Below, one piece after another: positions 1-62,434 of a stretch of DNA of 62,434 nt. The position numbers and the translations under genes are program-made. Numbering within the stretch: position 1 is the stretch's first letter; each line of letters starts with the position of its first letter. This DNA is from Oscillospiraceae bacterium (GTDB lineage Bacteria > Bacillota > Clostridia > Oscillospirales > Oscillospiraceae), in contig SVMK01000004.1 of the NCBI GenBank assembly GCA_015067465.1, positions 1-62,434 of the forward strand, written 5' to 3'. The notes under the pieces were generated by a model. That model worked only from the letters and a program-made list of their open reading frames with translations, was not told the DNA's origin and ran no database searches.

Positions 1-1
1 C

Positions 2-745
2 GTTAAGGAAACCGTCGGCTGCCGCGACGACATTATGCTCTATCTCATCAGCAAGGGCATGGAACCGAAAACCGCTTTCAAGATCATGGAAGCGGTTCGT
101 AAAGGCAAGGTGAAAAAAGGCGGTTTCCAGGAAGGCTGGGTTGAGAAAATGCATGAGCTCGATGTGCCGCAGTGGTATATTGATTCGCTCGCAAAAATCG
201 CCTATCTTTTCCCGAAAGCGCACGCCGTGGCCTATGTTATGATGGCGTTTCGCATCGCTTATTTCAAGGTGCACCATCCGCAGGCGTTCTACGCGGCATA
301 TTTCTACCGCCGCAGCCAGAAAGATTCTTTCGACGCCGAGATTATGACGCAGGGCATCGACACGGTGAAGAAAAAGATCCGGGAAATTCAGAACAACCCC
401 AACCCCACCGCAAAAGAAGAAGATCTGGAAACCACGCTGGAGGCCGTTTACGAATTCTATATGCGCGGTCTCAGCTTTGCGCCCATCGACCTTTATCAGT
501 CCGACGCAATCAAGTTCCTGCCTGTCGGCGACAAGCAGCTGCGCGCGCCGTTTGTCAGCATCTCCGGTCTGGGCGAAACCGCCGCACGCGACCTTGCCAA
601 CGCAAAAAACAAGGGCGTGACCTTCGTATCCATGGAAGATGTCAGCGCGGCCTGCCCCAAGGTCAGCCAAACCCATATGGAAACGCTCAAGCGTCTGGGC
701 GCGCTCGGCAACATGCCGGAAACCAGTCAGATCAGCCTGTTCTGA
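2..745 (+). CDS. polC: DNA polymerase III PolC-type, C-terminal part
   Basis: This is the last 247 codons of the Gram-positive replicative DNA polymerase PolC; the gene enters from the left edge and is open from base 2. Visible parts include the stretch KAHAVAYVMMAFRIAYF and the C-terminal helical region, ending in the leucine/phenylalanine-rich tail ISLF. PolC-type enzymes of Firmicutes are about 1,400 residues, so most of the polymerase, exonuclease and PHP domains lie upstream. No terminator is evident between its stop and the spo0A promoter. An ATG exists at 35, but it is internal to the protein and not a start. The family call is very secure. Confidence 0.96.
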   Translation, partial: VKETVGCRDDIMLYLISKGMEPKTAFKIMEAVRKGKVKKGGFQEGWVEKMHELDVPQWYIDSLAKIAYLFPKAHAVAYVMMAFRIAYFKVHHPQAFYAAYFYRRSQKDSFDAEIMTQGIDTVKKKIREIQNNPNPTAKEEDLETTLEAVYEFYMRGLSFAPIDLYQSDAIKFLPVGDKQLRAPFVSISGLGETAARDLANAKNKGVTFVSMEDVSAACPKVSQTHMETLKRLGALGNMPETSQISLF

Positions 746-760
746 ACCGAATCCACCCCA

Positions 761-767
761 TTCGACA
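761..767 (-). promoter_or_regulatory. Candidate 0A box upstream of spo0A
   Basis: TTCGACA on the plus strand is an exact reverse complement of the Spo0A recognition heptamer TGTCGAA. It sits about 33 bp upstream of the predicted -35 of the spo0A-like gene, where self-regulation would be expected. A heptamer match alone is weak evidence, since about one is expected by chance in this much intergenic DNA. Confidence 0.3.
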
Positions 768-799
768 AAAATCGTCGATAAGTTCCAATCTGCAGCTTA

Positions 800-828
800 T
801 TGCCTGCCACGGCGGAGTGTGTTATGAT
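800..828 (+). promoter_or_regulatory. Sigma-A-like promoter of spo0A
   Basis: TTGCCT, a 17-bp spacer and TATGAT lie 50 bp ahead of the spo0A start. GCCACGG at 806-812 and CCGTGGC at about 844-850 form an inverted repeat spanning the -10 and the start of transcription, which could be an operator or a leader hairpin. Confidence 0.55.
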
Positions 829-878
829 TTCTTTTGTTGACTCCCGTGGCGGGCATTTTGCTGGCGGAGGTATGTACT

Positions 879-1631
879 ATGGACAAGTGCATCAGAGTTT
901 TCATTGCGGACACATCCCGGGAATTTACAGAACTGCTCCGGCAGAGTCTGGATATGCAGGAAGATTTCACCGTGATCGGCACGGCCGTCCGCGGCGACAC
1001 GGCGTATCGCGATATTGCCGCGCTCTCGCCCGACCTTCTGATCACAGATCTGCTTCTGCCCGAGCTGGACGGAATCAGCCTGCTGCGCCAACTGGAATGC
1101 GAGGGCATTCTGCCCCACACCATCGTAGTATCCGGCTTTTTCAACGACCGCATCGCGCGCATTGTCAGCAGCCTTGCCGACAACTATCTCCCCAAGCCCT
1201 GCCGCACGGAGGATTTGATCTGCCATATGCGCGAGTGTATCTGCGGCCGCGGCAAAAGCTTTGTTCGCAGCTATGACGCCCTTGTGACCCGCACGCTGAT
1301 CGATTGCGGCGTGATGCCGCATCTCGACGGCTTTAAGTATCTGCGCAACGGCCTTGTCCGCGCGCTGGAGGATCACAGCGTTCTGCGCGGCGTGACAAAA
1401 TCACTTTACCGCGATATCGCCAAAGACCACGGCACCACCGCCGCATGCGTGGAGCGCTCCATCCGCAGCGCCATCGAACGGGCATGGCAGAGAAAAAGCG
1501 CAGCCGACCGCCGCACCTGCTTCGGTCACCTGTTTGACGCCTTTGAACAGCCGCCGTCCAACGTGCCGTTTCTCACCGCGCTGACAGAGTATATCGAAGC
1601 GCAGTATGCCCGCATCGAAATGCAGCGCTGA
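879..1631 (+). CDS. spo0A: Spo0A-family sporulation response regulator with atypical receiver
   Basis: A 250-residue two-domain protein. The N-terminal receiver has the phosphoacceptor Asp57 in LITDLLLPELDG and the conserved Lys in LPKP. The C-terminal Spo0A effector domain carries the recognition-helix pattern VERSIRSAIERAW. The family switches on sporulation after phosphorelay phosphorylation. The acidic pocket reads ADTSRE where Spo0A normally has ADDN, so the second Asp, the usual direct magnesium ligand, is Thr12. ATG at 879 is chosen over upstream starts because GGCGGAGG lies 8 bases before it. The gene follows polC and not spoIVB, the usual neighbour in Bacillus and many clostridia. 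It could be the only Spo0A or a divergent paralogue; the window cannot tell. Confidence 0.88.
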   Translation: MDKCIRVFIADTSREFTELLRQSLDMQEDFTVIGTAVRGDTAYRDIAALSPDLLITDLLLPELDGISLLRQLECEGILPHTIVVSGFFNDRIARIVSSLADNYLPKPCRTEDLICHMRECICGRGKSFVRSYDALVTRTLIDCGVMPHLDGFKYLRNGLVRALEDHSVLRGVTKSLYRDIAKDHGTTAACVERSIRSAIERAWQRKSAADRRTCFGHLFDAFEQPPSNVPFLTALTEYIEAQYARIEMQR

Positions 1632-1688
1632 TTCGCTGCATCGTTATGGAATTAACGATAAAAAAGTCAAAAAACCTCGATTTTTTCA

Positions 1689-1717
1689 TTGACAGCGTTT
1701 TTCTTTTCAGTTACAAT
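1689..1717 (+). promoter_or_regulatory. Near-perfect sigma-A promoter of the pre-pot RNA
   Basis: TTGACA, exactly 17 bp, then TACAAT: one mismatch from full consensus and among the strongest promoters in the window. Transcription would start near 1724. No coding region follows for about 400 bases, so the product is an RNA or a long leader. Confidence 0.85.
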
Positions 1718-1723
1718 ATTCGC

Positions 1724-2012
1724 ATCTCAATTGGGAGAGTAAAAAAGAGTCTTCCGAGCAAGATAATTTGACCGCCGGAGCGCAGCGTTTTTTCCCCTGC
1801 GCGAAGGCCAAGGCCATACGGACAGCCGGGTCGAATGCCGCAAGCACCGCGGAATGCGGTCGGCAACTTCTGTTGCCTTATTGATTTGAGCTTCAAAGCT
1901 CAGTTTTATAAGTTGGTTACTTAAAACCGATGCCCAAACGGCATGCAACTTGTGAAATGGTCAATAAGAGTAGTAAAAGTAATCTTTGCTATATAGACTC
2001 TAAAACCCATTG
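1724..2012 (+). ncRNA. Long multi-stem structured RNA ahead of potABCD, family not identified
   Basis: No credible ORF is present, but the ends pair. CAATTGGG (1728-1735) pairs with CCCATTG (2006-2012), AGAGTC (1746-1751) with GACTCT (1996-2001), and AGCAAGAT (1757-1764) with ATCTTTGCT (1982-1990). TTGACC (1768-1773) pairs with GGTCAA (1959-1964). Inside are hairpins GCGCAG/CTGCGC (1780-1802), GGCAAC/GTTGCC (1862-1877), GAGCT/AGCTC (1888-1901), and AAGTTG/CAACTT enclosing ATGCC/GGCAT (about 1910-1951). The shape is a closed multibranch domain of about 290 nt driven by its own strong promoter. I see no T-box, SAM, cobalamin, lysine, tmRNA, SRP or RNase P signature. The clostridial raiA-type RNA is one family worth testing, but I cannot confirm it. 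Confidence 0.6.
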
Positions 2013-2067
2013 GGATCCGCGTATCTCTCCGCAGCGGCGGACGGGAATGCAAAAACACGGATTTTTC

Positions 2068-2108
2068 AAGTGATATGCCCGAATTCGGTGCATATCACTT
2101 TTTTATTT
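2068..2108 (+). terminator. Intrinsic terminator between structured RNA and potA
   Basis: AAGTGATATG pairs perfectly with CATATCACTT, with an inner CCG/CGG stem, followed by TTTTATTT. It ends the RNA begun near 1724 only 22 bases before potA. As no other promoter is evident before potA, read-through here may feed the pot operon. Confidence 0.8.
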
Positions 2109-2129
2109 CCTGAAAGCGGGGAACGGGCT

Positions 2130-3257
2130 ATGAAAAAGATCATCGAGCTGAAAAACATTTCCAAATCCTTTGACGGCGAGCTGGTGCTGGATCACATCGA
2201 CCTCAACATCTACGACAACGAGTTTTTAACGCTGCTCGGCCCGTCCGGCTGCGGAAAAACAACCACGCTGCGCATCATCGGCGGCTTTGAGCAGCCCGAC
2301 GGCGGCGACGTTGTTTTCATGGGTGAGCGCATCAACGACGTTCCGCCCCACAAACGCAATGTCAACACCGTGTTCCAGAAATATGCGCTTTTCCCGCACC
2401 TGAATGTTTTCGAAAACGTTGCCTTCCCGCTGCGTGAGCGCAAGGTTCCCAAAGCGGAGATCGAGGAAAAGGTGAACGAAATGCTCGCGCTGGTCAAGCT
2501 CTCACAGCTGGCCAAGCGCCGCGTAACGGAGCTTTCCGGCGGTCAGCAGCAGCGCGTTGCCATTGCCCGCGCGCTGATCGGCCATCCCAAGGTGCTGCTG
2601 CTCGACGAGCCGCTCGGCGCACTGGATCTGAAATTGCGCAAGGACATGCAGCAGGAGCTGAAGAAAATTCAGAAAGCCACCGGCATCACCTTCATCTTCG
2701 TCACCCACGATCAGGAAGAAGCGCTCACCATGAGCGACACCGTGGTCGTTATGAGCGAGGGCCGCATCCAGCAGATCGGCACCCCCATCGATGTTTACAA
2801 CGAGCCGAAAAACGCCTTTGTGGCGGACTTTATCGGCGAGAGCAACATCCTCGACGGCATCTTCATCGAAGATAAAAAGGTTCGTTTCTCCGGCCACACT
2901 TTCACCTGCGTCGACACCGGTTTCAAGCCCCGCGAAGCGGTGGACGTGGTTGTGCGTCCCGAGGATGTTGATATCGTCCCCGAGGACAAGGGCATGCTGC
3001 GCGGCGTTGTCACCAGCGTTACGTTCATGGGCGTGCACTATGAGGTTATCGTGGACATCGGCGGCTTTAAGTGGATGATCCAGACAACGGACTTTGTGGA
3101 CGTTGACGAGCACATCGGGCTTTATATCGAACCGGACGCCATTCACATCATGGAAAAGAGCGAATATTCCGGCCTTTACGGCGACTATTCCTCTTTCTCC
3201 AACGAACTGGATGAGCTGGACGCGCCCGTTGATGCGGAAACGGAGAGCGAAGAATGA
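2130..3257 (+). CDS. potA: Spermidine/putrescine ABC transporter, ATP-binding protein
   Basis: ATPase that drives polyamine import, 375 residues, cytoplasmic face of the membrane. Walker A is GPSGCGKT at residues 37-44; the ABC signature LSGGQQQR lies near 136-143 and is followed by Walker B LLLDEP and the switch histidine in FVTHDQEEA. The last third is a TOBE-type regulatory domain, as usual for PotA. ATG 2130 is used because an upstream extension from 2010 would run through the terminator hairpin. The gene overlaps potB by ATGA, so potA and potB are translationally coupled. The full potABCD set makes polyamine specificity likely, though the exact polyamine is not deducible. Confidence 0.95.
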
Positions 3258-4144
3258 AGCAATCCGTTCAGTTCCGAAAAGGCCGCGGACACCATTTGCT
3301 GCTCGCGCCGTATTCCGTGTGGTCGGCGCTGTTTATCGTCGTGCCGCTGGTATTTATCGCTTACTATGCGTTCACCGACAATAATTTTGCTTTCACAACG
3401 GAAAATATCACCCGCTTTTTCACCACCAAAAGCAATGTGACCGCCGCGGACGGCTCCGTTTCCGAAGTTCGCACCTATCTGCTGATTTTCATGCGTTCGC
3501 TGAAGCTCTCGGTGATTTCCACCGCGCTGTGCCTGCTGCTGGGCTATCCCACCGCCTACATCATGGCCCGTTCGAGCGACCGCGCGCAGAAAATCATGCT
3601 CACGCTGATTATGATCCCCATGTGGATGAACTTCCTCATCCGCACCTACGCATGGATGACCATCCTGCAGGACACCGGCATCCTCAACGGACTGCTCTCG
3701 TCCCTGCATCTTCCGAATATTCACATCATCGGCACGGAAAGCGCCGTGGTGATCGGTATGGTGTATGACTATTTCCCATACATGGTTCTGCCCATCTATT
3801 CCATCATGGCAAAGATGGACGTCCGGCTGCTGGAGGCGGCGCGCGATCTTGGCTGCAACGGCGTTTCCGTTTTGCGCCGCGTAATTTTCCCGCTCAGCCT
3901 TCCGGGCGTGCTCAGCGGCATCACAATGGTGCTCATTCCTTCCATCAGCACCTTCTACATCTCCCAGAAGCTCGGCAGCGGCAAGTTTTTCCTCATCGGC
4001 GACGCAATTGAGGGCCAGTATATTGCCAACAATCTCCATTTTGCCGCCGCCATGGCCTTCATCCTGATGCTCATTCTGCTCGTTTGCATGTATCTCATGA
4101 AGTATTTCACCAACCGGCATCTTTACGGAGGTGGCGAAGCATGA
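3254..4144 (+). CDS. potB: Spermidine/putrescine ABC transporter permease
   Basis: First membrane permease of the polyamine importer, 296 residues with about six hydrophobic segments, the first near residues 15-37. The EAA loop that docks on the ATPase is seen as [17 protein letters not shown] followed by FPLSLPG. It pairs with PotC to form the channel. Its start overlaps the potA stop and its stop overlaps the potC start, both as ATGA. Length and layout match PotB; nothing is missing. Confidence 0.94.
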
Positions 4145-4971
4145 AGACAATTTCCAGAATCTACACTGCTCTCATCTTTATCTTCCTGTTCGCGCCGATC
4201 GTCATTCTTCTCGTTTTCTCTTTCAACGAAGCGAAGAGTCTGTCGGTTTTCTCCGGTTTTTCCCTGAAATGGTACAGAGAGCTTTTCCGCGACGAAGCCA
4301 CGCTCAGCAGCGTGAAAAACACGCTGCTGCTCGCCACCTCCGCCATGGTGATATCCACCGTGATCGGCACGGCTGCCAGCGTTGGCATCCAGCGGCTGCG
4401 CTCTAAATTCTACCGCAGCGTTATGAACACCGTCACGGACATTCCCATGACCAACCCCGATATCATCACCGGCATCTCTCTGATGCTGATGTTTGTGTTT
4501 GTCGGTCGGCTGTTCGGCGCCGGCACCAGTCTGAATTTCTGGACGATGCTGATCGCCCACGTCACTTTCTGCCTGCCCTACATTATTCTGCAGGTTTTAC
4601 CCAAGCTGCAGCAGATGGATCCCGCCCTGCCCGAAGCGGCGATGGACCTTGGCTGCACGCCGCTGCGTGCATTTTTCAAAGCCACGCTGCCCGAGATCAT
4701 GCCCGGCGTGATCACCGGCGCCATCATGGCGTTCACCCTGAGTCTGGACGATTTCGTTATCAGCTACTTCACCTCCGGAAACGGTTTTCAAACCCTGCCC
4801 ATCCGCATCTACAACATGACCAAAAAAACCGTTACCCCGAAGATGTATGCGCTGTCCACCATTATTTTCTTTGTCATCCTTGCGCTTTTGCTCCTGACTA
4901 ATCTCACAAACAACGACGACGCCAGGCGTATGAAAGAGGCCCGGCGCAACCAAAACCAAACCAAAACCTGA
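4141..4971 (+). CDS. potC: Spermidine/putrescine ABC transporter permease
   Basis: Second membrane permease, 276 residues, with about six membrane segments and the EAA loop EAAMDLGCTPLRAFFKA followed by LPEIMPG. The ATG at 4141 overlaps the potB stop and has GGAGGTGG just upstream; the longer frame from 4084 lies inside potB and is not used. The tail is short, basic and glutamine/asparagine-rich. It works with PotB as the translocation pore. Confidence 0.94.
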   Translation: MKTISRIYTALIFIFLFAPIVILLVFSFNEAKSLSVFSGFSLKWYRELFRDEATLSSVKNTLLLATSAMVISTVIGTAASVGIQRLRSKFYRSVMNTVTDIPMTNPDIITGISLMLMFVFVGRLFGAGTSLNFWTMLIAHVTFCLPYIILQVLPKLQQMDPALPEAAMDLGCTPLRAFFKATLPEIMPGVITGAIMAFTLSLDDFVISYFTSGNGFQTLPIRIYNMTKKTVTPKMYALSTIIFFVILALLLLTNLTNNDDARRMKEARRNQNQTKT

Positions 4972-4992
4972 ATTCACGGAGGACTGATTGTT

Positions 4993-6108
4993 ATGAAAAA
5001 GATTGTCACCGCTGTGCTTGCCGCAGCCCTTATGCTCACCCTTGCGTTCGCCCTGACCGGCTGCGGCGCATCCGAAACGCTCACCCTGAACGTTTATAAC
5101 TGGGGCGAATACATCTCCGACGGCAGCGAAGACAGCTTCGATACCATTGCGGAATTTGAAGCGTGGTATGAGGAAACCTACGGTCAGAAGGTGAACGTGA
5201 ACTACGACACCTACACCAGCAACGAGGATATGTATGCCAAGCTCTCCGCCGGCGCGGTCAGCTACGACGTGATCATCCCCTCCGACTATATGATCGCCCG
5301 CATGGCACAGGAGGATATGCTGCTCCCGTTGAATTTTGACAATATCCCCAACTACAAAAATATCGACAGCACTTTCCACGGCCTGTACTATGACCCCGAC
5401 GACACCTACTCCGTCCCCTACACCTACGGCATCGTCGGCATCATCTACGACGCCAACGTGGTTGACGAAGCCGATGCCACCGGCTGGGATCTGATGTGGA
5501 ACGAGAAATACTCCGGCAGCATCCTCCAGTTCAACAACGCACGCGATGCTTTCGGCACCGCCATGTATAAGCTGAATATCGACGTCAACACCACCGACCA
5601 CGCTGAGTGGGACCGCGCATACGAGGCACTGATGGAGCAGCGTCCGCTTCGCTACGGTCTTGTCATGGACGAAATCTTCAACATGATGGAAGCCGGCGAG
5701 GCCGCCGTCGGCGCTTACTACGCCGGCGACTACTTCACCATGGTGGACGATCAGGCCGAGGATGTTGACCTGCAGTTTTATTATCCCGATCCCACCAACT
5801 ATTTTGTTGACGCCATGTGCATCCCCTCCTGCTGCGAGCACAAGGAACTGGCCGAGATTTTCATCAACTATATGCTTTCCGAAGAACCCGCCATTGCCAA
5901 CGCCGAATACACCTACTACGCCTCCCCCAACACCGCGGTTGTGTCCAGCCCCGTTTACATTGAGGACATGGGTGAGGACGTTCTGGAAGTGCTCTATCCC
6001 CCGATGGACGACTTCTCCGCGCTCTACAACCTCTACGCTTACAGAAATCTGGACCAGGCAACGCTGGATTATCTGAACACGCTTTGGGAAAACGTTAAGA
6101 TCAACTGA
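4993..6108 (+). CDS. potD: Polyamine-binding lipoprotein of the Pot transporter
   Basis: Substrate-binding protein of 371 residues that captures polyamine outside the membrane. A lipoprotein signal ends at LTGC with lipid-modified Cys24. The mature protein starts in the PotD/PotF style with LNVYNWGEYI and contains acidic and aromatic residues of the kind that line polyamine-binding pockets. GGAGGA precedes the start and only 21 bases separate it from potC. A strong bidirectional terminator follows. A related compound cannot be excluded as ligand, but the operon favours spermidine or putrescine. Confidence 0.93.
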   Translation: MKKIVTAVLAAALMLTLAFALTGCGASETLTLNVYNWGEYISDGSEDSFDTIAEFEAWYEETYGQKVNVNYDTYTSNEDMYAKLSAGAVSYDVIIPSDYMIARMAQEDMLLPLNFDNIPNYKNIDSTFHGLYYDPDDTYSVPYTYGIVGIIYDANVVDEADATGWDLMWNEKYSGSILQFNNARDAFGTAMYKLNIDVNTTDHAEWDRAYEALMEQRPLRYGLVMDEIFNMMEAGEAAVGAYYAGDYFTMVDDQAEDVDLQFYYPDPTNYFVDAMCIPSCCEHKELAEIFINYMLSEEPAIANAEYTYYASPNTAVVSSPVYIEDMGEDVLEVLYPPMDDFSALYNLYAYRNLDQATLDYLNTLWENVKIN

Positions 6109-6137
6109 CGCGCTTTCCCACTCCGCTAAAATAACAG

Positions 6138-6182
6138 CGCAGCGCATCTCCCGAACGGCAAAAGCCGCGGAGATGCGCTGCG
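6138..6182. terminator. Bidirectional terminator between potD and a convergent gene
   Basis: A perfect 14-bp stem, CGCAGCGCATCTCC with its complement at 6169-6182, has a 17-nt loop. T-rich runs occur on both sides (TTAATCATTTGTCTT on plus, TTATTTT on minus), so it can serve both potD and the minus-strand gene. Confidence 0.75.
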
Positions 6183-6212
6183 TTAATCATTTGTCTTACT
6201 TATTTAATTATA

Positions 6213-6644
6213 TCAGTTTTTCAGCTTGAAGAGCAAAACGCCGCCCGCCATCAGCACCAGTCCGGCATACTTGCTCCAGCCGAAGGCCACGCGCTCGCTG
6301 CCCATCAGTCCGAAAGCGTCGATCAGCGCCGCCACCAGCAACTGCGAAATCAGTATCACGGAAATGCTCACTGTGGGGCTGAGGTCGCGTATGCCCAGCA
6401 TCACCGTAACCGTAATCACAAGCCCCAGCACACCGCCGAACCAATAAAGTTTCGGCGTTTCCCCAAGCGCGGCAAAGCTGCCGCCGTGGGACACCGCCAA
6501 CGCCGCGAGCGAGAGCACCGCAGCTGTGCACTGCACAATCGTGTTGGCCTCCATGGTGCCGATATGCTCGCCCAGCCGCGTGTTCATCACACCCTGTATG
6601 CTCATCGCCATGCCGGCAATGATGCTGAAAACAATTCCCATCAT
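6213..6644 (-). CDS. Small DMT-superfamily membrane transporter (YdcZ/DUF606-like)
   Basis: A 143-residue membrane protein with five hydrophobic stretches, including the N-terminal MGIVFSIIAGMAMSIQGVMN that is typical of the DUF606/YdcZ branch of drug/metabolite transporters. Members have half the length of EamA transporters and probably dimerise; substrates are mostly unknown. Two adjacent ATG codons open the frame; GGAGG is best spaced for the first. It lies 16 bases downstream of the ytvI-like gene on the same strand and is probably co-transcribed with it. Confidence 0.8.
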   Translation of the reverse strand: MMGIVFSIIAGMAMSIQGVMNTRLGEHIGTMEANTIVQCTAAVLSLAALAVSHGGSFAALGETPKLYWFGGVLGLVITVTVMLGIRDLSPTVSISVILISQLLVAALIDAFGLMGSERVAFGWSKYAGLVLMAGGVLLFKLKN

Positions 6645-6660
6645 CTTTTGTTCCTCCGAT

Positions 6661-7719
6661 TCAATATCTGATAGCGCGACCGAATATGCCGCTGTCAGCC
6701 AGCTGCTTGAGCACCACGGCGAGCAGCGGAAATGTCAGCATACCCCAAACGCCCCATACCCGAAACCCAACATAAATGGCCGCGAGCATCGCCAGCGGGT
6801 GCAGCCCCAGCTGATCTCCGAGCAGTTTTGCCTGTATGCTCTGATGCAAAACGGTGACTGCCGCATAGGTGATGCCAAGCCCGATCCCGAGCGGACAGCT
6901 TCCCGTCAGAAATTCCGCCGCAGCCCACGGCAGCAGCACCGTTCCCGTTCCGAACAGCGGCAGCGCATCCACCAGTGCGGTCAGCAGCGCCAGCAAGAGG
7001 GCATATTTGACCCGCAGCAGCAAAAACGCCGCCACCAGCACGGCAAACGTGATTGCCAGCATAATCAGCTGCGCACGCAGCCAGCGCCCCAGCGTGCGGC
7101 GCAAATCCCGATACAGCAGCCGCGCCCTGCACAAAAAGCGTTCCGGAATCTGCCGCGCGGCAAAATGCAGCAGCATCGGGCGCGACGCGGCAATAAAATA
7201 TGTGCCCAGCACCGCTGTGATCAAAAACAGCAGCCCGTCCGGCGCGGAAGCCGCCATCACGGGCAGCAGGCTCAAAAGCTTCCCCGACACCGTTGCAGGC
7301 AGGCTTTCCAGCGCGCTCTCCGCGCCGCTCACCGCCCGGTCGATCCACAGCCGCACCCCCGCGGGCAGACGGTTGATATAGGCCGCCAGCGCTGTTTCCC
7401 AACGCGACGGCACCATAGCCAGCTGCGAAAGCAGTTCCGGCAAACGCTCCGCCAATGCGCTCACCTCCCCGATCAGCCGTCCGATCAGCAGCCACAGAAA
7501 TCCCGCCACCGTGACCAGCGCCGCAATCACGCAAAGCCCCGCGGCAAGTCCGCGCGGCCAGCCGCAGCGGCAAAGGCGCGCCACCACCGGCTCTATGACC
7601 ATCGCGGCGGCAAACGCAATCACAAACGGCAGCAGCCACCGCACCGCAGCAAATACCGCCGCAAGCAGTGCCAGCGCTGTAAAAACCGTATTCACGAATT
7701 TCGACGAGCAAATATGCAA
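6661..7719 (-). CDS. ytvI: YtvI-like sporulation integral membrane protein (AI-2E transporter family)
   Basis: About 352 residues with seven or eight hydrophobic segments in the AI-2E/PerM arrangement: two N-terminal helices, a soluble middle region (about 80-150), then the membrane core with the motif ALVDALPLFGTGTVLLPWA. In Bacillus, YtvI is made during sporulation, but its molecular job is unclear. There is no ATG near the N-terminus; TTG at 7719 is preferred because CCGGAG lies 7 bases before it, while TTG at 7737 adds six residues. The assignment to YtvI rather than a general AI-2E transporter rests on overall pattern. Confidence 0.75.
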   Translation of the reverse strand: MHICSSKFVNTVFTALALLAAVFAAVRWLLPFVIAFAAAMVIEPVVARLCRCGWPRGLAAGLCVIAALVTVAGFLWLLIGRLIGEVSALAERLPELLSQLAMVPSRWETALAAYINRLPAGVRLWIDRAVSGAESALESLPATVSGKLLSLLPVMAASAPDGLLFLITAVLGTYFIAASRPMLLHFAARQIPERFLCRARLLYRDLRRTLGRWLRAQLIMLAITFAVLVAAFLLLRVKYALLLALLTALVDALPLFGTGTVLLPWAAAEFLTGSCPLGIGLGITYAAVTVLHQSIQAKLLGDQLGLHPLAMLAAIYVGFRVWGVWGMLTFPLLAVVLKQLADSGIFGRAIRY

Positions 7720-7754
7720 AGAATCAACTCCGGACAAATTTTTTCAAAAAAAGC

Positions 7755-7783
7755 TTGCACTGTCCGATTGTATGTGCTATTAT
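7755..7783 (+). promoter_or_regulatory. Promoter of the threonine-pathway operon
   Basis: TTGCAC, 17 bp, TATTAT. It lies about 130 bp ahead of the ACT-domain gene and reads away from ytvI. No riboswitch-like fold is evident in the leader. Confidence 0.6.
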
Positions 7784-7913
7784 ACCGCAATATAAAGACA
7801 AATGACTTTCTACGAAAGACAAAACAGCATTTCAGCCGCGTCCCGCAAACAATCGCCGCTGCACGGCGGATATGCGGGGTCGCATGCGCGGCAGGAACGG
7901 AGGTTAATTTTTC

Positions 7914-8351
7914 ATGTCCAAACCGAAACTTTACATCGTGGAAGCATCCATGCTGCCCGAGGTATTTCTGAAAGTGAGCGAGGCAAAAGAATATCTGCAG
8001 ACCGGCGCCGCATCCACGGTTGCGGAGGCAGTTGCCAAGGCAGATATCAGCCGCAGCGCCTTTTACAAATACAAAGACGCAATCACGCCGTTTCGCGATG
8101 TCAAGCGCGATCAGGTGGTCACCATGAGCATCATCACGCAGGACAAGCCCGGCGCACTTTCCTCCGTCCTCGCTATTTTTGCCAGCGCAGGCGCAAATAT
8201 TCTCACCATCAACCAGTCCATCCCCACAAACGGTGTCGGCATCGTCACGATTTCGATCATCGCCGAAGAGATGACCGTTTCGCTCGACGCTCTGCGCTCG
8301 CAGGTGGAAGCGCTGCCAAACGTAATCCGCATTGAAGTGCTTGCGGGCTGA
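7914..8351 (+). CDS. ACT domain protein of the PheB/UPF0735 family
   Basis: A 145-residue protein with an N-terminal helical part containing the family signature SRSAFYKYKD (near residue 45) and a C-terminal ACT domain from about residue 70, beginning VTMSIITQDKPGALS. ACT domains bind amino acids and regulate enzymes. It heads an operon with homoserine dehydrogenase (25 bp downstream) and aspartokinase, so it may act as an amino-acid sensor for this branch. The name PheB, from a proposed chorismate mutase role, is not supported by anything here. GGAGG precedes the ATG. Confidence 0.88.
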   Translation: MSKPKLYIVEASMLPEVFLKVSEAKEYLQTGAASTVAEAVAKADISRSAFYKYKDAITPFRDVKRDQVVTMSIITQDKPGALSSVLAIFASAGANILTINQSIPTNGVGIVTISIIAEEMTVSLDALRSQVEALPNVIRIEVLAG

Positions 8352-8375
8352 TATCCGTACAAGGAGGAAATCGAA

Positions 8376-9563
8376 ATGAAAAAAGCTGCTCTGCTCGGCT
8401 GCGGCATCGTCGGTGGCGGTATCGCCATCATCATGAACGAAAACGCGGCATATCTGGAAAAAAGTGCCGGCGAACCGGTGGAACTGAAATATATCCTTGA
8501 ACTACGCGACTGCTCCGATCAGCCGTGGGCAGACAAGGTGGTCAAAGACTTTGCCATCATCGAAAACGATCCCGAAGTCAGCGTTGTTGCCGAGTGCATC
8601 GGCGGCGTCGGTGTGGCTTACGAGTTTGTTAAGCGCGCGCTGCTTGCAGGTAAAAGCGTTGTAACATGCAACAAGCAGCTGATCGCGGAGCGCGGTTTGG
8701 AGCTGCTGGAGATTGCAAAAGCACAGAAAGTGTTTTTGCTGTTTGAAGCCAGCGTCGGCGGCGGCATCCCGCTGCTGCGTCCGCTGACCAACTGCCTTTC
8801 CGCAAACCGTATCGAGTCGCTGCGCGGCATCGTAAACGGTACAACCAATTATATTCTCACGCAGATGATTCAATGCGGCGTGAGCCTTGACGCGGCACTC
8901 GCCGAGGCGCAGAAGCTCGGCTATGCCGAGGCCAACCCCGCCGCCGACGTTGACGGAATCGACGCGCTGCGCAAGATCTGCATCCTCGTCGATCTCTGCT
9001 TCGGCAGCAATCTGCCGCCGGAGAAAGTGCCCACCGAGGGCATCCGCGCCGTTACAACCGAGGACGCGCAGTTTGCCGACCGCATGGGCTATGCCATCAA
9101 GCTTTTGGCCTGTGCCGCGCGGCAGGACGGCGATCGCTTCACCGCATATGTTGCTCCGCAGTTTATCAAAACAACCTCCCTGCTCGGCAATGTCAACGGC
9201 GTTATGAACGCCGTTTCCGTCACGGGCAACGCCGTTGGCGAATGCCTGTTTTACGGCGCAGGCGCGGGCAGAATGCCCACCGCAAGCGCAATGGTGGCCG
9301 ACATTCTCGACACCTTCCGCCGCGGCAACGGCAAAAAGTTTATCAACTGGGGTCCCGAGCGCCCCGAACGGTTTGTCCACCCCGACGATGTTCCCTCCCG
9401 CTGGTATGTCCGCTGGTCCGGCAGCTGCAGCGCACCTTTCGCCGCAGCGTGCATCACCGAAGGCACCCATTCCGCCGCCGTCACCGAGCCGATGCTGCGC
9501 AGCGCGCTGGACGAGATGCTCCGCGGCGTGGAAATTCTCAGCGTTTTCCGCGTCTGCGATTAA
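8376..9563 (+). CDS. hom: Homoserine dehydrogenase
   Basis: NAD(P)-dependent reduction of aspartate semialdehyde to homoserine, the branch step to threonine and methionine. The Rossmann glycine motif GCGIVGGG is at residues 9-16. The catalytic domain shows NGTTNYILTQM and AEANPAADVDGIDA with the expected lysine and acidic residues, and GAGAGRMPTASA follows. At 395 residues it is shorter than two-domain Hom proteins. Its last 60 residues look like a reduced ACT domain without a clear ligand loop. It sits between a stand-alone ACT protein and aspartokinase. Confidence 0.94.
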   Translation: MKKAALLGCGIVGGGIAIIMNENAAYLEKSAGEPVELKYILELRDCSDQPWADKVVKDFAIIENDPEVSVVAECIGGVGVAYEFVKRALLAGKSVVTCNKQLIAERGLELLEIAKAQKVFLLFEASVGGGIPLLRPLTNCLSANRIESLRGIVNGTTNYILTQMIQCGVSLDAALAEAQKLGYAEANPAADVDGIDALRKICILVDLCFGSNLPPEKVPTEGIRAVTTEDAQFADRMGYAIKLLACAARQDGDRFTAYVAPQFIKTTSLLGNVNGVMNAVSVTGNAVGECLFYGAGAGRMPTASAMVADILDTFRRGNGKKFINWGPERPERFVHPDDVPSRWYVRWSGSCSAPFAAACITEGTHSAAVTEPMLRSALDEMLRGVEILSVFRVCD

Positions 9564-9641
9564 CTGCGCAGGCCCCTGCTGAGTATGATGGAACAGGCGG
9601 GTTTCCTCCCGTTGCTGAAATGATAAGGAGAATCGTAAGCA

Positions 9642-10850
9642 ATGCTGATTGTTCAAAAATTCGGCGGCAGCTCTGTTGCTGACGCCGCCAAAATAGAACG
9701 TGTCGCAAACATCATTGCCGACACCTACCGCGCGGGCAACGAGGTTGTCGTTGTGCTCTCCGCGCAGGGCGACACCACCGACGATCTGATTGAAAAGGCG
9801 CATGAGATCAACCCCGCACCCTCCAAGCGCGAGCTGGACGTTTTGCTCTCCGTCGGCGAACAGATCTCCGTTTCGCTCATGGCCATGCAGCTGGAAAAAA
9901 TGCATCTCCCCGCCGTCAGCCTCACCGGCTGGCAGGTAGGACTTCGCACCAACAGCGCTTACGGCGCGGCACGCATCAAGTCCGTTTCCACCGAACGCAT
10001 CCGCCGCGAGCTTGATAAAAACCGCATCGTGCTCGTTGCCGGCTTCCAGGGCGTGAACAAATTCGATGATGTTACAACCCTCGGCCGCGGCGGCAGCGAC
10101 ACCACCGCCGTTGCCATCGCCGCCGTGCTCAACGCCGACAAATGCCAGATCTACACCGATGTGGACGGCATCTACACCGCCGATCCCCGCAAGGTTGCAG
10201 CCGCAAAAAAACTCGACGCCATCACCTATGACGAGATGCTGGAGCTGGCCTCCCTCGGCAGTCAGGTTCTCCACAACCGCTCCGTTGAGATGGCAAAGCG
10301 CTACAGCGTGGATCTTGAAGTTCTCTCCAGCTATGAGCGCAAACCCGGTACAAAGGTCAAGGAGGTTGTAAAACCCGTGGAACGAATGATCATCAGCGGC
10401 GTTGCGAAGGACGCCAACATCGCAAGAATCACGGTTGTCGGCGTACCCGACGCGCCCGGCGTGGCATTCAAGGTTTTCTCCGTGCTCGGCAAGGCCGGCA
10501 TCAATGTGGATATCATCCTGCAGTCCGCCGGCATGGGCGGCACCAACGACATCAGCTTCACCGTCGCCTCTGCCGATGCGGAAACCGCCAAGTCGATTCT
10601 GGCCGAATACGCGCAGTCTATCGGCTTTGACCATGTCACCGTAGACACCAACGTTGCCAAGGTCAGCATCGTAAACGCCGGCATGATGAACGGCCCCGGC
10701 ACCGCCGTGAAGATGTTTGAAGCGCTCAGCACCGCGCACATCAACATACAGATGATCTCCTCCAGCGAGATCAAGCTCTCCGTCGTGATCTCCGCGCAGG
10801 AAGCCGACCGTGCCGTGAGCGCCATTCACGACAAATTCTTTGAAGCATAA
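9642..10850 (+). CDS. lysC: Aspartokinase with C-terminal ACT pair
   Basis: First enzyme of the aspartate pathway, phosphorylating aspartate. The 402-residue chain starts with the kinase motif KFGGSSVADA. It contains TLGRGGSDTTAVA and DVDGIYTADPR in the kinase domain (to about residue 245), then two ACT domains responsible for lysine/threonine feedback. AAGGAG precedes the ATG with an 11-base gap. It is last in the operon with hom and is followed by a strong terminator. The isozyme type (lysine- or threonine-sensitive) cannot be read from the sequence. Confidence 0.95.
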   Translation: MLIVQKFGGSSVADAAKIERVANIIADTYRAGNEVVVVLSAQGDTTDDLIEKAHEINPAPSKRELDVLLSVGEQISVSLMAMQLEKMHLPAVSLTGWQVGLRTNSAYGAARIKSVSTERIRRELDKNRIVLVAGFQGVNKFDDVTTLGRGGSDTTAVAIAAVLNADKCQIYTDVDGIYTADPRKVAAAKKLDAITYDEMLELASLGSQVLHNRSVEMAKRYSVDLEVLSSYERKPGTKVKEVVKPVERMIISGVAKDANIARITVVGVPDAPGVAFKVFSVLGKAGINVDIILQSAGMGGTNDISFTVASADAETAKSILAEYAQSIGFDHVTVDTNVAKVSIVNAGMMNGPGTAVKMFEALSTAHINIQMISSSEIKLSVVISAQEADRAVSAIHDKFFEA

Positions 10851-10873
10851 CCCTCCTCAAATACAAAAAAACG

Positions 10874-10906
10874 CCCCGCTGCGGCATGCAGCGGGGTGTT
10901 GTTTTT
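10874..10906. terminator. Bidirectional terminator between lysC and tdk
   Basis: CCCCGCTGC/GCAGCGGGG stem with a 5-nt loop, followed by TGTTGTTTTTG on plus and by GCGTTTTTTTG on minus. It serves both convergent genes. Confidence 0.85.
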
Positions 10907-10941
10907 GATTTCGTTTTTCGTTGTTCTGCGCGCAGCGCACA

Positions 10942-11517
10942 TCAGCCGCGCTCGGCAATTTTCTTTTTCCAGCAGCGGTGGCACATGGCAACATAGCTGT
11001 CGTTGCCGCCGAGCAGAATCTGGCTGCCCTCCGTAATCACGTTGCCCGCGCCGTCGATGCGGGCATTCACTGTGGCCTTGCTGCCGCAGGCGCAAACGGT
11101 TTTGATCTCCGTCAGCGAGTCGGCCAGCTCCATCAGGCGCTGAGAGCCGGGGAAGAAATGCGTCTGAAAATCCGTGCGCAGTCCGAAGCAGAGCACAGGG
11201 ATATTGTTGCGATCCACCAACGCACGCAGCTGGTCGATCTGCTCGGGCGTGAAAAACTGGGCTTCATCGGCGATGATAACGTCGAATTCTCCCGCTTTGG
11301 CATATTCCTGCGCAATATCCTGCTCGGGTGTGATCACCTGCGCGCGGCGCTGCAGGCCGATGCGGCTGCGGATAATGTCCGCGCCGTCGCGGTCGTCGGT
11401 GCTGGGCTTGATGAGCCAAACAGTCATGCCGAGTTCTTCGTAGTTAAACTGCGTGATGAGCGCCTGCGCGGATTTGCTCGAGCCCATCGCGCCGTATTTG
11501 AAATAGAGTTTTGCCAT
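10942..11517 (-). CDS. tdk: Thymidine kinase
   Basis: Cytosolic salvage enzyme that phosphorylates thymidine with ATP, 191 residues. The P-loop GAMGSSKSAQ is at 9-18 and the magnesium-binding motif is DEAQFF. The zinc-site cysteines are in VCACG and MCHRC, in the type II thymidine kinase fold. The ATG at 11517 has AAGGAG ten bases before it; an in-frame ATG at 11538 overlaps the udk stop and is less likely. It is co-transcribed with uridine kinase. Confidence 0.95.
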   Translation of the reverse strand: MAKLYFKYGAMGSSKSAQALITQFNYEELGMTVWLIKPSTDDRDGADIIRSRIGLQRRAQVITPEQDIAQEYAKAGEFDVIIADEAQFFTPEQIDQLRALVDRNNIPVLCFGLRTDFQTHFFPGSQRLMELADSLTEIKTVCACGSKATVNARIDGAGNVITEGSQILLGGNDSYVAMCHRCWKKKIAERG

Positions 11518-11534
11518 ATTCGCTGCTCTCCTTT

Positions 11535-12149
11535 TCATTCGCGCAGGAAACCGCGAATGCGTTCCATCACGATATCCATTGCAACCTGATTGCGTCCGCC
11601 CTCGGGGATGATCAGGTCGGCATTGCGCTTGCTCGGTTCCACAAACTGCTCATGCATGGGCTTCACGGTTGTGAGATACTGGTTCACAACGCTGTCCAGA
11701 CTGCGGCCGCGGTCGCGCACATCGCGCACAATGCGGCGGAGAATGCGAACATCGGCGTCCGTATCGACGAAGAGCTTGATGTCCATCTCGTCGCACAGCG
11801 TTTTCTCGGAGAAAATCAGAATTCCCTCAACAACCAGCACCTTGGCGGGCGTTACTTTCACCGTGCGCTCGCTGCGGTTGTGCGCAGCAAAATCGTAAAC
11901 CGGGCTGTTGATGCTGCGTCCGTGCTTCAAGCCGCGAATGTGCTCGAGCATCAAGTCGGTGTCAAATGCGTTGGGGTGGTCGTAGTTGAGGCGGGTGCGC
12001 TCGTCGTAGCTGAGATCGTCGTGCGCTTTGTAGTAGCTGTCGTGGTGGAGAATGGAAACATTTTCTCCAAACTCGCGGATGATTCGCCTGGTGATCGTCG
12101 TTTTGCCGCTTCCTGTGCCGCCGGCGATACCGATTGTCAAAACGTTCAT
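11535..12149 (-). CDS. udk: Uridine/cytidine kinase
   Basis: Phosphorylates uridine and cytidine in pyrimidine salvage; 204 residues. The P-loop GGTGSGKT is at 10-17, followed by HHDSYY, NYDHPNAFDTD and the VVEGILIF strand. It also has RRIVRDVRDRGR, the nucleotide-lid arginine cluster. A TTTACA-17-TAAAAT promoter lies just upstream, and GGAGG precedes the ATG. It is transcribed divergently from deoD and is followed by tdk. Confidence 0.95.
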   Translation of the reverse strand: MNVLTIGIAGGTGSGKTTITRRIIREFGENVSILHHDSYYKAHDDLSYDERTRLNYDHPNAFDTDLMLEHIRGLKHGRSINSPVYDFAAHNRSERTVKVTPAKVLVVEGILIFSEKTLCDEMDIKLFVDTDADVRILRRIVRDVRDRGRSLDSVVNQYLTTVKPMHEQFVEPSKRNADLIIPEGGRNQVAMDIVMERIRGFLRE

Positions 12150-12174
12150 GCCTGTCCTCCGCAGTATTCTTTAT

Positions 12175-12181
12175 TTCGACA
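12175..12181 (-). promoter_or_regulatory. Candidate 0A box at the udk transcription start
   Basis: TTCGACA (TGTCGAA on the minus strand) lies just downstream of the udk -10, over the expected start of transcription, a position used for repression by Spo0A in Bacillus. It rests only on a seven-base match. Confidence 0.25.
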
Positions 12182-12183
12182 GC

Positions 12184-12212
12184 ATTTTACCACAGGCACA
12201 CCCGGTTGTAAA
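12184..12212 (-). promoter_or_regulatory. Promoter of udk-tdk
   Basis: On the minus strand TTTACA, 17 bp and TAAAAT. Its -35 directly abuts the -35 of the divergent deoD promoter. Confidence 0.65.
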
Positions 12213-12240
12213 TTGACTTTTCGGATTTATCGGATATAAT
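12213..12240 (+). promoter_or_regulatory. Promoter of deoD
   Basis: TTGACT, 16 bp, TATAAT. It lies back to back with the udk promoter; the two -35 hexamers touch, so a regulator bound there would affect both directions. Confidence 0.75.
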
Positions 12241-12323
12241 TTGTTCATGGAAATATCTTTCTCTCCGCCGCTGCCCTGCGCTGCGTCGGAGCAACAAAAA
12301 TCACAAAATCGGAGGAATCACAT

Positions 12324-13046
12324 ATGTCTGTCCCCACCCCCCATATCACTGCCAAAATCGGCGAGATCGCCAAAACCGTTCTGATGCCCGGCGATCCGCT
12401 GCGCAGCAAGTTCATCGCCGAAACCTTTCTGACCGAGCCCGTACTGGTAAACAACACCCGCGGCGTTCAGGGCTACACCGGCACATGGAAAGGCGTGCCC
12501 GTTTCCGTCATGGCTTCCGGCATGGGCATCCCCTCCATCGGCATTTACAGCTGGGAACTCTATTCGGAATACGGCGTTGAAAACATCATTCGCGTCGGCT
12601 CTGCCGGTGCGCTGCAGGAAAATATTCATGTGATGGATATCGTCATCGGTCAGGGCGCCTGCACCGACTCCAACTTTGCCCATCAGTTTGACCTGTTCGG
12701 CACCTTCGCCCCCATTGCGGACTACGCCCTGATGCGCACCGCCGCCGATCTGGCCAAAGGCCGCGGCGCAAACGTTCACATCGGCAACATCCTCTCTTCC
12801 GACAATTTCTACTCCGACGGCTCCGACAGCCATGACCGCTGGAAAAAAATGGGCGTTCTCGCCGTTGAGATGGAAGCAGCCGGCCTTTATATGAACGCGG
12901 CCCGTCTCGGCAAGCGCGCACTCGCGATCTGCACCATTTCCGACCACATCTATCTCCCCGAAATCCTGTCCGCCGAGGAAAGACAGACCTCCTTCACCCA
13001 GATGATCGAGCTGGCACTGGATACCGCCGTCGCCATGGAAGGCTGA
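12324..13046 (+). CDS. deoD: Purine nucleoside phosphorylase, DeoD type
   Basis: Splits purine (deoxy)nucleosides with phosphate into base and pentose 1-phosphate; 240 residues, matching the hexameric DeoD class. Visible are the phosphate loop MPGDPLRS, SGMGIPSIGIY, GSAGAL, the ribose site EMEAAGLY and the catalytic Asp in ISDHIYLP. A consensus promoter and CGGAGG precede it. It stands between nucleoside kinases and a nucleoside importer, so it likely degrades purine nucleosides brought in by that system. Confidence 0.95.
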   Translation: MSVPTPHITAKIGEIAKTVLMPGDPLRSKFIAETFLTEPVLVNNTRGVQGYTGTWKGVPVSVMASGMGIPSIGIYSWELYSEYGVENIIRVGSAGALQENIHVMDIVIGQGACTDSNFAHQFDLFGTFAPIADYALMRTAADLAKGRGANVHIGNILSSDNFYSDGSDSHDRWKKMGVLAVEMEAAGLYMNAARLGKRALAICTISDHIYLPEILSAEERQTSFTQMIELALDTAVAMEG

Positions 13047-13071
13047 GCCTCTTGTTTCACATTTTTCCAAT

Positions 13072-13105
13072 ATATGGTGCCGTATTTTATAATTCGGCAC
13101 CATAT
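13072..13105 (+). terminator. Hairpin after deoD, possible weak terminator
   Basis: ATATGGTGCCG and CGGCACCATAT form a perfect 11-bp stem with a 12-nt loop. Only a poor T-run (CTATTGC) follows, so termination may be partial, or the site may be an operator. Confidence 0.45.
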
Positions 13106-13183
13106 CTATTGCATCATGCAGGCATTTTATGTTTACATAAGAATTTTCTTTCGAATTTCGCGCAGTTCTTTCGCATAACCACT

Positions 13184-13213
13184 TGATTTGAGTCGCCGTA
13201 TGGTGATATAATT
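13184..13213 (+). promoter_or_regulatory. Promoter of the first BMP lipoprotein gene
   Basis: TTGATT, 18 bp, TATAAT, about 75 bp before the start codon. Confidence 0.6.
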
Positions 13214-13290
13214 CAGGCGCTGCGAAAATTTTTCATCATTGCAGCTTTGCGACATTTGTTCACAAAATTTTTAACGAGGAGAATAGACAC

Positions 13291-14502
13291 ATGAAAAAGT
13301 TCCTTGCACTGTTCCTGGCACTGGCTATGGTCTTTGCTCTCTGCGCATGCGGCGGCAAGACCGAAACTCCCGCAGCTCCCGCTGCACCTGCAGAGCCCGC
13401 TGCTCCCGCAGCTCCTGCAGCTCCTGCTGAGCCTGCTGCTCCCGCCGAGCCCGCAGCTCCCGCTGAGCCCGCAGCTCCCGAGATTCCCGACAGCATGACC
13501 TCCGCTGACGGCAAGTATCAGATTGCCTTCATCACCGACGTGGGTCAGCTCCATGACGGTTCCTTCAACGAAGGCACCTGGAACGGTGTAAAAAACTACG
13601 CCTCCGCCAATGACATGAGTTACAAGTACTACCAGCCCGCCAACGGCGATCAGGCCACCGACGACGACCGTTACAACGCCATGAAGGCCGCCGCCGATGC
13701 CGGTGCCGAGGTCATCGTCTGCGCCGGTTTCATGCAGGGCACCGCTTTGGCTAAGGCCGCCGCCGAGCTCGCCGACATCAACTTTGTTTTCGTCGACGGT
13801 TGGCCGCTGGGTCTTGCCAACGTCGCCCCTATCGCCTTCGCTGAGGAGCAGTCTGGCTATCTGGCCGGTTATGCTGTCGTCAAGGAAGGCTTCACCAAGC
13901 TGGGCTTCACCGGCGGCGGTGGCGGCACCAACCCCGCCTGCTGCCGTTATGGCTACGGTTATGCCCAAGGCATCAGCGCCGCTGCTCAGGAGCTGGGCGT
14001 TGAGACCGAGCTGAAGTACTCCTGGCAGTACGGTGCCGCCTTCGGCGCTTCTCCCGAGCTGCAGACTCAGCTCTCCGGCTGGTATGAGACCGGCACTGAG
14101 GTAATCTTCACCTGTGGCGGTTCCATGTTCTACTCCGGTGCCGCCGCCGCTGCCGCCAACGATGGCTGGATCGTGGGCGAGGACGTTGACCGCAGCCTCG
14201 TATCCGATACTGTCGTGACCTCCGCCTTGAAGGGCTTGAGCGCCGCCGCTGAGTGGGCCATTGACAAGCACTACGCCGGCGAGTGGGCTGACATCGGCGA
14301 CGTGGCCACCATTCTGGATGCCAAGAACGGTGCCGTTGGTATCCCCACCGCCACCTGGAGCATGGAGAACTACACCGTTGCGGAGTATGAGGCCCAGTTG
14401 GCCGCCATGGTAGACGGCTCTTTGGTCGTCGACAACACCGTTTATGAGAACGACGGCATCTGCAACCTCGATCTTCCGAACGTGACCGTTATCTACGAAT
14501 AA
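13291..14502 (+). CDS. BMP-family nucleoside-binding lipoprotein
   Basis: Substrate-binding lipoprotein of 403 residues for the ABC importer encoded next. The signal peptide ends at LCAC (Cys20). Residues about 26-62 are a low-complexity Pro/Ala/Glu tether made of PAAPAEP-like units. The BMP (PnrA/Med) periplasmic-binding fold then begins near YQIAFITDVGQLHDGSFN, with VFVDGWPL and the usual glycine-rich stretches. PnrA relatives bind purine nucleosides. Codon choice is unusual for the window, with several TTG leucines and very frequent GCC and GGT. A terminator separates it from the ABC genes, so the binding protein is probably made in excess. Confidence 0.9.
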   Translation: MKKFLALFLALAMVFALCACGGKTETPAAPAAPAEPAAPAAPAAPAEPAAPAEPAAPAEPAAPEIPDSMTSADGKYQIAFITDVGQLHDGSFNEGTWNGVKNYASANDMSYKYYQPANGDQATDDDRYNAMKAAADAGAEVIVCAGFMQGTALAKAAAELADINFVFVDGWPLGLANVAPIAFAEEQSGYLAGYAVVKEGFTKLGFTGGGGGTNPACCRYGYGYAQGISAAAQELGVETELKYSWQYGAAFGASPELQTQLSGWYETGTEVIFTCGGSMFYSGAAAAAANDGWIVGEDVDRSLVSDTVVTSALKGLSAAAEWAIDKHYAGEWADIGDVATILDAKNGAVGIPTATWSMENYTVAEYEAQLAAMVDGSLVVDNTVYENDGICNLDLPNVTVIYE

Positions 14503-14514
14503 TCCTTCGCATCC

Positions 14515-14550
14515 AAAATCGGGAAGGCATAAAGCCTTCCCGATTTTTTT
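14515..14550 (+). terminator. Terminator after the first BMP gene
   Basis: AAAATCGGGAAGGC pairs with GCCTTCCCGATTTT across a 5-nt loop and runs into seven Ts. It is a strong intrinsic terminator inside the transporter locus. Confidence 0.9.
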
Positions 14551-14604
14551 CTCTTCTCCTTTGTTTACTATTTAATATTTTTATTTCCTCTACCGCATAA
14601 TTCC

Positions 14605-14633
14605 TTGCAATCATTTAGAATTTCTTATATAAT
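14605..14633 (+). promoter_or_regulatory. Promoter of the first nucleoside ABC genes
   Basis: TTGCAA, 17 bp, TATAAT, immediately after the BMP terminator, giving the ATPase and permeases their own transcription. Confidence 0.65.
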
Positions 14634-14692
14634 AATATGCGAAATTTATTCCCCCCGGTGAAATAAGAAGATAAACGAAAGAGGTGGGCGAT

Positions 14693-16237
14693 ATGGACAA
14701 CTCTCCGCATGTGATAGAGATGCTCCACATTACCAAGGAGTTCCCCGGCATCATCGCCAACGATGATATTACCCTGCAGCTGCGCCGCGGCGAGATCCAC
14801 GCCCTGTTGGGCGAGAACGGCGCCGGAAAATCCACTCTCATGAGTGTCCTTTTCGGCCTCTATCAGCCGGAAAAGGGTGAGATTCGGAAAAACGGCCAGA
14901 AGGTCAAAATCAACAACCCCAACGACGCCACCGCCCTGGGTATCGGCATGGTCCATCAGCACTTTAAGCTGATCGACGTTTTCACCGTTCTGGATAACAT
15001 CATTCTGGGCGCTGAAACAACAAAAATGGGCTTTCTGCAGAAGAAGGCCGCCAGAGAAAAGGTTGAGGCCATTTCCAAAAAATACGGCCTGCACGTTGAC
15101 CTGGACGCCAAGGTGGAGGACATCACCGTCGGCATGCAGCAGCGCGTTGAAATTCTCAAGATGCTCTATCGCGACAATGAGATTCTGATCTTCGACGAGC
15201 CCACCGCCGTTCTTACCCCGCAGGAAATCGACGAATTGATGGCCACGATGAAGGAATTTGCCAAAGAGGGCAAGAGCATCCTTTTCATCTCCCACAAGCT
15301 CAACGAGATCATGGCAGTGGCCGACCGGGTCAGCGTTCTGCGCAAGGGCAAGTATATCGGCACCGTGGAGACCAAAGACACCGACAAGCAGTCCCTGTCC
15401 AACATGATGGTGGGCCGTCCCGTCCAGCTGGAAGTGACCAAGCAGGAAGCCAAGCCTTCCGACGTCATCCTCCATGTGGAAAACTTCATCGTTCCCGCCA
15501 AGGGCCGCAAGGACAACGCCGTCAACAAGGTCACCTTTGATGTCCGTGCCGGCGAGATCGTCTGTATCGCCGGTATCGACGGCAACGGTCAGACCGAACT
15601 GGTGCACGGTCTCACCGGTCTGGACAAATGCTCCTCCGGCACCGTAACGCTCTGCGGCGAGGACATCTCCAAATCCTCCATCCGCAGCCGCGGCACAAAC
15701 ATGAGCCACATCCCCGAGGATCGCCACAAGCACGGCCTGATTCTGGACTTTACGCTCGAGCAGAACATGGTGCTGCAGCGCTATCAGGAGCCTCGTTTCC
15801 AGAAGGCCGGTTTCATCAAGCCCGCCGCCGTGCGCGAATATGCCGAGGAACTGATCGGCGAATACGACGTGCGCTCCGGTCAGGGCGCAGTCACGGTTGC
15901 CCGCAGTATGTCCGGCGGCAACCAGCAGAAAGCGATTATTGCGCGCGAAATTGACCGCGACAAACCCCTCATCGTGGCCGTTCAGCCTACCCGTGGCTTG
16001 GACGTGGGCGCCATTGAGTATATCCACGGCCAGCTGGTGGCCGAGCGCGACAAGGGCAAGGCCGTCCTTCTGGTCTCCCTGGAGCTGGACGAGGTCATGA
16101 GCCTGTCCGACCGCATTCTCGTCATGTATGAGGGCGAAATCGTCGGCGAACTTGATCCGAAACAGACCAACGTGCAGGAGCTTGGCCTTTACATGGCAGG
16201 CGCTAAGCGTGACCGTAAGGAGGCGAGTGAGGTATGA
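14693..16237 (+). CDS. Nucleoside ABC transporter ATP-binding protein (double ATPase)
   Basis: A 514-residue fusion of two ABC ATPase domains, as in sugar and BMP-type nucleoside importers (NupA/YufO-like). The first half has Walker A GENGAGKST and Walker B LLIFDEP-like ILIFDEPTA. The second half has GIDGNGQTE in place of a normal P-loop, then MSGGNQQK and VAVQPTRGLDVG. That degenerate second site is typical of the family. ATG 14693 is preferred to a GTG at 14684, which overlaps the ribosome-binding site GAGGTGGG. It overlaps the next permease by ATGA. Confidence 0.92.
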   Translation: MDNSPHVIEMLHITKEFPGIIANDDITLQLRRGEIHALLGENGAGKSTLMSVLFGLYQPEKGEIRKNGQKVKINNPNDATALGIGMVHQHFKLIDVFTVLDNIILGAETTKMGFLQKKAAREKVEAISKKYGLHVDLDAKVEDITVGMQQRVEILKMLYRDNEILIFDEPTAVLTPQEIDELMATMKEFAKEGKSILFISHKLNEIMAVADRVSVLRKGKYIGTVETKDTDKQSLSNMMVGRPVQLEVTKQEAKPSDVILHVENFIVPAKGRKDNAVNKVTFDVRAGEIVCIAGIDGNGQTELVHGLTGLDKCSSGTVTLCGEDISKSSIRSRGTNMSHIPEDRHKHGLILDFTLEQNMVLQRYQEPRFQKAGFIKPAAVREYAEELIGEYDVRSGQGAVTVARSMSGGNQQKAIIAREIDRDKPLIVAVQPTRGLDVGAIEYIHGQLVAERDKGKAVLLVSLELDEVMSLSDRILVMYEGEIVGELDPKQTNVQELGLYMAGAKRDRKEASEV

Positions 16238-17562
16238 ACAACAAAACACCGTTGCTCCGCAGGGACGGCACCGTAAAGCTGCTCTCCTCGCTGCTGAGTA
16301 TCGTCATCGGCCTGGTTGTCGGCGGCCTGATCGTGCTTCTGGTCGGCGCAGGCAACAAGTCCATCGGAATCACCGGCGCCTGGGAAGGTCTTCGCCTGAT
16401 TTTCGCCGGCATTCTCTCCACCGGACGCGACGCCGCGGGCAGCCTGACCTGGGGCTTCAACCCCGCCAACGTGGGCAATATGCTCTTCCGCGCCGTACCC
16501 GTGATCATGACCGGTCTTTCCGTTGCGGTTGCATTCAAAACCGGACTTTTCAACATCGGCGCACCCGGTCAGTATCTGATGAGCACCATGGTCACTCTCA
16601 TCATCGCGCTGAGCATCCCCACCACCGCAGTTCCCGCCGGTCTGGTATGGCTGCTGGCTTTTGTTGGCGGCATGGTTGCCGGTGCGCTCTGGGGCGCAAT
16701 TCCCGGCATCGTCAAGGCATTTCTCAACATCAACGAGGTTCTCGCCTGCATCATGACCAACTGGATCGCGGCCAACCTTGTCACATGGGTGTTTGACGGC
16801 AGCGTTTACCGCAACGTTGTGGAAAACACCAAGACCGGTTATATCTACTCCACCGCCTACGGCCTCACCGAGGTGGACGGCGTGTGGACCTATGTAAAGG
16901 GCAACGGCGTCCAGACCGCCAAGATGGGACTGGACAAGATCTTCCCCGGCTCACAGGTCAACGGCGGTATCATCATTGCCATCCTGCTGGCCGTTCTGGT
17001 GTGGGTGCTCATGAGCAAGACCACCCTGGGCTACCAGCTCAAGGCCTGCGGCTCCAACCGCCACGCCGCCCGCTACGCCGGTATCAACGACAAGCGCAAC
17101 ATCGTTCTCTCCATGGCCATCGCCGGCTCCATGGCCGGCGCTGCTGCCTCCCTGTACTACCTCTCCGGCAACACCGAGTTCTACTGGAACACCTATCAGT
17201 CTCTCCCCGCCGTGGGCTTCAACGGTATTCCTGTGGCCCTGCTGGCCATGAGCAACCCCATCGGTGTCATTTTCTCCGGCGTATTCATGGCCATGCTGGA
17301 TATTGTCGGCCTGCAGCTCACAAATCTCACCGCTTACAACGAATTTATCACCGACGTTATCATCGCCGTGATCGTTTATCTGAGTGCATTCTCCCTTGTG
17401 ATCCGCACACTCCTGACCGCACGCAAAAAGTCCCGCGATGACGGACCGAACGCAAACGCAGACTCCGAGCCCGCCGCGGCGGAAGCGATGCCTGCAGCCG
17501 ATGCTGCCGATGCCACCCCCGCCGATGCGGCGAACTCTGAACAAGGAGGTGAACAGGCATGA
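16234..17562 (+). CDS. Nucleoside ABC transporter permease, NupP/YufP-like
   Basis: A 442-residue inner-membrane permease of the BPD_transp_2 type. Hydrophobic segments run from about residue 18; characteristic motifs are AFKTGLFNIGAPGQ and NEVLACIMTNWIA, and LKACGSNRHAARYAGI forms the ATPase-contact loop. A 40-residue Ala/Asp/Glu-rich tail follows the last helix, a feature I cannot assign a role. It overlaps genes on both sides by ATGA, and the second permease completes the channel. Confidence 0.91.
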   Translation: MNNKTPLLRRDGTVKLLSSLLSIVIGLVVGGLIVLLVGAGNKSIGITGAWEGLRLIFAGILSTGRDAAGSLTWGFNPANVGNMLFRAVPVIMTGLSVAVAFKTGLFNIGAPGQYLMSTMVTLIIALSIPTTAVPAGLVWLLAFVGGMVAGALWGAIPGIVKAFLNINEVLACIMTNWIAANLVTWVFDGSVYRNVVENTKTGYIYSTAYGLTEVDGVWTYVKGNGVQTAKMGLDKIFPGSQVNGGIIIAILLAVLVWVLMSKTTLGYQLKACGSNRHAARYAGINDKRNIVLSMAIAGSMAGAAASLYYLSGNTEFYWNTYQSLPAVGFNGIPVALLAMSNPIGVIFSGVFMAMLDIVGLQLTNLTAYNEFITDVIIAVIVYLSAFSLVIRTLLTARKKSRDDGPNANADSEPAAAEAMPAADAADATPADAANSEQGGEQA

Positions 17563-18605
17563 CCTTTCTGATCCAGCAAACTCTGCTGTACGCAGTTCCT
17601 CTGATGATTGTGGCGCTCGCCGGTGTGTTTGCCGAGCGCAGCGGTATCATCAACCTGGCGCTTGAAGGTATTATGATCTTCGGTGCCTTTGTCGGCGTGC
17701 TGTTCATCCGCATTCTGCAAAGCAGTGAAGCAATCATTGCGCTGCGCGAAGCCAAAAACTGGCTGGCGCTGCAGGGCATTGAGATGCTCACCATGCTGGT
17801 GGCAGCCGCACTCGGTGCCGTTTTCTCCCTGTTGCTGAGCTTTGCCTCCATCAACCTGAAGGCAGACCAGACCATCGGCGGCACGGCGCTGAACCTGCTG
17901 AGCCCCGCGCTGGTGCTCTTCTTCATCCGCATTCTCGCCAACCAGAACACCCTGACCATGGCTGAAGGCGACTCCGCCAGCTGGTTCATGATCAAAAAGA
18001 CCACGCTCGGCTTTGCCAAAACGGCAGACCTCGGCTTTTGGGGCAACACATTCCTGCATAAAGTCTATCTTGCCAATTATATCTGCATCATCGTGTTTGT
18101 CATTTTGTCCGTGATTCTCTACAAAACGCGCTTTGGTCTTCGTCTGCGCTCCTGCGGCGAAAATCCTCAGGCGTCGGATTCTCTGGGCATTAATGTCACC
18201 CGCATGCGCTACGCCGGCACCACCATTTCCGGTGCGCTGGCCGGTATGGGCGGCTTTGTTTACGCACTCACCACCGCAAACTGCGCCTCCACGGGCGACG
18301 TTGCCGGCTTCGGCTTCCTCGCGCTCGCGGTTATGATCTTCGGTAACTGGAAGCCCCTCAACATCGCCGGCGCTTCGATTCTGTTCGGCCTGTTCAAGTG
18401 CATTGCCGCCGGCTACTCCAGCATCGACATCAACGGCGACGGCATCTACATGCTCAAGGAAATCAGCACCACCATGCCCTTCTTCAGCTCTCATTTCTAC
18501 CGCATGCTCCCCTATCTCATCACCCTGATCGTGCTCGCCTTCACCTCCAAAAACTCCCGCGCCCCGAAGGCGGAGGGCATCCCCTACGACAAGGGCAGCC
18601 GCTAA
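17559..18605 (+). CDS. Nucleoside ABC transporter permease, NupQ/YufQ-like
   Basis: Second permease, 348 residues, with GVFAERSGIINLALEGIMI, the usual N-terminal signature of this half, and LRSCGENPQASDSLGINVTR as the coupling loop. It has roughly nine hydrophobic segments. It closes the first nucleoside import operon and is followed about 110 bases later by a strong terminator. Confidence 0.91.
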   Translation: MTFLIQQTLLYAVPLMIVALAGVFAERSGIINLALEGIMIFGAFVGVLFIRILQSSEAIIALREAKNWLALQGIEMLTMLVAAALGAVFSLLLSFASINLKADQTIGGTALNLLSPALVLFFIRILANQNTLTMAEGDSASWFMIKKTTLGFAKTADLGFWGNTFLHKVYLANYICIIVFVILSVILYKTRFGLRLRSCGENPQASDSLGINVTRMRYAGTTISGALAGMGGFVYALTTANCASTGDVAGFGFLALAVMIFGNWKPLNIAGASILFGLFKCIAAGYSSIDINGDGIYMLKEISTTMPFFSSHFYRMLPYLITLIVLAFTSKNSRAPKAEGIPYDKGSR

Positions 18606-18713
18606 TCGGAATCTGCGGTTCCGCCGCGGCATGCACACGGTCTCCGCGCCCTGCCCGTACAGGGTGCTGTGCGCCCACCGCGCACACTTGCGCTAACCTT
18701 CACAAAAGCACCG

Positions 18714-18742
18714 CCCCGCACCGAAATTCGGTGCGGGGTTTT
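18714..18742 (+). terminator. Terminator of the first nucleoside importer
   Basis: CCCCGCACCGAA and TTCGGTGCGGGG form a 12-bp stem with a one-base apex, followed by TTTTG. The 108 bases between the stop codon and this hairpin hold nothing I recognise. Confidence 0.85.
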
Positions 18743-18783
18743 GTTATGCGCCAAGGTTATGACAGAAATCGGGTTTTTCTTTC

Positions 18784-18810
18784 TTATAACCGCTTTTTTG
18801 GGGGTTATAA
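18784..18810. repeat. Inverted repeat upstream of the hydrogenase operon
   Basis: TTATAACC and GGTTATAA flank an 11-bp centre, and a third related copy, AAGGTTAT, occurs about 30 bp earlier. It lies about 105 bp before the hydrogenase -35 in a 429-bp gene-free stretch. It is not the Rex consensus TTGTTAANNNNTTAACAA; it may be a regulator site or part of the AT-rich upstream region. Confidence 0.4.
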
Positions 18811-18915
18811 CCTAAAGTTTTGACGAATGCGAAAAAAATCCGAAATTCGTTTTTTTGCTCATTGCGCGGCTTTGTTTTTTGTACAAGTTATATTTTTGTT
18901 TATCCTTGCGTCGCC

Positions 18916-18944
18916 TTTACAGTGATTTTCTTTGCTGTTATAAT
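18916..18944 (+). promoter_or_regulatory. Promoter of the hydrogenase operon
   Basis: TTTACA, 17 bp, TATAAT, with an AT-rich upstream region and a leader of about 85 bases ending in AGGAGG before the first gene. Confidence 0.75.
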
Positions 18945-19034
18945 ATTTGTGTACTTTAGTGTATTTGGGTAGTATATCCGCGTTTCGGTATGTAACAGAA
19001 ATGCAAAAAAAGATAACGTGAGGAGGAAATCACA

Positions 19035-19523
19035 ATGTCTCATTTACAGGAAGCTGCTGTGAAAAAGGTCGAAGCGATCTGCGATAAATACAGCGGCGAA
19101 ACCACCCCGCTGATCATGATCCTCAGCGAACTTCAGAAGGAATTCGGCTATGTTCCTCTGGAAGTTCAGGAAATCGTTGCGAATAAGACCGGCCTTTCCG
19201 TTTCGGAAATTTACGGTGTCGTAACTTTCTACTCTTTCTTCTCCCTGAAGCCCAAGGGAAAGTACGTCATTGGCTGCTGCCTCGGCACCGCTTGCTACGT
19301 CAAGGGCGCACAGCAGATCATCGACAAGTTCTCCGAGATTCTGGGCATTGCTCCCGGCGAAACCTCGGAAGACGGCCTGTTCACCATTGACGCTCTGCGC
19401 TGCATCGGCGCCTGCGGCATTGCTCCGGCTGTCACCATCAACGGCAAAGTTTACCCCAAGATGTCTGTTGATAAGGTTATTTCCGTCGTTGATGAATATC
19501 GTGCCATGGGAGGTGGAAACTAA
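19035..19523 (+). CDS. hydC: NADH-linked [FeFe] hydrogenase, NuoE-like [2Fe-2S] subunit
   Basis: A 162-residue thioredoxin-fold iron-sulfur subunit. The cluster cysteines are Cys82 and Cys87 in CLGTAC and Cys123 and Cys127 in CIGAC, spaced as in NuoE. It passes electrons between the flavin subunit and the rest of a soluble hydrogenase. The ATG of the next gene overlaps its stop codon by one base. With the next two genes it forms the trimeric, probably electron-confurcating enzyme known from Thermotoga and clostridia. The confurcating mode is inferred from composition. Confidence 0.93.
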   Translation: MSHLQEAAVKKVEAICDKYSGETTPLIMILSELQKEFGYVPLEVQEIVANKTGLSVSEIYGVVTFYSFFSLKPKGKYVIGCCLGTACYVKGAQQIIDKFSEILGIAPGETSEDGLFTIDALRCIGACGIAPAVTINGKVYPKMSVDKVISVVDEYRAMGGGN

Positions 19524-21385
19524 TGAAGACTTTTGCTGAACTCGACGCTAAAATCTGCGGCTGCACCGACGCTTTCACCGCAAAGATGGACGGCAGCAAC
19601 GGCAAGCGCGCTATCCTGCTCTGCGGCGGTACCGGATGCCTGTCCTCCAATTCCATGAACATCAAGGAAAAGTTTGAGGAACTGGTTGCTGCAAACAACA
19701 TGGGCGACAAAGTCACCGTCAACATCGTTGGCTGCTTTGGTTTCTGCTCTCAGGGTCCCTTCGTCAAGATTTTCCCCGAAGACACCCTCTATCGCCTTGT
19801 TAAGATCGAAGACGTTGAAGAGATCTTCGAGAAGGACATCAAGGGCGGCGAGATTGTTGAGCGTCTGCTCTACGTTGAGCCTCTGACCGGCGAAAAGGTT
19901 GCCAAGCAGGACGACATCAACTTCTATAAGAAACAGAGACGTATCGCACTGCACGGCTGCGGCGTTATCAACCCCGAAAACATCAACGAAGCCATGGGCT
20001 ACGGTGCATTCAAGGGCCTGAAGCGCGCACTTTCCATGGAGCCGAAGCAGGTCATCGACGAAGTTCTGGCTGCCGGCCTCCGCGGCCGCGGCGGCGCAGG
20101 CTTCCCCACCGCACGCAAGTGGTCCTTCGCTTATGCAAACGACGCTGAGCACAAGTACATCGTCTGCAACGGCGACGAAGGCGACCCCGGCGCATTCATG
20201 GATCGTTCCATCCTCGAAGGCAACCCCTTCGCAGTTGTCGAAGGCATGATGATTGCCGGCTACGCAATCGGCGCATCCGAGGGTTATTTCTACGTTCGTG
20301 CAGAGTATCCCATCGCTGTCGACCGTCTGAGAAACGCAATTGATCAGATGACCGAAGCCGGCATTCTGGGCGACAACATCATGGGCTCCGGCTTCAACTT
20401 CCGCGCGCACATCCGTCTGGGTGCCGGCGCATTCGTCTGCGGCGAAGAAACCGCTCTGCTCAACTCCATCGAGGGTAAGCGCGGTATGCCCCGTCCCCGT
20501 CCTCCCTTCCCCGCATCCAAGGGTCTGTGGGATTCTCCCACCTGCGTGAACAACGTTGAAACTCTCGCCTGCGTTCCCTACATCCTGCGCGAAGGCGCTG
20601 CCGACTTTGCAAGCTGCGGCACCGAAAACTCCAAGGGCACCAAGGTGTTCGCTCTGGGCGGCAAGGTCAACAACGTCGGCCTGGTTGAAGTTCCCATGGG
20701 CACCACGCTGCGCGAGCTGATCTACGACATCGGCGGCGGCATCCCCAACGGCAAGAAGTTCAAGGCCATCCAGACCGGCGGTCCTTCCGGCGGCTGCCTG
20801 CCCGCAGCAAACCTGGATGAATCCATCGACTTTGACAACCTGGTTGCCAAGGGCTCCATGATGGGCTCCGGCGGCGCCATCGTCATGGACGAGGACAACT
20901 GCATGGTCGACGTTGCAAAGTTCTACATGGAATTCATCTGCGACGAGTCCTGCGGCAAGTGCTCTCCCTGCCGTATCGGCACCAAGAGAATGCTTGAGCT
21001 GCTCACCCGCATCACCCAGGGCAAGGGCACCATGCAGGATCTGGATGAGCTGGAAGAGCTCGGCCGCTATGTCACGGCCAACTCCCTGTGCGCTCTGGGC
21101 CAGACCGCTGCCAACCCCATTATCTCCACTCTGACCCATTTCCGCGATGAATACATCGCTCACATTGTAGACAAGAAGTGCCCGGCCGGCATCTGCAAGG
21201 ATCTGGTGCAGTACAAGATCGATCCCGAAAAGTGCAAGAAGTGCTCCGCCTGCGCTCGCAAGTGCCCCGTAGAGGCAATTTCCGGCACGCCCGGCAAGAC
21301 GCCCTTCGAGATCGACACCACCAAGTGCATCAAGTGCGGTCTGTGCTTCGCAAGCTGCAAGTTCGATGCAATCTACAAGGACTAA
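19523..21385 (+). CDS. hydB: NADH-linked [FeFe] hydrogenase, NuoF-like flavin subunit
   Basis: A 620-residue subunit that binds NAD(H) and FMN. An N-terminal thioredoxin-like [2Fe-2S] domain carries Cys34, Cys39, Cys71 and Cys75. The NuoF core has the glycine-rich GRGGAGFPTARKW (187-200) and NGDEGDPGAF. A [4Fe-4S] motif SCGKCSPCRIG lies near 475. The C-terminal 50 residues add two ferredoxin-type clusters, CKKCSACARKCP and CIKCGLCFASCK. That domain order is typical of HydB in bifurcating hydrogenases and of formate-dehydrogenase partners; the adjacent HydA settles the first. Confidence 0.94.
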   Translation: MKTFAELDAKICGCTDAFTAKMDGSNGKRAILLCGGTGCLSSNSMNIKEKFEELVAANNMGDKVTVNIVGCFGFCSQGPFVKIFPEDTLYRLVKIEDVEEIFEKDIKGGEIVERLLYVEPLTGEKVAKQDDINFYKKQRRIALHGCGVINPENINEAMGYGAFKGLKRALSMEPKQVIDEVLAAGLRGRGGAGFPTARKWSFAYANDAEHKYIVCNGDEGDPGAFMDRSILEGNPFAVVEGMMIAGYAIGASEGYFYVRAEYPIAVDRLRNAIDQMTEAGILGDNIMGSGFNFRAHIRLGAGAFVCGEETALLNSIEGKRGMPRPRPPFPASKGLWDSPTCVNNVETLACVPYILREGAADFASCGTENSKGTKVFALGGKVNNVGLVEVPMGTTLRELIYDIGGGIPNGKKFKAIQTGGPSGGCLPAANLDESIDFDNLVAKGSMMGSGGAIVMDEDNCMVDVAKFYMEFICDESCGKCSPCRIGTKRMLELLTRITQGKGTMQDLDELEELGRYVTANSLCALGQTAANPIISTLTHFRDEYIAHIVDKKCPAGICKDLVQYKIDPEKCKKCSACARKCPVEAISGTPGKTPFEIDTTKCIKCGLCFASCKFDAIYKD

Positions 21386-21398
21386 GGAGGGATTTGAC

Positions 21399-23177
21399 AT
21401 GAGTAAAGTCAATATCAAAATCGAAGGCCGCGACTATCAGGTTGAAGAAAACCTGACTATCCTCGAGGCCGCCCGCCAGTGCGGTTATGAAATTCCCTCT
21501 CTCTGCACTTACAACCACGGCGAATGCAGCCAGGGCTCCTGCCGCGTCTGCCTCGTTGAAGTTAAGGGTGCAAGAGGTTTGGTTGCATCCTGCGTTTACC
21601 CCGTGAACGAGGGCATGGAAGTTATCATTTCCTCCCCCAAGGCTGTTGCTGCCCGCCGCGTCAGCGTTGAGCTGCTGCTCAGCAACCACTCTCAGGACTG
21701 CCAGCAGTGCTCCAAGAACGGCAACTGCGAACTGCTCCATGTTGCAAAGATCACCGGCGCACGCGAAGGCATGTTCCGCGGCGCAAAGACTCCCACCGTT
21801 TACGATGATGTTACGCCCTCCATCGTTCGCGACACCAGCAAGTGCATCCTCTGCGGCCGCTGCATCGAGCGCTGCAAGAATGCCCACGGCAACGGCGTTC
21901 TCGGCTTCATCAACCGCGGTTTCAACACCACCATCGGACCTGCCGGCAATGTTTCTCTGGCTGAGTCTCCCTGCCTGCTGTGCGGTCAGTGCGTTGCTGT
22001 CTGCCCGACCGGCGCGCTGATGCCCAAGTCCGAGATCGACAAGATCGACTTCGCAATGGCTTCCGGCAAGCACGTTGTCGTTCAGACCGCTCCCGCAGTT
22101 CGCGCTGCGCTCGGCGAAGAGTTCGGCATGCCCGTCGGCACGCCCGTCACCGGCAAGATGGTCGCTGCGCTCAAGCGCCTCGGCTTTGCCAAGGTTTACG
22201 ACACCAACTTCGCTGCCGACCTTACCATCATGGAAGAGGCCACCGAACTGCTGCACCGCGTAAAGACCGGCGGCGTTCTGCCCATGATCACCTCCTGCTC
22301 TCCCGGCTGGATCAACTATGCGGAAACCTACTACGGCGATCTGCTGGATCACATTTCCTCCTGCAAGTCTCCCCACGAGATGCAGGGCGCCATCCTCAAG
22401 AGCTACTATGCACAGCAGAAGGGCATTGACCCGAAGGATATCTTCGTTGTTTCCATCATGCCCTGCACCGCAAAGAAGTTTGAGAAGGAACGTCCCCAGC
22501 TCCGCAACAAGGACGGCCTGAAGGACGTCGACGCTGTTCTCACCGTTCGCGAACTCGGCGACATGATCAAGCGCGCAGGCATCCTGTTCACCCGTCTGCC
22601 CGACGAAGAGTTTGACGCAGACCTCATGGGCGACTATTCCGGCGCAGGCGTCATCTTCGGCGTCACCGGCGGCGTTATGGAAGCTGCTCTGCGTACGGCA
22701 TACTTTGTGCTGGAAGGCAAGGAGCACGAGGCCATTAAGTTTGAGGCTGTCCGCGGCTTTGAAGGCATCAAGGAAGCTTCCCTCACCCTCGGCGGCATGA
22801 CTGTCAACATTGCTGTTGCCAGCGGCATGAAGAACGCCAAGGTTCTGCTCGATGACATCCGTGCCGGCAAGAGCAAGTACCACTTCATCGAGATCATGTG
22901 CTGCCCCGGCGGCTGCATCAACGGCGGCGGTATGCCCATCGTCCGCAACGTCTTCCTGCCTGATGAGGGCGTTGACATTGTCGACACCTATCGCCAGAAG
23001 CGCGCCGACGCGCTGTACAGCGAAGATGAGCGCAACGCACTGCGCCAGTCCCACAACAACGCGCAGGTCAAGGAGCTTTACGAAAAGTTCCTCGGCGAGC
23101 CTTGCGGCCACCTCAGCCACGAGCTGCTGCACACCACTTACGAAGCCCGCGCTCCGTTCCGCATTGCTGAGAAGTAA
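21399..23177 (+). CDS. hydA: [FeFe] hydrogenase catalytic subunit
   Basis: A 592-residue enzyme interconverting protons and H2. In order: N-terminal [2Fe-2S] plant-type domain (Cys36, 43, 48, 51), a His/Cys cluster region, two [4Fe-4S] motifs (CILCGRCIERC, CLLCGQCVAVC), then the H-cluster signatures TSCSPGW (near 298), MPCTAKKFE (near 353) and EIMCCPGGCINGGG (near 497). All four H-cluster cysteines are present. The modular make-up fits group A NADH-linked hydrogenases. ATG 21399 follows AAGGAGG; the longer frame from 21366 lies inside hydB. Maturases HydEFG are not in the window. Confidence 0.96.
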   Translation: MSKVNIKIEGRDYQVEENLTILEAARQCGYEIPSLCTYNHGECSQGSCRVCLVEVKGARGLVASCVYPVNEGMEVIISSPKAVAARRVSVELLLSNHSQDCQQCSKNGNCELLHVAKITGAREGMFRGAKTPTVYDDVTPSIVRDTSKCILCGRCIERCKNAHGNGVLGFINRGFNTTIGPAGNVSLAESPCLLCGQCVAVCPTGALMPKSEIDKIDFAMASGKHVVVQTAPAVRAALGEEFGMPVGTPVTGKMVAALKRLGFAKVYDTNFAADLTIMEEATELLHRVKTGGVLPMITSCSPGWINYAETYYGDLLDHISSCKSPHEMQGAILKSYYAQQKGIDPKDIFVVSIMPCTAKKFEKERPQLRNKDGLKDVDAVLTVRELGDMIKRAGILFTRLPDEEFDADLMGDYSGAGVIFGVTGGVMEAALRTAYFVLEGKEHEAIKFEAVRGFEGIKEASLTLGGMTVNIAVASGMKNAKVLLDDIRAGKSKYHFIEIMCCPGGCINGGGMPIVRNVFLPDEGVDIVDTYRQKRADALYSEDERNALRQSHNNAQVKELYEKFLGEPCGHLSHELLHTTYEARAPFRIAEK

Positions 23178-23220
23178 TCGGCGGCCCACCGCGATCTTCG
23201 CCAAATAATTAGTTTCACGA

Positions 23221-23259
23221 AAAACCGACCGTTCTTCAATTGAATTCGGTCGGTTTTTC
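23221..23259 (+). terminator. Terminator of the hydrogenase operon
   Basis: AAAACCGACCG and CGGTCGGTTTT form an 11-bp stem that runs into a T-run. It separates hydrogenase from CODH/ACS transcription. Confidence 0.88.
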
Positions 23260-23347
23260 TATCACCTTTGCATCCCCCCGCGGGGGTTATTACTTTAATG
23301 CATTTCACCCATACGAAAATAGTATCAGCTATTCCCGTATTGGCGTG

Positions 23348-23376
23348 TTGACTAAATTCATGCTTCTTGCTATGAT
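23348..23376 (+). promoter_or_regulatory. Promoter of cooS-cooC-acsB
   Basis: TTGACT, 17 bp, TATGAT. The roughly 80-base leader contains a small hairpin, CAATCC/GGATTG (23425-23441), just before the ribosome-binding site. Confidence 0.7.
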
Positions 23377-23463
23377 ATACTCATCGGTATAGTATACATA
23401 TATCAACGTCATGTAATTATTTTGCAATCCGAGAAGGATTGGGAAAGACTGGAGGAACACCGA

Positions 23464-25368
23464 TTGAATAACTGGGACGAACTGATCACAATTGAGCAGA
23501 TGGAAGAAGCGACCCGCACTCTGCTCGAAAACGGCGAAAAAGTTGGCGCCGACTCCTGGCAGCAGCGCGCAAAGAACCAGACTCCGCACTGCGGCTTCGG
23601 CGAATCCGGCACCTGCTGCCGTATCTGCACCATGGGTCCCTGCCGCATCACCCCGAAGGCCCCCCGCGGCATCTGCGGCTGCGATGTTCACGGCATCGTC
23701 GCCCGTAACTACCTGCGCTTCACCGCAGGCGGCTCTGCAACTCACTCCGACCACGGCCGTGAGATTTGCCACACCCTTCACGAGACCCGCGAAGGCGGCA
23801 ACTATCAGGTCAAGGATCCTGAGAAGCTGAAGAGAATCGCCAAGGAATGGGGCGTTGAAACCGAAGGCAAGGACATTTACGACCTGGCTCATGAGATGGC
23901 CGAGCTGGCTCTGCTCGAGTACGGCAAGCCCTTCGGCACTCAGAAGTTCATCAAGCGCGCTCCCGAACACACTCAGGAGCTGTGGGCAAAGGCAGACATC
24001 GAGCCTCGCGCAATCGACCGCGAAGTTTCTCAGTCCCTGCACATGACCCACATGGGCTGCTCTTCTCTGCCCGAAGCTCTCATCCGCCACTCTCTGCGTT
24101 CCGGTCTGTCTGACGGCTGGGGCGGCTCCATGATGGGCACCGAGTTCTCCGACGTTATGTTCGGCACGCCCAAGCCCATGGACACCGAAGCAAACATCGG
24201 CGTTATGGATAAGGACATGGTCAACATCATTGTTCACGGCCACGATCCTTCCCTGTCCGAAATGATCGTTTTCTATGCCAACGATCCCGAGATGATCGCA
24301 CTGGCAAAGGAGCAGGGCGCCAAGGGCATCAACATCGCCGGCGTCTGCTGCACCGCAAACGAAGTCACCATGCGTCACGGCATCCCCATGGCAGGTAACT
24401 TCCTGTCCCAGGAGAACGTCGTTCTGACCGGTGCCTGCGAAGCCATCGTTGTCGACGTGCAGTGCATCTTCCCCGCACTCGGCCCCCTGAGCAAGTGCTT
24501 CCACACCAAGTTCATCACCACCTCTCCCATTGCCCAGATTCCCGAGGCCGAGTTCATCCGCTTCAATGCTGAAACCGCCGGCGAGAACGCAAAGGCAATC
24601 GTCAAGATGGCGATCATGAACTTCAAAAACCGCAAGCCCGAGCTGGTCAACATTCCTCAGCTGAAGACCAAGGCCCGCGTTGGCTACTCTGTCGAGGCCA
24701 TCAAGAAGGAACTGGACGGCGTCTGCAACTCTCATGTTGACGAGTTCGGCTCCCTCAAGCCCCTCGTGGACGTTGTTAAGTCCGGCGTTCTCCGCGGCGC
24801 TGTCGCAATGGTCGGCTGCAACAACCCCAAGGTCCGCCCCGACACCGCACACATTGAGCTGATGAAGAAGCTGCTCGCCAACGACATTATCGTTGTTGTT
24901 ACCGGCTGCTCCGCACAGGCTGCCGCTAAGGCCGGTCTGATGGATCCCGACGCTGCAAAGTACTGCGGCGAAGGTCTCAAGCGCGTCTGCAAGCTGGTTG
25001 GCATTCCCCCCGTACTCCACATGGGTTCCTGCGTGGATATTTCCCGTATGATGATCCTGGCCTCCGACGTTGCCAAGGATTGGGGCATCAACATCTCCCA
25101 GATTCCTCTCTGCGGCTGCGCTCCTGAGTGGATGAGTGAGAAGGCTGTTTCCATCGGTAACTACGTCGTTGCCACCGGTATCGACACTTACCTCGGCGTT
25201 GACCCCTACACCAAGGGTTCTTCCGAAGTCACCGAACTGCTGCAGGGAGAAAACGGCCTGTGCCAGCAGCTGGTTGAGGCTCATTTCATCGTTGACACCG
25301 ATCTCGAGTCCCTCGGCGACAAGATGATCGCTGGCATCGAGGCCAAGCGCGCTGCTCTCGGAATCTGA
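23464..25368 (+). CDS. cooS: Anaerobic Ni-Fe-S carbon monoxide dehydrogenase catalytic subunit
   Basis: Interconverts CO and CO2; in acetogens this subunit (AcsA) feeds CO to acetyl-CoA synthase. The 634-residue protein has the B/D-cluster cysteine block near residues 43-70 (CGFGESGTCCRICTMGPC, then CGC). Later come the C-cluster motifs VTGCSAQAAAKAG and HMGSCVDISRM. Start is TTG at 23464, eight bases after GGAGG; a TTG at 23422 would add 14 residues but lacks a site. It is first of three genes with the nickel chaperone and AcsB, and no ferredoxin or Ech-type hydrogenase subunits follow, arguing against a Coo energy-conserving complex. Confidence 0.95.
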   Translation: MNNWDELITIEQMEEATRTLLENGEKVGADSWQQRAKNQTPHCGFGESGTCCRICTMGPCRITPKAPRGICGCDVHGIVARNYLRFTAGGSATHSDHGREICHTLHETREGGNYQVKDPEKLKRIAKEWGVETEGKDIYDLAHEMAELALLEYGKPFGTQKFIKRAPEHTQELWAKADIEPRAIDREVSQSLHMTHMGCSSLPEALIRHSLRSGLSDGWGGSMMGTEFSDVMFGTPKPMDTEANIGVMDKDMVNIIVHGHDPSLSEMIVFYANDPEMIALAKEQGAKGINIAGVCCTANEVTMRHGIPMAGNFLSQENVVLTGACEAIVVDVQCIFPALGPLSKCFHTKFITTSPIAQIPEAEFIRFNAETAGENAKAIVKMAIMNFKNRKPELVNIPQLKTKARVGYSVEAIKKELDGVCNSHVDEFGSLKPLVDVVKSGVLRGAVAMVGCNNPKVRPDTAHIELMKKLLANDIIVVVTGCSAQAAAKAGLMDPDAAKYCGEGLKRVCKLVGIPPVLHMGSCVDISRMMILASDVAKDWGINISQIPLCGCAPEWMSEKAVSIGNYVVATGIDTYLGVDPYTKGSSEVTELLQGENGLCQQLVEAHFIVDTDLESLGDKMIAGIEAKRAALGI

Positions 25369-25389
25369 TAGCACAGAGGCGAAGAACTT

Positions 25390-26154
25390 ATGAAAGTTGC
25401 AGTAACCGGCAAAGGCGGCGTCGGCAAAACGACACTGTCCTCCACATTGGCAAGACTGTATGCCGCGGAAGGACGCACCGTTTTGGCCGCCGACGTTGAC
25501 CCGGATGCCAATCTCGGATTGGCGCTGGGCCTTACGGAAAGCGAAGTGAATTCCATCACACCCGTTTCCAAGATGAAGGAACTGGCCATGGAGCGCACCG
25601 CCGCCAACGAAAGCCGCACCTTTTACAAAATGAATCCTCAGGTTTCGGACTTGCCCGACAAGCTGGCCAAGGATATCAACGGCGTGAAGCTGCTGGTCAT
25701 GGGCACTGTGGACACCGGCGGAGCCGGCTGCGTCTGCCCTGAGCATGTGATGCTCAAGTCGCTGCTTTCCAGCCTGGTTTTCCGCAAGGACGATGTTGTC
25801 GTCATGGATATGGAAGCCGGTCTGGAGCATCTCGGACGCGGCACCGCCAGCCTGGTGGACCAGTTCATCGTTGTCATCGAGCCGGGTGCCAGAAGTATCC
25901 AGACCTACGAAAAGGTCAAGCAGCTCGCATCGGATCTGGGCATCACGAATGTCAATGTGGTTGCCAACAAAATCCGCAGTGAGGATGACCGCGAGTATAT
26001 CCGCCAGCGTATCCCCGAGGAAAATCTGCTGGGCTTCATAAGCTACAACGCCGAAGTGATCGACGCAGACCGCCGTGGCGTGTCGCCTTACGACACAAGC
26101 CCCACGGTGGTGGAAGAGATCCGACAGATTAAAGCAAAGATTGATCAAAAATAA
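25390..26154 (+). CDS. cooC: CODH nickel-insertion ATPase CooC
   Basis: A 254-residue MinD-like ATPase that helps load nickel into CODH or ACS. The P-loop GKGGVGKTT is at 7-15, the dimer metal-binding Cys-x-Cys is in GCVCPEH near residue 114, and VVMDMEAGLEHLGRGT is the Walker B region. It lies 21 bp after cooS and 26 bp before acsB, as in acetogen clusters where the AcsF/CooC pair matures both enzymes. Only one chaperone gene is here. Confidence 0.93.
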   Translation: MKVAVTGKGGVGKTTLSSTLARLYAAEGRTVLAADVDPDANLGLALGLTESEVNSITPVSKMKELAMERTAANESRTFYKMNPQVSDLPDKLAKDINGVKLLVMGTVDTGGAGCVCPEHVMLKSLLSSLVFRKDDVVVMDMEAGLEHLGRGTASLVDQFIVVIEPGARSIQTYEKVKQLASDLGITNVNVVANKIRSEDDREYIRQRIPEENLLGFISYNAEVIDADRRGVSPYDTSPTVVEEIRQIKAKIDQK

Positions 26155-26180
26155 TGGAGTAATGAAAGGATCATATATCT

Positions 26181-28313
26181 ATGGGACTGTTTGACAGAGT
26201 ATTCCGCGGCTCCGATGAGATGTTTGCCAAGGCTGAGGCCGATGTCAACGCCGTCGTTGCCGAACTGGGCGAAAATGCCCCGATGAAAATGCCCGATACC
26301 GCTTACTATCTTGCCTGCCTGTATTCCTATCTCGGCATCAAGGTCACCACGCTCGGTGAGCTGAAGGCAGCACTTCCTGCGGTTAAGGCAATGATGACCC
26401 GCGAATATAAGACCAAGGACATCTTCACCTCCGGTGTCGGCACCGCAATCGCTGCCGAGCTGATCGAGGCCTGCAAGTATGCCCGCTGCGAAAACCCCTA
26501 TGAGGGCACCAAGTACCACGGTCACTTCAGCGATGCTGAGGTTCGTACCCTGGGCGTTCCCCTCGTTACCCGCGATATCCCCGGCTTCGTCGTTATGATC
26601 GGCCCCGCTCCCAGCAAGGAAGAGGCTCTCGAGATGGTTAAGGGCTATCAGACCCGCGGCATCTTCGTGTTCCTGATCGGCGGCATCATCGACCAGCTCG
26701 AGGAATGCGGCATCACCATGAACTTTGACGTTCGCGTCGTTCCCGTCGGCAACGACATTTGGGCTGTTGGCCACATCATCTCCCTCGTCGTCCGCGCTGC
26801 CCGTATCTTCGGCAACGTTGAGTTCGGCGATTACGACGGCTTCAACACCTACACCTTCGACCGTATCTTCGCATTCGTCAACGCCTACGCTCCCGTTCCC
26901 GACATCACTGTCGCCTGCGGCGCCGGCGCTATCCAGATGGGCTTCCCCGTCATCACCAACGACACCAACGACATGTGGCGCGTTCCCAAGTCCCTGATCA
27001 TCAACGAGAACACCAAGGACTGGATCGAAACCTCTCTCGAAGCTCGTGACATCAAGATCAAGATCACCGAGATGGATCAGCCTCTGAACTACGGTAACGC
27101 ATTCGACGGCGAAATCATCCGTAAGGGCGACATGCGTCTCGAGGCCGACGGCTCCCGCGTTGACTGCTGCGAATTCTGCTGCACCAAGGAAGCCAGCGAG
27201 ATCGAAGATCACGCCATCATCCTCGACGGTCCCGACTTTGACGAGCTGCCCGAAGGCGGCAAGATCTGCCTGACCATTACCGCTGAGGTTTCCGGTAAGG
27301 CATGGCACACCGACTTTGAGCCGGTCGTTGAGAGAAAGTTCCACCACATGATCAACTGCCTGGAAGGCGTTATGCACACCGGTCAGCGTGACATGATCCG
27401 CATCCGCGTTTCCAAGGCTGCATTTGATGCAGGCTTCCGTGCAAAGCACCTGGGCGAAGTTCTGTACTGCCAGATCAAGAGCGAGTACGAAGCCGTTGTC
27501 GACAAGTGCCAGATCCGCATCTGCACCCGTCCCGAGGGCTGCGCCGAGGCACGCGCCGAGGCCAACAAGAGCTTCGAGGCACGTGATGCACGTCTGAAGA
27601 GCATGACCGACGAATCCGTCAACGAGTTCTACACCTGCATCCTCTGCCAGGCCTTCTCTCCCAGCCATGTCTGCATTGTCACCCCCGAGCGTCTGGGTCT
27701 CTGCGGCGCTGTTTCCTGGTTCGACGCCAAGGCAACGCACGAGCTCGATCCCAACGGCCCCTGCCAGATCGTCACCAAGACCCGCTGCACCGACGAGCGT
27801 CTCGGCGCTTACGACGATGTCAACGAGGCAGTTCAGAAGTATTCTCACGGCGCCCTCGAAAAGGTCACCCTGTACTCCATCATGGAAGACCCGATGACCT
27901 CCTGCGGCTGCTTCGAGTGCATCTGCGGCATTGAGCCCATGACCAACGGCGTTGTTATCACCAACCGTGAGCATGCCGGCATGACTCCTCTGGGCATGAC
28001 CTTCTCCGAAATGGCATCCATGACCGGCGGCGGCGTTCAGACCCCCGGCTTCATGGGCCACGGCAAGCAGTTCATCGCTTCCAAGAAGTTCCTCGCTGCC
28101 GAAGGCGGCATGGCTCGTATCGTGTGGCTGCCCAAGGCTCTGAAGGACCAGCTGAGCGCCCGCATCAACGAGACCGCCAAGGAGCTCTACGGCATCGACG
28201 ACTACGCCTCCATGATCGCTGACGAAACCGTCGTCACCGACGATCTGGAAGGTCTGATGGAGTTCCTCCAGAAGGTCAACCACCCCGTCCTGGGTCTGGA
28301 GCCTCTGATGTAA
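26181..28313 (+). CDS. acsB: CO-methylating acetyl-CoA synthase
   Basis: Makes acetyl-CoA from CO, a methyl group on a corrinoid protein, and CoA. At 710 residues it is close to the 729 of the Moorella enzyme. A-cluster cysteines appear in FYTCILCQAF (near 485) and in MTSCGCFECICGIEP (near 573). The C-terminal domain has TGGGVQTPGFMGHG. The gene ends at a strong terminator; acsC, acsD and acsE, often next to acsB, do not follow. Either the corrinoid genes are elsewhere or the acetyl-CoA step depends on a split locus. The enzyme itself looks intact. Confidence 0.96.
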   Translation: MGLFDRVFRGSDEMFAKAEADVNAVVAELGENAPMKMPDTAYYLACLYSYLGIKVTTLGELKAALPAVKAMMTREYKTKDIFTSGVGTAIAAELIEACKYARCENPYEGTKYHGHFSDAEVRTLGVPLVTRDIPGFVVMIGPAPSKEEALEMVKGYQTRGIFVFLIGGIIDQLEECGITMNFDVRVVPVGNDIWAVGHIISLVVRAARIFGNVEFGDYDGFNTYTFDRIFAFVNAYAPVPDITVACGAGAIQMGFPVITNDTNDMWRVPKSLIINENTKDWIETSLEARDIKIKITEMDQPLNYGNAFDGEIIRKGDMRLEADGSRVDCCEFCCTKEASEIEDHAIILDGPDFDELPEGGKICLTITAEVSGKAWHTDFEPVVERKFHHMINCLEGVMHTGQRDMIRIRVSKAAFDAGFRAKHLGEVLYCQIKSEYEAVVDKCQIRICTRPEGCAEARAEANKSFEARDARLKSMTDESVNEFYTCILCQAFSPSHVCIVTPERLGLCGAVSWFDAKATHELDPNGPCQIVTKTRCTDERLGAYDDVNEAVQKYSHGALEKVTLYSIMEDPMTSCGCFECICGIEPMTNGVVITNREHAGMTPLGMTFSEMASMTGGGVQTPGFMGHGKQFIASKKFLAAEGGMARIVWLPKALKDQLSARINETAKELYGIDDYASMIADETVVTDDLEGLMEFLQKVNHPVLGLEPLM

Positions 28314-28350
28314 TCGGACGATTCCTACATAGCATCCCCAAAAAACACCA

Positions 28351-28388
28351 AACGGCTCGAAACCAAAACGGTTTCGAGCCGTTTTTTT
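28351..28388 (+). terminator. Terminator of cooS-cooC-acsB
   Basis: AACGGCTCGAAACC and GGTTTCGAGCCGTT form a perfect 14-bp stem followed by five more Ts. It cleanly ends the CODH/ACS transcript. Confidence 0.92.
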
Positions 28389-28419
28389 ATGCCTTGTTCA
28401 AATTGAAGAAAATGGCAGT

Positions 28420-28448
28420 TTGGTGAATTCGGGCTTTCGCGGTATAAA
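28420..28448 (+). promoter_or_regulatory. Possible promoter of spoVT
   Basis: TTGGTG, 17 bp, TATAAA. In Bacillus spoVT is driven by the forespore factor sigma-G; I do not see a clear sigma-G pair here, so the call is tentative. Confidence 0.4.
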
Positions 28449-28503
28449 ATCGCACTGTTCACAAATACTAACGGCGTAATTTGTAAAATAAGGAGCTCGA
28501 TAT

Positions 28504-29043
28504 ATGAAAGCAACAGGAATTGTACGCCGTATCGACGACCTCGGCCGCGTTGTCATTCCCAAGGAAATCCGCCGCACCATGCGCATCCGCGAGGGAGACC
28601 CGCTGGAAATTTTTACCGAGAGCGACGGCGAGGTTATTTTTAAAAAGTATTCCCCGATGGGCGAACTGTCTGAATTTGCAACGCAGATTTGCAGCAGCCT
28701 TTCCAAAACCAGCGGTGCCATCGCGCTCATCTGCGACCGCGACACCGTGATCGCCGCAGCCGGCGGCGGCAAACGCGAGCTGTTGGAAAAGCGCGTAAGC
28801 CCCGCGCTGGAGCAGATTATGGAAAAGCGTCACGTCTACGGTGCGGAAACCGCAGTAACGCTGCCTGTAACGGACAGCGGCGACGAGCTTTGCATTGCCA
28901 TTGCCGCTCCGATTCTGAGCGCGGGCGATGTTTTGGGCTGCGTTGTCTTTGCCGCAGCGAAAGGCGCCGCGCCCTTTGGCGACACCGAGCTGAAGCTTGC
29001 GCAAACTGTAGCGGGCTTTCTTGGCAGACAAATGGAAGAGTGA
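28504..29043 (+). CDS. spoVT: Stage V sporulation regulator SpoVT
   Basis: A DNA-binding regulator of late forespore genes, 179 residues. The N-terminal AbrB-type swapped-hairpin domain (1-50) has GIVRRIDDLGRVVIPKEIRR, almost invariant in SpoVT. A GAF-like domain fills the rest (about 55-178). AAGGAG precedes the ATG. It is flanked by terminators on both sides and so is probably monocistronic. AbrB shares only the first domain, and the length favours SpoVT. Confidence 0.93.
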   Translation: MKATGIVRRIDDLGRVVIPKEIRRTMRIREGDPLEIFTESDGEVIFKKYSPMGELSEFATQICSSLSKTSGAIALICDRDTVIAAAGGGKRELLEKRVSPALEQIMEKRHVYGAETAVTLPVTDSGDELCIAIAAPILSAGDVLGCVVFAAAKGAAPFGDTELKLAQTVAGFLGRQMEE

Positions 29044-29047
29044 GCGG

Positions 29048-29080
29048 GTCGGACGAAATTTTTTCGTCCGACTTTTAATT
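29048..29080 (+). terminator. Terminator of spoVT
   Basis: GTCGGACGAAA and TTTCGTCCGAC pair with a 3-nt loop, followed by TTTTAATTTTTT. Confidence 0.9.
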
Positions 29081-29169
29081 TTTTCGAATTTTTCGGGAAC
29101 AAAATCCCGATCCATGCGTCTAAGTAAGCGTAACAACAAAGTAATCAATCAGAAAGAGGTTAAAAAGCT

Positions 29170-29637
29170 ATGAAAAAACTGTCTGTTATTTTCCTGATCC
29201 TTGCAATGCTCCTTGCCGGCTGCGGCCAGGCCAAGGAAGAGCCCGCCGCCAATGTTGATCTGACCGCATTTTATGAAAGCGTTGCCGAAATGCAGGGTCT
29301 TGAAGGCATGGTTGCCCTTGAGGGCGAAATGCTCGAAGCCTGCTTCCCCGGCCTTGCCGATATCGAAACCCAGCAGTTGGTCGCTTACGCACCCATGATG
29401 AGCGCCAATGTCAATGAGTATGTTTTTGTTCAGTGCAATTCCGCCGAAGACGCCGCAGCTGTCGGCAAGATTCTGCAGGAGCGCGTTGATATGCAGGCCA
29501 ACGGCGGCGCATGGTATCCCGAGTCCATGGCAGCATGGGAAAAGGCCAAGGTTATCGTCAACGGCAACTACGCTCTGATGATCGCCACCTGGGAAGGCGC
29601 TGACGAAATCGTTGAAAAGTTCGAAGCATTATTGTGA
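29170..29637 (+). CDS. DUF4358-like lipoprotein
   Basis: A 155-residue secreted lipoprotein with a clean signal peptide ending in the lipobox LLAGC (Cys17). The mature part is acidic and includes MMSANVNEYVFVQ and ALMIATWEGADEIVEKF, a pattern I associate with the DUF4358 family common in gut clostridia. No catalytic motif is seen and the function is unknown. It is between SpoVT and a sugar kinase and has its own ribosome-binding site (AGAAAGAGG), with no operon partner evident. Confidence 0.75.
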   Translation: MKKLSVIFLILAMLLAGCGQAKEEPAANVDLTAFYESVAEMQGLEGMVALEGEMLEACFPGLADIETQQLVAYAPMMSANVNEYVFVQCNSAEDAAAVGKILQERVDMQANGGAWYPESMAAWEKAKVIVNGNYALMIATWEGADEIVEKFEALL

Positions 29638-29689
29638 ACAATTCGCCCTTGAAAACGGCGGATAATCTGATAAACTAATATGTAGTGCT

Positions 29690-29716
29690 GTTTTGCGGGG
29701 CAAGGCCCCGCAAAAC
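29690..29716 (+). repeat. Strong leader hairpin upstream of the ROK kinase
   Basis: GTTTTGCGGGG and CCCCGCAAAAC pair perfectly with a 5-nt loop, without a T-run on either strand. It is 37 bases before the ROK start and downstream of a possible TTGAAA-16-TAAACT promoter (29650-29677), so it may stabilise the transcript. Confidence 0.5.
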
Positions 29717-29752
29717 GCATAATTTCGGTTCTATCAGTTGGAGGCGTACGAC

Positions 29753-30694
29753 ATGTACAGAATCGGCATCGACATCGGCGGAACAAACATTGTTGCCGGA
29801 ATTGTGGACTGCAATTACCGCATCCTGAAGATTTCGACAACCCCCACACGTGTCACCGAATCTCCCTACGATCTTCTGGATGATATCGAGCAGTGCATCC
29901 GCGATCTGCTTGAGTCCGCCGGGATTTCCATCGCGGACTGTGCCGGCATCGGCATCGGCGCACCCGGAAGCTGCGACACAAAGCACGGCATTGTCCGCAA
30001 CGCCCACAATATCGGCTGGCACAGCGTTCCCGTGTGTGAGCTGCTGTATCAGCGCTTTAATCTTCCCGTTTTCATCGGCAACGACGCCGACTGCGCCACG
30101 CTCGGCGAGGTTGTCGCCGGCGCGGCACGCAACTACTCCAGCGCCCTGCTCATCACCCTGGGCACCGGCGTTGGCGGAGGCCTGGTTATCGACAAAAAAA
30201 TCTACTCCGGCTACCATAATCTGGGCGGAGAGTTCGGTCACATGTGCATCGCGATGGACGGCGAGGAGTGCGCCTGCGGTCAGCGCGGCTGCTGGGAAGC
30301 CTATGCCAGTGCAACGGCTCTGATCCGGCAGGCAGCGGCAGCGGCAGCGGCAAACCCCGCATCGCTGCTCAACCGCTGCGACCGGCTTGACGGCATTACG
30401 GTTTATGAAGCCGCCGCAAAGGGCGATGCCACCGCAAAGGCGGTTATCGAAAAATATGCCGCATATGTCGGCGTTGGTCTTGTCAATCTGGTCAACGCGC
30501 TTTATCCCGAAATCGTTCTGTTGGGCGGCGGCGTTTCCAATGCGGGCGACGCACTCATCGCCCCGGTAACTTCTTACATCAAAAACCACTTTTTCCTGAA
30601 CAATCCCGCCCTGCTCCCCACCATCAGCGCAGCGCATCTGGGCGGCAACGCCGGCATGATCGGTGCCTCCGCGCTGGTTGTTTCGCAATGGTGA
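29753..30694 (+). CDS. ROK-family sugar kinase (glucokinase-like)
   Basis: A 313-residue ROK protein. The N-terminal ATP-binding motif is DIGGTNI, the catalytic Asp is in GNDADCATLGE, and LGTGVGGG follows. The ROK zinc site is seen as GHMCIAMDGEECACGQRGC followed by WEAY. Single-domain size without a helix-turn-helix argues for an enzyme rather than a NagC-type repressor. Glucose is the commonest substrate in this group, but N-acetylhexosamines or fructose are possible. GGAGG lies 8 bases before ATG 29753. Confidence 0.88.
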   Translation: MYRIGIDIGGTNIVAGIVDCNYRILKISTTPTRVTESPYDLLDDIEQCIRDLLESAGISIADCAGIGIGAPGSCDTKHGIVRNAHNIGWHSVPVCELLYQRFNLPVFIGNDADCATLGEVVAGAARNYSSALLITLGTGVGGGLVIDKKIYSGYHNLGGEFGHMCIAMDGEECACGQRGCWEAYASATALIRQAAAAAAANPASLLNRCDRLDGITVYEAAAKGDATAKAVIEKYAAYVGVGLVNLVNALYPEIVLLGGGVSNAGDALIAPVTSYIKNHFFLNNPALLPTISAAHLGGNAGMIGASALVVSQW

Positions 30695-30750
30695 TTTTTG
30701 CCGAAGCGTAAGGCAACTGCAACTGGGCTTTTCGTGTTATCGCCAAACTT

Positions 30751-30791
30751 AAAAAACCTGCTTTGTCGTATATTGACACAGCAGGTTTTTT
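30751..30791 (+). terminator. Terminator of the ROK kinase gene
   Basis: AAAAAACCTGCT pairs with AGCAGGTTTTTT over a 17-nt loop. The loop carries the -35 hexamer of the riboswitch promoter, so the two signals overlap. Confidence 0.75.
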
Positions 30792-30801
30792 CGTTTAACA
30801 T
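30773..30801 (+). promoter_or_regulatory. Promoter of the guanine riboswitch-xpt transcript
   Basis: TTGACA, 17 bp, TAACAT. The -35 lies inside the loop of the preceding terminator. Confidence 0.6.
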
Positions 30802-30823
30802 GGCTGATATAAGTCGATATTTG

Positions 30824-30889
30824 CCGATATAGGTTCGGATAGATGGCCCGAATGTTTCTACCGTGACGCCAACCAGTCACGACTATTGG
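30824..30889 (+). promoter_or_regulatory. Purine riboswitch aptamer, guanine class
   Basis: P1 is CCGATA (30824-30829) with TATTGG (30884-30889). P2 is GTTCGG/CCGAAT and P3 is GTGAC/GTCAC. The conserved junction GTTTCTACC is at 30854-30862. The base-pairing position before TAT in GACTAT is C (30883), which marks guanine/hypoxanthine rather than adenine recognition. Loops L2 (9 nt, ATAGATGGC) and L3 (8 nt, GCCAACCA) keep GG and CC for the kissing contact but are longer than the usual 7. It precedes xpt, the classic target. Confidence 0.9.
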
Positions 30890-30898
30890 TTAAACTGC

Positions 30899-30944
30899 CG
30901 ATACCCCGCGCTTTCTGCAGCGGAGTATCGCCGTTTTTGCTTTT
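30899..30944 (+). terminator. Riboswitch-controlled terminator 1
   Basis: CGATAC-CCGC (30899-30909) pairs with GCGG-GTATCG (30920-30930), with one mismatch, and is followed by GTTTTTGCTTTT. Its 5' arm can instead pair with the 3' strand of aptamer P1 (TATTGG with CCGATA 30898-30903). That gives an OFF switch: ligand locks P1 and frees the terminator. Confidence 0.7.
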
Positions 30945-30955
30945 AACCTCTATTG

Positions 30956-30981
30956 GCAGACCGGGTTGTCTGCTTTTTTTA
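30956..30981 (+). terminator. Second terminator in the xpt leader
   Basis: GCAGAC/GTCTGC with a 6-nt loop is followed by seven Ts, 32 bases before xpt. The sequence TATTGGCA overlapping its 5' arm can pair with TGCCGATA at 30896-30903, so its folding may also be coupled to the switch. Confidence 0.65.
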
Positions 30982-31012
30982 TTTTTAAATTACCGAAAGG
31001 AGCTGAGAAAAC

Positions 31013-31585
31013 TTGCAACTGATGGAAGAAATGATTCTGACACACGGCAAGGTTCTTCCCGGCAATATTCTCAAGGTTGGCAGCTTCCTGAATCAGCAGA
31101 TCGACACCAGACTGCTCCGCAAATGCGGAGAGGAGATTCTGCGCCTTTTTTCCGGCTGCGGCATCACCAAAGTTCTCACCATTGAGGCCAGCGGCATCGC
31201 CCTTGCAACCGCCACCGGTCTGGAGCTGGATGTTCCCGTGATCTTTGCCAAAAAGCATATCACCAGCAATGTCGACGGCGACGTATACTCCACCACGGTG
31301 CATTCCTTTACCCATAACACGGATTATTCCGTTGTAGTCAGCCGCGATTATCTTCTGCCCACGGACAAGGTTTTGCTTGTGGACGATTTTCTCGCCAACG
31401 GCGCGGCTCTGCGCGGTCTGGTTGCGCTCTGCGCGCAGGCAAACGCACAGGTGGTCGGCGCGGCGATCGCAATTGAAAAATGCTTTCAGGGCGGCGGCGA
31501 CGCACTGCGCGCATCCGGTTTGCGCGTAGAATCGCTCGCAGAGATTGAGTCCATGGAAGCGGGAAACATCATTTTTCGCTCTTAA
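31013..31585 (+). CDS. xpt: Xanthine phosphoribosyltransferase
   Basis: Salvages xanthine (and guanine) to the nucleotide with PRPP; 190 residues. The PRPP loop is VLLVDDFLANGAA, with TIEASGIA and VIFAKKH as usual in Xpt. Start is TTG at 31013, ten bases after AAAGGAG; this gives an N-terminus aligned with Bacillus Xpt, whereas ATG 31022 would be too short and too far from the site. Control by the guanine riboswitch upstream matches Bacillus. Only 74 bases and no clear terminator separate it from the second BMP gene, so the importer may be under the same switch. Confidence 0.95.
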   Translation: MQLMEEMILTHGKVLPGNILKVGSFLNQQIDTRLLRKCGEEILRLFSGCGITKVLTIEASGIALATATGLELDVPVIFAKKHITSNVDGDVYSTTVHSFTHNTDYSVVVSRDYLLPTDKVLLVDDFLANGAALRGLVALCAQANAQVVGAAIAIEKCFQGGGDALRASGLRVESLAEIESMEAGNIIFRS

Positions 31586-31659
31586 CTGCCGTCAGGCATG
31601 CTGAGCGAAATTTGTTTTACATCATTGTTCATTTATTTTTTAATACGGAGGAACCCATA

Positions 31660-32955
31660 ATGAAGAAGCTTGTATCCATCGCACTTGTTCTGGTGCTCGT
31701 GATCGGCATGTTTGCCGGCTGCGGTGCCAAGAAGGAAGAAACCCCCGCCGCTCCCGCCGAGCAGCCTGCTGCCAACCCCGATGCGAACGTTGTTTTCGAC
31801 AACGATGACACTCCCTTCGACGTCAGCACCCTGACCGCCGACGAGATCGCAACCGTAAAGGTTGGTTTCATCTTCCTGCACGACGAAAACTCCACCTATG
31901 ACCTCAACTTCATGAACGCTGCCAAAACCGCATGCGACAACGCAGGCGTTTCCTACGTCATCCGCACCAACATCCCCGAAGGCCAGGAATGCTACGACGC
32001 TGCCTGCGAGCTCGTCGATGACGGCTGCAACATCATCTTCGCCGATTCTTTCGGTCATGAGGACTTCATGATCCAGGCTGCCAAGGAATTCCCCGAGGTT
32101 GAGTTCTGCCACGCCACCGGCACCAAGGCTCATATCTCCAACCTGCCCAACTATCACAACGCATTCGCAACCATCTACGAAGGCCGCTACCTCGCCGGTG
32201 TTGCTGCCGGCATGAAGCTCAACGAGATGATCGCTGCCGGCGAATTCACCGCTGAAGAGGCCAAGATGGGCTATGTCGGCGCATTCACCTACGCAGAAGT
32301 TATTTCCGGCTTCACCTCTTTCTTCCTGGGCGCACGCTCTGTCTGCCCCACCGTGACCATGGACGTCACCTTCACCGGCTCCTGGTATGACGAGACCGCC
32401 GAGAAGGAAGGCGCACAGAACCTCATCAACGGCGGCTGCAAGCTCATCAGCCAGCACGCCGACTCCATGGGCGCTCCCACCGCCTGCGAAGCAGCCGGTG
32501 TTCCCAACGTTTCCTACAACGGCTCCACCATCGCCGCCTGCCCCAACACCTTCATTGTTTCTTCCCGCATCAACTGGATCCCCTACATGGAAGTCATGTT
32601 CGGCCGCATTGCAAAGGGCGAGAAGATCAACGCTGACTGGACCGGCACTCTGGCCAACGGCGCTGTTGTGCTGACCGAAGTCAACGAAGCAGTTGCCGCT
32701 GCCGGCACCGTTGAAGCTCTGGAAGAAGTCAAGGCCGAGCTGATCAACGGCACCCGTCACGTTTTCGACACCTCCACCTTCACCGTGGAAGGCAAAGAGC
32801 TCACCAGTTATCTGGCTGACCTGAACGACTGGGGCGACTACACCGGCGAAACCGAGATCGTCAAGGACGGCGCTTTCCGCGAGTCTGTGGACCGCAGCGC
32901 TCCCGCATTCGATCTCACCATCGACGGCATCACCCTGCTGGACACCCGTTTCTAA
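31660..32955 (+). CDS. Second BMP-family nucleoside/nucleobase-binding lipoprotein
   Basis: A 431-residue lipoprotein with signal peptide ending at FAGC (Cys21), a short Pro/Ala linker and the BMP fold beginning near VKVGFIFLHDENSTYDLNF. The opening DENSTYD and later FADSFGHEDFM place it in a different BMP subfamily from the copy at 13291. Its neighbours xpt and the guanine riboswitch point to a purine ligand. ATG 31660 follows GGAGG; a longer frame from 31612 includes non-signal sequence and is rejected. Confidence 0.9.
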   Translation: MKKLVSIALVLVLVIGMFAGCGAKKEETPAAPAEQPAANPDANVVFDNDDTPFDVSTLTADEIATVKVGFIFLHDENSTYDLNFMNAAKTACDNAGVSYVIRTNIPEGQECYDAACELVDDGCNIIFADSFGHEDFMIQAAKEFPEVEFCHATGTKAHISNLPNYHNAFATIYEGRYLAGVAAGMKLNEMIAAGEFTAEEAKMGYVGAFTYAEVISGFTSFFLGARSVCPTVTMDVTFTGSWYDETAEKEGAQNLINGGCKLISQHADSMGAPTACEAAGVPNVSYNGSTIAACPNTFIVSSRINWIPYMEVMFGRIAKGEKINADWTGTLANGAVVLTEVNEAVAAAGTVEALEEVKAELINGTRHVFDTSTFTVEGKELTSYLADLNDWGDYTGETEIVKDGAFRESVDRSAPAFDLTIDGITLLDTRF

Positions 32956-32972
32956 TTTTATCCTGTTTTCCC

Positions 32973-33054
32973 GCGGGAAGCTCCCTTTTGGGGGCTTCCC
33001 GCCACCTGCTGTAAAGGGGAGGGCGGCAATCGCTGCCGTTTTGCCCTTTACAGC
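32973..33054 (+). repeat. Two consecutive strong hairpins between BMP and ABC genes
   Basis: GCGGGAAGC/GCTTCCCGC (32973-33002) is followed at once by GCTGTAAAGGG/CCCTTTACAGC (33008-33054) enclosing a smaller GC-rich stem. Neither has a proper T-run (ATCTTT follows the second). They probably attenuate or process the transcript, so that more binding protein than ATPase is made. Confidence 0.65.
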
Positions 33055-33102
33055 ATCTTTAAACTCTTACTCTTTCTCTGTAACAGAAAGGAGCTGACAC
33101 GC

Positions 33103-34641
33103 TTGGAAGAAAAAATTGCAGCCGTTCAGATGCGCGATATCACCAAGAGCTTCGGCAAAGTGGTTGCCAACGACAAAGTTTGGCTTGATATCTATCGCGG
33201 CGAAATTCTTGCGCTGCTGGGCGAAAACGGCAGCGGTAAAACCACGCTGATGAACATGCTCTCCGGCATCTACTATCCCGACGAGGGGCAGATCTTCGTG
33301 GACGGCAAAGAGGTTGTCATCCGCTCGCCGAAGGATGCCTTTTCCCTCGGCATCGGCATGATTCACCAGCATTTCAAGCTTGTGGACGTGCTCACCGCCG
33401 CGGAAAACATCGTGCTCGGTCTCAAAGAGCCCGGCAAGCTCGACCTTGCAGCGGCCAGCCGCCGCATCCGCGCCATCTGCGACGCTTACGGCTTTGAAGT
33501 GGACCCTGATCAGAAAATCTATGATATGTCCGTTTCCCAGAAGCAGACCGTCGAGATCGTCAAGGTGCTTTACCGCGGCGCGGATATCCTGATCCTCGAC
33601 GAGCCCACCGCCGTACTCACCCCGCAGGAAACCGATAAGCTCTTCGCCGTGCTGCGCAACATGCGCAACGACGGCAAGGCCATCGTGATTATCACGCACA
33701 AGATGCATGAGGTGGAAGACCTGAGCGACCGCGTTGCCGTGCTGCGCCACGGTCATTTCGTCGGCGATATGCTCACCGCCTCCACCAACGCGCAGGAGAT
33801 GACCAACATGATGGTCGGTCATCCCGTGGTTTTGAATATCGACCGTCCTGAACCGGTCAACTCCAAGCCCCGTCTTGAGGTGAAAAACCTCACCGTTCGC
33901 AGCATTGACGGCGTTTTGAAGCTGGACGATGTTTCTTTCGTTGCCAATTCCGGCGAAATTCTCGGCATTGCGGGCATTTCCGGCTGCGGACAGAAAGAAC
34001 TTCTCGAAGCCATCGCAGGCCTGCAGGTTGTGGAAAGCGGCAGCATCACCTATCTGGGCGACAACGGCGAAACCGAAGAGCTGATCGGCAAGGATCCCCT
34101 GCAGATCGCCGATCTCGGCGTTTCGCTCTCCTTCGTTCCGGAGGACCGTCTCGGTATGGGTCTGGTCGGAAGCATGGATCTGGCGGACAATATGATGCTC
34201 CGCTCGTTCCGCCGCAGCCGCAGCATCTTCACCGACCGCAAATCCCCGCGCACGCTGGCGGAGCAGGTTGTTTCCGATCTGGAAGTCAGCACGCCCGGCA
34301 TCTCCACCCCGGTCAGAAGACTTTCCGGCGGCAATGTTCAGAAGGTTTTGGTCGGCCGCGAGATTGCCTCCGCCCCCACCGTGCTGCTGACTGCCTACGC
34401 CGTTCGAGGGCTGGACATCAACAGTTCCTACACAATCTATGACCTGATCAACCAGCAGAAAGCGCGCGGCGTTGCCGTGGTTTATGTCGGCGAGGACCTC
34501 GACGTTCTGCTGGAGCTGTGCGACAAAATTCTCGTCCTCTGCGGCGGCAAGGTCAGCGGCATCATCGACGGCCGCGGCGCCACAAAGCGGAAAGTCGGCA
34601 TGATGATGACCAAGCTGGGAGGTGACAGCGCCGATGAATAA
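33103..34641 (+). CDS. Second nucleoside ABC transporter ATP-binding protein
   Basis: A 512-residue double ABC ATPase. The first half has GENGSGKTT and ILILDEPTA; the second has GISGCGQKE and LSGGNVQKVLVGREIA. In the second half the Walker B region reads VLLTAYAVRGLDINS, with no DEP, a degenerate site as in other family members. Start is TTG at 33103, nine bases after AAAGGAG; no ATG is near. The next permease overlaps its end by eight bases. Confidence 0.92.
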   Translation: MEEKIAAVQMRDITKSFGKVVANDKVWLDIYRGEILALLGENGSGKTTLMNMLSGIYYPDEGQIFVDGKEVVIRSPKDAFSLGIGMIHQHFKLVDVLTAAENIVLGLKEPGKLDLAAASRRIRAICDAYGFEVDPDQKIYDMSVSQKQTVEIVKVLYRGADILILDEPTAVLTPQETDKLFAVLRNMRNDGKAIVIITHKMHEVEDLSDRVAVLRHGHFVGDMLTASTNAQEMTNMMVGHPVVLNIDRPEPVNSKPRLEVKNLTVRSIDGVLKLDDVSFVANSGEILGIAGISGCGQKELLEAIAGLQVVESGSITYLGDNGETEELIGKDPLQIADLGVSLSFVPEDRLGMGLVGSMDLADNMMLRSFRRSRSIFTDRKSPRTLAEQVVSDLEVSTPGISTPVRRLSGGNVQKVLVGREIASAPTVLLTAYAVRGLDINSSYTIYDLINQQKARGVAVVYVGEDLDVLLELCDKILVLCGGKVSGIIDGRGATKRKVGMMMTKLGGDSADE

Positions 34642-35734
34642 TCAGAAAGTACCCCTCATCCATCTCACCAAGCGCAAGGCGCTGCCCTGGTACGCCGCAT
34701 TCGGCATCCGTGCAGCCGCCATTGTGCTGGCGCTTATCGTGTGCGCGCTTGTCACCACGCTGCTTACCGGCGAAAACCCCCTGCAAATCTATGCCACCAT
34801 GTTTGCCGGTGCTTTCGGCACCCCCCGCAAACTTTGGATACTGGGCCAGCAAATCGCCATTTTGCTTTGCATTGCGCTGGCCCTCACCCCTGCATTTAAG
34901 ATGAAATACTGGAACCTCGGCGGCGAGGGCCAGGTGCTCATCGGCGGTTTGGCCGCCGCCGCCTGCATGATTCTGCTCGGCAAAACCCTGCCCAACATTC
35001 TGCTCATCCCCATCATGCTTGCAGCTTCCGTACTCGCAGGTGCAGTTTGGGCGGTAATTCCCGCGCTGTTTAAGGCGAAATGGAACACCAACGAAACGCT
35101 CTTTACCCTGATGATGAACTATGTTGCAACCCAGCTTGTGGCGTTTTTCATCATCGTCTGGGAGTCCCCGAAAGGTTCGGGTAAAATCGGCATCATCAAT
35201 CAGGCCACCGAGGCCGGCTGGCTGCCCATCATCGGCGGGCAGAAATACCTGCTGAATATCCTCATCGTGGCTGTGATCACCGCCTTGATGTATGTTTACC
35301 TCAAATACACCAAGCACGGCTACGAAATCTCCGTCGTCGGCGAAAGCGAGCGCACTGCGCGCTACGTCGGCATCAAGGTGGAAAAGGTGATCGTCCGCAC
35401 GCTGATTCTCTCCGGCGCCATCTGCGGCGCGGCCGGACTCATGCTTGTCGGCGGAACGGACCATACCATCACCACAACCATCGCGGGCGGCCGCGGCTTC
35501 ACCGCCGTTATGGTGGCGTGGCTCGGCAAATTCAATCCCCTTGTGATGGTGCTCACCAGTTTCCTGCTTGTTTTCCTCAGCCGCGGAGCAAGCGAAATTT
35601 CAACAAAGTTCGGTCTGAACCAGTCGTTTGGCGATATTCTCACGGGCATCATCCTGTTTTTCATTATCGGCAGCGAATTTTTCATCACCTACAAGATCAA
35701 CTTCCGTAAGAGCGCGAAAAAGGAGGCTGAATAA
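34634..35734 (+). CDS. Second nucleoside ABC transporter permease A
   Basis: A 366-residue permease of the BPD_transp_2 family with motifs ALTPAFKMKYWNLGGEGQ and NETLFTLMMNYVA, and the coupling loop EISVVGESERTARYVGI. It has about eight to ten hydrophobic segments. ATG 34634 is used; GTG 34622 falls inside the ribosome-binding site. It differs from the first system's permease in lacking the Ala-rich tail. Confidence 0.9.
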   Translation: MNNQKVPLIHLTKRKALPWYAAFGIRAAAIVLALIVCALVTTLLTGENPLQIYATMFAGAFGTPRKLWILGQQIAILLCIALALTPAFKMKYWNLGGEGQVLIGGLAAAACMILLGKTLPNILLIPIMLAASVLAGAVWAVIPALFKAKWNTNETLFTLMMNYVATQLVAFFIIVWESPKGSGKIGIINQATEAGWLPIIGGQKYLLNILIVAVITALMYVYLKYTKHGYEISVVGESERTARYVGIKVEKVIVRTLILSGAICGAAGLMLVGGTDHTITTTIAGGRGFTAVMVAWLGKFNPLVMVLTSFLLVFLSRGASEISTKFGLNQSFGDILTGIILFFIIGSEFFITYKINFRKSAKKEAE

Positions 35735-35735
35735 T

Positions 35736-36725
35736 ATGTTTGATATTGTTTCCTTCATTCCGCGCGCCGTTGTGCAGAGTATTCCGCTGCTTTACGGCAG
35801 CATCGGCGAAACCATCACGGAAAAGTCCGGCAACCTCAACCTCGGTATCCCCGGCGTAATGTATGTCGGCGGAATTTGCGGCGTTATCGGTTCGTTTTTC
35901 TATGAGCAGTCCTGCGGCGGCAACGTCAACGGCTTTCTTGCGCTGGCAATTCCGATTCTCTGCTGCCTGATCGGTTCGCTGCTGATGGGCCTGATCTATT
36001 GCCTGCTCACCGTCAATCTCCGCGCCAACCAGAACGTCACCGGTCTTGCCCTCACCACCTTCGGCGTCGGCTTCGGCAACTTCTTCGGCGGCTCGCTGAT
36101 CCGCCTGAGCAACGCGGATGTTCCCTCTATCGCGCTGAGCGCTACCAGCAGCTATTTCAGCCATCATCTCCCCTTCGCGGACAGCTGCGGCTGGTTCGGC
36201 AAGATTTTCCTGAGCTACGGTTTTCTGGTTTATCTTGCTTTCATCATCGCCTTTGTTTCCGCCTATATCATTCGCCGCACCCGCGTCGGTCTGCAGCTGC
36301 GCGCCGTGGGCGAAAGCCCCGCAACGGCGGATGCTGCCGGCATCAACATCACCCGCTACAAGTATGTTGCAACCTGTGTGGGCTGCATGATCGCGGGACT
36401 CGGCGGACTTTACTATGTCATGGACTATGCCTGCGGCATCTGGAGCAACGACGCTTTCGGCGACCGCGGCTGGCTTGCCATCGCCCTCGTTATCTTCACG
36501 ATCTGGCGCCCGAATGTGAGCGTGTTTGCCTCCATTCTCTTTGGTGGACTCTATATCCTCTATCTCTTCATCCCCACAGGCATGAATCTCTCGCTCAAGG
36601 AGCTTTACAAAATGCTCCCCTATATCGTCACCATCATCGTGCTGATTATCACCAGCATGCGCAACAAGCGCGAGAATCAACCGCCCGAGAGTCTTGGCAT
36701 CGCGTATTTCCGCGAAGACCGCTGA
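35736..36725 (+). CDS. Second nucleoside ABC transporter permease B
   Basis: A 329-residue permease whose N-terminus GSIGETITEKSGNLNLGIPG and loop LRAVGESPATADAAGINITR mark it as partner of the previous permease. ATG 35736 follows AAGGAGG with nine bases between, and starts one base after the previous stop. It closes the second importer; no terminator is seen before the next small gene. Confidence 0.9.
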   Translation: MFDIVSFIPRAVVQSIPLLYGSIGETITEKSGNLNLGIPGVMYVGGICGVIGSFFYEQSCGGNVNGFLALAIPILCCLIGSLLMGLIYCLLTVNLRANQNVTGLALTTFGVGFGNFFGGSLIRLSNADVPSIALSATSSYFSHHLPFADSCGWFGKIFLSYGFLVYLAFIIAFVSAYIIRRTRVGLQLRAVGESPATADAAGINITRYKYVATCVGCMIAGLGGLYYVMDYACGIWSNDAFGDRGWLAIALVIFTIWRPNVSVFASILFGGLYILYLFIPTGMNLSLKELYKMLPYIVTIIVLIITSMRNKRENQPPESLGIAYFREDR

Positions 36726-36742
36726 TAAAACGGTGAACCGAT

Positions 36743-37396
36743 ATGAGAAGATCTTCATCCTATCTGATCGCGCTGCTGATTCTTGTGATTGTTGTTGCGC
36801 TGCTCGGCATCATCGTTTTGCAGCGCCGCGCCCCCGACGACCTTCCCCCTGCCGCAACACCAACGCCCGAAACCGTTGAAACACCGCCTGCCGCAGCGCC
36901 AACGCCCGCGCTCCCCGAAACCACGGAAACGCTCCCCCCCACCGAGCCACCCGTTTTTGAAACGCGGGCGCCGCTGGAAAGCGAGGAGCCCGATCCCGAG
37001 GAAACGGAGCCGCAGCCGGAGTTCTCCGTTCAGGATGCGTCCGGCACCCTCACCTCCGACACCGGAACCGGGCTGAACATCGTTGCCGACTGGCAAACTT
37101 TCACCGACGCTGACGGCAACGCCAAGCTGCGCGTGAATGTGAGCGTGGTGTCTTACAGCTTTTTCACCTCGTCGCTCTATCAGAGCATCACCCTCACGGT
37201 GGATGGCACCGAATACTGCGCAGACTCTCCCGCCGTCAGCTACGACGGCAGCGAGTCCATCACCACGCCGATGGCTTCCTTTGTTGTGGACGCCCCGGCA
37301 TCCGGCACGCTCATCTCCGCTGTATGGAACTATCGCGGCAGCTACAGCGGCAAGCAGCTCGACGCCATCCGCGCCGACGGCTTTGTGATCTATTAA
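36743..37396 (+). CDS. Membrane-anchored protein with Pro/Thr/Glu linker, function unknown
   Basis: A 217-residue protein with an uncleaved-looking N-terminal transmembrane helix (about residues 8-28), then about 70 residues rich in Pro, Thr and Glu that probably span the wall. A C-terminal beta-rich domain from about residue 100 contains VSVVSYSFFTSSLYQS and ISAVWNYRGSYSG. I do not recognise the domain and see no catalytic motif. It is 17 bases after the importer operon and reads the same way, so it may be co-transcribed. The palindromic terminator after it is shared with groEL. Confidence 0.7.
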   Translation: MRRSSSYLIALLILVIVVALLGIIVLQRRAPDDLPPAATPTPETVETPPAAAPTPALPETTETLPPTEPPVFETRAPLESEEPDPEETEPQPEFSVQDASGTLTSDTGTGLNIVADWQTFTDADGNAKLRVNVSVVSYSFFTSSLYQSITLTVDGTEYCADSPAVSYDGSESITTPMASFVVDAPASGTLISAVWNYRGSYSGKQLDAIRADGFVIY

Positions 37397-37426
37397 GCCC
37401 TTACGCTGTTCACATCGCAAAATGAA

Positions 37427-37469
37427 AACCCCCGCACCTGATGCATCAGGTGCGGGGGTTCCTGTTTTT
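37427..37469. terminator. Bidirectional terminator between an anchored-protein gene and groEL
   Basis: A perfect 34-base palindrome centred on ATGCAT (arms AACCCCCGCACCTGATG) is followed by CCTGTTTTTTT on plus and TTCATTTTG on minus. Confidence 0.85.
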
Positions 37470-37488
37470 TTCGTCCGTGGGATTGGAA

Positions 37489-39144
<1,656 letters not shown>

Positions 39145-39220
39145 TCAATGAAATAGGAATTATCCTTCGGCCGCTTTTCAAATGCGTGCCGCCGACAGCC
39201 GGATTTTTTGACGGCTGCGA

Positions 39221-39505
39221 TTACTCAACAACTGCCAGAATATCGCCCTGGCGAACGATGGTGTACTCCTCGCCGTCGAGCTTGACGGTGGTGCCGGTGT
39301 ATTTGCCCATGATAACCTTATCGCCGGCCTTAACTTCCATCTTCACTTCGCTGCCGTCCACAATGCCGCCGGGACCGACAACCAGAACTTCGTAAACTTC
39401 GGGCTTCTCCTGCGATGCGGTAGCCAGAATGATGCCGCCCTTGGTCTTTTCCTCGGCCTTGATCTGCTTGACAACAACTCTGTCAGCTAAGGGTTTGAGT
39501 TTCAT
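39221..39505 (-). CDS. groS: Co-chaperonin GroES
   Basis: The 94-residue lid of the GroEL chamber. It starts MKLKPLADRVVV, contains the mobile loop EKTKGGIILATASQEKP and GPGGIVDGSEVKMEVKAGDKV. The ATG at 39505 has GGGAGG nine bases before it; the longer frame to 39535 would run into the leader. First gene of the groESL operon. Confidence 0.97.
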   Translation of the reverse strand: MKLKPLADRVVVKQIKAEEKTKGGIILATASQEKPEVYEVLVVGPGGIVDGSEVKMEVKAGDKVIMGKYTGTTVKLDGEEYTIVRQGDILAVVE

Positions 39506-39559
39506 AAAAATGTGCCTCCCATATGATAATTTCATTTTTTACTCAACATTTTACGTGGG

Positions 39560-39586
39560 TTAGCACTCCAAAGGTCAGAGTGCTAA
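39560..39586. promoter_or_regulatory. CIRCE operator of groESL (HrcA site)
   Basis: TTAGCACTC, nine bases, GAGTGCTAA: the exact consensus. It lies just downstream of the groES -10, where HrcA binding blocks transcription until heat shock. Confidence 0.97.
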
Positions 39587-39596
39587 CCCACGTATT

Positions 39597-39625
39597 ATAA
39601 TAAGCTATGTATACCCATTTCGCAA
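39597..39625 (-). promoter_or_regulatory. Promoter of groESL
   Basis: On the minus strand TTGCGA, 17 bp, TATTAT, immediately upstream of the CIRCE operator. Confidence 0.7.
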
Positions 39626-39722
39626 GCACAAAATTCCATAAATTTTCAAAAATATTATTGGAAATTTTGAACAAACTGGATTTGCGCTCCGATTACATCC
39701 GAAAATCTTCCGTTTTTTTTCG

Positions 39723-40658
39723 TCATGCTTCCGCAGTTTCCGGCATCGCGGTAAAATATTTCATGTTGGCAGGAACCACAAAGTTCACCGCGCCGGGCCG
39801 AATCTGCATGCGGATCTTTTTGCCGTAAATGGCCTCGCCGTCCACATTGACAACGATCTCTTTTTCGCTTTCGATTTCAATGCAGTCGCCGCTTACATGC
39901 GTAATATACTTCGGGTAGTCCGCGTAGCGGCCTTTGGCATAGGCCCCCACAAGCCTGAAAAAGGTCAGGTAGGAGACGCCCTTGATGATCAAAAACTCCA
40001 GCTTGCCGCTGTCCGGCCGCGCTTCGGGAACGGGATGGAAGCCACCGCCGTAAAAGCTGCCGTTGCAGGCGCAGATGATCGTCATGTCGCCGTAGTAGAG
40101 TTTTCCGTCGCACACAACGCGCAGCGGTTCGCGGATGCCCTTGAACAGATTCACCACCGTGCTCGTCACATAGGCCGTGGACCCGCCGAGCACCGGGATG
40201 GAGGTGTATTTATGCACATCCGTTCCGATGCGGGCGTCCAGCCCGACTGAGCAGATATTGATGCTGCTGCGGCCGTTGCAGTCGATCACGTCGAATTTGC
40301 GCACCTCGCCGTCAATCAGTTCGGAAAGGTTGCGAAAACGCGTTTGTTCCGCGCCGAAGCTCTTGACAAAATCATTGCCCGTGCCCGTGGGAAAATGCGT
40401 TACCGCAACATGCGCTTTCCCTACCGCGCCGCAAACGCACTCGTTGAGCGTTCCGTCGCCCCCGCAGGCGTAAACGCGCAGTTCTTCGCCCGACGCGGCC
40501 TCCTGCTCGATCTTGGCGCAGGCGTCCATCGGGGCCTTGGTTGTGTAAATCTCAAAATCGGCATCCCGCCCGGAAAAGGCCTGCGCCACCTGGGCGGAAA
40601 CGGCTTCTGTGCTGTCAAAGCCGCCGGAAACCGGATTCACAATAAACAGATGTTTCAT
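39723..40658 (-). CDS. Diacylglycerol kinase-family lipid kinase (YegS/DgkB-like)
   Basis: A 311-residue soluble lipid kinase. The N-terminal DAGK catalytic motif ACGGDGTLNEC lies near residue 65 and HFPTGTGNDF near 90; the C-terminal domain is the beta-sandwich of the YegS fold with ICACNGSFYGGGFHP. Likely substrate is diacylglycerol in membrane lipid recycling, but YegS-like enzymes vary. The gene is 38 bases after an RNA methyltransferase and probably in its operon. Confidence 0.88.
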   Translation of the reverse strand: MKHLFIVNPVSGGFDSTEAVSAQVAQAFSGRDADFEIYTTKAPMDACAKIEQEAASGEELRVYACGGDGTLNECVCGAVGKAHVAVTHFPTGTGNDFVKSFGAEQTRFRNLSELIDGEVRKFDVIDCNGRSSINICSVGLDARIGTDVHKYTSIPVLGGSTAYVTSTVVNLFKGIREPLRVVCDGKLYYGDMTIICACNGSFYGGGFHPVPEARPDSGKLEFLIIKGVSYLTFFRLVGAYAKGRYADYPKYITHVSGDCIEIESEKEIVVNVDGEAIYGKKIRMQIRPGAVNFVVPANMKYFTAMPETAEA

Positions 40659-40696
40659 TTTTTCTCTCCGAAACTCGTGATGGCTGACGCGCGTCT

Positions 40697-41806
40697 TTAC
40701 AGATACATAAACAAATCACATTTAATCATGCCGTTATAGAGCTTGCGTTTTTTGTCCGCGGTTTGGCCGAACGTGCGTTCAAACTCCGTATGGGACGAGA
40801 GCAGATAAAGCTTCCAGTTTTCCGTGGCCTGCCATGCTCTGCCAAACCCGGCATACAGCGTTTCCGCTTCTTTCTTCTCCATGATACGCTCGCCGTAGGG
40901 CGGGTTTGTGACGATAATGCCCTTTTCCGTTTTGCGGTCAAAGCGCAGCGCATCCGCCACGGCAAACTGCACCACATCGTCCACGCCCGCGCGGCGGGCA
41001 TTCTCCTTCGCCAGTTCGATGGCGTGCGGGTCGATATCGGAAGCAAAAATTCTGTAATTGCCGGAAAATTCGCGGCTGCGCGCTTCTTCTCTTGCGCGCT
41101 CCCACACCGGGCGCTCAAAGCCGTGCCAGGCCATCGCGGAAAAGCTGCGTGCAATACCGGGCGCGCGGTTTTTTGCAATCAGGGCCGCTTCAATGGGAAT
41201 GGTGCCGCTGCCGCAGAACGGATCGCAGAAATCCTCCCTGCCGCGGTAGGTCGAAAGCGTGACCAGCGCCGCCGCCATGGTTTCTTTCAGGGGGGCGGCA
41301 TTGTGGGCGGGACGGTAGCCGCGCTTATGCAGGCCGTCGCCGCTGGTGTCGATGCAAAGGGAAGCGCTGTCTTTCATGATGGAAAACTGCACTTGATAGC
41401 GCGGGCCGTCCTCCGCAAACCATTCGATGCCGTAAACGCTCTTGAGCCGCTCCACGATTGCCTTTTTGATGATTTTCTGACAGTCGGACACGGAAAAGAG
41501 TTTGCTGTTCAGGCTGTAGCCCTTCACGGGGAACTCGCCGTTTTTGGGAATGAGCATTTCCCAGGGCAGCGCCTTCGTCCCCTCAAAAAGCTGGTCAAAC
41601 GTCATGGCATCGAATTTTCCCAGTTCGATGAGCACGCGCTCGCCGATGCGCAGATTCACATTCGCCTTGGCAATCGCAGCTTCGTCACCCGTGAAATACA
41701 CTCTGCCGTTTTCCGCGGCAACATTGTTCATTTTCATGTGTCGCAGTTCGCTTGCGATCGGACCTTCCAGCCCCAGCAGGCAGGGCACACACAGGGTGAA
41801 TTCCAT
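40697..41806 (-). CDS. THUMP-domain class I RNA methyltransferase (RlmL/YpsC-like)
   Basis: A 369-residue SAM-dependent methyltransferase for 23S rRNA guanosine (by homology to RlmL/RlmK's N-terminal half). The N-terminal ferredoxin-like and THUMP domain covers about 1-155. The Rossmann methyltransferase has DPFCGSGTIPIEAALIA and the catalytic NPPYGERI near residue 300. ATG 41806 has TTGGAG nine bases before it and a good promoter farther upstream. The exact target base is not deducible. Confidence 0.9.
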   Translation of the reverse strand: MEFTLCVPCLLGLEGPIASELRHMKMNNVAAENGRVYFTGDEAAIAKANVNLRIGERVLIELGKFDAMTFDQLFEGTKALPWEMLIPKNGEFPVKGYSLNSKLFSVSDCQKIIKKAIVERLKSVYGIEWFAEDGPRYQVQFSIMKDSASLCIDTSGDGLHKRGYRPAHNAAPLKETMAAALVTLSTYRGREDFCDPFCGSGTIPIEAALIAKNRAPGIARSFSAMAWHGFERPVWERAREEARSREFSGNYRIFASDIDPHAIELAKENARRAGVDDVVQFAVADALRFDRKTEKGIIVTNPPYGERIMEKKEAETLYAGFGRAWQATENWKLYLLSSHTEFERTFGQTADKKRKLYNGMIKCDLFMYL

Positions 41807-41841
41807 AATTCGTTTCTCCAAGCAATAATTTAATAAAGTGT

Positions 41842-41871
41842 ATTATACTTCAAACACCGCGCATGTGTAAA
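41842..41871 (-). promoter_or_regulatory. Promoter of the RNA methyltransferase-lipid kinase operon
   Basis: On the minus strand TTTACA, 18 bp, TATAAT, 36 bases before the start codon. Confidence 0.7.
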
Positions 41872-41901
41872 CACCATTCGTGCAATCGGGGCAAAATATT
41901 T

Positions 41902-41934
41902 TTCTCCCGGCATCCCACCGGGATGTCGGGAGAA
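41902..41934. repeat. Strong hairpin in the gap before tRNA-Leu
   Basis: TTCTCCCG and CGGGAGAA enclose CATCCC/GGGATG with a three-base apex: a nearly perfect 15-bp stem. It lies between two divergent promoters and is downstream of neither gene, so it is not obviously a terminator. Nothing else is seen in 41872-41991. Confidence 0.5.
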
Positions 41935-41991
41935 CCGTCAGCCCCGAACAGTGTGCCGCGCAGCGCTGCGTGCCATCCGTACGCCTTGCGC

Positions 41992-42021
41992 TTGACACCC
42001 GGCAGCGAAAAGCTTTATAAT
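41992..42021 (+). promoter_or_regulatory. Promoter of tRNA-Leu
   Basis: Consensus TTGACA and TATAAT separated by 18 bp, 31 bases ahead of the tRNA. Confidence 0.8.
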
Positions 42022-42052
42022 AGCGTTTATCCTGCCGTAGGCACACCCACGG

Positions 42053-42139
42053 GCCGGTATGGTGGAATTGGTAGACACCCGGGACTTAAAATCCCGTGTT
42101 GGAAACAGCGTACGGGTTCGATCCCCGTTACCGGCACCA
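42053..42139 (+). tRNA. tRNA-Leu, anticodon UAA
   Basis: An 87-nt class II tRNA. The acceptor stem GCCGGTA pairs with TACCGGC, followed by discriminator A and encoded CCA. The anticodon arm GGGAC-TTAAAAT-CCC has TAA, reading UUA/UUG codons. A long variable arm (TGTTGGAAACAGCG region) and T loop GGTTCGATCC are present. It has its own promoter and terminator, so it is a single-gene unit. Confidence 0.97.
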
Positions 42140-42140
42140 G

Positions 42141-42177
42141 GTCGGAGCAAGCTTTGCAGTGCTTGCTCCGACTTTTT
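42141..42177 (+). terminator. Terminator of tRNA-Leu
   Basis: GTCGGAGCAAGC and GCTTGCTCCGAC form a 12-bp stem with an 8-nt loop and six Ts, starting one base after the CCA. Confidence 0.93.
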
Positions 42178-42200
42178 TCATGCCTCGCACCGCATACACA

Positions 42201-42238
42201 AAAAGCAGCGCACCGCCCGAGAGCGGTGCACTGCTTTT
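42201..42238 (-). terminator. Terminator of the LysR regulator gene
   Basis: AAAAGCAG-GCACCGC and GCGGTGC-CTGCTTTT pair with one mismatch. It has A/T flanks on both sides and lies 12 bases after the minus-strand stop codon; it can also stop transcription from the tRNA side. Confidence 0.8.
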
Positions 42239-42249
42239 TTTATAAACGC

Positions 42250-43257
42250 TCAGTTTTCTCCTCCGAGCGGCATCACGCCGGACTCCCGCACCAACGCTCT
42301 GAGCAGCGCATTCACGCGCGCATCCTCCGCGGTGATCACCCGGCGGGCACATTCGATATAATCCGTCACATATTCCGGCAAAACTTCCTGCTCCGAATAA
42401 ACGATGCCGATCCATGTCAGCGCATCCAGATCGGTGATATGCAGGGCATAAATCGGCGTGCGCAGCTGCACATGCTTCTTCACCAACTGCGACTTCGGCA
42501 AAATCGCAGCGCAGAAATCACCCGCGCACATCTCAAGGCGCGTAACGCTGTCGATCAGCTCAGCCAGCACATTCGGCGCATGTGCCGCCGCGGCATAATG
42601 ATTGTCCAGAATATTGCGCAGCGCCGTGTCGGACGGCGGCAGCACCACCGGCAGTTCCACCGTGTCCGCAAGGCGAAGTCCGCCGCGCGCTCCGGCGAGA
42701 AAATCCTGCCACGAATCCGGCAGCGTGCGCCGCAGCAGCGCTTCGCTCACAACAAAATACAGTTCGTCTTTCATAATCGGGCAGCGCTTGCCGTATTTTC
42801 CTGCAGCCGAGAGCGTGGCAATATACAAGTCAATATCACCGGCGCGCAGTGCGGCGTTCAGCGCAGTGTAGCCGTAAGCGCGGCAGGATGTGACAACATC
42901 CGGACGCAGCGCATGGTAAGCCTCCACAACGTCCGGCAAATACGGCGCATCGCGGCCCATGGACAAGCCGACCGAAAGACGGATGCGGCCCACTCTGGCT
43001 TTGCTGTGGAGATCGTTAAACAGCTTGTTTTCCTCGCGCACCATCTTGCGCGCATACTTGAGCAGCTGCTCTCCCGCCATGGTAAGGCGCATCACCGGGC
43101 GACGCTCAAACAGCTGCACCTCATACTGCTCCTCAAGGTTTCGGATATGCTTGCTCAGCGATTGCTGGGTGATATAAAGCCGCTTTGCCGCACGGGTGAA
43201 ATTCATCTCCTCCGCTGCCACCACAAAGCATTTCAGCGCGCGAAAATTGCTTTCCAT
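42250..43257 (-). CDS. LysR-family transcriptional regulator
   Basis: A 335-residue regulator. The N-terminal winged helix-turn-helix (about 5-62) reads NFTRAAKRLYITQQSLSKHI and LEEQYEVQLFERR. The periplasmic-binding-like co-inducer domain follows, with VGRIRLSVGLSMG at its start. The gene is transcribed away from a MATE exporter 238 bases off, the usual arrangement for a LysR protein and its target. The inducer is unknown. Confidence 0.93.
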   Translation of the reverse strand: MESNFRALKCFVVAAEEMNFTRAAKRLYITQQSLSKHIRNLEEQYEVQLFERRPVMRLTMAGEQLLKYARKMVREENKLFNDLHSKARVGRIRLSVGLSMGRDAPYLPDVVEAYHALRPDVVTSCRAYGYTALNAALRAGDIDLYIATLSAAGKYGKRCPIMKDELYFVVSEALLRRTLPDSWQDFLAGARGGLRLADTVELPVVLPPSDTALRNILDNHYAAAAHAPNVLAELIDSVTRLEMCAGDFCAAILPKSQLVKKHVQLRTPIYALHITDLDALTWIGIVYSEQEVLPEYVTDYIECARRVITAEDARVNALLRALVRESGVMPLGGEN

Positions 43258-43361
43258 TCCCGCTCCGCGCCTCCTTTCCCTGTTTTATACTTCAGATTTT
43301 ACCACAACCGACCGGTTGTTGCAATCACAGATGAACGGATAAATGATTTGTAGCCGGTTGA

Positions 43362-43390
43362 TTGTTTTTCGGGAAGATGTATGGTAGAAT
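43362..43390 (+). promoter_or_regulatory. Possible promoter of the MATE gene
   Basis: TTGTTT, 17 bp, TAGAAT in the divergent region. The gap also carries ACCGACCGGTTG, a short inverted repeat near 43307-43318 that could be part of a LysR site. Confidence 0.45.
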
Positions 43391-43495
43391 GTTAAAGTAT
43401 AATCACTCTCTCGGACCGTATGCAAAGTCTCTGGGTGGACACAGGCTTCTGAAGCAAACCGCCGGCCGCCCGAACAAACCAAGCGAGGTGAACCC

Positions 43496-44911
43496 ATGTC
43501 AGACACTTTAACCGCCGGCCGCACCCAGCGGCGAAATATGATGCTTGACGACAATGTGGCCAAGGTGATCATCATCATAGCCATCCCCATGATCATATCC
43601 ATGCTGGTGGACTCTTTATACAACATTGCGGACACCTATTTCGTCAGCCGTCTCGGCAAATCTGCAACTGCCGCCGTTGGCGTGAACGATTCGCTCACCC
43701 ATTTCATCCGCTCCGCCTCGATGGGCTTCGGCGTTGGTGCTTCAAGCTATATTTCCCGCCTTTTGGGTGCAAAGCAGGACGAAGAGGCCTGCCGTGTGGG
43801 CACAACCACGCTGTTCACCAGTATGGTGATTCTCTCCGCGTTCGCCGCCCTCGCCTATATCTTCATTGATCCCCTCGTCACGCTCCTCGGCGCAACCGAA
43901 TCCTCCAAGCCATATGCGATGGATTATGCGCGCTTCATCCTGCTTTCCGTCCCGTTCACGGCGGGCGAAGTTTCGCTCAGCCATATGCTGCGCGCAGAAG
44001 GCAGCACAAAGCTTTCCATGATCGGCATGACCACCGGCTGCGCTGTCAACGTTGTGCTCGACCCGATCTTTATCACCGGCTTTGGGCTGGAAGTTGCCGG
44101 TGCCGCCATCGCCACCACGCTTTCCAAGGTTGTCAGCTTTCTCATGCTGCTCTGGCCTTTCCTGCGCCGCCGCACCATGCTGGAAGTGCGCCTGCGTTAT
44201 TTCACGCCGAAATGGCGTATTTACAAGGAAGTTGCCCGCATGGGCATCCCCACGTTCCTGCGCACAAGCATGATGACCATCTCCGGCGTTGTAATGAACA
44301 ACTATGCCGGCTCCTTCAGCGATTCCGCACTGGCCGCCGTTTCCGTTGCCAACAAGTGCACACGCCTTGTCGGCTCGGGCATCATGGGCTTTGGCCAGGG
44401 CTTTCAGCCCGTTGCCGGCTATTGCTGGGGTGCAAAGCGCTACCGCAGAGTCAACCGGGCATTTTGGGTATCCTCCGGCATCGGCTCGGCAATGGCGATC
44501 GTCATCGGCTCGGCAATGGCAATTTTCTCGCCGCAGCTGGTTGCCGTGTTTGCCGCGGCGGATCCGGACATCATCTCCATCGGCACGCTGATGATCCGCT
44601 CCCAGTGCTCCACCATGGTGCTGCACATGTGGGTTATGATCGTCAACAGCCTGTTTCAGGCACTCGGGCGCGCGATACCCGCCGCAATTCTCGGCCTTTC
44701 CCGCCAGGTAATCTGCCTGCTCCCCGCTCTGGTGGTGCTCTGCGCGGTTTTCGGCGTAACGGGCCTTGCAATCAGTCAGGCGGTTGCCGACCTGCTCAGC
44801 CTGTTCATCGCGGTACCCATGGTAATCAAAATCACGCGGGAAATCCTGCGCCTCGCCGCAACGGAAGACAGCGGAGCGACCACGCTGCCCGCAGCGGAAA
44901 GCGAACCCTGA
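43496..44911 (+). CDS. MATE-family efflux transporter
   Basis: A 471-residue membrane protein with about twelve hydrophobic segments in two similar halves, typical of cation-coupled multidrug exporters. The N-terminus IIIIAIPMIISMLVDSLYNI and ADTYFVSRLG form the usual first helices of the clostridial DinF/NorM-like MATE branch; GQGFQPVAGYCWGAKRY marks the second half. The divergent LysR regulator suggests inducible export. The substrate (drug, bile acid, metabolite) is unknown. Confidence 0.92.
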   Translation: MSDTLTAGRTQRRNMMLDDNVAKVIIIIAIPMIISMLVDSLYNIADTYFVSRLGKSATAAVGVNDSLTHFIRSASMGFGVGASSYISRLLGAKQDEEACRVGTTTLFTSMVILSAFAALAYIFIDPLVTLLGATESSKPYAMDYARFILLSVPFTAGEVSLSHMLRAEGSTKLSMIGMTTGCAVNVVLDPIFITGFGLEVAGAAIATTLSKVVSFLMLLWPFLRRRTMLEVRLRYFTPKWRIYKEVARMGIPTFLRTSMMTISGVVMNNYAGSFSDSALAAVSVANKCTRLVGSGIMGFGQGFQPVAGYCWGAKRYRRVNRAFWVSSGIGSAMAIVIGSAMAIFSPQLVAVFAAADPDIISIGTLMIRSQCSTMVLHMWVMIVNSLFQALGRAIPAAILGLSRQVICLLPALVVLCAVFGVTGLAISQAVADLLSLFIAVPMVIKITREILRLAATEDSGATTLPAAESEP

Positions 44912-44940
44912 ATTTTTGCCCCCACACTTTCACCAACAAC

Positions 44941-44990
44941 AAAGCAGGACATGCAAAGCACGCTTTCGCACTTGCATGTCCTGCTTTTTT
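44941..44990. terminator. Bidirectional terminator between MATE and a lipoprotein gene
   Basis: AAAGCAGGACATGCAA and its complement at 44972-44987 form a 16-bp stem; Ts follow on plus, and TTTGTTGTTGG on minus. It overlaps the last codon of the convergent lipoprotein gene. Confidence 0.85.
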
Positions 44991-45924
44991 ATTCGCCGGA
45001 TTCGGCCACGCGTGCCGCGCTGATGTCAAACACCCGCGCACGCATGGCCTGCTCCTGCTGCTCGTCCGGTGCCATCACCGTAATGAGCAGCACATTTTCC
45101 GTTCCGTCGTCATAGTCCGCCCTGCAAAGCGCTGCGCGCACCTCCGCCCCCGCGCCGCTGCCGCCGAGGAGCGTGAGCGCAGCATTGCCGCAGCCGTTTG
45201 CCCCCTCCGCAAGGGAAAGGCTTTCGTACGCGCCCGGGTGTTCGCCGTAAAACCGTTCAAAATCCGAAAACACATATGTCCGGACACACTCTTCCAAAAA
45301 TCCGTCGGGCGCAAAGCTGCGCCGCGCCGACGTGACATTGCGCACGGAAACAAAGCCGCCGCAGCCGTCCGTCACCGCGGCGGCATCGCCGCGGCGCGGC
45401 AGAAGTATGAGCGTTTCGTCAAAGCTGAACGCCACTGCGTTTTTCAAATCGCGGTGGCGCAGCACGCCGGGTCCTGCCGAAAAAGTTTCCTCCTCCGGAA
45501 TCTCCTGCGTGGCACGCAGATTCGCCTGCTCCGCCGGGATGCCCCAAAACGCCCAGTTGCCCAGATAACGCCCTGTGCGCCCTTCCAGACAAAAATCTCC
45601 CTCCGCGGTCAGCTCCGCCGCCACCGCGCCTTCCGGCAGCATCAGCAGCACACCGCCCTCGCGCAGCAGATATGTTCCCGCGCAAACACCCTGCGCATCT
45701 GCGAGGCAGCAGCTGCCGAAGCCGTCAAGCGTCAGCGTTTCGCCGAGAAAGTCGTTGTAATATCCACCCTCCAGACCGTCCGGCACGGGCACCGCCGCCG
45801 GCTGCGCCGTTGCGGCAGGCATCTCGGGCGTTGGCGTTGGGTCGGTACGCGCCGGGTTCCGCGCGCAGGCGCACAGTAGCACAGCGCAGCAAACGCAGGC
45901 GGGCAAACACGCTTTTCGCTTCAT
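44989..45924 (-). CDS. Lipoprotein of unknown function
   Basis: A 311-residue secreted lipoprotein. After a basic start MKRKAC a hydrophobic stretch ends in a lipobox-like LLCAC. A Pro/Thr/Ala tether to about residue 48 follows, then GLEGGYYNDFLGETLTLDGFGSC opens a globular domain. I recognise no family; the middle contains repeated aromatic and glycine strands that could be a lipocalin-like or DUF barrel. AAGGAGG lies close to ATG 45924. It is convergent with the MATE gene and has no operon partner. Confidence 0.75.
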   Translation of the reverse strand: MKRKACLPACVCCAVLLCACARNPARTDPTPTPEMPAATAQPAAVPVPDGLEGGYYNDFLGETLTLDGFGSCCLADAQGVCAGTYLLREGGVLLMLPEGAVAAELTAEGDFCLEGRTGRYLGNWAFWGIPAEQANLRATQEIPEEETFSAGPGVLRHRDLKNAVAFSFDETLILLPRRGDAAAVTDGCGGFVSVRNVTSARRSFAPDGFLEECVRTYVFSDFERFYGEHPGAYESLSLAEGANGCGNAALTLLGGSGAGAEVRAALCRADYDDGTENVLLITVMAPDEQQEQAMRARVFDISAARVAESGE

Positions 45925-46036
45925 ATCGTTTTTCTTCCTCCTTGCAGTCGGCGCGGCTTGTCCCCGCATCCCACACCGATTTTATCCCCGCCGCAGCGGA
46001 AAAAGCGGCGAATCGGGGCGGCTGTAAAAATGAATC

Positions 46037-46065
46037 TTGAAATTGCGGGGGCGCACTGGTAAAAT
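46037..46065 (+). promoter_or_regulatory. Promoter of the HAD phosphatase gene
   Basis: TTGAAA, 17 bp, TAAAAT, 72 bases before the start codon. A second TATAAT at 46081 could be an alternative -10. Confidence 0.5.
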
Positions 46066-46136
46066 ATGAAATCACTATATTATAATAATTTGCCTGACCG
46101 GACCGGCGCTGAAGTCAGGTGCAAAGCGAGGCTGCT

Positions 46137-46793
46137 ATGAAAGACTATTCCTATATTTTTTTCGATCTGGACGGCACCCTGACCGACCCCGGCGTGGGAA
46201 TCACCAACTCCGTGATGTACGCCCTTGACCGGCAGGGCATCCATGTGACCGACCGCACCGAACTCTATAAATTCATCGGACCTCCCCTGCTCGATTCTTT
46301 CCGTGAATTCTACGGATTTTCGGAGGAGCAGACCCGCACGGCCGTAAAGGACTACCGCGAGCATTTTGCCGCGCAGGGCATTTTTGAAAACGAGGTTTAT
46401 CCCGGCATCCCCGCGCTGCTGGAGCGTTTGCGCGCCGCAGGCTACTGCCTCATCGTGGCAACAAGCAAGCCGGAGCATTTCGCCGTTCGCATCATTGAGC
46501 ATTTCGGTCTGGACGGTTATTTCGACTTTGTCGCAGGCGCCGCCATCGACGAAACCCGCACGAACAAGTGGGAAGTGATCGACTACGCCATTGCGCGCGC
46601 GGGAATCACCGACCGCAGCCGCATCCTCATGGTAGGCGACCGCAAGCACGACGTGCTCGGCGCAAAAAAATGCGGCATTCCCTGCCTCGGCGTGCTGTTT
46701 GGCTACGGCGACCGCACCGAGCATGAGCAAGCGGGCGCGATTGCCATTGCGGAAACGGTTGAGGACATCGGAAAATATCTCCTCGAGGACTGA
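46137..46793 (+). CDS. HAD-family phosphatase (phosphoglycolate phosphatase-like)
   Basis: A 218-residue HAD hydrolase of subfamily IA. The nucleophile Asp10 and acid/base Asp12 are in FFDLDGTLTD, motif II is VATSKP, and the magnesium site is GDRKHDVLGA. The cap is a helical C1 type between about residues 20 and 90. Gph/PpaX and 5'-nucleotidase-like enzymes share this pattern, so the substrate is open. ATG 46137 has GCGAGG nearby. The short gap to the MGMT gene suggests a loose operon. Confidence 0.88.
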   Translation: MKDYSYIFFDLDGTLTDPGVGITNSVMYALDRQGIHVTDRTELYKFIGPPLLDSFREFYGFSEEQTRTAVKDYREHFAAQGIFENEVYPGIPALLERLRAAGYCLIVATSKPEHFAVRIIEHFGLDGYFDFVAGAAIDETRTNKWEVIDYAIARAGITDRSRILMVGDRKHDVLGAKKCGIPCLGVLFGYGDRTEHEQAGAIAIAETVEDIGKYLLED

Positions 46794-46858
46794 GCCGCCG
46801 CGTGAAAAAATCACCGTTCGCGGTGGTTTTTCCGCTTTGTGCGGGATAAACTGTCAAT

Positions 46859-47176
46859 ATGGAAACCAACACTTTCAAAACCATCTATGCCATTGTCCGC
46901 AGCATTCCCTGCGGCAAAGTGTCCACTTACGGCAGGGTTGCCCTGCTGGCAGGAAATCCGCGTCTCGCGCGCGTGGTGGGCTACGCCCTCCACGAAGCGC
47001 CGCAGGATGTTCCTTGCCACCGCGTTGTAAACCGCTTCGGTGGACTCTCCGCTGCATTCTTTCCCGACGGAAAGGACACTCACCGCATGCTCCTGACCAT
47101 GGAGGGCGTTGGATTTACGGAGGATGGCTGCGCCGACCTGACGCACTTTATGTGGTATGGACCCGAAGGAGACTGA
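46859..47176 (+). CDS. MGMT-family methyltransferase-like protein (short form)
   Basis: A 105-residue protein consisting only of the DNA-binding C-terminal domain of O6-alkylguanine alkyltransferases. It has the helix-turn-helix IPCGKVSTYGRVALLAG, the arginine-finger region NPRLARVVGYAL and the active-site motif VPCHRVV. The methyl-acceptor cysteine is present, unlike in ATL proteins, where it is Trp. Full enzymes carry an extra N-terminal domain of about 70-80 residues, absent here. The ribosome-binding site is weak. It may repair alkylated DNA or only flag lesions. Confidence 0.88.
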   Translation: METNTFKTIYAIVRSIPCGKVSTYGRVALLAGNPRLARVVGYALHEAPQDVPCHRVVNRFGGLSAAFFPDGKDTHRMLLTMEGVGFTEDGCADLTHFMWYGPEGD

Positions 47177-47182
47177 TAAGCT

Positions 47183-48418
47183 ATGACCGATTTTGAATCC
47201 TTGCAGCGCGAATATGTGCAGCTGCTTATCCGCGAGGGCGTGAATCTGCAGCCCGGACAGCGGCTGGTGCTGAGTTGTCCCGTGGAGCAGGCGGCATTCG
47301 CGCGCCTTTGCGCGGCGGAAGCCTATAGCGCCGGGTGCAGCGAAGTGATTATGAACTGGAGCGACGACGCGCTCGCGCGCATGAAGTATCTTCAGGCTGC
47401 CGACAGCGTGTTTGACGAGTGCGCCCCCTGGCGCGCGCTGCTGTATAATTCCACGGCGGAAGAAGGCGCGGCGTGGCTTTTCATCGACTGCGACGATCCC
47501 GAACTGCTGCACGGCGTGGACCCTGACCGAATCCGCCGCAGCCAGATCGCATCCGGCAAGGCGCTGAAAACATTCCGCGAGCTGGAAACCTCCAATGCCT
47601 TCCCCTGGTGCGTGGCGGCAATCCCCGCACCCGCCTGGGCAAAAAAGGTGTTTCCCGACCTCACCGAGGCCGAAGCCATGCAGCGGCTCTGGGACGAAAT
47701 TCTCAAATCTGCCCGCTGCGACAGCGGAAACGCCGCGGCGCGCTGGCGCGCCCACAGCGATGCGCTGCAGGATCACATCCGTATCCTCAACGACTACCGC
47801 TTCCGCACCCTCCGCTACCGCAACGCGCTCGGCACCGATCTCACCGTGGAACTGCCGGACGGTCATTTCTGGGCGGGCGGACGCGAAAAATGCACCGCAA
47901 ACGGCCTGCTGTTTTCCGCCAATATCCCCACTGAGGAAGTTTACACGCTTCCGAAGCGCGACGGGGTAAACGGCGTGGTTTACGCCAGCAAGCCGCTTTC
48001 CCACAACGGCAACATCATCGACGGCTTCCGTTTCACGCTCAAGGACGGAAAAATCGTGGACGTGCACGCCGAACGCGGTGAGGAGATTCTGCGCAACGCC
48101 ATCGCCGTGGACGAAGGCGCGGCCTATCTCGGCGAAGTTGCGCTTGTTCCCTGCGATTCTCCGATCTCCAATTCCGGCATCCTGTTTTTCAACACGCTTT
48201 TTGACGAAAATGCATCGTGCCATTTTGCCTTCGGCGAGGCGTATCCCTGCATTGAGGGCGCAGAAACCATGAGCCGCGACGAGCTGAAAGCACACGGCGC
48301 CAATCAGTCCATCACCCATGTGGACTTCATGGTCGGCACGCCGGATCTCTCCATCGTCGGCATCACGCACGACGGGCGCGAAATCGAGATTTTCCGCAAC
48401 GGAAACTTTGCCTTTTAA
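47183..48418 (+). CDS. M29-family aminopeptidase (AmpS/PepS-like)
   Basis: A 411-residue cytosolic metallo-aminopeptidase. The C-terminal catalytic domain shows the metal and catalytic residues in RGEEILRNA, AYLGEVALV, CHFAFGEAYP and ITHVDFMVGT, in family order. The N-terminal half begins YVQLLIREGVNLQPGQRLV, the usual M29 opening. It releases N-terminal amino acids from peptides. It is only six bases after the MGMT gene and is probably co-transcribed. Confidence 0.93.
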   Translation: MTDFESLQREYVQLLIREGVNLQPGQRLVLSCPVEQAAFARLCAAEAYSAGCSEVIMNWSDDALARMKYLQAADSVFDECAPWRALLYNSTAEEGAAWLFIDCDDPELLHGVDPDRIRRSQIASGKALKTFRELETSNAFPWCVAAIPAPAWAKKVFPDLTEAEAMQRLWDEILKSARCDSGNAAARWRAHSDALQDHIRILNDYRFRTLRYRNALGTDLTVELPDGHFWAGGREKCTANGLLFSANIPTEEVYTLPKRDGVNGVVYASKPLSHNGNIIDGFRFTLKDGKIVDVHAERGEEILRNAIAVDEGAAYLGEVALVPCDSPISNSGILFFNTLFDENASCHFAFGEAYPCIEGAETMSRDELKAHGANQSITHVDFMVGTPDLSIVGITHDGREIEIFRNGNFAF

Positions 48419-48467
48419 TATTCCCATCTCCCGCACATACAAACGCGGCGGAAAGGACGGCTTTGCC

Positions 48468-49796
48468 ATGTCGCAGCTTCCGAAATATGTGAATACCGCA
48501 TTGCTCCGTCTGGAACAGGCCGGGTTTGAAGCCTGCATCGTGGGCGGCTGCGTCCGCGACAGATTGATGGGCAGAACGCCCGCGGACTACGATGTTGCCA
48601 CCTCTGCGCTGCCGGAGCAGACAGCGCTGGTTTTTGCAGATGAGCGCGTCATCGAAACGGGCATTCAGCACGGCACGGTTACCGTTTTGCTCGGCGGCAA
48701 GCCGCTGGAGATTACCACTTACCGTATCGACGGCAGCTATTCCGATTCCCGCCATCCGGACTATGTCCGCTTCACTCCGTCGCTGCGCGAGGATCTTGCA
48801 CGGCGCGATTTCACCATGAATGCCATCGCTTTCAACAAAAGCGGCATTTTCGACCCCTTCGGCGGGCAAAAGGACATTGCCGCGGGGCTGATCCGCTGCG
48901 TGGGCGACCCGGAAACCCGCTTTCGCGAAGATGCGCTGCGAATTTTGCGCGCGCTGCGCTTTTCCTCGGTGCTGGGCTTTCGCATTGAGCCCGCCACCGC
49001 CGTTGCCGCGCGCCATTGCGCGGAGCTTCTGCGCGGCATCAGCGCCGAGCGGACGGCAGCGGAGCTGAAAAAGCTCGTCTGCGGGAAAAACGCCCGCAGC
49101 GTGGTTTTGGAATATGTCGATGTGCTCGGCGTGGTTTTGCCCGAGCTTTTGCCGATGCGCGGCTTCGACCAGCGAAACCGCCATCACAACCGCGATGTGC
49201 TGTCACACAGCGCCGCCGCAATGGAGCACATGCCCCCCGAGAGCGTGCTTCGCCTTGCCGCGCTGTTTCACGACGTTGGAAAGCCGGAGCTCTTCACTGT
49301 GGACGCGCAGGGCGTCGGACATTTCTACGGTCACGCACGGCGCAGCGCTGAGATTGCGGACGCCGTTGCGGCGAGACTGCGCCTCGACCGTGCGAGCCGC
49401 GAGCGCATCGTAACGCTGGTGCAGCACCACGACCTGATCATTGAGCCCGAGCCGCGCGCTGTGAAGAGGGCGCTCGGTCGCCTTACGCCGGACGTGTTTT
49501 TTCAGTTGCTGCAGCTCAAGCGCGCGGACAATCTGGCGCAGGCGCCGGAATACCACACGCGCCAGAGTGACTATGACCGCCTTGAGGCGATTGCCCGGGA
49601 AATTATCGCCGAACAGCAGTGCTTCTGCCTGCGCGATCTGGCTGTAAACGGCAACGATCTGCGCAAGGCCGGAATGCAGCCCGGCAAGGCCCTCGGCAAC
49701 GCGCTGGAGCTGCTGCTCTCCGCCGTGATCGACGGCAGCGTTGCAAACGAAAAAGGCGCGCTGCTCGCCTATCTGCGCGACCGGGGAACCCTTTGA
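48468..49796 (+). CDS. cca: CCA-adding tRNA nucleotidyltransferase with HD domain
   Basis: Adds or repairs the CCA end of tRNAs. The 442-residue protein has the class II head GGCVRDRLMG, the catalytic Asp pair in DYDVAT, RRDFTMNAIAF, and EDALRILRALRFSS of the neck. A C-terminal HD domain follows with RHHNRDVLSHS and LFHDVGKPE, which may hydrolyse phosphodiesters as in E. coli. ATG 48468 is chosen because the longer frame from 48318 overlaps the peptidase gene. Its own site is GGAAAGGA. A terminator follows. Confidence 0.93.
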   Translation: MSQLPKYVNTALLRLEQAGFEACIVGGCVRDRLMGRTPADYDVATSALPEQTALVFADERVIETGIQHGTVTVLLGGKPLEITTYRIDGSYSDSRHPDYVRFTPSLREDLARRDFTMNAIAFNKSGIFDPFGGQKDIAAGLIRCVGDPETRFREDALRILRALRFSSVLGFRIEPATAVAARHCAELLRGISAERTAAELKKLVCGKNARSVVLEYVDVLGVVLPELLPMRGFDQRNRHHNRDVLSHSAAAMEHMPPESVLRLAALFHDVGKPELFTVDAQGVGHFYGHARRSAEIADAVAARLRLDRASRERIVTLVQHHDLIIEPEPRAVKRALGRLTPDVFFQLLQLKRADNLAQAPEYHTRQSDYDRLEAIAREIIAEQQCFCLRDLAVNGNDLRKAGMQPGKALGNALELLLSAVIDGSVANEKGALLAYLRDRGTL

Positions 49797-49823
49797 CCCG
49801 CCGCATAACCAAACACTGCCGCC

Positions 49824-49867
49824 AGTCCGCATACCCAACACGCCGTCGGGTATGCGGGCTGCTTTTT
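49824..49867 (+). terminator. Terminator of cca
   Basis: AG-CCGCATACCC pairs with GGGTATGCGG-CT across an 11-nt loop, followed by GCTTTTTTCC. Confidence 0.85.
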
Positions 49868-49947
49868 TCCGCCCGCGGCTGACACGCAGGGTGCAAAACC
49901 CGTATTTTAATAAATCGTGAATTTTTGCCTTTTCTCCTCCCTTCCCC

Positions 49948-49976
49948 TTGACATTACAGGTATATCGTGGTAAATT
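49948..49976 (+). promoter_or_regulatory. Promoter of hrcA-grpE-dnaK
   Basis: TTGACA, 17 bp, TAAATT; the -10 overlaps the left arm of the CIRCE operator by two bases. Confidence 0.75.
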
Positions 49977-50001
49977 AGCACTCGTAAGGAGAGAGTGCCA
50001 G
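49975..50001. promoter_or_regulatory. CIRCE operator of the dnaK operon (HrcA site)
   Basis: TTAGCACTC, nine bases, GAGTGCCAG. The left arm is exact; the right arm has two changes from GAGTGCTAA, so HrcA may bind more weakly here than at groESL. Confidence 0.93.
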
Positions 50002-50054
50002 CAAACAACTCCGTCATCTGCTGACACGAAAAATGCAAGAGGGTAAGAAAGCCT

Positions 50055-51131
50055 ATGGCAGCGATCAGTGAACGAAAAAAGAGAATACTTGCGGTCGTTG
50101 TCGATGAATATATCACCAACGCCGAGCCGGTCGGCAGCAAATACATTGCCGAAAAGGCCGGTTTGAACGTCAGTTCCGCCACCATCCGCAACGAGCTGGC
50201 CGAGCTGACCAACCTCGGCTATCTTGAGCAGCCGCACACCAGCGCAGGCCGCGTTCCGACGGCGCAGGGCTATCGCCTGTATGTAAACGAACTGATGGAG
50301 CGCACCAAGCTGAGCATGGAGGAAACCGAGGAGATCAACCGCAGCCTCAACCTCAAGGTGCAGCAGCTTGACAAGATGATGAGCGATGTGGGCAAGCTTG
50401 CCGCCGACCTCACAAACTATCCCGCCCTTGCGATGGCAACCTACACGCCCGACACCATCAAGCGCTTTGATCTTCTGTATGTGGACGCAAACACCTTCAT
50501 CATCGTGGTGCTTCTCGGCAGCAGCAAAGTGCAAAACAAGCTGGTGCATCTGCCTTTCTCCGTGGAGCAGGCCATGGTGCAAAAGCTTTCCACCGTTTTC
50601 AACGCCAATTTCACAGGCCTCACCGAAGAGCAGATCACCCCGCTGCTGATTTCCTCCACGGAGCGCGCCGTTGGCGACACGATGGGTCTGGTTTCCGCAG
50701 TTGCGGGCTTCGCACTCGAAGTTCTGGCAAGCAGCAAAAACTCGCAGGCTGTTTTCTCCGGCGAGAGCAAGCTGCTGCAGCTTCCCGAATTCCGCGACCC
50801 CGACAAGGCGCATCACCTGATGAACTATCTCTCCGACGCCGAGCACCTCGCCAACCTGCCGGGACTGGATTTCGGCGACGATGTGAAAGTTTTGATCGGA
50901 CCGGAGAATATTGCCGATGAGCTGCGCGATTCCAGCGTGATTCTCGCGAAATACGACGCCGGTGACGGCATGCAGGGCGTTATCGGCGTGGTCGGCCCCA
51001 CAAGAATGGATTATTCCAAGCTGGCCGCAAAGCTCAGCTACATCGCCGACGGGCTCTCCAAAGCCCTCGCAGGCGGAAAAACCGACGCCTTCCCCGGCTT
51101 CGGCAAGCTGATGATCAAGGATAAAAACTGA
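50055..51131 (+). CDS. hrcA: Heat-inducible transcription repressor HrcA
   Basis: A 358-residue repressor of class I heat-shock genes that needs GroEL for activity. The N-terminal winged helix includes VSSATIRNELAELTNLGYLEQPHTSAGRVPT (split here as SSATIRNEL and PHTSAGRVPT). A GAF-like middle and an inserted dimerisation domain follow, with a conserved C-terminal GVVGPTRMDY. First gene of the operon, right after its own CIRCE site, giving autoregulation. Confidence 0.96.
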   Translation: MAAISERKKRILAVVVDEYITNAEPVGSKYIAEKAGLNVSSATIRNELAELTNLGYLEQPHTSAGRVPTAQGYRLYVNELMERTKLSMEETEEINRSLNLKVQQLDKMMSDVGKLAADLTNYPALAMATYTPDTIKRFDLLYVDANTFIIVVLLGSSKVQNKLVHLPFSVEQAMVQKLSTVFNANFTGLTEEQITPLLISSTERAVGDTMGLVSAVAGFALEVLASSKNSQAVFSGESKLLQLPEFRDPDKAHHLMNYLSDAEHLANLPGLDFGDDVKVLIGPENIADELRDSSVILAKYDAGDGMQGVIGVVGPTRMDYSKLAAKLSYIADGLSKALAGGKTDAFPGFGKLMIKDKN

Positions 51132-51147
51132 AAGGAAGCTTAGATAA

Positions 51148-51690
51148 ATGGCATCGAAGAAGAAAAACGAAAACACCTCTCCCGCTGAGGAAAAACTGAA
51201 GCAGGACACCGCCGCGGACACCGCCGAAGACACCGCGCCCGAAGCGCCCCCCGCCGAACCCGCCGCGCCCGAGGCGCCCGCGCAGAACGATTCCGACAAG
51301 TATCTCCGCCTGATGGCAGAGTTTGACAATTATAAAAAGCGCAGCATCAAAGAGCGCGAGAACATCTACACCGACGTTCGCGTGGACACGGTGACGAAGT
51401 TTCTCCCCGTTTACGACAATCTTGAGCGCGCAATGAAAGCCGAAACGGCGGACGAAGCCTACAAAAAGGGCGTTGAGATGACCTTCAACCAGCTGCTGGA
51501 TGTTTTCAAAAAGCTGGGCGTTGAGGAAATCGAAGCCCTTGACAAGAGCTTTGACCCCAATTTCCACAACGCGGTTATGCATGTGGAAGACGAAACGCTG
51601 GGCGAAGGCGTGATCGTTGAAGAGTTTCAGAAGGGCTTCAAAATCGGCGAAAAGGTCATCAGATTCTCGATGGTCAAAGTAGCAAACTAA
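51148..51690 (+). CDS. grpE: Nucleotide exchange factor GrpE
   Basis: A 180-residue cofactor that releases ADP from DnaK. The first 50 residues are a disordered Ala/Pro/Glu-rich arm; then come the long helix with LMAEFDNYKKRSIKERE and the beta-wing domain ending GFKIGEKVIRFSMVKV. It lies 16 bases after hrcA with AAAGGAAGC as the site and 46 bases before dnaK. Confidence 0.95.
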   Translation: MASKKKNENTSPAEEKLKQDTAADTAEDTAPEAPPAEPAAPEAPAQNDSDKYLRLMAEFDNYKKRSIKERENIYTDVRVDTVTKFLPVYDNLERAMKAETADEAYKKGVEMTFNQLLDVFKKLGVEEIEALDKSFDPNFHNAVMHVEDETLGEGVIVEEFQKGFKIGEKVIRFSMVKVAN

Positions 51691-51697
51691 TCAGTAA

Positions 51698-53587
<1,890 letters not shown>

Positions 53588-53600
53588 TAAGCAAATTGGC

Positions 53601-53633
53601 AGGAATGATTTCGCTTTTTGCGAAATCATTCCT
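53601..53633 (+). terminator. Terminator-like hairpin between dnaK and dnaJ
   Basis: AGGAATGATTTCGC and GCGAAATCATTCCT form a perfect 14-bp stem with a TTTTT loop, followed only by TTGTCC. Partial termination or mRNA processing here would give less DnaJ than DnaK. Confidence 0.6.
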
Positions 53634-53702
53634 TTGTCCTGAACTGTCCAACTTATTCCGCAGCTCACAAACCGGGCTGCGATCTTTGCGAGGCTGACAA
53701 TC

Positions 53703-54824
53703 ATGGCAACAGAAAAAAGAGATTACTACGAGGTGCTCGGCCTGACCAAAAGCGCCTCGGACGATGAAATAAAAAAGTCCTACCGCAAGCTGGCAAAGCA
53801 GTATCACCCCGACCTGCATCCCGGCGACAAGGAATGCGAGGAAAAATTCAAGGAGGCCAATGAGGCCTACGAGGTTCTTTCCGATCCGGACAAAAAGGCA
53901 AAATACGACCAGTTCGGCCACGCCGCATTTGACCCCAACAGCGGCTTCGGCGGTGGCGGCGGCTTCGGCGATTTTGGTGATCTGGGCGACATTCTCGGCA
54001 GCATCTTCGGCGGGTTCGGCGGCTTTGGCGGCGGCGGACAGCAGCGCCGCAACGCTCCCCAGCGCGGCGAAAATCTGCGTGTGCGCCTTTCGGTCACCTT
54101 TGAAGAAGCGGCGTTCGGCTGCAGCAAGGACATCACCATCCCCCGCATCGAGGACTGCGAGGAATGCTCCGGCACGGGTGCCGAAAAGGGCACCACACCG
54201 GAATCCTGCTCGGAATGCGGCGGCACCGGCTCGGTGCGCACACAGCAGCGCACCCCCTTCGGCGTCATGTCCTCCACCGCGGCCTGCCGCAAATGCGGCG
54301 GCACGGGAAAAATCATCAAATCCCCCTGCCGCAAATGCAGCGGCAAGGGCAAAGTGCAGCGCCAGCGCACCATCGCCGTCAAAATCCCCGCCGGCATCGA
54401 CGACAACCAGACCATCTCTCTGCGCGGTCAGGGCCATGCGGGCGCAAACGGCGGCCCGAAGGGCGACCTGCTCATCACGGTTTCCGTGAAAGCGCACCCG
54501 CTGTTTGAGCGCGACGGTACAAGCATTCTCTTTGAGATGCCCATCACGTTCGTGCAGGCAACGCTCGGCGCGGAGGTGGAAGTTCCCACGCTCGACGGCA
54601 AGGTGAAATACGCCATTCCCGAAGGCACGCAGACCGGCACCACATTCCGCCTGCGCGGCAAGGGTATCCCCTATCTCAACGGATCTTCCCGCGGCGACCA
54701 GTACGTCACGGTGAATATCGAAACCCCGCGAAATCTGACCAAAGCACAAAAGGAGATTTTGCGCCAATTCGCCGAATCCACCGGCAGCGACGAGGGCATC
54801 AAGACAAAGAGAAGACGCAAATAA
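53703..54824 (+). CDS. dnaJ: Chaperone DnaJ
   Basis: The 373-residue Hsp40 partner of DnaK. The J domain starts RDYYEVLGL and has the HPD triad in YHPDLHPG. A Gly/Phe-rich linker (about 75-115) follows. The zinc domain has the four CxxCxGxG repeats (CEECSGTG, CSECGGTG, CRKCGGTG, CRKCSGKG). The C-terminal substrate domain completes a type I DnaJ. No separate promoter is evident after the hairpin. Confidence 0.97.
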   Translation: MATEKRDYYEVLGLTKSASDDEIKKSYRKLAKQYHPDLHPGDKECEEKFKEANEAYEVLSDPDKKAKYDQFGHAAFDPNSGFGGGGGFGDFGDLGDILGSIFGGFGGFGGGGQQRRNAPQRGENLRVRLSVTFEEAAFGCSKDITIPRIEDCEECSGTGAEKGTTPESCSECGGTGSVRTQQRTPFGVMSSTAACRKCGGTGKIIKSPCRKCSGKGKVQRQRTIAVKIPAGIDDNQTISLRGQGHAGANGGPKGDLLITVSVKAHPLFERDGTSILFEMPITFVQATLGAEVEVPTLDGKVKYAIPEGTQTGTTFRLRGKGIPYLNGSSRGDQYVTVNIETPRNLTKAQKEILRQFAESTGSDEGIKTKRRRK

Positions 54825-54848
54825 CACCCGCCGCAAAAAAGGAGCTTT

Positions 54849-56522
54849 ATGAAACAAAAACTCTTAACCCTGCTTCTCGCACTTTGTCTGGCACTCACCC
54901 CGCTCACCCCGCTCACCCCTGCATTCGCCGCGGAAGCACCCGCACGCGATCTTTCCCGCGAAACGGACATGGCTTCCGGCCTGAAAGCGCTCGGCCTGTT
55001 TCGCGGCGTTTCGGACTATGACTTTGCGCTTGACCGCGCGCCAACGCGCGCCGAAGCGCTGGTGATGCTGCTGCGCCTGCTCGGGTTGGAATCGGAAGCG
55101 CTGCAGGAAAATGCAGCCCACCCCTTCACCGACACCGTATCCTGCCGCTGGGCTGACCCTTACATAGGCTACGCCTACAGTCACGGCATCACTGCCGGAC
55201 TGGACGCCGCCACTTTCGGCGGCGGTGCAGCAGCGGATGCGCGCACATACCTCACCTTCATGCTGCGCGCACTCGGCTACACCGAAGGCCCCGACGGCGA
55301 TTTTCTCTGGAGCGCACCCTACACCCTCGCCAAGGACATCGGTCTGCTGCCCGCACAGCTGCGGCTGAGCAGCTTTCTGCGCGCCGACGCCGTAACGGTT
55401 TCCTACGCTGCGCTGGCCGCTCCCTGCAAGGGCGAGACGCAAACGCTCGGCGAAAAGCTTGTTGCCGACGGCGTCGTTTCCGCCGAATCCTTCTCGGATT
55501 ATTATGATCCCTTCGCTGTGCAAACCGGCACGGTGGATGAAACCGTGGCGGCAAATGTTGCGCGCTTTATGCGTCCTTACGTAACGCGCGGCGGCATTGA
55601 TATCAGCACACTGCCCATCAGCGCGAAAAGCGGCGTATTGCTCATCGGCGACGCCGGATATGAGCAATACGGCTTTTATGCACGCGGCGCGAAAATGTGC
55701 GCCGAGCAAATCGGCGCGGCAGCCGACGCCCTGGCGGGAAAAGCGCGCGTATTCGGCATCGTTGTGCCAAACCGGCTTGGCGCGGTTTTGAGCTATGACG
55801 ACTTTGACCGGCTCTCTTCCTCTTCCAAAAACGAATCGGAAGCGATTGCCTACGCCTACTCCAACATGGGTGAAAACACCCTGTGCGTGGACGCCGTTTC
55901 CAATCTGCGCCTGCACAACGACGAATATATCTTCTTCCGCACCGACCACCACTGGACCGCACTGGGCGCCTACTATGCCTATGAGGCATGGGCCGAAACC
56001 GCAGGGCTGACCCCCGCGAAGCTCGACAGCTTTTCCACGCTGGACATGCCCGGTCATCTCGGTTTGTTTTACGGCATGTGCGGCAACCCCGCCGTAATGA
56101 AGCAAAACCCCGACACCGTGACCGCCTACATCCCGTCCGGCAACTTCTCGGTTGACATCTATGAGTCCGCCACGCCGCGCAGCGGGCAGCTCATTTACGA
56201 TTACACCAACTCCGCATACAAATACGGCGCTTTTATCGGCGGCGATCATCCGCTGACCGCCATCACCAACCATGACATTCCCGACGATTCCGCCTGCGTG
56301 CTGGTAAAGGACTCCTACGGCAACCCCTTCGCCGTTTATCTCGCGCAGCACTACCGCACCGTTTATGTCATCGACTACCGCTACTACAAAAATCTCAGCG
56401 GCTATCGCACGTTCACGCAGTTTGCCGATGAGCTGGGCGTGGACGATTTCATCGTGCTGCTGCCGATGACGCTCTCCCAGAGCGAGGTTACGGCAGGCCA
56501 TCTCTCCCGCTACTGCAAGTAA
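54849..56522 (+). CDS. Secreted SLH-domain protein with C-terminal DHHW (SGNH-like) domain
   Basis: A 557-residue exported protein. The signal peptide (about 1-28) contains LTP three times in a row, encoded by a 9-base tandem repeat. Residues about 40-200 resemble S-layer homology repeats (LGLFRGVSDYDFALDRAPTRAEALVMLLRLLG is seen in pieces such as APTRAEALVMLLRLLG and WADPYIGYAYSHGITAG), which tether proteins to wall polysaccharide. From about 235 on, a DHHW/AlgX-like domain has FFRTDHHWTALGAYYAY and VLVKDSYGNPF with Asp, His and Ser. Such domains are linked to O-acetylation of surface glycans, usually beside an MBOAT gene, which is absent here. It is 24 bases after dnaJ. Confidence 0.8.
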   Translation: MKQKLLTLLLALCLALTPLTPLTPAFAAEAPARDLSRETDMASGLKALGLFRGVSDYDFALDRAPTRAEALVMLLRLLGLESEALQENAAHPFTDTVSCRWADPYIGYAYSHGITAGLDAATFGGGAAADARTYLTFMLRALGYTEGPDGDFLWSAPYTLAKDIGLLPAQLRLSSFLRADAVTVSYAALAAPCKGETQTLGEKLVADGVVSAESFSDYYDPFAVQTGTVDETVAANVARFMRPYVTRGGIDISTLPISAKSGVLLIGDAGYEQYGFYARGAKMCAEQIGAAADALAGKARVFGIVVPNRLGAVLSYDDFDRLSSSSKNESEAIAYAYSNMGENTLCVDAVSNLRLHNDEYIFFRTDHHWTALGAYYAYEAWAETAGLTPAKLDSFSTLDMPGHLGLFYGMCGNPAVMKQNPDTVTAYIPSGNFSVDIYESATPRSGQLIYDYTNSAYKYGAFIGGDHPLTAITNHDIPDDSACVLVKDSYGNPFAVYLAQHYRTVYVIDYRYYKNLSGYRTFTQFADELGVDDFIVLLPMTLSQSEVTAGHLSRYCK

Positions 56523-56541
56523 CCCCCTGATAAATCAAAGC

Positions 56542-56590
56542 AGTCCCGGCGGCGCGCTCAGCAAACGAGCGCACCGCCGGGACTCTTTAT
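56542..56590. terminator. Bidirectional terminator between the SLH-DHHW gene and a radical SAM gene
   Basis: AGTCCCGGCGG and CCGCCGGGACT form an outer stem enclosing CGCGCTC/GAGCGC. TCTTTATATT follows on plus and GCTTTGATTT on minus. Confidence 0.75.
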
Positions 56591-56597
56591 ATTCATT

Positions 56598-57473
56598 TCA
56601 CACACCGGTGCCGTCAAACGCCGGAATCATTTCGTCCGTCGCCGATTCCAGCGACTGGTAAAAGCCGTATCGGATATCGCTGAAGTCCAGATAGTCCGCG
56701 CAGCGGGCGTATTCTTCCGGCAAAACCGTGCGCTGCAGCGCGGGATAGTTCCGCAGTTCCGGCATGGGCGTATACTGACTCATCAGGGAAAACAGAATTC
56801 CGTCCGGCGGGAAATTATCTTCCACAAGGTCAATCACGCGCAGCGTGTTTTCCGCAGCGGCGGGCAAAATCAAGTGGCGGATGAGCACACCGCTGCGCAG
56901 CAAGCCGTCCCCGTCAAGCACAAAAGGCCCCGTCTGGCGGTACATTTCGCGCAGCGCAGCAAGGGCAACCGCGGGATAATCCGGCGCTGCGGAATACTCT
57001 GCCGCCAGCGCCGCGTCGGCATACTTGAAATCCGGCATATACACCTGCACCAGCCCCTCAAGCCGACGCAGCGTTTCCACCGACTCATAGCCGGAGCTGT
57101 TCCACACCACGGGAATATCAAGCGACAGCCCTGCCAGCGCCTCAGCGATCACATCGCTGTAGTGCGTCGGGGTAACGAGGTTAATATTGTGCACGCCGCC
57201 GTCGCGCAGACGCAGAAAAATATCCCGCAGCTTTGCAACGGAAACCGCCTCGCCGGCGACGCCGCGGCTGATATCACGGTTCTGGCAAAATACGCAGCGC
57301 AGATTGCATCCGGCAAAAAACACCGCACCGCTCCCGCGCGTGCCGCTGATGCACGGCTCCTCGCCGTAGTGCGGCGCAGCGCGGCACACCCGCGCGCTTG
57401 CTTCAACGCCGCAAAATCCCGTTTTTTCGCCGCGGTCGATATTGCAATTTCTTGGGCAAAGATTGCAGTTCAC
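56598..57473 (-). CDS. Radical SAM protein, PflA/PflX-like
   Basis: A 291-residue radical SAM enzyme. The N-terminus CNLCPRNCNIDR with CGV is a second cysteine-rich segment typical of the PflX (AmmeMemoRadiSam-like) group. The radical SAM motif is CNLRCVFCQN (Cys-x3-Cys-x2-Cys), followed by NSSGYESVETL. It probably activates a partner or acts on an unknown substrate; no glycyl radical enzyme is next to it. Its ATG overlaps the stop of the glycosyltransferase gene, so the two are coupled. Confidence 0.86.
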   Translation of the reverse strand: MNCNLCPRNCNIDRGEKTGFCGVEASARVCRAAPHYGEEPCISGTRGSGAVFFAGCNLRCVFCQNRDISRGVAGEAVSVAKLRDIFLRLRDGGVHNINLVTPTHYSDVIAEALAGLSLDIPVVWNSSGYESVETLRRLEGLVQVYMPDFKYADAALAAEYSAAPDYPAVALAALREMYRQTGPFVLDGDGLLRSGVLIRHLILPAAAENTLRVIDLVEDNFPPDGILFSLMSQYTPMPELRNYPALQRTVLPEEYARCADYLDFSDIRYGFYQSLESATDEMIPAFDGTGV

Positions 57474-58222
57474 TTCAAAATTTCCTTTTCGATATAAAGC
57501 TCGCCGAGCTGCGGCGCACTTGCCGCTTTGGCGCGGCCGCTCCGAAAGCCGCGCATGGCAAGGTGCAGCATCTTCCGGATGGTATACTTGCTCTCGCCCG
57601 CCATACGGGCGCGGCGGTCGTAATACACGGTTTCCAGCGGCAGGCCGAGCCGCGTGACCAAACCGCGCAGAAACAAATCATCCGTGCCGAAGCAGCTCAG
57701 GCGGCGGATCGCCTCGCGGCTCATCAGGCGGAAATCGGCATGGTCGCTGATCACCTTCGCGCCGCCGAGACGGGCAAGGAAATAAAACCCCTGCGCCGTG
57801 GTGCGCTTAAAAAACGTGTCCGTATCGCGCTTTCTGCGCACGCCGCAAACCACGTCCGCGCCGGCGTGCCATTTTTCCACCATCTCGTCGATGGCTTCTG
57901 TGTCATCCTGCAGGTCGGCATCAATGGTGAGCGCGGCATCCGCGCGCGGCGCGGCGGTCAGCATGCCGGCCATCACCGCATTTTGATGTCCGCGGTTGCG
58001 CGAAAGTCCGATCGCGCAGGCATCGGCATTTTCCGCGCACAGCGTTTCGATCAGCTCCCATGTGCGGTCCGACGAGCCGTCATCCACAAACAAAATCCGG
58101 CTTTCCGCGCCGAGCAGGTTTGCAGCGCACAGCGCACGCAGCTTTTTCAGCAGAATATCCGCGCTTTGCAGCAGCACCGCTTCCTCGTTATAGCAGGGAA
58201 CAACAATATACAAGCAGTTCAT
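57470..58222 (-). CDS. Glycosyltransferase family 2, short polyprenyl-phosphate type
   Basis: A 250-residue GT-A enzyme. It starts LYIVVPCYNEEAVLLQSA, has the nucleotide-binding VDDGSSDRTWELI and the Asp-rich DADLQDDTEAIDEM, and ends shortly after RARMAGESKYTIRKML. The pattern matches DPM1/GtrB-like transferases that load sugars onto undecaprenyl phosphate. Those usually have two C-terminal membrane helices; none are seen here. ATG 58222 follows GAGGAGG; the longer frame to 58330 would cover the promoter region. Confidence 0.85.
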   Translation of the reverse strand: MNCLYIVVPCYNEEAVLLQSADILLKKLRALCAANLLGAESRILFVDDGSSDRTWELIETLCAENADACAIGLSRNRGHQNAVMAGMLTAAPRADAALTIDADLQDDTEAIDEMVEKWHAGADVVCGVRRKRDTDTFFKRTTAQGFYFLARLGGAKVISDHADFRLMSREAIRRLSCFGTDDLFLRGLVTRLGLPLETVYYDRRARMAGESKYTIRKMLHLAMRGFRSGRAKAASAPQLGELYIEKEILK

Positions 58223-58301
58223 CAAACAAACTGCCTCCTCAGCAAAAAATTCCGAACACAGCCGCAAAAACATGCGGTCAGTAAATTGCTCGACGGTCTT
58301 T

Positions 58302-58330
58302 ATTATAGTTGCCGTCGTCGTTTTTTTCAA
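58302..58330 (-). promoter_or_regulatory. Promoter of the glycosyltransferase-radical SAM operon
   Basis: On the minus strand TTGAAA, 17 bp, TATAAT, 80 bases before the start. The 308-bp gap to trmL contains only this and the opposing promoter. Confidence 0.75.
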
Positions 58331-58409
58331 TACATTTGCATTTTCATTCCGGAGAGCGGATAAAATGTTAAAAAAGTTTCAAAAATTGCTAATTTTTAAA
58401 CTTTTACTC

Positions 58410-58438
58410 TTGAATTTGTGTATTCGTCGGAATATAAT
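58410..58438 (+). promoter_or_regulatory. Promoter of trmL-pgk-tpiA-gpmI
   Basis: TTGAAT, 17 bp, TATAAT. The leader of about 85 bases has overlapping inverted repeats such as GGAAC/GTTCC and GGAATG/CATTCC between 58450 and 58490, which may fold. Confidence 0.75.
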
Positions 58439-58530
58439 GCAATGTATGGAACGTTTGGAATGTTCCTCCATACGTTTCCCATTCCGGACTGCATGATATG
58501 CACCCGTTCCAACGGAAGGCTTTCCCCACT

Positions 58531-59016
58531 ATGATCGACATTATTCTGCACGAACCCGAAATCCCCATGAACACCGGCAACATTGCCCGCACCTGTGCCT
58601 GCACCGGAGCACGGCTTCACCTGATCCGTCCGCTGGGCTTCGATATCAGCGACAAGGCCGTGAAGCGCGCCGGGCTGGACTACTGGCAGTTTGTTGATAT
58701 TTCCGTTTACGACAATCTGGACGATTTCTTCGCCCGCTGCGGCGACGATCATCTGTTTCTCGCAACCACAAAAGCCCCGCAAAGCTATGCCGAAGCGCAG
58801 CTGACCGGCGATGTGAAGCTGATGTTTGGCAAGGAAACCGCCGGGCTGCCCGAATGGCTGCGGGACAAATACCGCGACAGATGCATCCGCATCCCCATGA
58901 TCGGGCAGGTACGCAGTTTGAATCTTGCCAACAGCGTTGCCATTCTCTGCTACGAAGCGCTGCGCCAGCAGGGCTTTCCGAATCTGCTGGGCACCGGCAG
59001 CATGCTGGATGACTGA
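58531..59016 (+). CDS. trmL: tRNA (cytidine/uridine-2'-O-)-methyltransferase TrmL
   Basis: A 161-residue SPOUT methyltransferase with a trefoil knot that modifies the wobble base of tRNA-Leu isoacceptors. It opens [20 protein letters not shown], has FGKETAGLP, and ends with the cofactor-binding knot [22 protein letters not shown] 58531 is preferred to 58498 because the extension (MHPFQRK) is not in the family and GGAAGG lies between them. It heads a glycolytic operon. Confidence 0.94.
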
Positions 59017-59054
59017 TTTTGCATATAACAACATCCACGAAAGGATCAAATGAT

Positions 59055-60257
59055 ATGAATTACAACAAAAAAACCGTCAACGACATCAACCTGAAGGGCA
59101 AGAAGGTTCTTCTCCGCTGCGACTTCAACGTTCCCCAGGACAAGGCCACCGGTGCCATCACCGACGATAAGCGCATTGTTGCTGCGCTGCCCACCATCCG
59201 CTATCTGCTCTCCCAGGGCGCAGCCGTGATCGCCTGCTCCCATCTCGGCAAGCCCAAGGGCGAAGTGAAGCCCGCGCTGAGCCTGGCTCCCGTTGCCGTG
59301 CGCCTGGGCGCGCTGCTCGAGCAGGAGATCATCTTCGCTGCCGACACCATCGGCGAGGATGCCAAGGCCAAGGCCGCAGCTCTCCAGCCCGGTCAGCTTC
59401 TGCTGCTGGAAAACCTCCGCTTTGATGCCCGCGAGGAGAAAAATGATGCCGAATTCGCCAAAGCGCTGGCTGATCTCGCCGGTGCGGACGGCGTTTATGT
59501 TTCCGATGCGTTCGGCACCGTTCACCGTGCCCACGCCTCCACCGCAGGCGTTGCGGCATACCTGCCTGCTGTCAGCGGCATGCTGATCCAGAAAGAGCTC
59601 GAAATCATGGGCGGCGCGCTGGCAAATCCCAAGCGTCCCTTCGTTTCCATCCTCGGCGGCGCCAAGGTCAGCGACAAGATCGGCGTGATCAACAATCTGC
59701 TCGACAAGGCCGACACCATCATCATCGGCGGCGGCATGGCTTACACCTTTATCAAGGCCATGGGCCACGATGTCGGCACCAGCCTGCTGGAGGCTGACAA
59801 GGTTGACTATGCAGCCGAAATGATCAAAAAGGCAGAGGAAAAGGGCGTTAAGCTCCTGCTGCCTGTTGACACCGCAATCCACACCAAGTTTGAAAACACC
59901 ACCAACTTCCTCACTGTGGACACCGACGCGATGCCCGAAGGCTACATGGGTCTGGACATCGGTCCCAAGACCGTCGGCCTGTTCTCCGAGGCCATCAAGG
60001 GCGCCGGCACCGTGGTTTGGAACGGCCCCATGGGCGTGTTTGAATTCCCCGCCTTCGCCGCCGGCACCAACGCCGTGGCCAAGGCAGTTGCCGAATCCGG
60101 CGCAATCACCATCGTCGGCGGCGGCGACAGCGCTGCTGCCGTTGAGCAGCTGGGCTATGCCGACAAGATGACGCATATCTCCACCGGCGGCGGTGCTTCT
60201 CTCGAGTTCCTCGAGGGCAAGGAGCTTCCCGGCGTTGTCTGCCTGCTGGATAAGTAA
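59055..60257 (+). CDS. pgk: Phosphoglycerate kinase
   Basis: The ATP-making step from 1,3-bisphosphoglycerate, 400 residues. Landmarks are [11 protein letters not shown] (the substrate arginine loop), [21 protein letters not shown], the hinge [11 protein letters not shown], and the nucleotide loop [14 protein letters not shown] with [14 protein letters not shown] near the end. ATG 59055 follows AAAGGA. 63 bases separate it from tpiA with no terminator. Confidence 0.97.
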
Positions 60258-60320
60258 GCGGCAGCATTCTCCCCTCGAACACACCACAAAAAAACAAAAT
60301 TATACGATGAGGAAACAACC

Positions 60321-61103
60321 ATGAACAGAAAGTATCGCAAAACCATCATCGCCGGCAACTGGAAGATGAACAAAACCGCTTCCGAAACCGTTGCTTTTGC
60401 AAACGAGATCAAGCCCCTGCTGCCCAAAACCCGCGCCTGCGAAGCCGTTTTGTGCGTTCCCGCGCTGAACATCACCACCGCGCAGAAAGCGCTCAAGGGC
60501 TGCCGCATCAGCGTTGGCGCACAGACGCTGCACTATGAAAAGAGCGGCGCTTTCACCGGCGAAATCAGCGCAGACATGCTGGATGATCTCGGCGTGAAAT
60601 ATGTCATCATCGGCCACAGCGAGCGCCGCGAATATTACGGCGAAACCGACGCCACCGTGAACCGCAAGGTTCTCGCCGCACTGGCTGCCGGCCTGACGCC
60701 CATCGTTTGCGTAGGCGAATCTCTCGATCAGCGCATGCTCGGCGTGGAAAAAGAGCTGCTGGCCTACCAGCTGATGACCGCCATCTCCGGCGTGAGCGCA
60801 GAAGACATGAAGCGCATCGTGATCGCCTATGAACCTGTTTGGGCCATCGGCACCGGCAAAACCGCCACAAGCGAGCAGGCCCAGGAAGTTTGCGAGCATA
60901 TCCGCGCCTGCATCCGCAAGAAGTATGACGCACGCATCGCACGCGGCGTTTCCATCCTCTACGGCGGCAGCATGAACGTGAAAAACGCAGCCGAGCTGCT
61001 CAAGATGCCCGACATCGACGGCGGTCTGATCGGCGGCGCTTCCCTCAAGCCCGCAGACTTTGCACAGCTGATTGAGATCAGCGCACAGGTGGAAAATGAG
61101 TAA
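60321..61103 (+). CDS. tpiA: Triose-phosphate isomerase
   Basis: Interconverts dihydroxyacetone phosphate and glyceraldehyde 3-phosphate; 260 residues. It has AGNWKMNKT at the start, the catalytic His in GHSERREYYGE, the catalytic Glu in AYEPVWAIGTG and the phosphate loop YGGSMN. Its stop overlaps the start of gpmI by eight bases, so the two are translationally coupled. Confidence 0.97.
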   Translation: MNRKYRKTIIAGNWKMNKTASETVAFANEIKPLLPKTRACEAVLCVPALNITTAQKALKGCRISVGAQTLHYEKSGAFTGEISADMLDDLGVKYVIIGHSERREYYGETDATVNRKVLAALAAGLTPIVCVGESLDQRMLGVEKELLAYQLMTAISGVSAEDMKRIVIAYEPVWAIGTGKTATSEQAQEVCEHIRACIRKKYDARIARGVSILYGGSMNVKNAAELLKMPDIDGGLIGGASLKPADFAQLIEISAQVENE

Positions 61104-62434
61104 GGTACCTTCTGTTCTTCTGATTATGGACGGCTACGGTCTGGCACAGCCTGTTGACACCAACGCCGTTCACGTTGCGGCAACGCCCAATCTGGACGCG
61201 CTGTTTGCCGCCTGTCCCAATACGCAGCTTTCCGCCTCCGGCCTGGATGTCGGCCTGCCCGACGGTCAGATCGGCAACAGCGAAGTGGGCCACACCAACA
61301 TCGGCGCAGGCCGCGTTGTGTTTCAGGATCTGCCCCGCATTTCCCGCGCCATTGAAGACGGCAGCTTTTTTGAAAACGAAGCCTATCTTCAGGCCATTCG
61401 CCGTGCCAAAGGCGCCGGAAAAGCGCTGCATATTCTCGGCCTTTGCTCCGATGGCGGCGTTCACAGCCACCTGAGCCATATCTTCGCCATGCTTGAGCTG
61501 GCAAAGCGCCAGGGACTGAGCGATGTTTATGTCCATTGCTTCCTGGACGGACGCGATGTTCCCCCCAAGAGCGGCCGCGACTTCGTGGCAGCGCTGCGCG
61601 ACAAGTGCGCGGAGATCGGCGTGGGCAAGATCGCAAGCGTGCAGGGCCGATTCTTCGGCATGGATCGCGACAAGCGCTGGGACCGTCTGCAGAAGGGTTA
61701 TGACGCTCTGGTGCGCGGCGCCGGCATTGCGAATGCCGATCCCGTTGCCGCCATTGAAGCCAGCTATGCCAGCGGCGTAACCGACGAGTTTGTTGAGCCC
61801 GTCATCTGCTGCGCAAACGGCTGCATCAGCGACGGCGACAGCGTTGTTTTCATCAACTTCCGCCCCGATCGCGCCCGCGAGATCACCTGGGCGCTCACCG
61901 GCAACCTTCCCGAAGGCGCCGAAATGCAGACCGAAACGCTCAATCTTGCCTTTGTCTGCACCACGCAGTATGACGAAAAGCTCACGCTGCCCGTTGCATT
62001 CCCGCCCGAAGCCATTGAAAACACGCTGGGCGAATTTATCAGTTCGCTCGGCATGCGCCAGCTGCGCATCGCCGAAACCGAGAAATACGCCCATGTGACA
62101 TTTTTCTTCAACGGCGGCGTGGAGCGCGTTTGCGCAGGCGAAGATCGCGTTTTGATCGAATCGCCCAAGCAGTTCCCCACCTATGACCTCATCCCCGAGA
62201 TGAGCGCCCGCGCCGTTACGGACGAATGCGTGAAGCGCATCCTTTCCGGCGAATATGACGTTGTTGTGTGCAACCTTGCCAACTGCGACATGGTCGGCCA
62301 CACCGGCGTGATGGAAGCCGCAGTGAAGGCCGTTGAAACCGTGGACGAATGCGTTGGCCGCATCACGGCAGCGGTGAAGGAAATGGGCGGCATCGCCCTC
62401 ATCACCGCCGACCACGGCAATGCCGACTGTATGC
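61096..62434 (+). CDS. gpmI: Cofactor-independent phosphoglycerate mutase, cut by window edge
   Basis: Converts 3- to 2-phosphoglycerate with two manganese ions. The first 446 codons are present of an expected 510 or so. It starts MSKVPSVLLIMDGYG with Asp12 as metal ligand; the nucleophile Ser62 is in GNSEVGHTN; HLSHIF and FLDGRDVPP follow, then NCDMVGHTG and the final metal motif ITADHGNADCM at the window end. No stop is reached. It begins inside the end of tpiA. Confidence 0.96.
   Translation, partial: MSKVPSVLLIMDGYGLAQPVDTNAVHVAATPNLDALFAACPNTQLSASGLDVGLPDGQIGNSEVGHTNIGAGRVVFQDLPRISRAIEDGSFFENEAYLQAIRRAKGAGKALHILGLCSDGGVHSHLSHIFAMLELAKRQGLSDVYVHCFLDGRDVPPKSGRDFVAALRDKCAEIGVGKIASVQGRFFGMDRDKRWDRLQKGYDALVRGAGIANADPVAAIEASYASGVTDEFVEPVICCANGCISDGDSVVFINFRPDRAREITWALTGNLPEGAEMQTETLNLAFVCTTQYDEKLTLPVAFPPEAIENTLGEFISSLGMRQLRIAETEKYAHVTFFFNGGVERVCAGEDRVLIESPKQFPTYDLIPEMSARAVTDECVKRILSGEYDVVVCNLANCDMVGHTGVMEAAVKAVETVDECVGRITAAVKEMGGIALITADHGNADCM

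Follow-up and report, generated by a model that had tools for sequence, protein, structure and literature searches.

A large structured RNA leader of polyamine genes in Bacillota, most likely a spermidine-binding riboswitch

We analyzed a 62,434-nt stretch of DNA from an Oscillospiraceae bacterium (the window), in which the polyamine uptake operon potABCD is preceded by a folded RNA of ∼290 bases that is common to many Gram-positive bacteria. All features described here lie on the forward strand. The first gene of the operon, potA (2130–3257), encodes the ATPase of a spermidine/putrescine ABC transporter (NF043075, 558.5 bits, above cut-off); potB (3254–4144), potC (about 4138–4971) and potD (4993–6108) are named for their best NCBIfam matches (PotB, PotC and PotD, all below cut-off). 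The sequence-only reading of the region that served as our starting point (the original prediction) had placed a promoter, a structured RNA free of credible open reading frames and an intrinsic terminator ahead of potA, and each of these was borne out. The sigma-70-type promoter, TTGACA-17-TACAAT (1689–1717; TTGACA at 1689–1694, TACAAT at 1712–1717), is kept in relatives: a promoter matching at nine or more of 12 positions was found at a similar distance 5' of the RNA in 97 out of 119 relatives, compared with 3.5% of shuffled controls. It is also the sole promoter-like site across 1400–2400, in agreement with the earlier view that potA has no other evident promoter. The terminator, with its U-tract, spans 2067–2107 (stem 2068–2100) and ends just 5' of potA, the ATG of which is at 2130. 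We found no conserved open reading frame in the leader; its conserved 3' part offers one possible start, which reads ACG in 57 relatives and ATG in 37. Elsewhere in the window we noted a purine riboswitch (RF00167, 30805–30905, 47.9 bits against a gathering score of 37) and a tRNA gene (RF00005, 42053–42136).

The leader is strongly folded, with a minimum free energy for 1724–2108 of −139.2 kcal/mol, compared with −105.8 ± 5.3 kcal/mol for dinucleotide shuffles (z = −6.3). Three helices close it. P1 pairs 1724–1735 with 2006–2016, as indicated by the minimum free energy fold and a permutation test of the closing region; P2 pairs AGAGUCU (1746–1752) with AGACUCU (1995–2001), with compensatory forms among relatives such as AGAGUUU/AAACUCU; and P3 pairs AGCAAGAU (1757–1764) with AUCUUUGCU (1982–1990), swapped in relatives for GCAAAUA/UAUUUGC and GAACUAC/GUAGUUC. 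Cognate 5' and 3' segments of P1–P3 had a mean pairing energy of −21.5 kcal/mol, compared with −16.35 ± 0.31 kcal/mol for permuted partners (118–119 sequences), placing the closing helices 16 SD beyond permutation. These correspond to three of the four nested helices proposed earlier (1728/2006, 1746/1996 and 1757/1982). The fourth, 1768/1959 (UUGACC/GGUCAA), was rejected, since its GACC is used by a core hairpin and the GGUCAA at 1959 is near-constant, with no covariation.

Within the closing helices lies a core hairpin resembling the Rfam family RF02440 (1769–1841), with the conserved loop AAGGCCAUACGGACAGCCGGGUC and closed locally by UGACC (1769–1773) pairing with 1829–1833; its outer pair covaries across relatives (U-A in 49, G-C in 36, C-G in 23). 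An extra hairpin, CCGC/GCGG (1847–1859), follows, mostly in RNAs located 5' of potA, and then P4, GGCAAC/GUUGCC (1862–1877), where covariation is pronounced: both sides were changed in 100 cells, against 26.6 by permutation. P5 pairs CUUAUUGA (1877–1884) with UCAAUAAG (1961–1968) and is near-invariant among 120 relatives, with an alternative CUUAUC/GAUAAG in locus L140. It encloses the P5b hairpin (1886–1903; covarying pairs in A1) and the 11-bp helix P6, which pairs UUUUAUAAGUU (1904–1914) with AACUUGUGAAA (1947–1957). P6 is paired in 96.5% of cells with few changes, and P5 and P6 together are ∼96% paired and almost invariant, so covariation says little on both. Inside P6 are P6b, GGUU/AACC (1915–1928; eight double-change cells against 0.4 in permutations), and P7, AUGCC/GGCAU (1930–1944), which comes from the minimum free energy fold; P5b and P7 carry indels in the large MAFFT alignment. 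A near-invariant joining region, AGAGUAGUAAAAGUAA (1967–1982), is kept even in shortened relatives and is a candidate part of the sensor core. A possible pseudoknot between the P6b loop UUACUUU (within 1915–1928) and the joining segment AAAGUAA (1976–1982) gave a weak permutation signal (z = 2.2).

We searched 1620–2180 against all Rfam families. At E ≤ 10, the only match in the leader was to RF02440 (SpF59 sRNA, also labeled "ldcC RNA"), at 1769–1841 with 53.1 bits over the full model (positions 1–54; gathering score 37.2). The original prediction had not assigned the RNA to a known riboswitch class; part of it matches this Rfam family above the gathering score. A raiA-like RNA had been offered as a candidate. 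The raiA RNA is likewise a large structured RNA of Clostridia, but the region had no raiA covariance-model match even at E ≤ 10. Our leader also departs from the short stand-alone sRNA that is RF02440's type in Rfam: RF02440 models 54 nt, whereas conservation here spans ∼290 nt, includes a 3' domain and goes with a fixed cis position. Among 120 aligned non-redundant loci, conservation beyond RF02440 follows the pattern CUUAUUGAU...UUUUAUAAGUUGGUU...AACC...ACUUGUGAAA.GGUCAAUAAGAGUAGUAAAAGUAA...UUUGCUAUAUAGACUC.

To describe the part that Rfam lacks, we trained a covariance model, R1, on 31 sequences that covered the 3' part and left the RF02440 part out. Searched against the window's genome, R1 matches 1859–2000 with E = 3.4e-27; the window is among the 31 training sequences. 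RF02440 itself occurs once per genome in 49 out of 200 genomes sampled from the window's family (Oscillospiraceae) and in 18 out of 398 genomes across the phylum. R1 recovered all 49 of the former, directly 3' of the RF02440 match, and five new ones, so that the element is present in 54 out of 200 genomes of the window's family; in the phylum sample it recovered all 18 and seven new ones. One family-sample genome (G161, contigs C91 and C83) was alone in having two R1 matches, the second of which (C83:1–133) is at a contig edge. Exact-pattern matches occurred in at least 117 named contigs, with carriers including Paenibacillus, Bacillus, Neobacillus, Kurthia, Acidaminococcus, Phascolarctobacterium, Blautia and Faecalibacterium, and members of the RNA span Bacilli, Clostridia and Negativicutes.

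The gene context of the RNA is highly consistent. We collected 180 distinct non-redundant loci, of which six were scored as contig-edge, leaving 174 that could be classified (two of these, L065 and L120, by visual inspection of the sequence). A polyamine gene lay directly 3' on the same strand in 172 of the 174, drawn from four unrelated gene families: the first downstream gene was speD in 59 loci, a speA/ldcC-type decarboxylase in 47, potA in 45 and carboxynorspermidine synthase in 21. The other two (L026 and L037) have, in place of a recognized polyamine gene, one for an M28-like peptidase lipoprotein. As a held-out test, we took the 12 places found by R1 only, without a recognized RF02440 part; all 12 precede polyamine genes (potA in two, speA in four and speD-speA in six). 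The element at 1724–2107 thus combines a structured, conserved leader with a consistent gene association, as expected of a riboswitch, and it is almost certainly a real, widespread cis-acting leader.

The terminator is a common property of this leader. A strong terminator (score cut-off 25) was found in 78% of 120 relatives, compared with 1.1% of dinucleotide shuffles; ∼20% of relatives had none passing this score. Its 5' arm, CAAGUGAUAUGCC (2067–2079), is shared with an antiterminator, on which the mechanism turns and which the original prediction had missed; in it, the strand GGCAUGCAACUUG (1940–1952) can pair with this arm. Cognate pairing between antiterminator strand and terminator arm averaged −11.8 kcal/mol, compared with −9.8 ± 0.24 kcal/mol for permuted partners (z = −8.4, 94 loci), and the signal held when permuting within gene class only (z = −6.6) and in a stricter non-redundant set (z = −7.8, or −6.8 within class). 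A decoy segment gave z = +1.5 and the reversed terminator z = −3.0, so part of the signal reflects relatedness. The pairing is maintained with changed letters in relatives, as in GCAUACAAACUUG/CAAGCGGUAUGC and CGCAUCAACUUG/CAGGGGAUGCG. As judged from comparative sequence, the terminator and antiterminator are mutually exclusive, as in a riboswitch expression platform. Moreover, P7 and the 3' strand of P6 take up bases of the antiterminator strand, so that the core fold and the antiterminator exclude each other, which predicts an OFF switch if a ligand stabilizes the core.

We hold, with good though not full confidence, that 1724–2107, the 5' leader of the potABCD transcript, is a large attenuator of transcription that responds to polyamine, and most likely a spermidine-binding riboswitch. 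When polyamine is plentiful, the RNA would fold its conserved core (P2/P3, the RF02440 hairpin, P5 and P6); P6 and P7 would then sequester GGCAUGCAACUUG, the terminator would form and transcription would halt ahead of potA. When polyamine is scarce, GGCAUGCAACUUG would pair with the 5' arm of the terminator and block it, and the uptake operon would be transcribed. In the window, the fold with aptamer and terminator beats the antiterminator fold by ∼20 kcal/mol, which means that the ON state must arise kinetically or through tertiary effects outside the energy model.

What the leader senses can be narrowed by the genes it precedes. No speD was found in the window's genome, nor any speA-type decarboxylase by protein and PF01276 searches (the assembly is ∼85% complete), while the PF01276 search did pick up three relatives as well as control genomes. 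Uptake is thus probably the main polyamine source of this bacterium, which would probably depend on it. The SAM-decarboxylase and carboxynorspermidine routes have in common only putrescine and spermidine; spermidine is their common product, and it is imported by PotABCD. The end product, spermidine, best suits an OFF switch that governs uptake as well as synthesis. We consider the leader a probable polyamine riboswitch, and we infer direct ligand binding and the OFF polarity; spermidine is the ligand we would favor, with somewhat less assurance.

The strongest competing explanation is that the leader is a cis attenuator that senses through a protein or other factor, or that responds to another metabolite (putrescine, agmatine, cadaverine, carboxyspermidine or decarboxylated SAM). 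The gene association, the fold and the antiterminator all imply control of polyamine genes in cis, whatever the signal, and to that extent they suit this explanation. On the other hand, a large core with near-invariant unpaired nucleotides, maintained across Bacilli, Clostridia and Negativicutes, resembles a riboswitch aptamer, and the narrow overlap between the two routes together with the fit of an OFF switch to an end product points to spermidine. We regard sensing by a protein or by another metabolite as rather unlikely.

The original prediction had also weighed a stand-alone small RNA, with pot expressed by read-through, against a long leader that attenuates potA. The leader model stood, with a polyamine as the probable signal. 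The idea of a trans-acting sRNA comes from Rfam and from the pneumococcal literature, and it draws on the RNA having its own promoter and terminator. The founder of RF02440, F59, maps to 869510–869591 of Streptococcus pneumoniae TIGR4, between SP0915 and SP0916 (PMC3395615), inside SN20, a 318-nt transcript for which a promoter and a Rho-independent terminator are predicted (PMC2887815), and a study from 2025 lists it as the putative sRNA srn235/F59/Spd_sr49 at 869478–869804 (PMC12323649). A discrete transcript of 318–327 nt, treated as an sRNA in these reports, is thus on record. Yet a terminated leader resembles an sRNA on arrays, and the pneumococcal transcript fits the length of the full leader and not the 54-nt Rfam model. 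Like the RNA in the window, F59/SN20 lies directly 5' of a co-oriented polyamine gene, SP_0916, an arginine decarboxylase according to a title cited in PMC10543277; this comparison uses published descriptions of the Streptococcus member. The comparative data speak strongly against the stand-alone sRNA: the RNA keeps a fixed same-strand site before four polyamine gene families, in both the 172 classified loci and the 12 held-out places, and it contains an antiterminator, of no need to a plain sRNA, that covaries with the terminator arm. We consider it very improbable. Least probable of all is attenuation by a leader peptide (MVNKSSKSN) read from the conserved stretch AUGGUCAAUAAGAGUAGUAAAAGUAA, which is open in the window, begins with AUG and has a frame that stops inside the terminator arm; we rejected it because the start codon is not conserved (ACG in most relatives), surrounding lengths vary and changes track base pairing, not codons.

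With a polyamine riboswitch as the preferred reading, it is useful to compare this RNA with known systems. Selective polyamine riboswitches have long been claimed, and one was convincingly shown only recently, as a rare SAM-I variant (PMC10853860). That riboswitch (Salvail et al. 2023) is a close variant of the SAM-I aptamer, with 13 representatives aligned (PMC10853860), and is a terminating OFF leader 5' of polyamine synthesis genes (ldcC, speE and speB); the leader here is proposed to work in the same way. The two RNAs differ in size, fold and conserved sequence, and neither a SAM-I (RF00162) match at E ≤ 10 nor the SAM-I aptamer fold was found in 1620–2180. The potE (WRC-18-1) and odc1 motifs also adjoin polyamine genes; the former is confined to Veillonella, has weak support and shows no clear expression platform, and the latter is built on a uORF (PMC8632094). 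RF02440 as it stands in Rfam is a 54-nt sRNA, in contrast to a family of ∼290 nt with a 3' domain, an expression platform and four kinds of polyamine genes. The label "ldcC RNA" indicates that somebody had already noted a gene association, and the literature we searched (subscription journals and preprints lay outside it) held no description of RF02440/SpF59 as a polyamine switch or riboswitch. Our best reading is that a polyamine riboswitch class has gone unrecognized here, its Streptococcus member having been treated as a small RNA. It seems reasonably likely that this is a widespread second class of spermidine/polyamine riboswitch, structurally unrelated to the first, ∼290 nt long with shortened natural versions, and controlling uptake along with biosynthetic genes of three kinds across Bacillota.

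With its presence in over a quarter of the sampled genomes of its own family and its spread over three classes, the element is far more common than the SAM-I variant, and it offers a testable answer to how polyamine uptake and synthesis are balanced in many Gram-positive gut and soil bacteria. The pneumococcal RNA F59/SN20/srn235 may also deserve a second look: its strong defect in lung (Tn-seq fitness of 0.05; PMC3395615) might stem from deregulation of the arginine decarboxylase gene instead of the loss of a trans-acting sRNA.

Finally, we noted two much-shortened relatives located 5' of speD (L234 in genome G393 and L236 in genome G418), which have apparently lost the RF02440 core and P4–P5b. 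Both retain a P3 helix (GCAAAUAUUUU/AAAAUAUUUGC), ACUUGUGAA and AAUAAGAGUAGUAAAAGUAA, hinting that these parts may form a minimal core.

Follow-up and report, generated by a model that had tools for sequence, protein, structure and literature searches.

A probable guanine riboswitch with a single aptamer and two terminators upstream of an xpt-like gene in an Oscillospiraceae bacterium

The xpt locus and its aptamer

The window, i.e. the whole stretch of DNA that was analysed, comprises 62,434 bases of contig SVMK01000004.1 from an Oscillospiraceae bacterium (assembly GCA_015067465.1). It contains a purine phosphoribosyltransferase gene, which we take to be xpt from its similarity to B. subtilis Xpt, together with the following features.

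30773..30801, + strand: promoter-like TTGACA-17-TAACAT, agreeing with the consensus at 10 of 12 positions
near 30808, + strand: expected transcript start
30996..31002, + strand: ribosome-binding site AAAGGAG, read from the sequence
31013..31585, + strand: xpt-like purine phosphoribosyltransferase gene, 190 amino acids, TTG start (Pfam PF00156)
31612..36725, + strand: genes for a BMP/PnrA-type lipoprotein (PF02608), an ABC ATPase (PF00005) and two permeases (PF02653 twice)

Judged from their sequences, the genes at 31612..36725 likely serve the uptake of purines or nucleosides and likely belong to the same operon as the xpt-like gene. The two congeneric genomes, L017 and L162, show the same promoter hexamers at the same spacing upstream of xpt. 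The upstream ROK-family gene probably has its terminator in a hairpin, AACCTGCT...AGCAGGTTTTTT at 30750-30793. This hairpin shares sequence with the promoter-like TTGACA at 30773, so that terminator and xpt promoter seem to be interleaved. Far from this locus, positions 1769-1841 of the window matched the Streptococcus sRNA SpF59 in Rfam (53.1 bits; gathering score 37.2), in what is apparently a non-Streptococcus genome.

A purine riboswitch aptamer (Rfam RF00167) was detected by cmscan at 30805-30905 on the + strand, scoring 47.9 bits where 37 is the gathering threshold. This was the sole RF00167 match in the window and in the genome, and the leader therefore falls outside the tandem-aptamer class, which has two or more aptamers. 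The aptamer was divided as follows.

30822..30891, + strand: aptamer core (RF00167 alignment)
30823-30829/30884-30890, + strand: helix P1 (letters checked)
30833-30838/30848-30853, + strand: helix P2 (RF00167 alignment)
30854-30861, + strand: J2/3, GUUUCUAC
30862-30867/30876-30881, + strand: helix P3 (letters checked)

In the RF00167 alignment, the helices P1, P2 and P3 were present and the J2/3 core GUUUCUACC was conserved, and J1/2 read UAG where the consensus is UAA. Position 51 was placed by the usual numbering, assumed to apply to this aptamer. The specificity position (74) is a C, at 30883 within GACTA, as in the guanine type and not the adenine type (U); C or U at this position separates the two classes according to a 2024 review (PMC11477058). 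The U51G change, carried by xanthine-II variants (PMC9295807), was not seen in the aptamer at 30822-30891. From the RF00167 score above gathering, the specificity C, and the neighbouring genes for purine salvage and uptake, this gut-bacterial RNA switch probably senses guanine, in agreement with the first-pass annotation, which had called it a guanine riboswitch.

Two terminators and the partners of the P1 strands

The same annotation had described a second copy of each P1 strand and two terminators behind the aptamer. Direct reading of the sequence found both repeats where they had been placed, and each of the two terminator stems is followed by a T run.

30822..30829, + strand: TGCCGATA, copy 1, the P1 5' strand, proposed to switch terminator 2
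30884..30889, + strand: TATTGG, copy 1, the P1 3' strand, proposed to switch terminator 1
30896..30903, + strand: TGCCGATA, copy 2, either the partner of the P1 3' strand (antiterminator 1, AT1) or the lower 5' arm of terminator 1
30899..30944, + strand: terminator 1 (T1), stem 30899-30909/30920-30930, T runs 30934-30938 and 30941-30944
30945..30960, + strand: antiterminator-2 (AT2) element AACCTCTATTGGCAGA, which pairs with 30820-30835 and overlaps the T2 5' arm
30951-30958, + strand: TATTGG, copy 2, as TATTGGCA
30955..30986, + strand: terminator 2 (T2), stem 30955-30961/30968-30974, T tract 30974-30986

When 30892-30990 was shuffled 20,000 times with the dinucleotides preserved, TGCCGATA appeared in 37 of the shuffles and TATTGGCA in 19, and TGCCGATA and TATTGG appeared together in 4. 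In the whole window, TATTGGCA occurs once on the + strand and nowhere on the - strand. The leader folded better than 200 of 200 shuffles (z = -3.33). The best T1 hairpin reached -19.2 kcal/mol including closing pairs and, as had been annotated, it contains the second CCGATA in its 5' arm (stem 30899-30930). The T2 hairpin (30955-30974) reached -9.2 kcal/mol, and the end of the second TATTGGCA lies in its 5' arm.

The complementarity of TATTGGCA to the 5' end of the aptamer extends beyond the repeat, an extension that had been missed in the first pass. In the minimum free energy (MFE) structure, UUUGCCGAUA-U-AGGUU (30820-30835) stands opposite AACCU-C-UAUUGGCAGA (30945-30960) with 15 pairs and one mismatch. 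Equally good complementarity between these two segments arose in 1 of 300 shuffles, and the duplex had an energy of -18.4 kcal/mol (p 0.005, dinucleotide shuffles).

Energy-model ensembles were computed for each transcript length, with the RNA either free or with the aptamer helices enforced and credited with a stabilisation of 4 or 8 kcal/mol. In the ligand-free RNA, P1 had a probability of 0.87-0.90 up to 30898, and AT1, formed by the P1 3' strand and the second CCGATA, had 0.91-0.96 in RNAs ending at 30904-30925, which agrees with the earlier proposal that the P1 3' strand can choose between these two partners. T1 nevertheless formed without ligand at equilibrium (0.63 at 30931 and 0.98 at 30939), so that its control would have to be kinetic. 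From 30958 onward, the ligand-free P1 5' strand was paired with UAUUGGCA at probability 1.0, and the AT2 helix was extended inward by AGGUU:AACCU in the MFE structure. In ligand-free RNAs from 30975, AT2 stood at 1.0 and T2 at 0.00; in the model, AT2 pairing thus excludes T2 unless P1 is locked. With the bonus of 8 kcal/mol, P1 reached 0.67-0.72 and T2 0.51-0.59 in RNAs ending at 30975-30985, whereas with 4 kcal/mol T2 remained at 0.00. T2 therefore needs a firmly held ligand in this model, and the firm hold would most plausibly come from slow ligand release.

Intrinsic terminators opposed by P1-exclusive helices, the mark of an OFF-type platform, were accordingly found in the energy model for T1 with AT1 and for T2 with AT2. 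The classical platform, which uses the P1 3' strand only, does not describe the leader, because the second antiterminator draws on the P1 5' strand. The first-pass annotation had instead paired the second TATTGGCA with the second TGCCGATA and had arranged all helices in one cascade. Although eight standard pairs are possible between these copies, the probability of their pairing stayed at or below 0.01 for every transcript length and bonus in the model; T1 occupies the second TGCCGATA strand, and the partner in P1 5' and P2 is longer. We therefore rejected this pairing and regard a linear cascade as very improbable. The two terminators and the mutual exclusions of that proposal stand, and since the computed partner of the second TATTGGCA is the first TGCCGATA, i.e. 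the P1 5' strand extended into P2, they form two platforms, one per P1 strand, rather than a linear cascade.

The model also bears on the relative weight of the two terminators. The ligand-dependent range was larger at T2, and T1 won at equilibrium with or without ligand, as would be expected if T2 and its P1-5'-strand antiterminator were the true switch and the first hairpin mainly a pause, a folding insulator or a weak attenuator. We consider this possible but unlikely: T1 combines a long stem with T runs and repeats the P1 5' strand exactly in its 5' arm, a repeat that arose in 37 of the 20,000 shuffles.

The P1 5' complement in xpt leaders of relatives

Leaders were gathered from the purine leaders of the family, from the xpt loci of named genomes, and from the xpt loci of the family and the order. 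A script recognised an aptamer in 43 of 133 xpt-upstream regions, and 34 were kept after the removal of nine duplicates (same genome place or same sequence). L142, whose downstream gene was not identified, was added by hand as a 35th leader since it has the feature, and the unbiased counts exclude it. The detection by script misses some leaders and is no census; L202 and L209 resemble aptamer remnants. For L001, L160 and L200, the P1 register was chosen manually, as were the last-terminator positions of L065, L151 and L166, that of L065 being its first predicted terminator. A test for resemblance to the P1 3' strand at any place in the leader was dropped, because matches of at least 5/6 were no commoner than chance; exact second copies of the P1 3' strand occurred in 8 of 34 leaders (shuffle mean 1.56, maximum 7 in 200 rounds). 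It was replaced by complementarity to the P1 5' octamer within up to 26 nt around the 5' arm of the last terminator.

In 20 of the 34 xpt leaders (21/35 with L142), the octamer found at least 7 of 8 pairs near the last terminator, whereas 2,000 rounds of shuffled windows of the 35 leaders averaged 3.35 and never exceeded 10. All 8 pairs were found in 9 of 34 (10/35 with L142), against a shuffle mean of 0.24 and a maximum of 3. Two sets served as controls. In purine leaders from other orders, a class sample of 30 retained loci, all high-scoring, from a longer list, at least 7 of 8 pairs occurred in 3 (expected 2.9) and all 8 in one (expected 0.1). In same-family leaders without xpt found nearby, the corresponding numbers were 16 of 108 (expected 11.4) and 2 of 108 (expected 0.6), the latter becoming 3/109 if L142, which is absent from this control, is included. 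The recurrence in the xpt leaders, together with controls near chance, suggests that the P1-5' complement belongs to the xpt leaders of this order. Duplex energy over the whole leader was significant against dinucleotide shuffles (p <=0.05) in 10 of 34 xpt leaders and in 16 of 118 other leaders; since the other leaders also score, a stable duplex anywhere in the leader is unspecific, and it is the position at the terminator that is specific.

Cognate pairs of P1 5' region and terminator arm were more stable than re-paired ones, with 0 of 5,000 permutations reaching the same stability (flanks included, kinship uncorrected). Covariation within the P1 core was weak, because both partners are conserved: after swapping of partners, 8 of 8 pairs were reached 8.3 times on average versus 10 observed, and 326 of 2,000 swaps attained the observed 10. 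Pairing of the flanks outside the octamer (the outer extension of P1 5' with copy 2) gave no significance (p 0.25). A single case of compensatory change, from G-C to A-U, was seen in the P2 extension of L071, at the counterpart of 30833:30947, and L217 carries UACCAAUA with UAUUGGUA.

In most relatives, the modelled helix of P1 5' with copy 2 is compatible with the terminator hairpin. At equilibrium, the last terminator showed no P1-dependent switching in 33 of 35 leaders, and only the window and L160 switched; the 5'-strand exclusion values were unusable for first terminators and for L062 and L151, where the scored region takes in the P1 3' strand. Instead of blocking a terminator, the second TATTGGCA might accordingly act after the decision, as a latch that unfolds the aptamer to guard against late binding of the ligand. 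This is improbable, since a latch has no need of the position observed: the element abuts or overlaps the terminator 5' arm, its start lying at -7 or -4 relative to the terminator for eight of the nine highest-scoring rows (at -1 in the remaining one), and its overlap in the window takes in most of the T2 arm. Where relatives have a single terminator, the overlap of the element falls mostly on A-U pairs at the base of that terminator; removing these pairs costs about 4.4 kcal/mol in L191, L201 and L203, and their loss would weaken the terminator, not abolish it.

Several relatives of the order carry the element with a single terminator (L191, L195, L197, L201, L203, L219 and L224); thus the 5'-strand element occurs without a first platform. 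Two terminators were predicted in 15 of 35 leaders, some with poor T runs, and the element is absent from some of the leaders with two, e.g. L055 and L061. The second TGCCGATA with the T1 platform was intact nowhere else among the examined leaders, and the full two-strand arrangement was found only in this genome. In the congener L017, CGATAC is kept after P1, no T run stands behind the first hairpin, and AT2 is broken. Relatives with the element at the last terminator only and the L017 hairpin without a T run are in line with T2 being the true switch, the reading judged unlikely above. The other congener, L162 (G040), keeps the promoter hexamers and xpt and gave no RF00167 match even at E up to 1; compared with its congeners, it is a case of natural riboswitch loss or absence.

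T2 arms of the GGCAGAC type also occur in xpt leaders without a detected aptamer, so part of the conservation of this arm may predate the switch. It was asked of the same data whether T1 alone is switched, by the usual P1-3'-strand mechanism, with T2 as a constitutive or partial back-up and the second TATTGGCA incidental. T1 and AT1 match the standard OFF platform, terminators with GGCAGAC-type arms precede xpt even without a detected aptamer, and the partly similar dual terminator of Bc1 has a T2 that stays folded (PMC11218506). However, the P1-5' complement recurs at the last terminator of 20/34 xpt leaders and not in the controls, the element in the window spans most of the T2 5' arm with ligand-free T2 at 0.00, and a strong constitutive T2 would hold the operon off. 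We regard control at T1 alone as rather improbable.

Further observations were made in these leaders. In L165, L167, L169, L074, L075, L186, L208 and L211, the aptamer went undetected, yet a (G)GCAGAC- or CAGAC-type hairpin and a T run stand before xpt; these hairpins are possibly another attenuation signal or the trace of a lost aptamer, and Rfam gave no match at or above a gathering score there. Upstream of xpt in L074, sub-threshold matches to Gut-1 RNA (RF01706, gathering 50) lie at 189-259 (+) and 280-361 (-), with 43.5 and 35.7 bits. In L119, L132, L136 and L144, four leaders of one genus with no xpt found nearby, the P1 5' region is complementary (up to -18.9 kcal/mol) to a segment downstream of the terminator, beside the ribosome-binding site, and this predicted pairing is possibly a second, translational layer.

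Proposed control and relation to known riboswitches

In riboswitch models, one strand of P1, normally the 3' strand, relays the message to the expression platform. For the leader studied here, we propose, as somewhat favoured by the evidence, an OFF-type guanine riboswitch in which one aptamer is followed by two successive expression platforms. Its usual part, control of T1 by the P1 3' strand, is probable, and control of T2 by the P1 5' strand is supported by the chance-corrected recurrence and by the energy model, so that each P1 strand appears in the model to serve a terminator of its own. Without ligand, the P1 3' strand would pair with the second CCGATA and T1 would be blocked; some 50 nt further on, pairing of the 5' strands of P1 and P2 with AACCUCUAUUGGCAGA would block T2, with or without a formed T1 hairpin. 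RNA polymerase would then pass both blocked terminators and transcribe xpt and the purine-uptake genes. When guanine is bound, P1 would stay closed, both partner strands would be left free, and T1 would form. Transcripts that escape T1 would encounter T2, where ligand occupancy would be queried again. The analysis shows the sequence elements, their modelled mutual exclusions and the recurrent P1-5' complement in related xpt leaders; from these we infer the identity of the ligand, termination at either site, the direction of control and the kinetic control of T2.

More tentatively, and with slightly less than even confidence, the 5'-strand P1 platform may be specific to the xpt riboswitches of this order, its element, a second P1 3' strand, sitting at the base of the last terminator, and may here be stacked on the 3'-strand platform to give two checkpoints about 50 nt apart.

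The leader belongs to a known riboswitch class, and its expression platform is uncommon. It resembles B. subtilis xpt and yxjA (guanine-I, RF00167) in the three-way-junction aptamer, the guanine-type C and the genes for purine salvage or uptake, and also in the OFF platform, whose terminator is opposed by a P1-competing helix. In yxjA, strands are exchanged among P1, a central helix and the terminator (PMC9756952); as described there, the P1 3' strand is swapped with one terminator, whereas here a second terminator is also opposed, by the P1 5' strand and P2. Bc1, a c-di-GMP-I riboswitch of the Bacillus cereus group, likewise has one aptamer and then two intrinsic terminators in one platform, an arrangement termed rarely seen (PMC11218506). 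The ligand class is different, however, and by that account the Bc1 T2 stays folded and masks the response, while the T2 described here comes with a P1-dependent antiterminator of its own. Ligand-controlled terminators also follow one another in tandem riboswitches, guanine doublets and triplets among them; these have several aptamers (PMC9481103, PMC9337991), in contrast to the one aptamer found here. Outside riboswitches, a two-terminator leader is known from rimP (PMC2965389). In the 2024 review, a P1 3' strand that forms an exclusive structure is the common trait of the P1-regulated riboswitches covered (PMC11477058); the present leader shares P1 as the regulatory helix and, according to the model, would differ from that group in using the P1 5' strand as well. 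A literature search, which covered few subscription papers and is a weak negative, found no purine riboswitch with two terminators under one aptamer and no P1-5'-strand antitermination in a purine riboswitch.

If the proposed control is true, a leader that uses both P1 strands at two terminators would be a clean system for how long a ligand has to stay bound during transcription, and it would allow one to ask whether two checkpoints lower leakage or alter the response curve. The single-terminator relatives offer the natural comparison for the 5'-strand platform alone.
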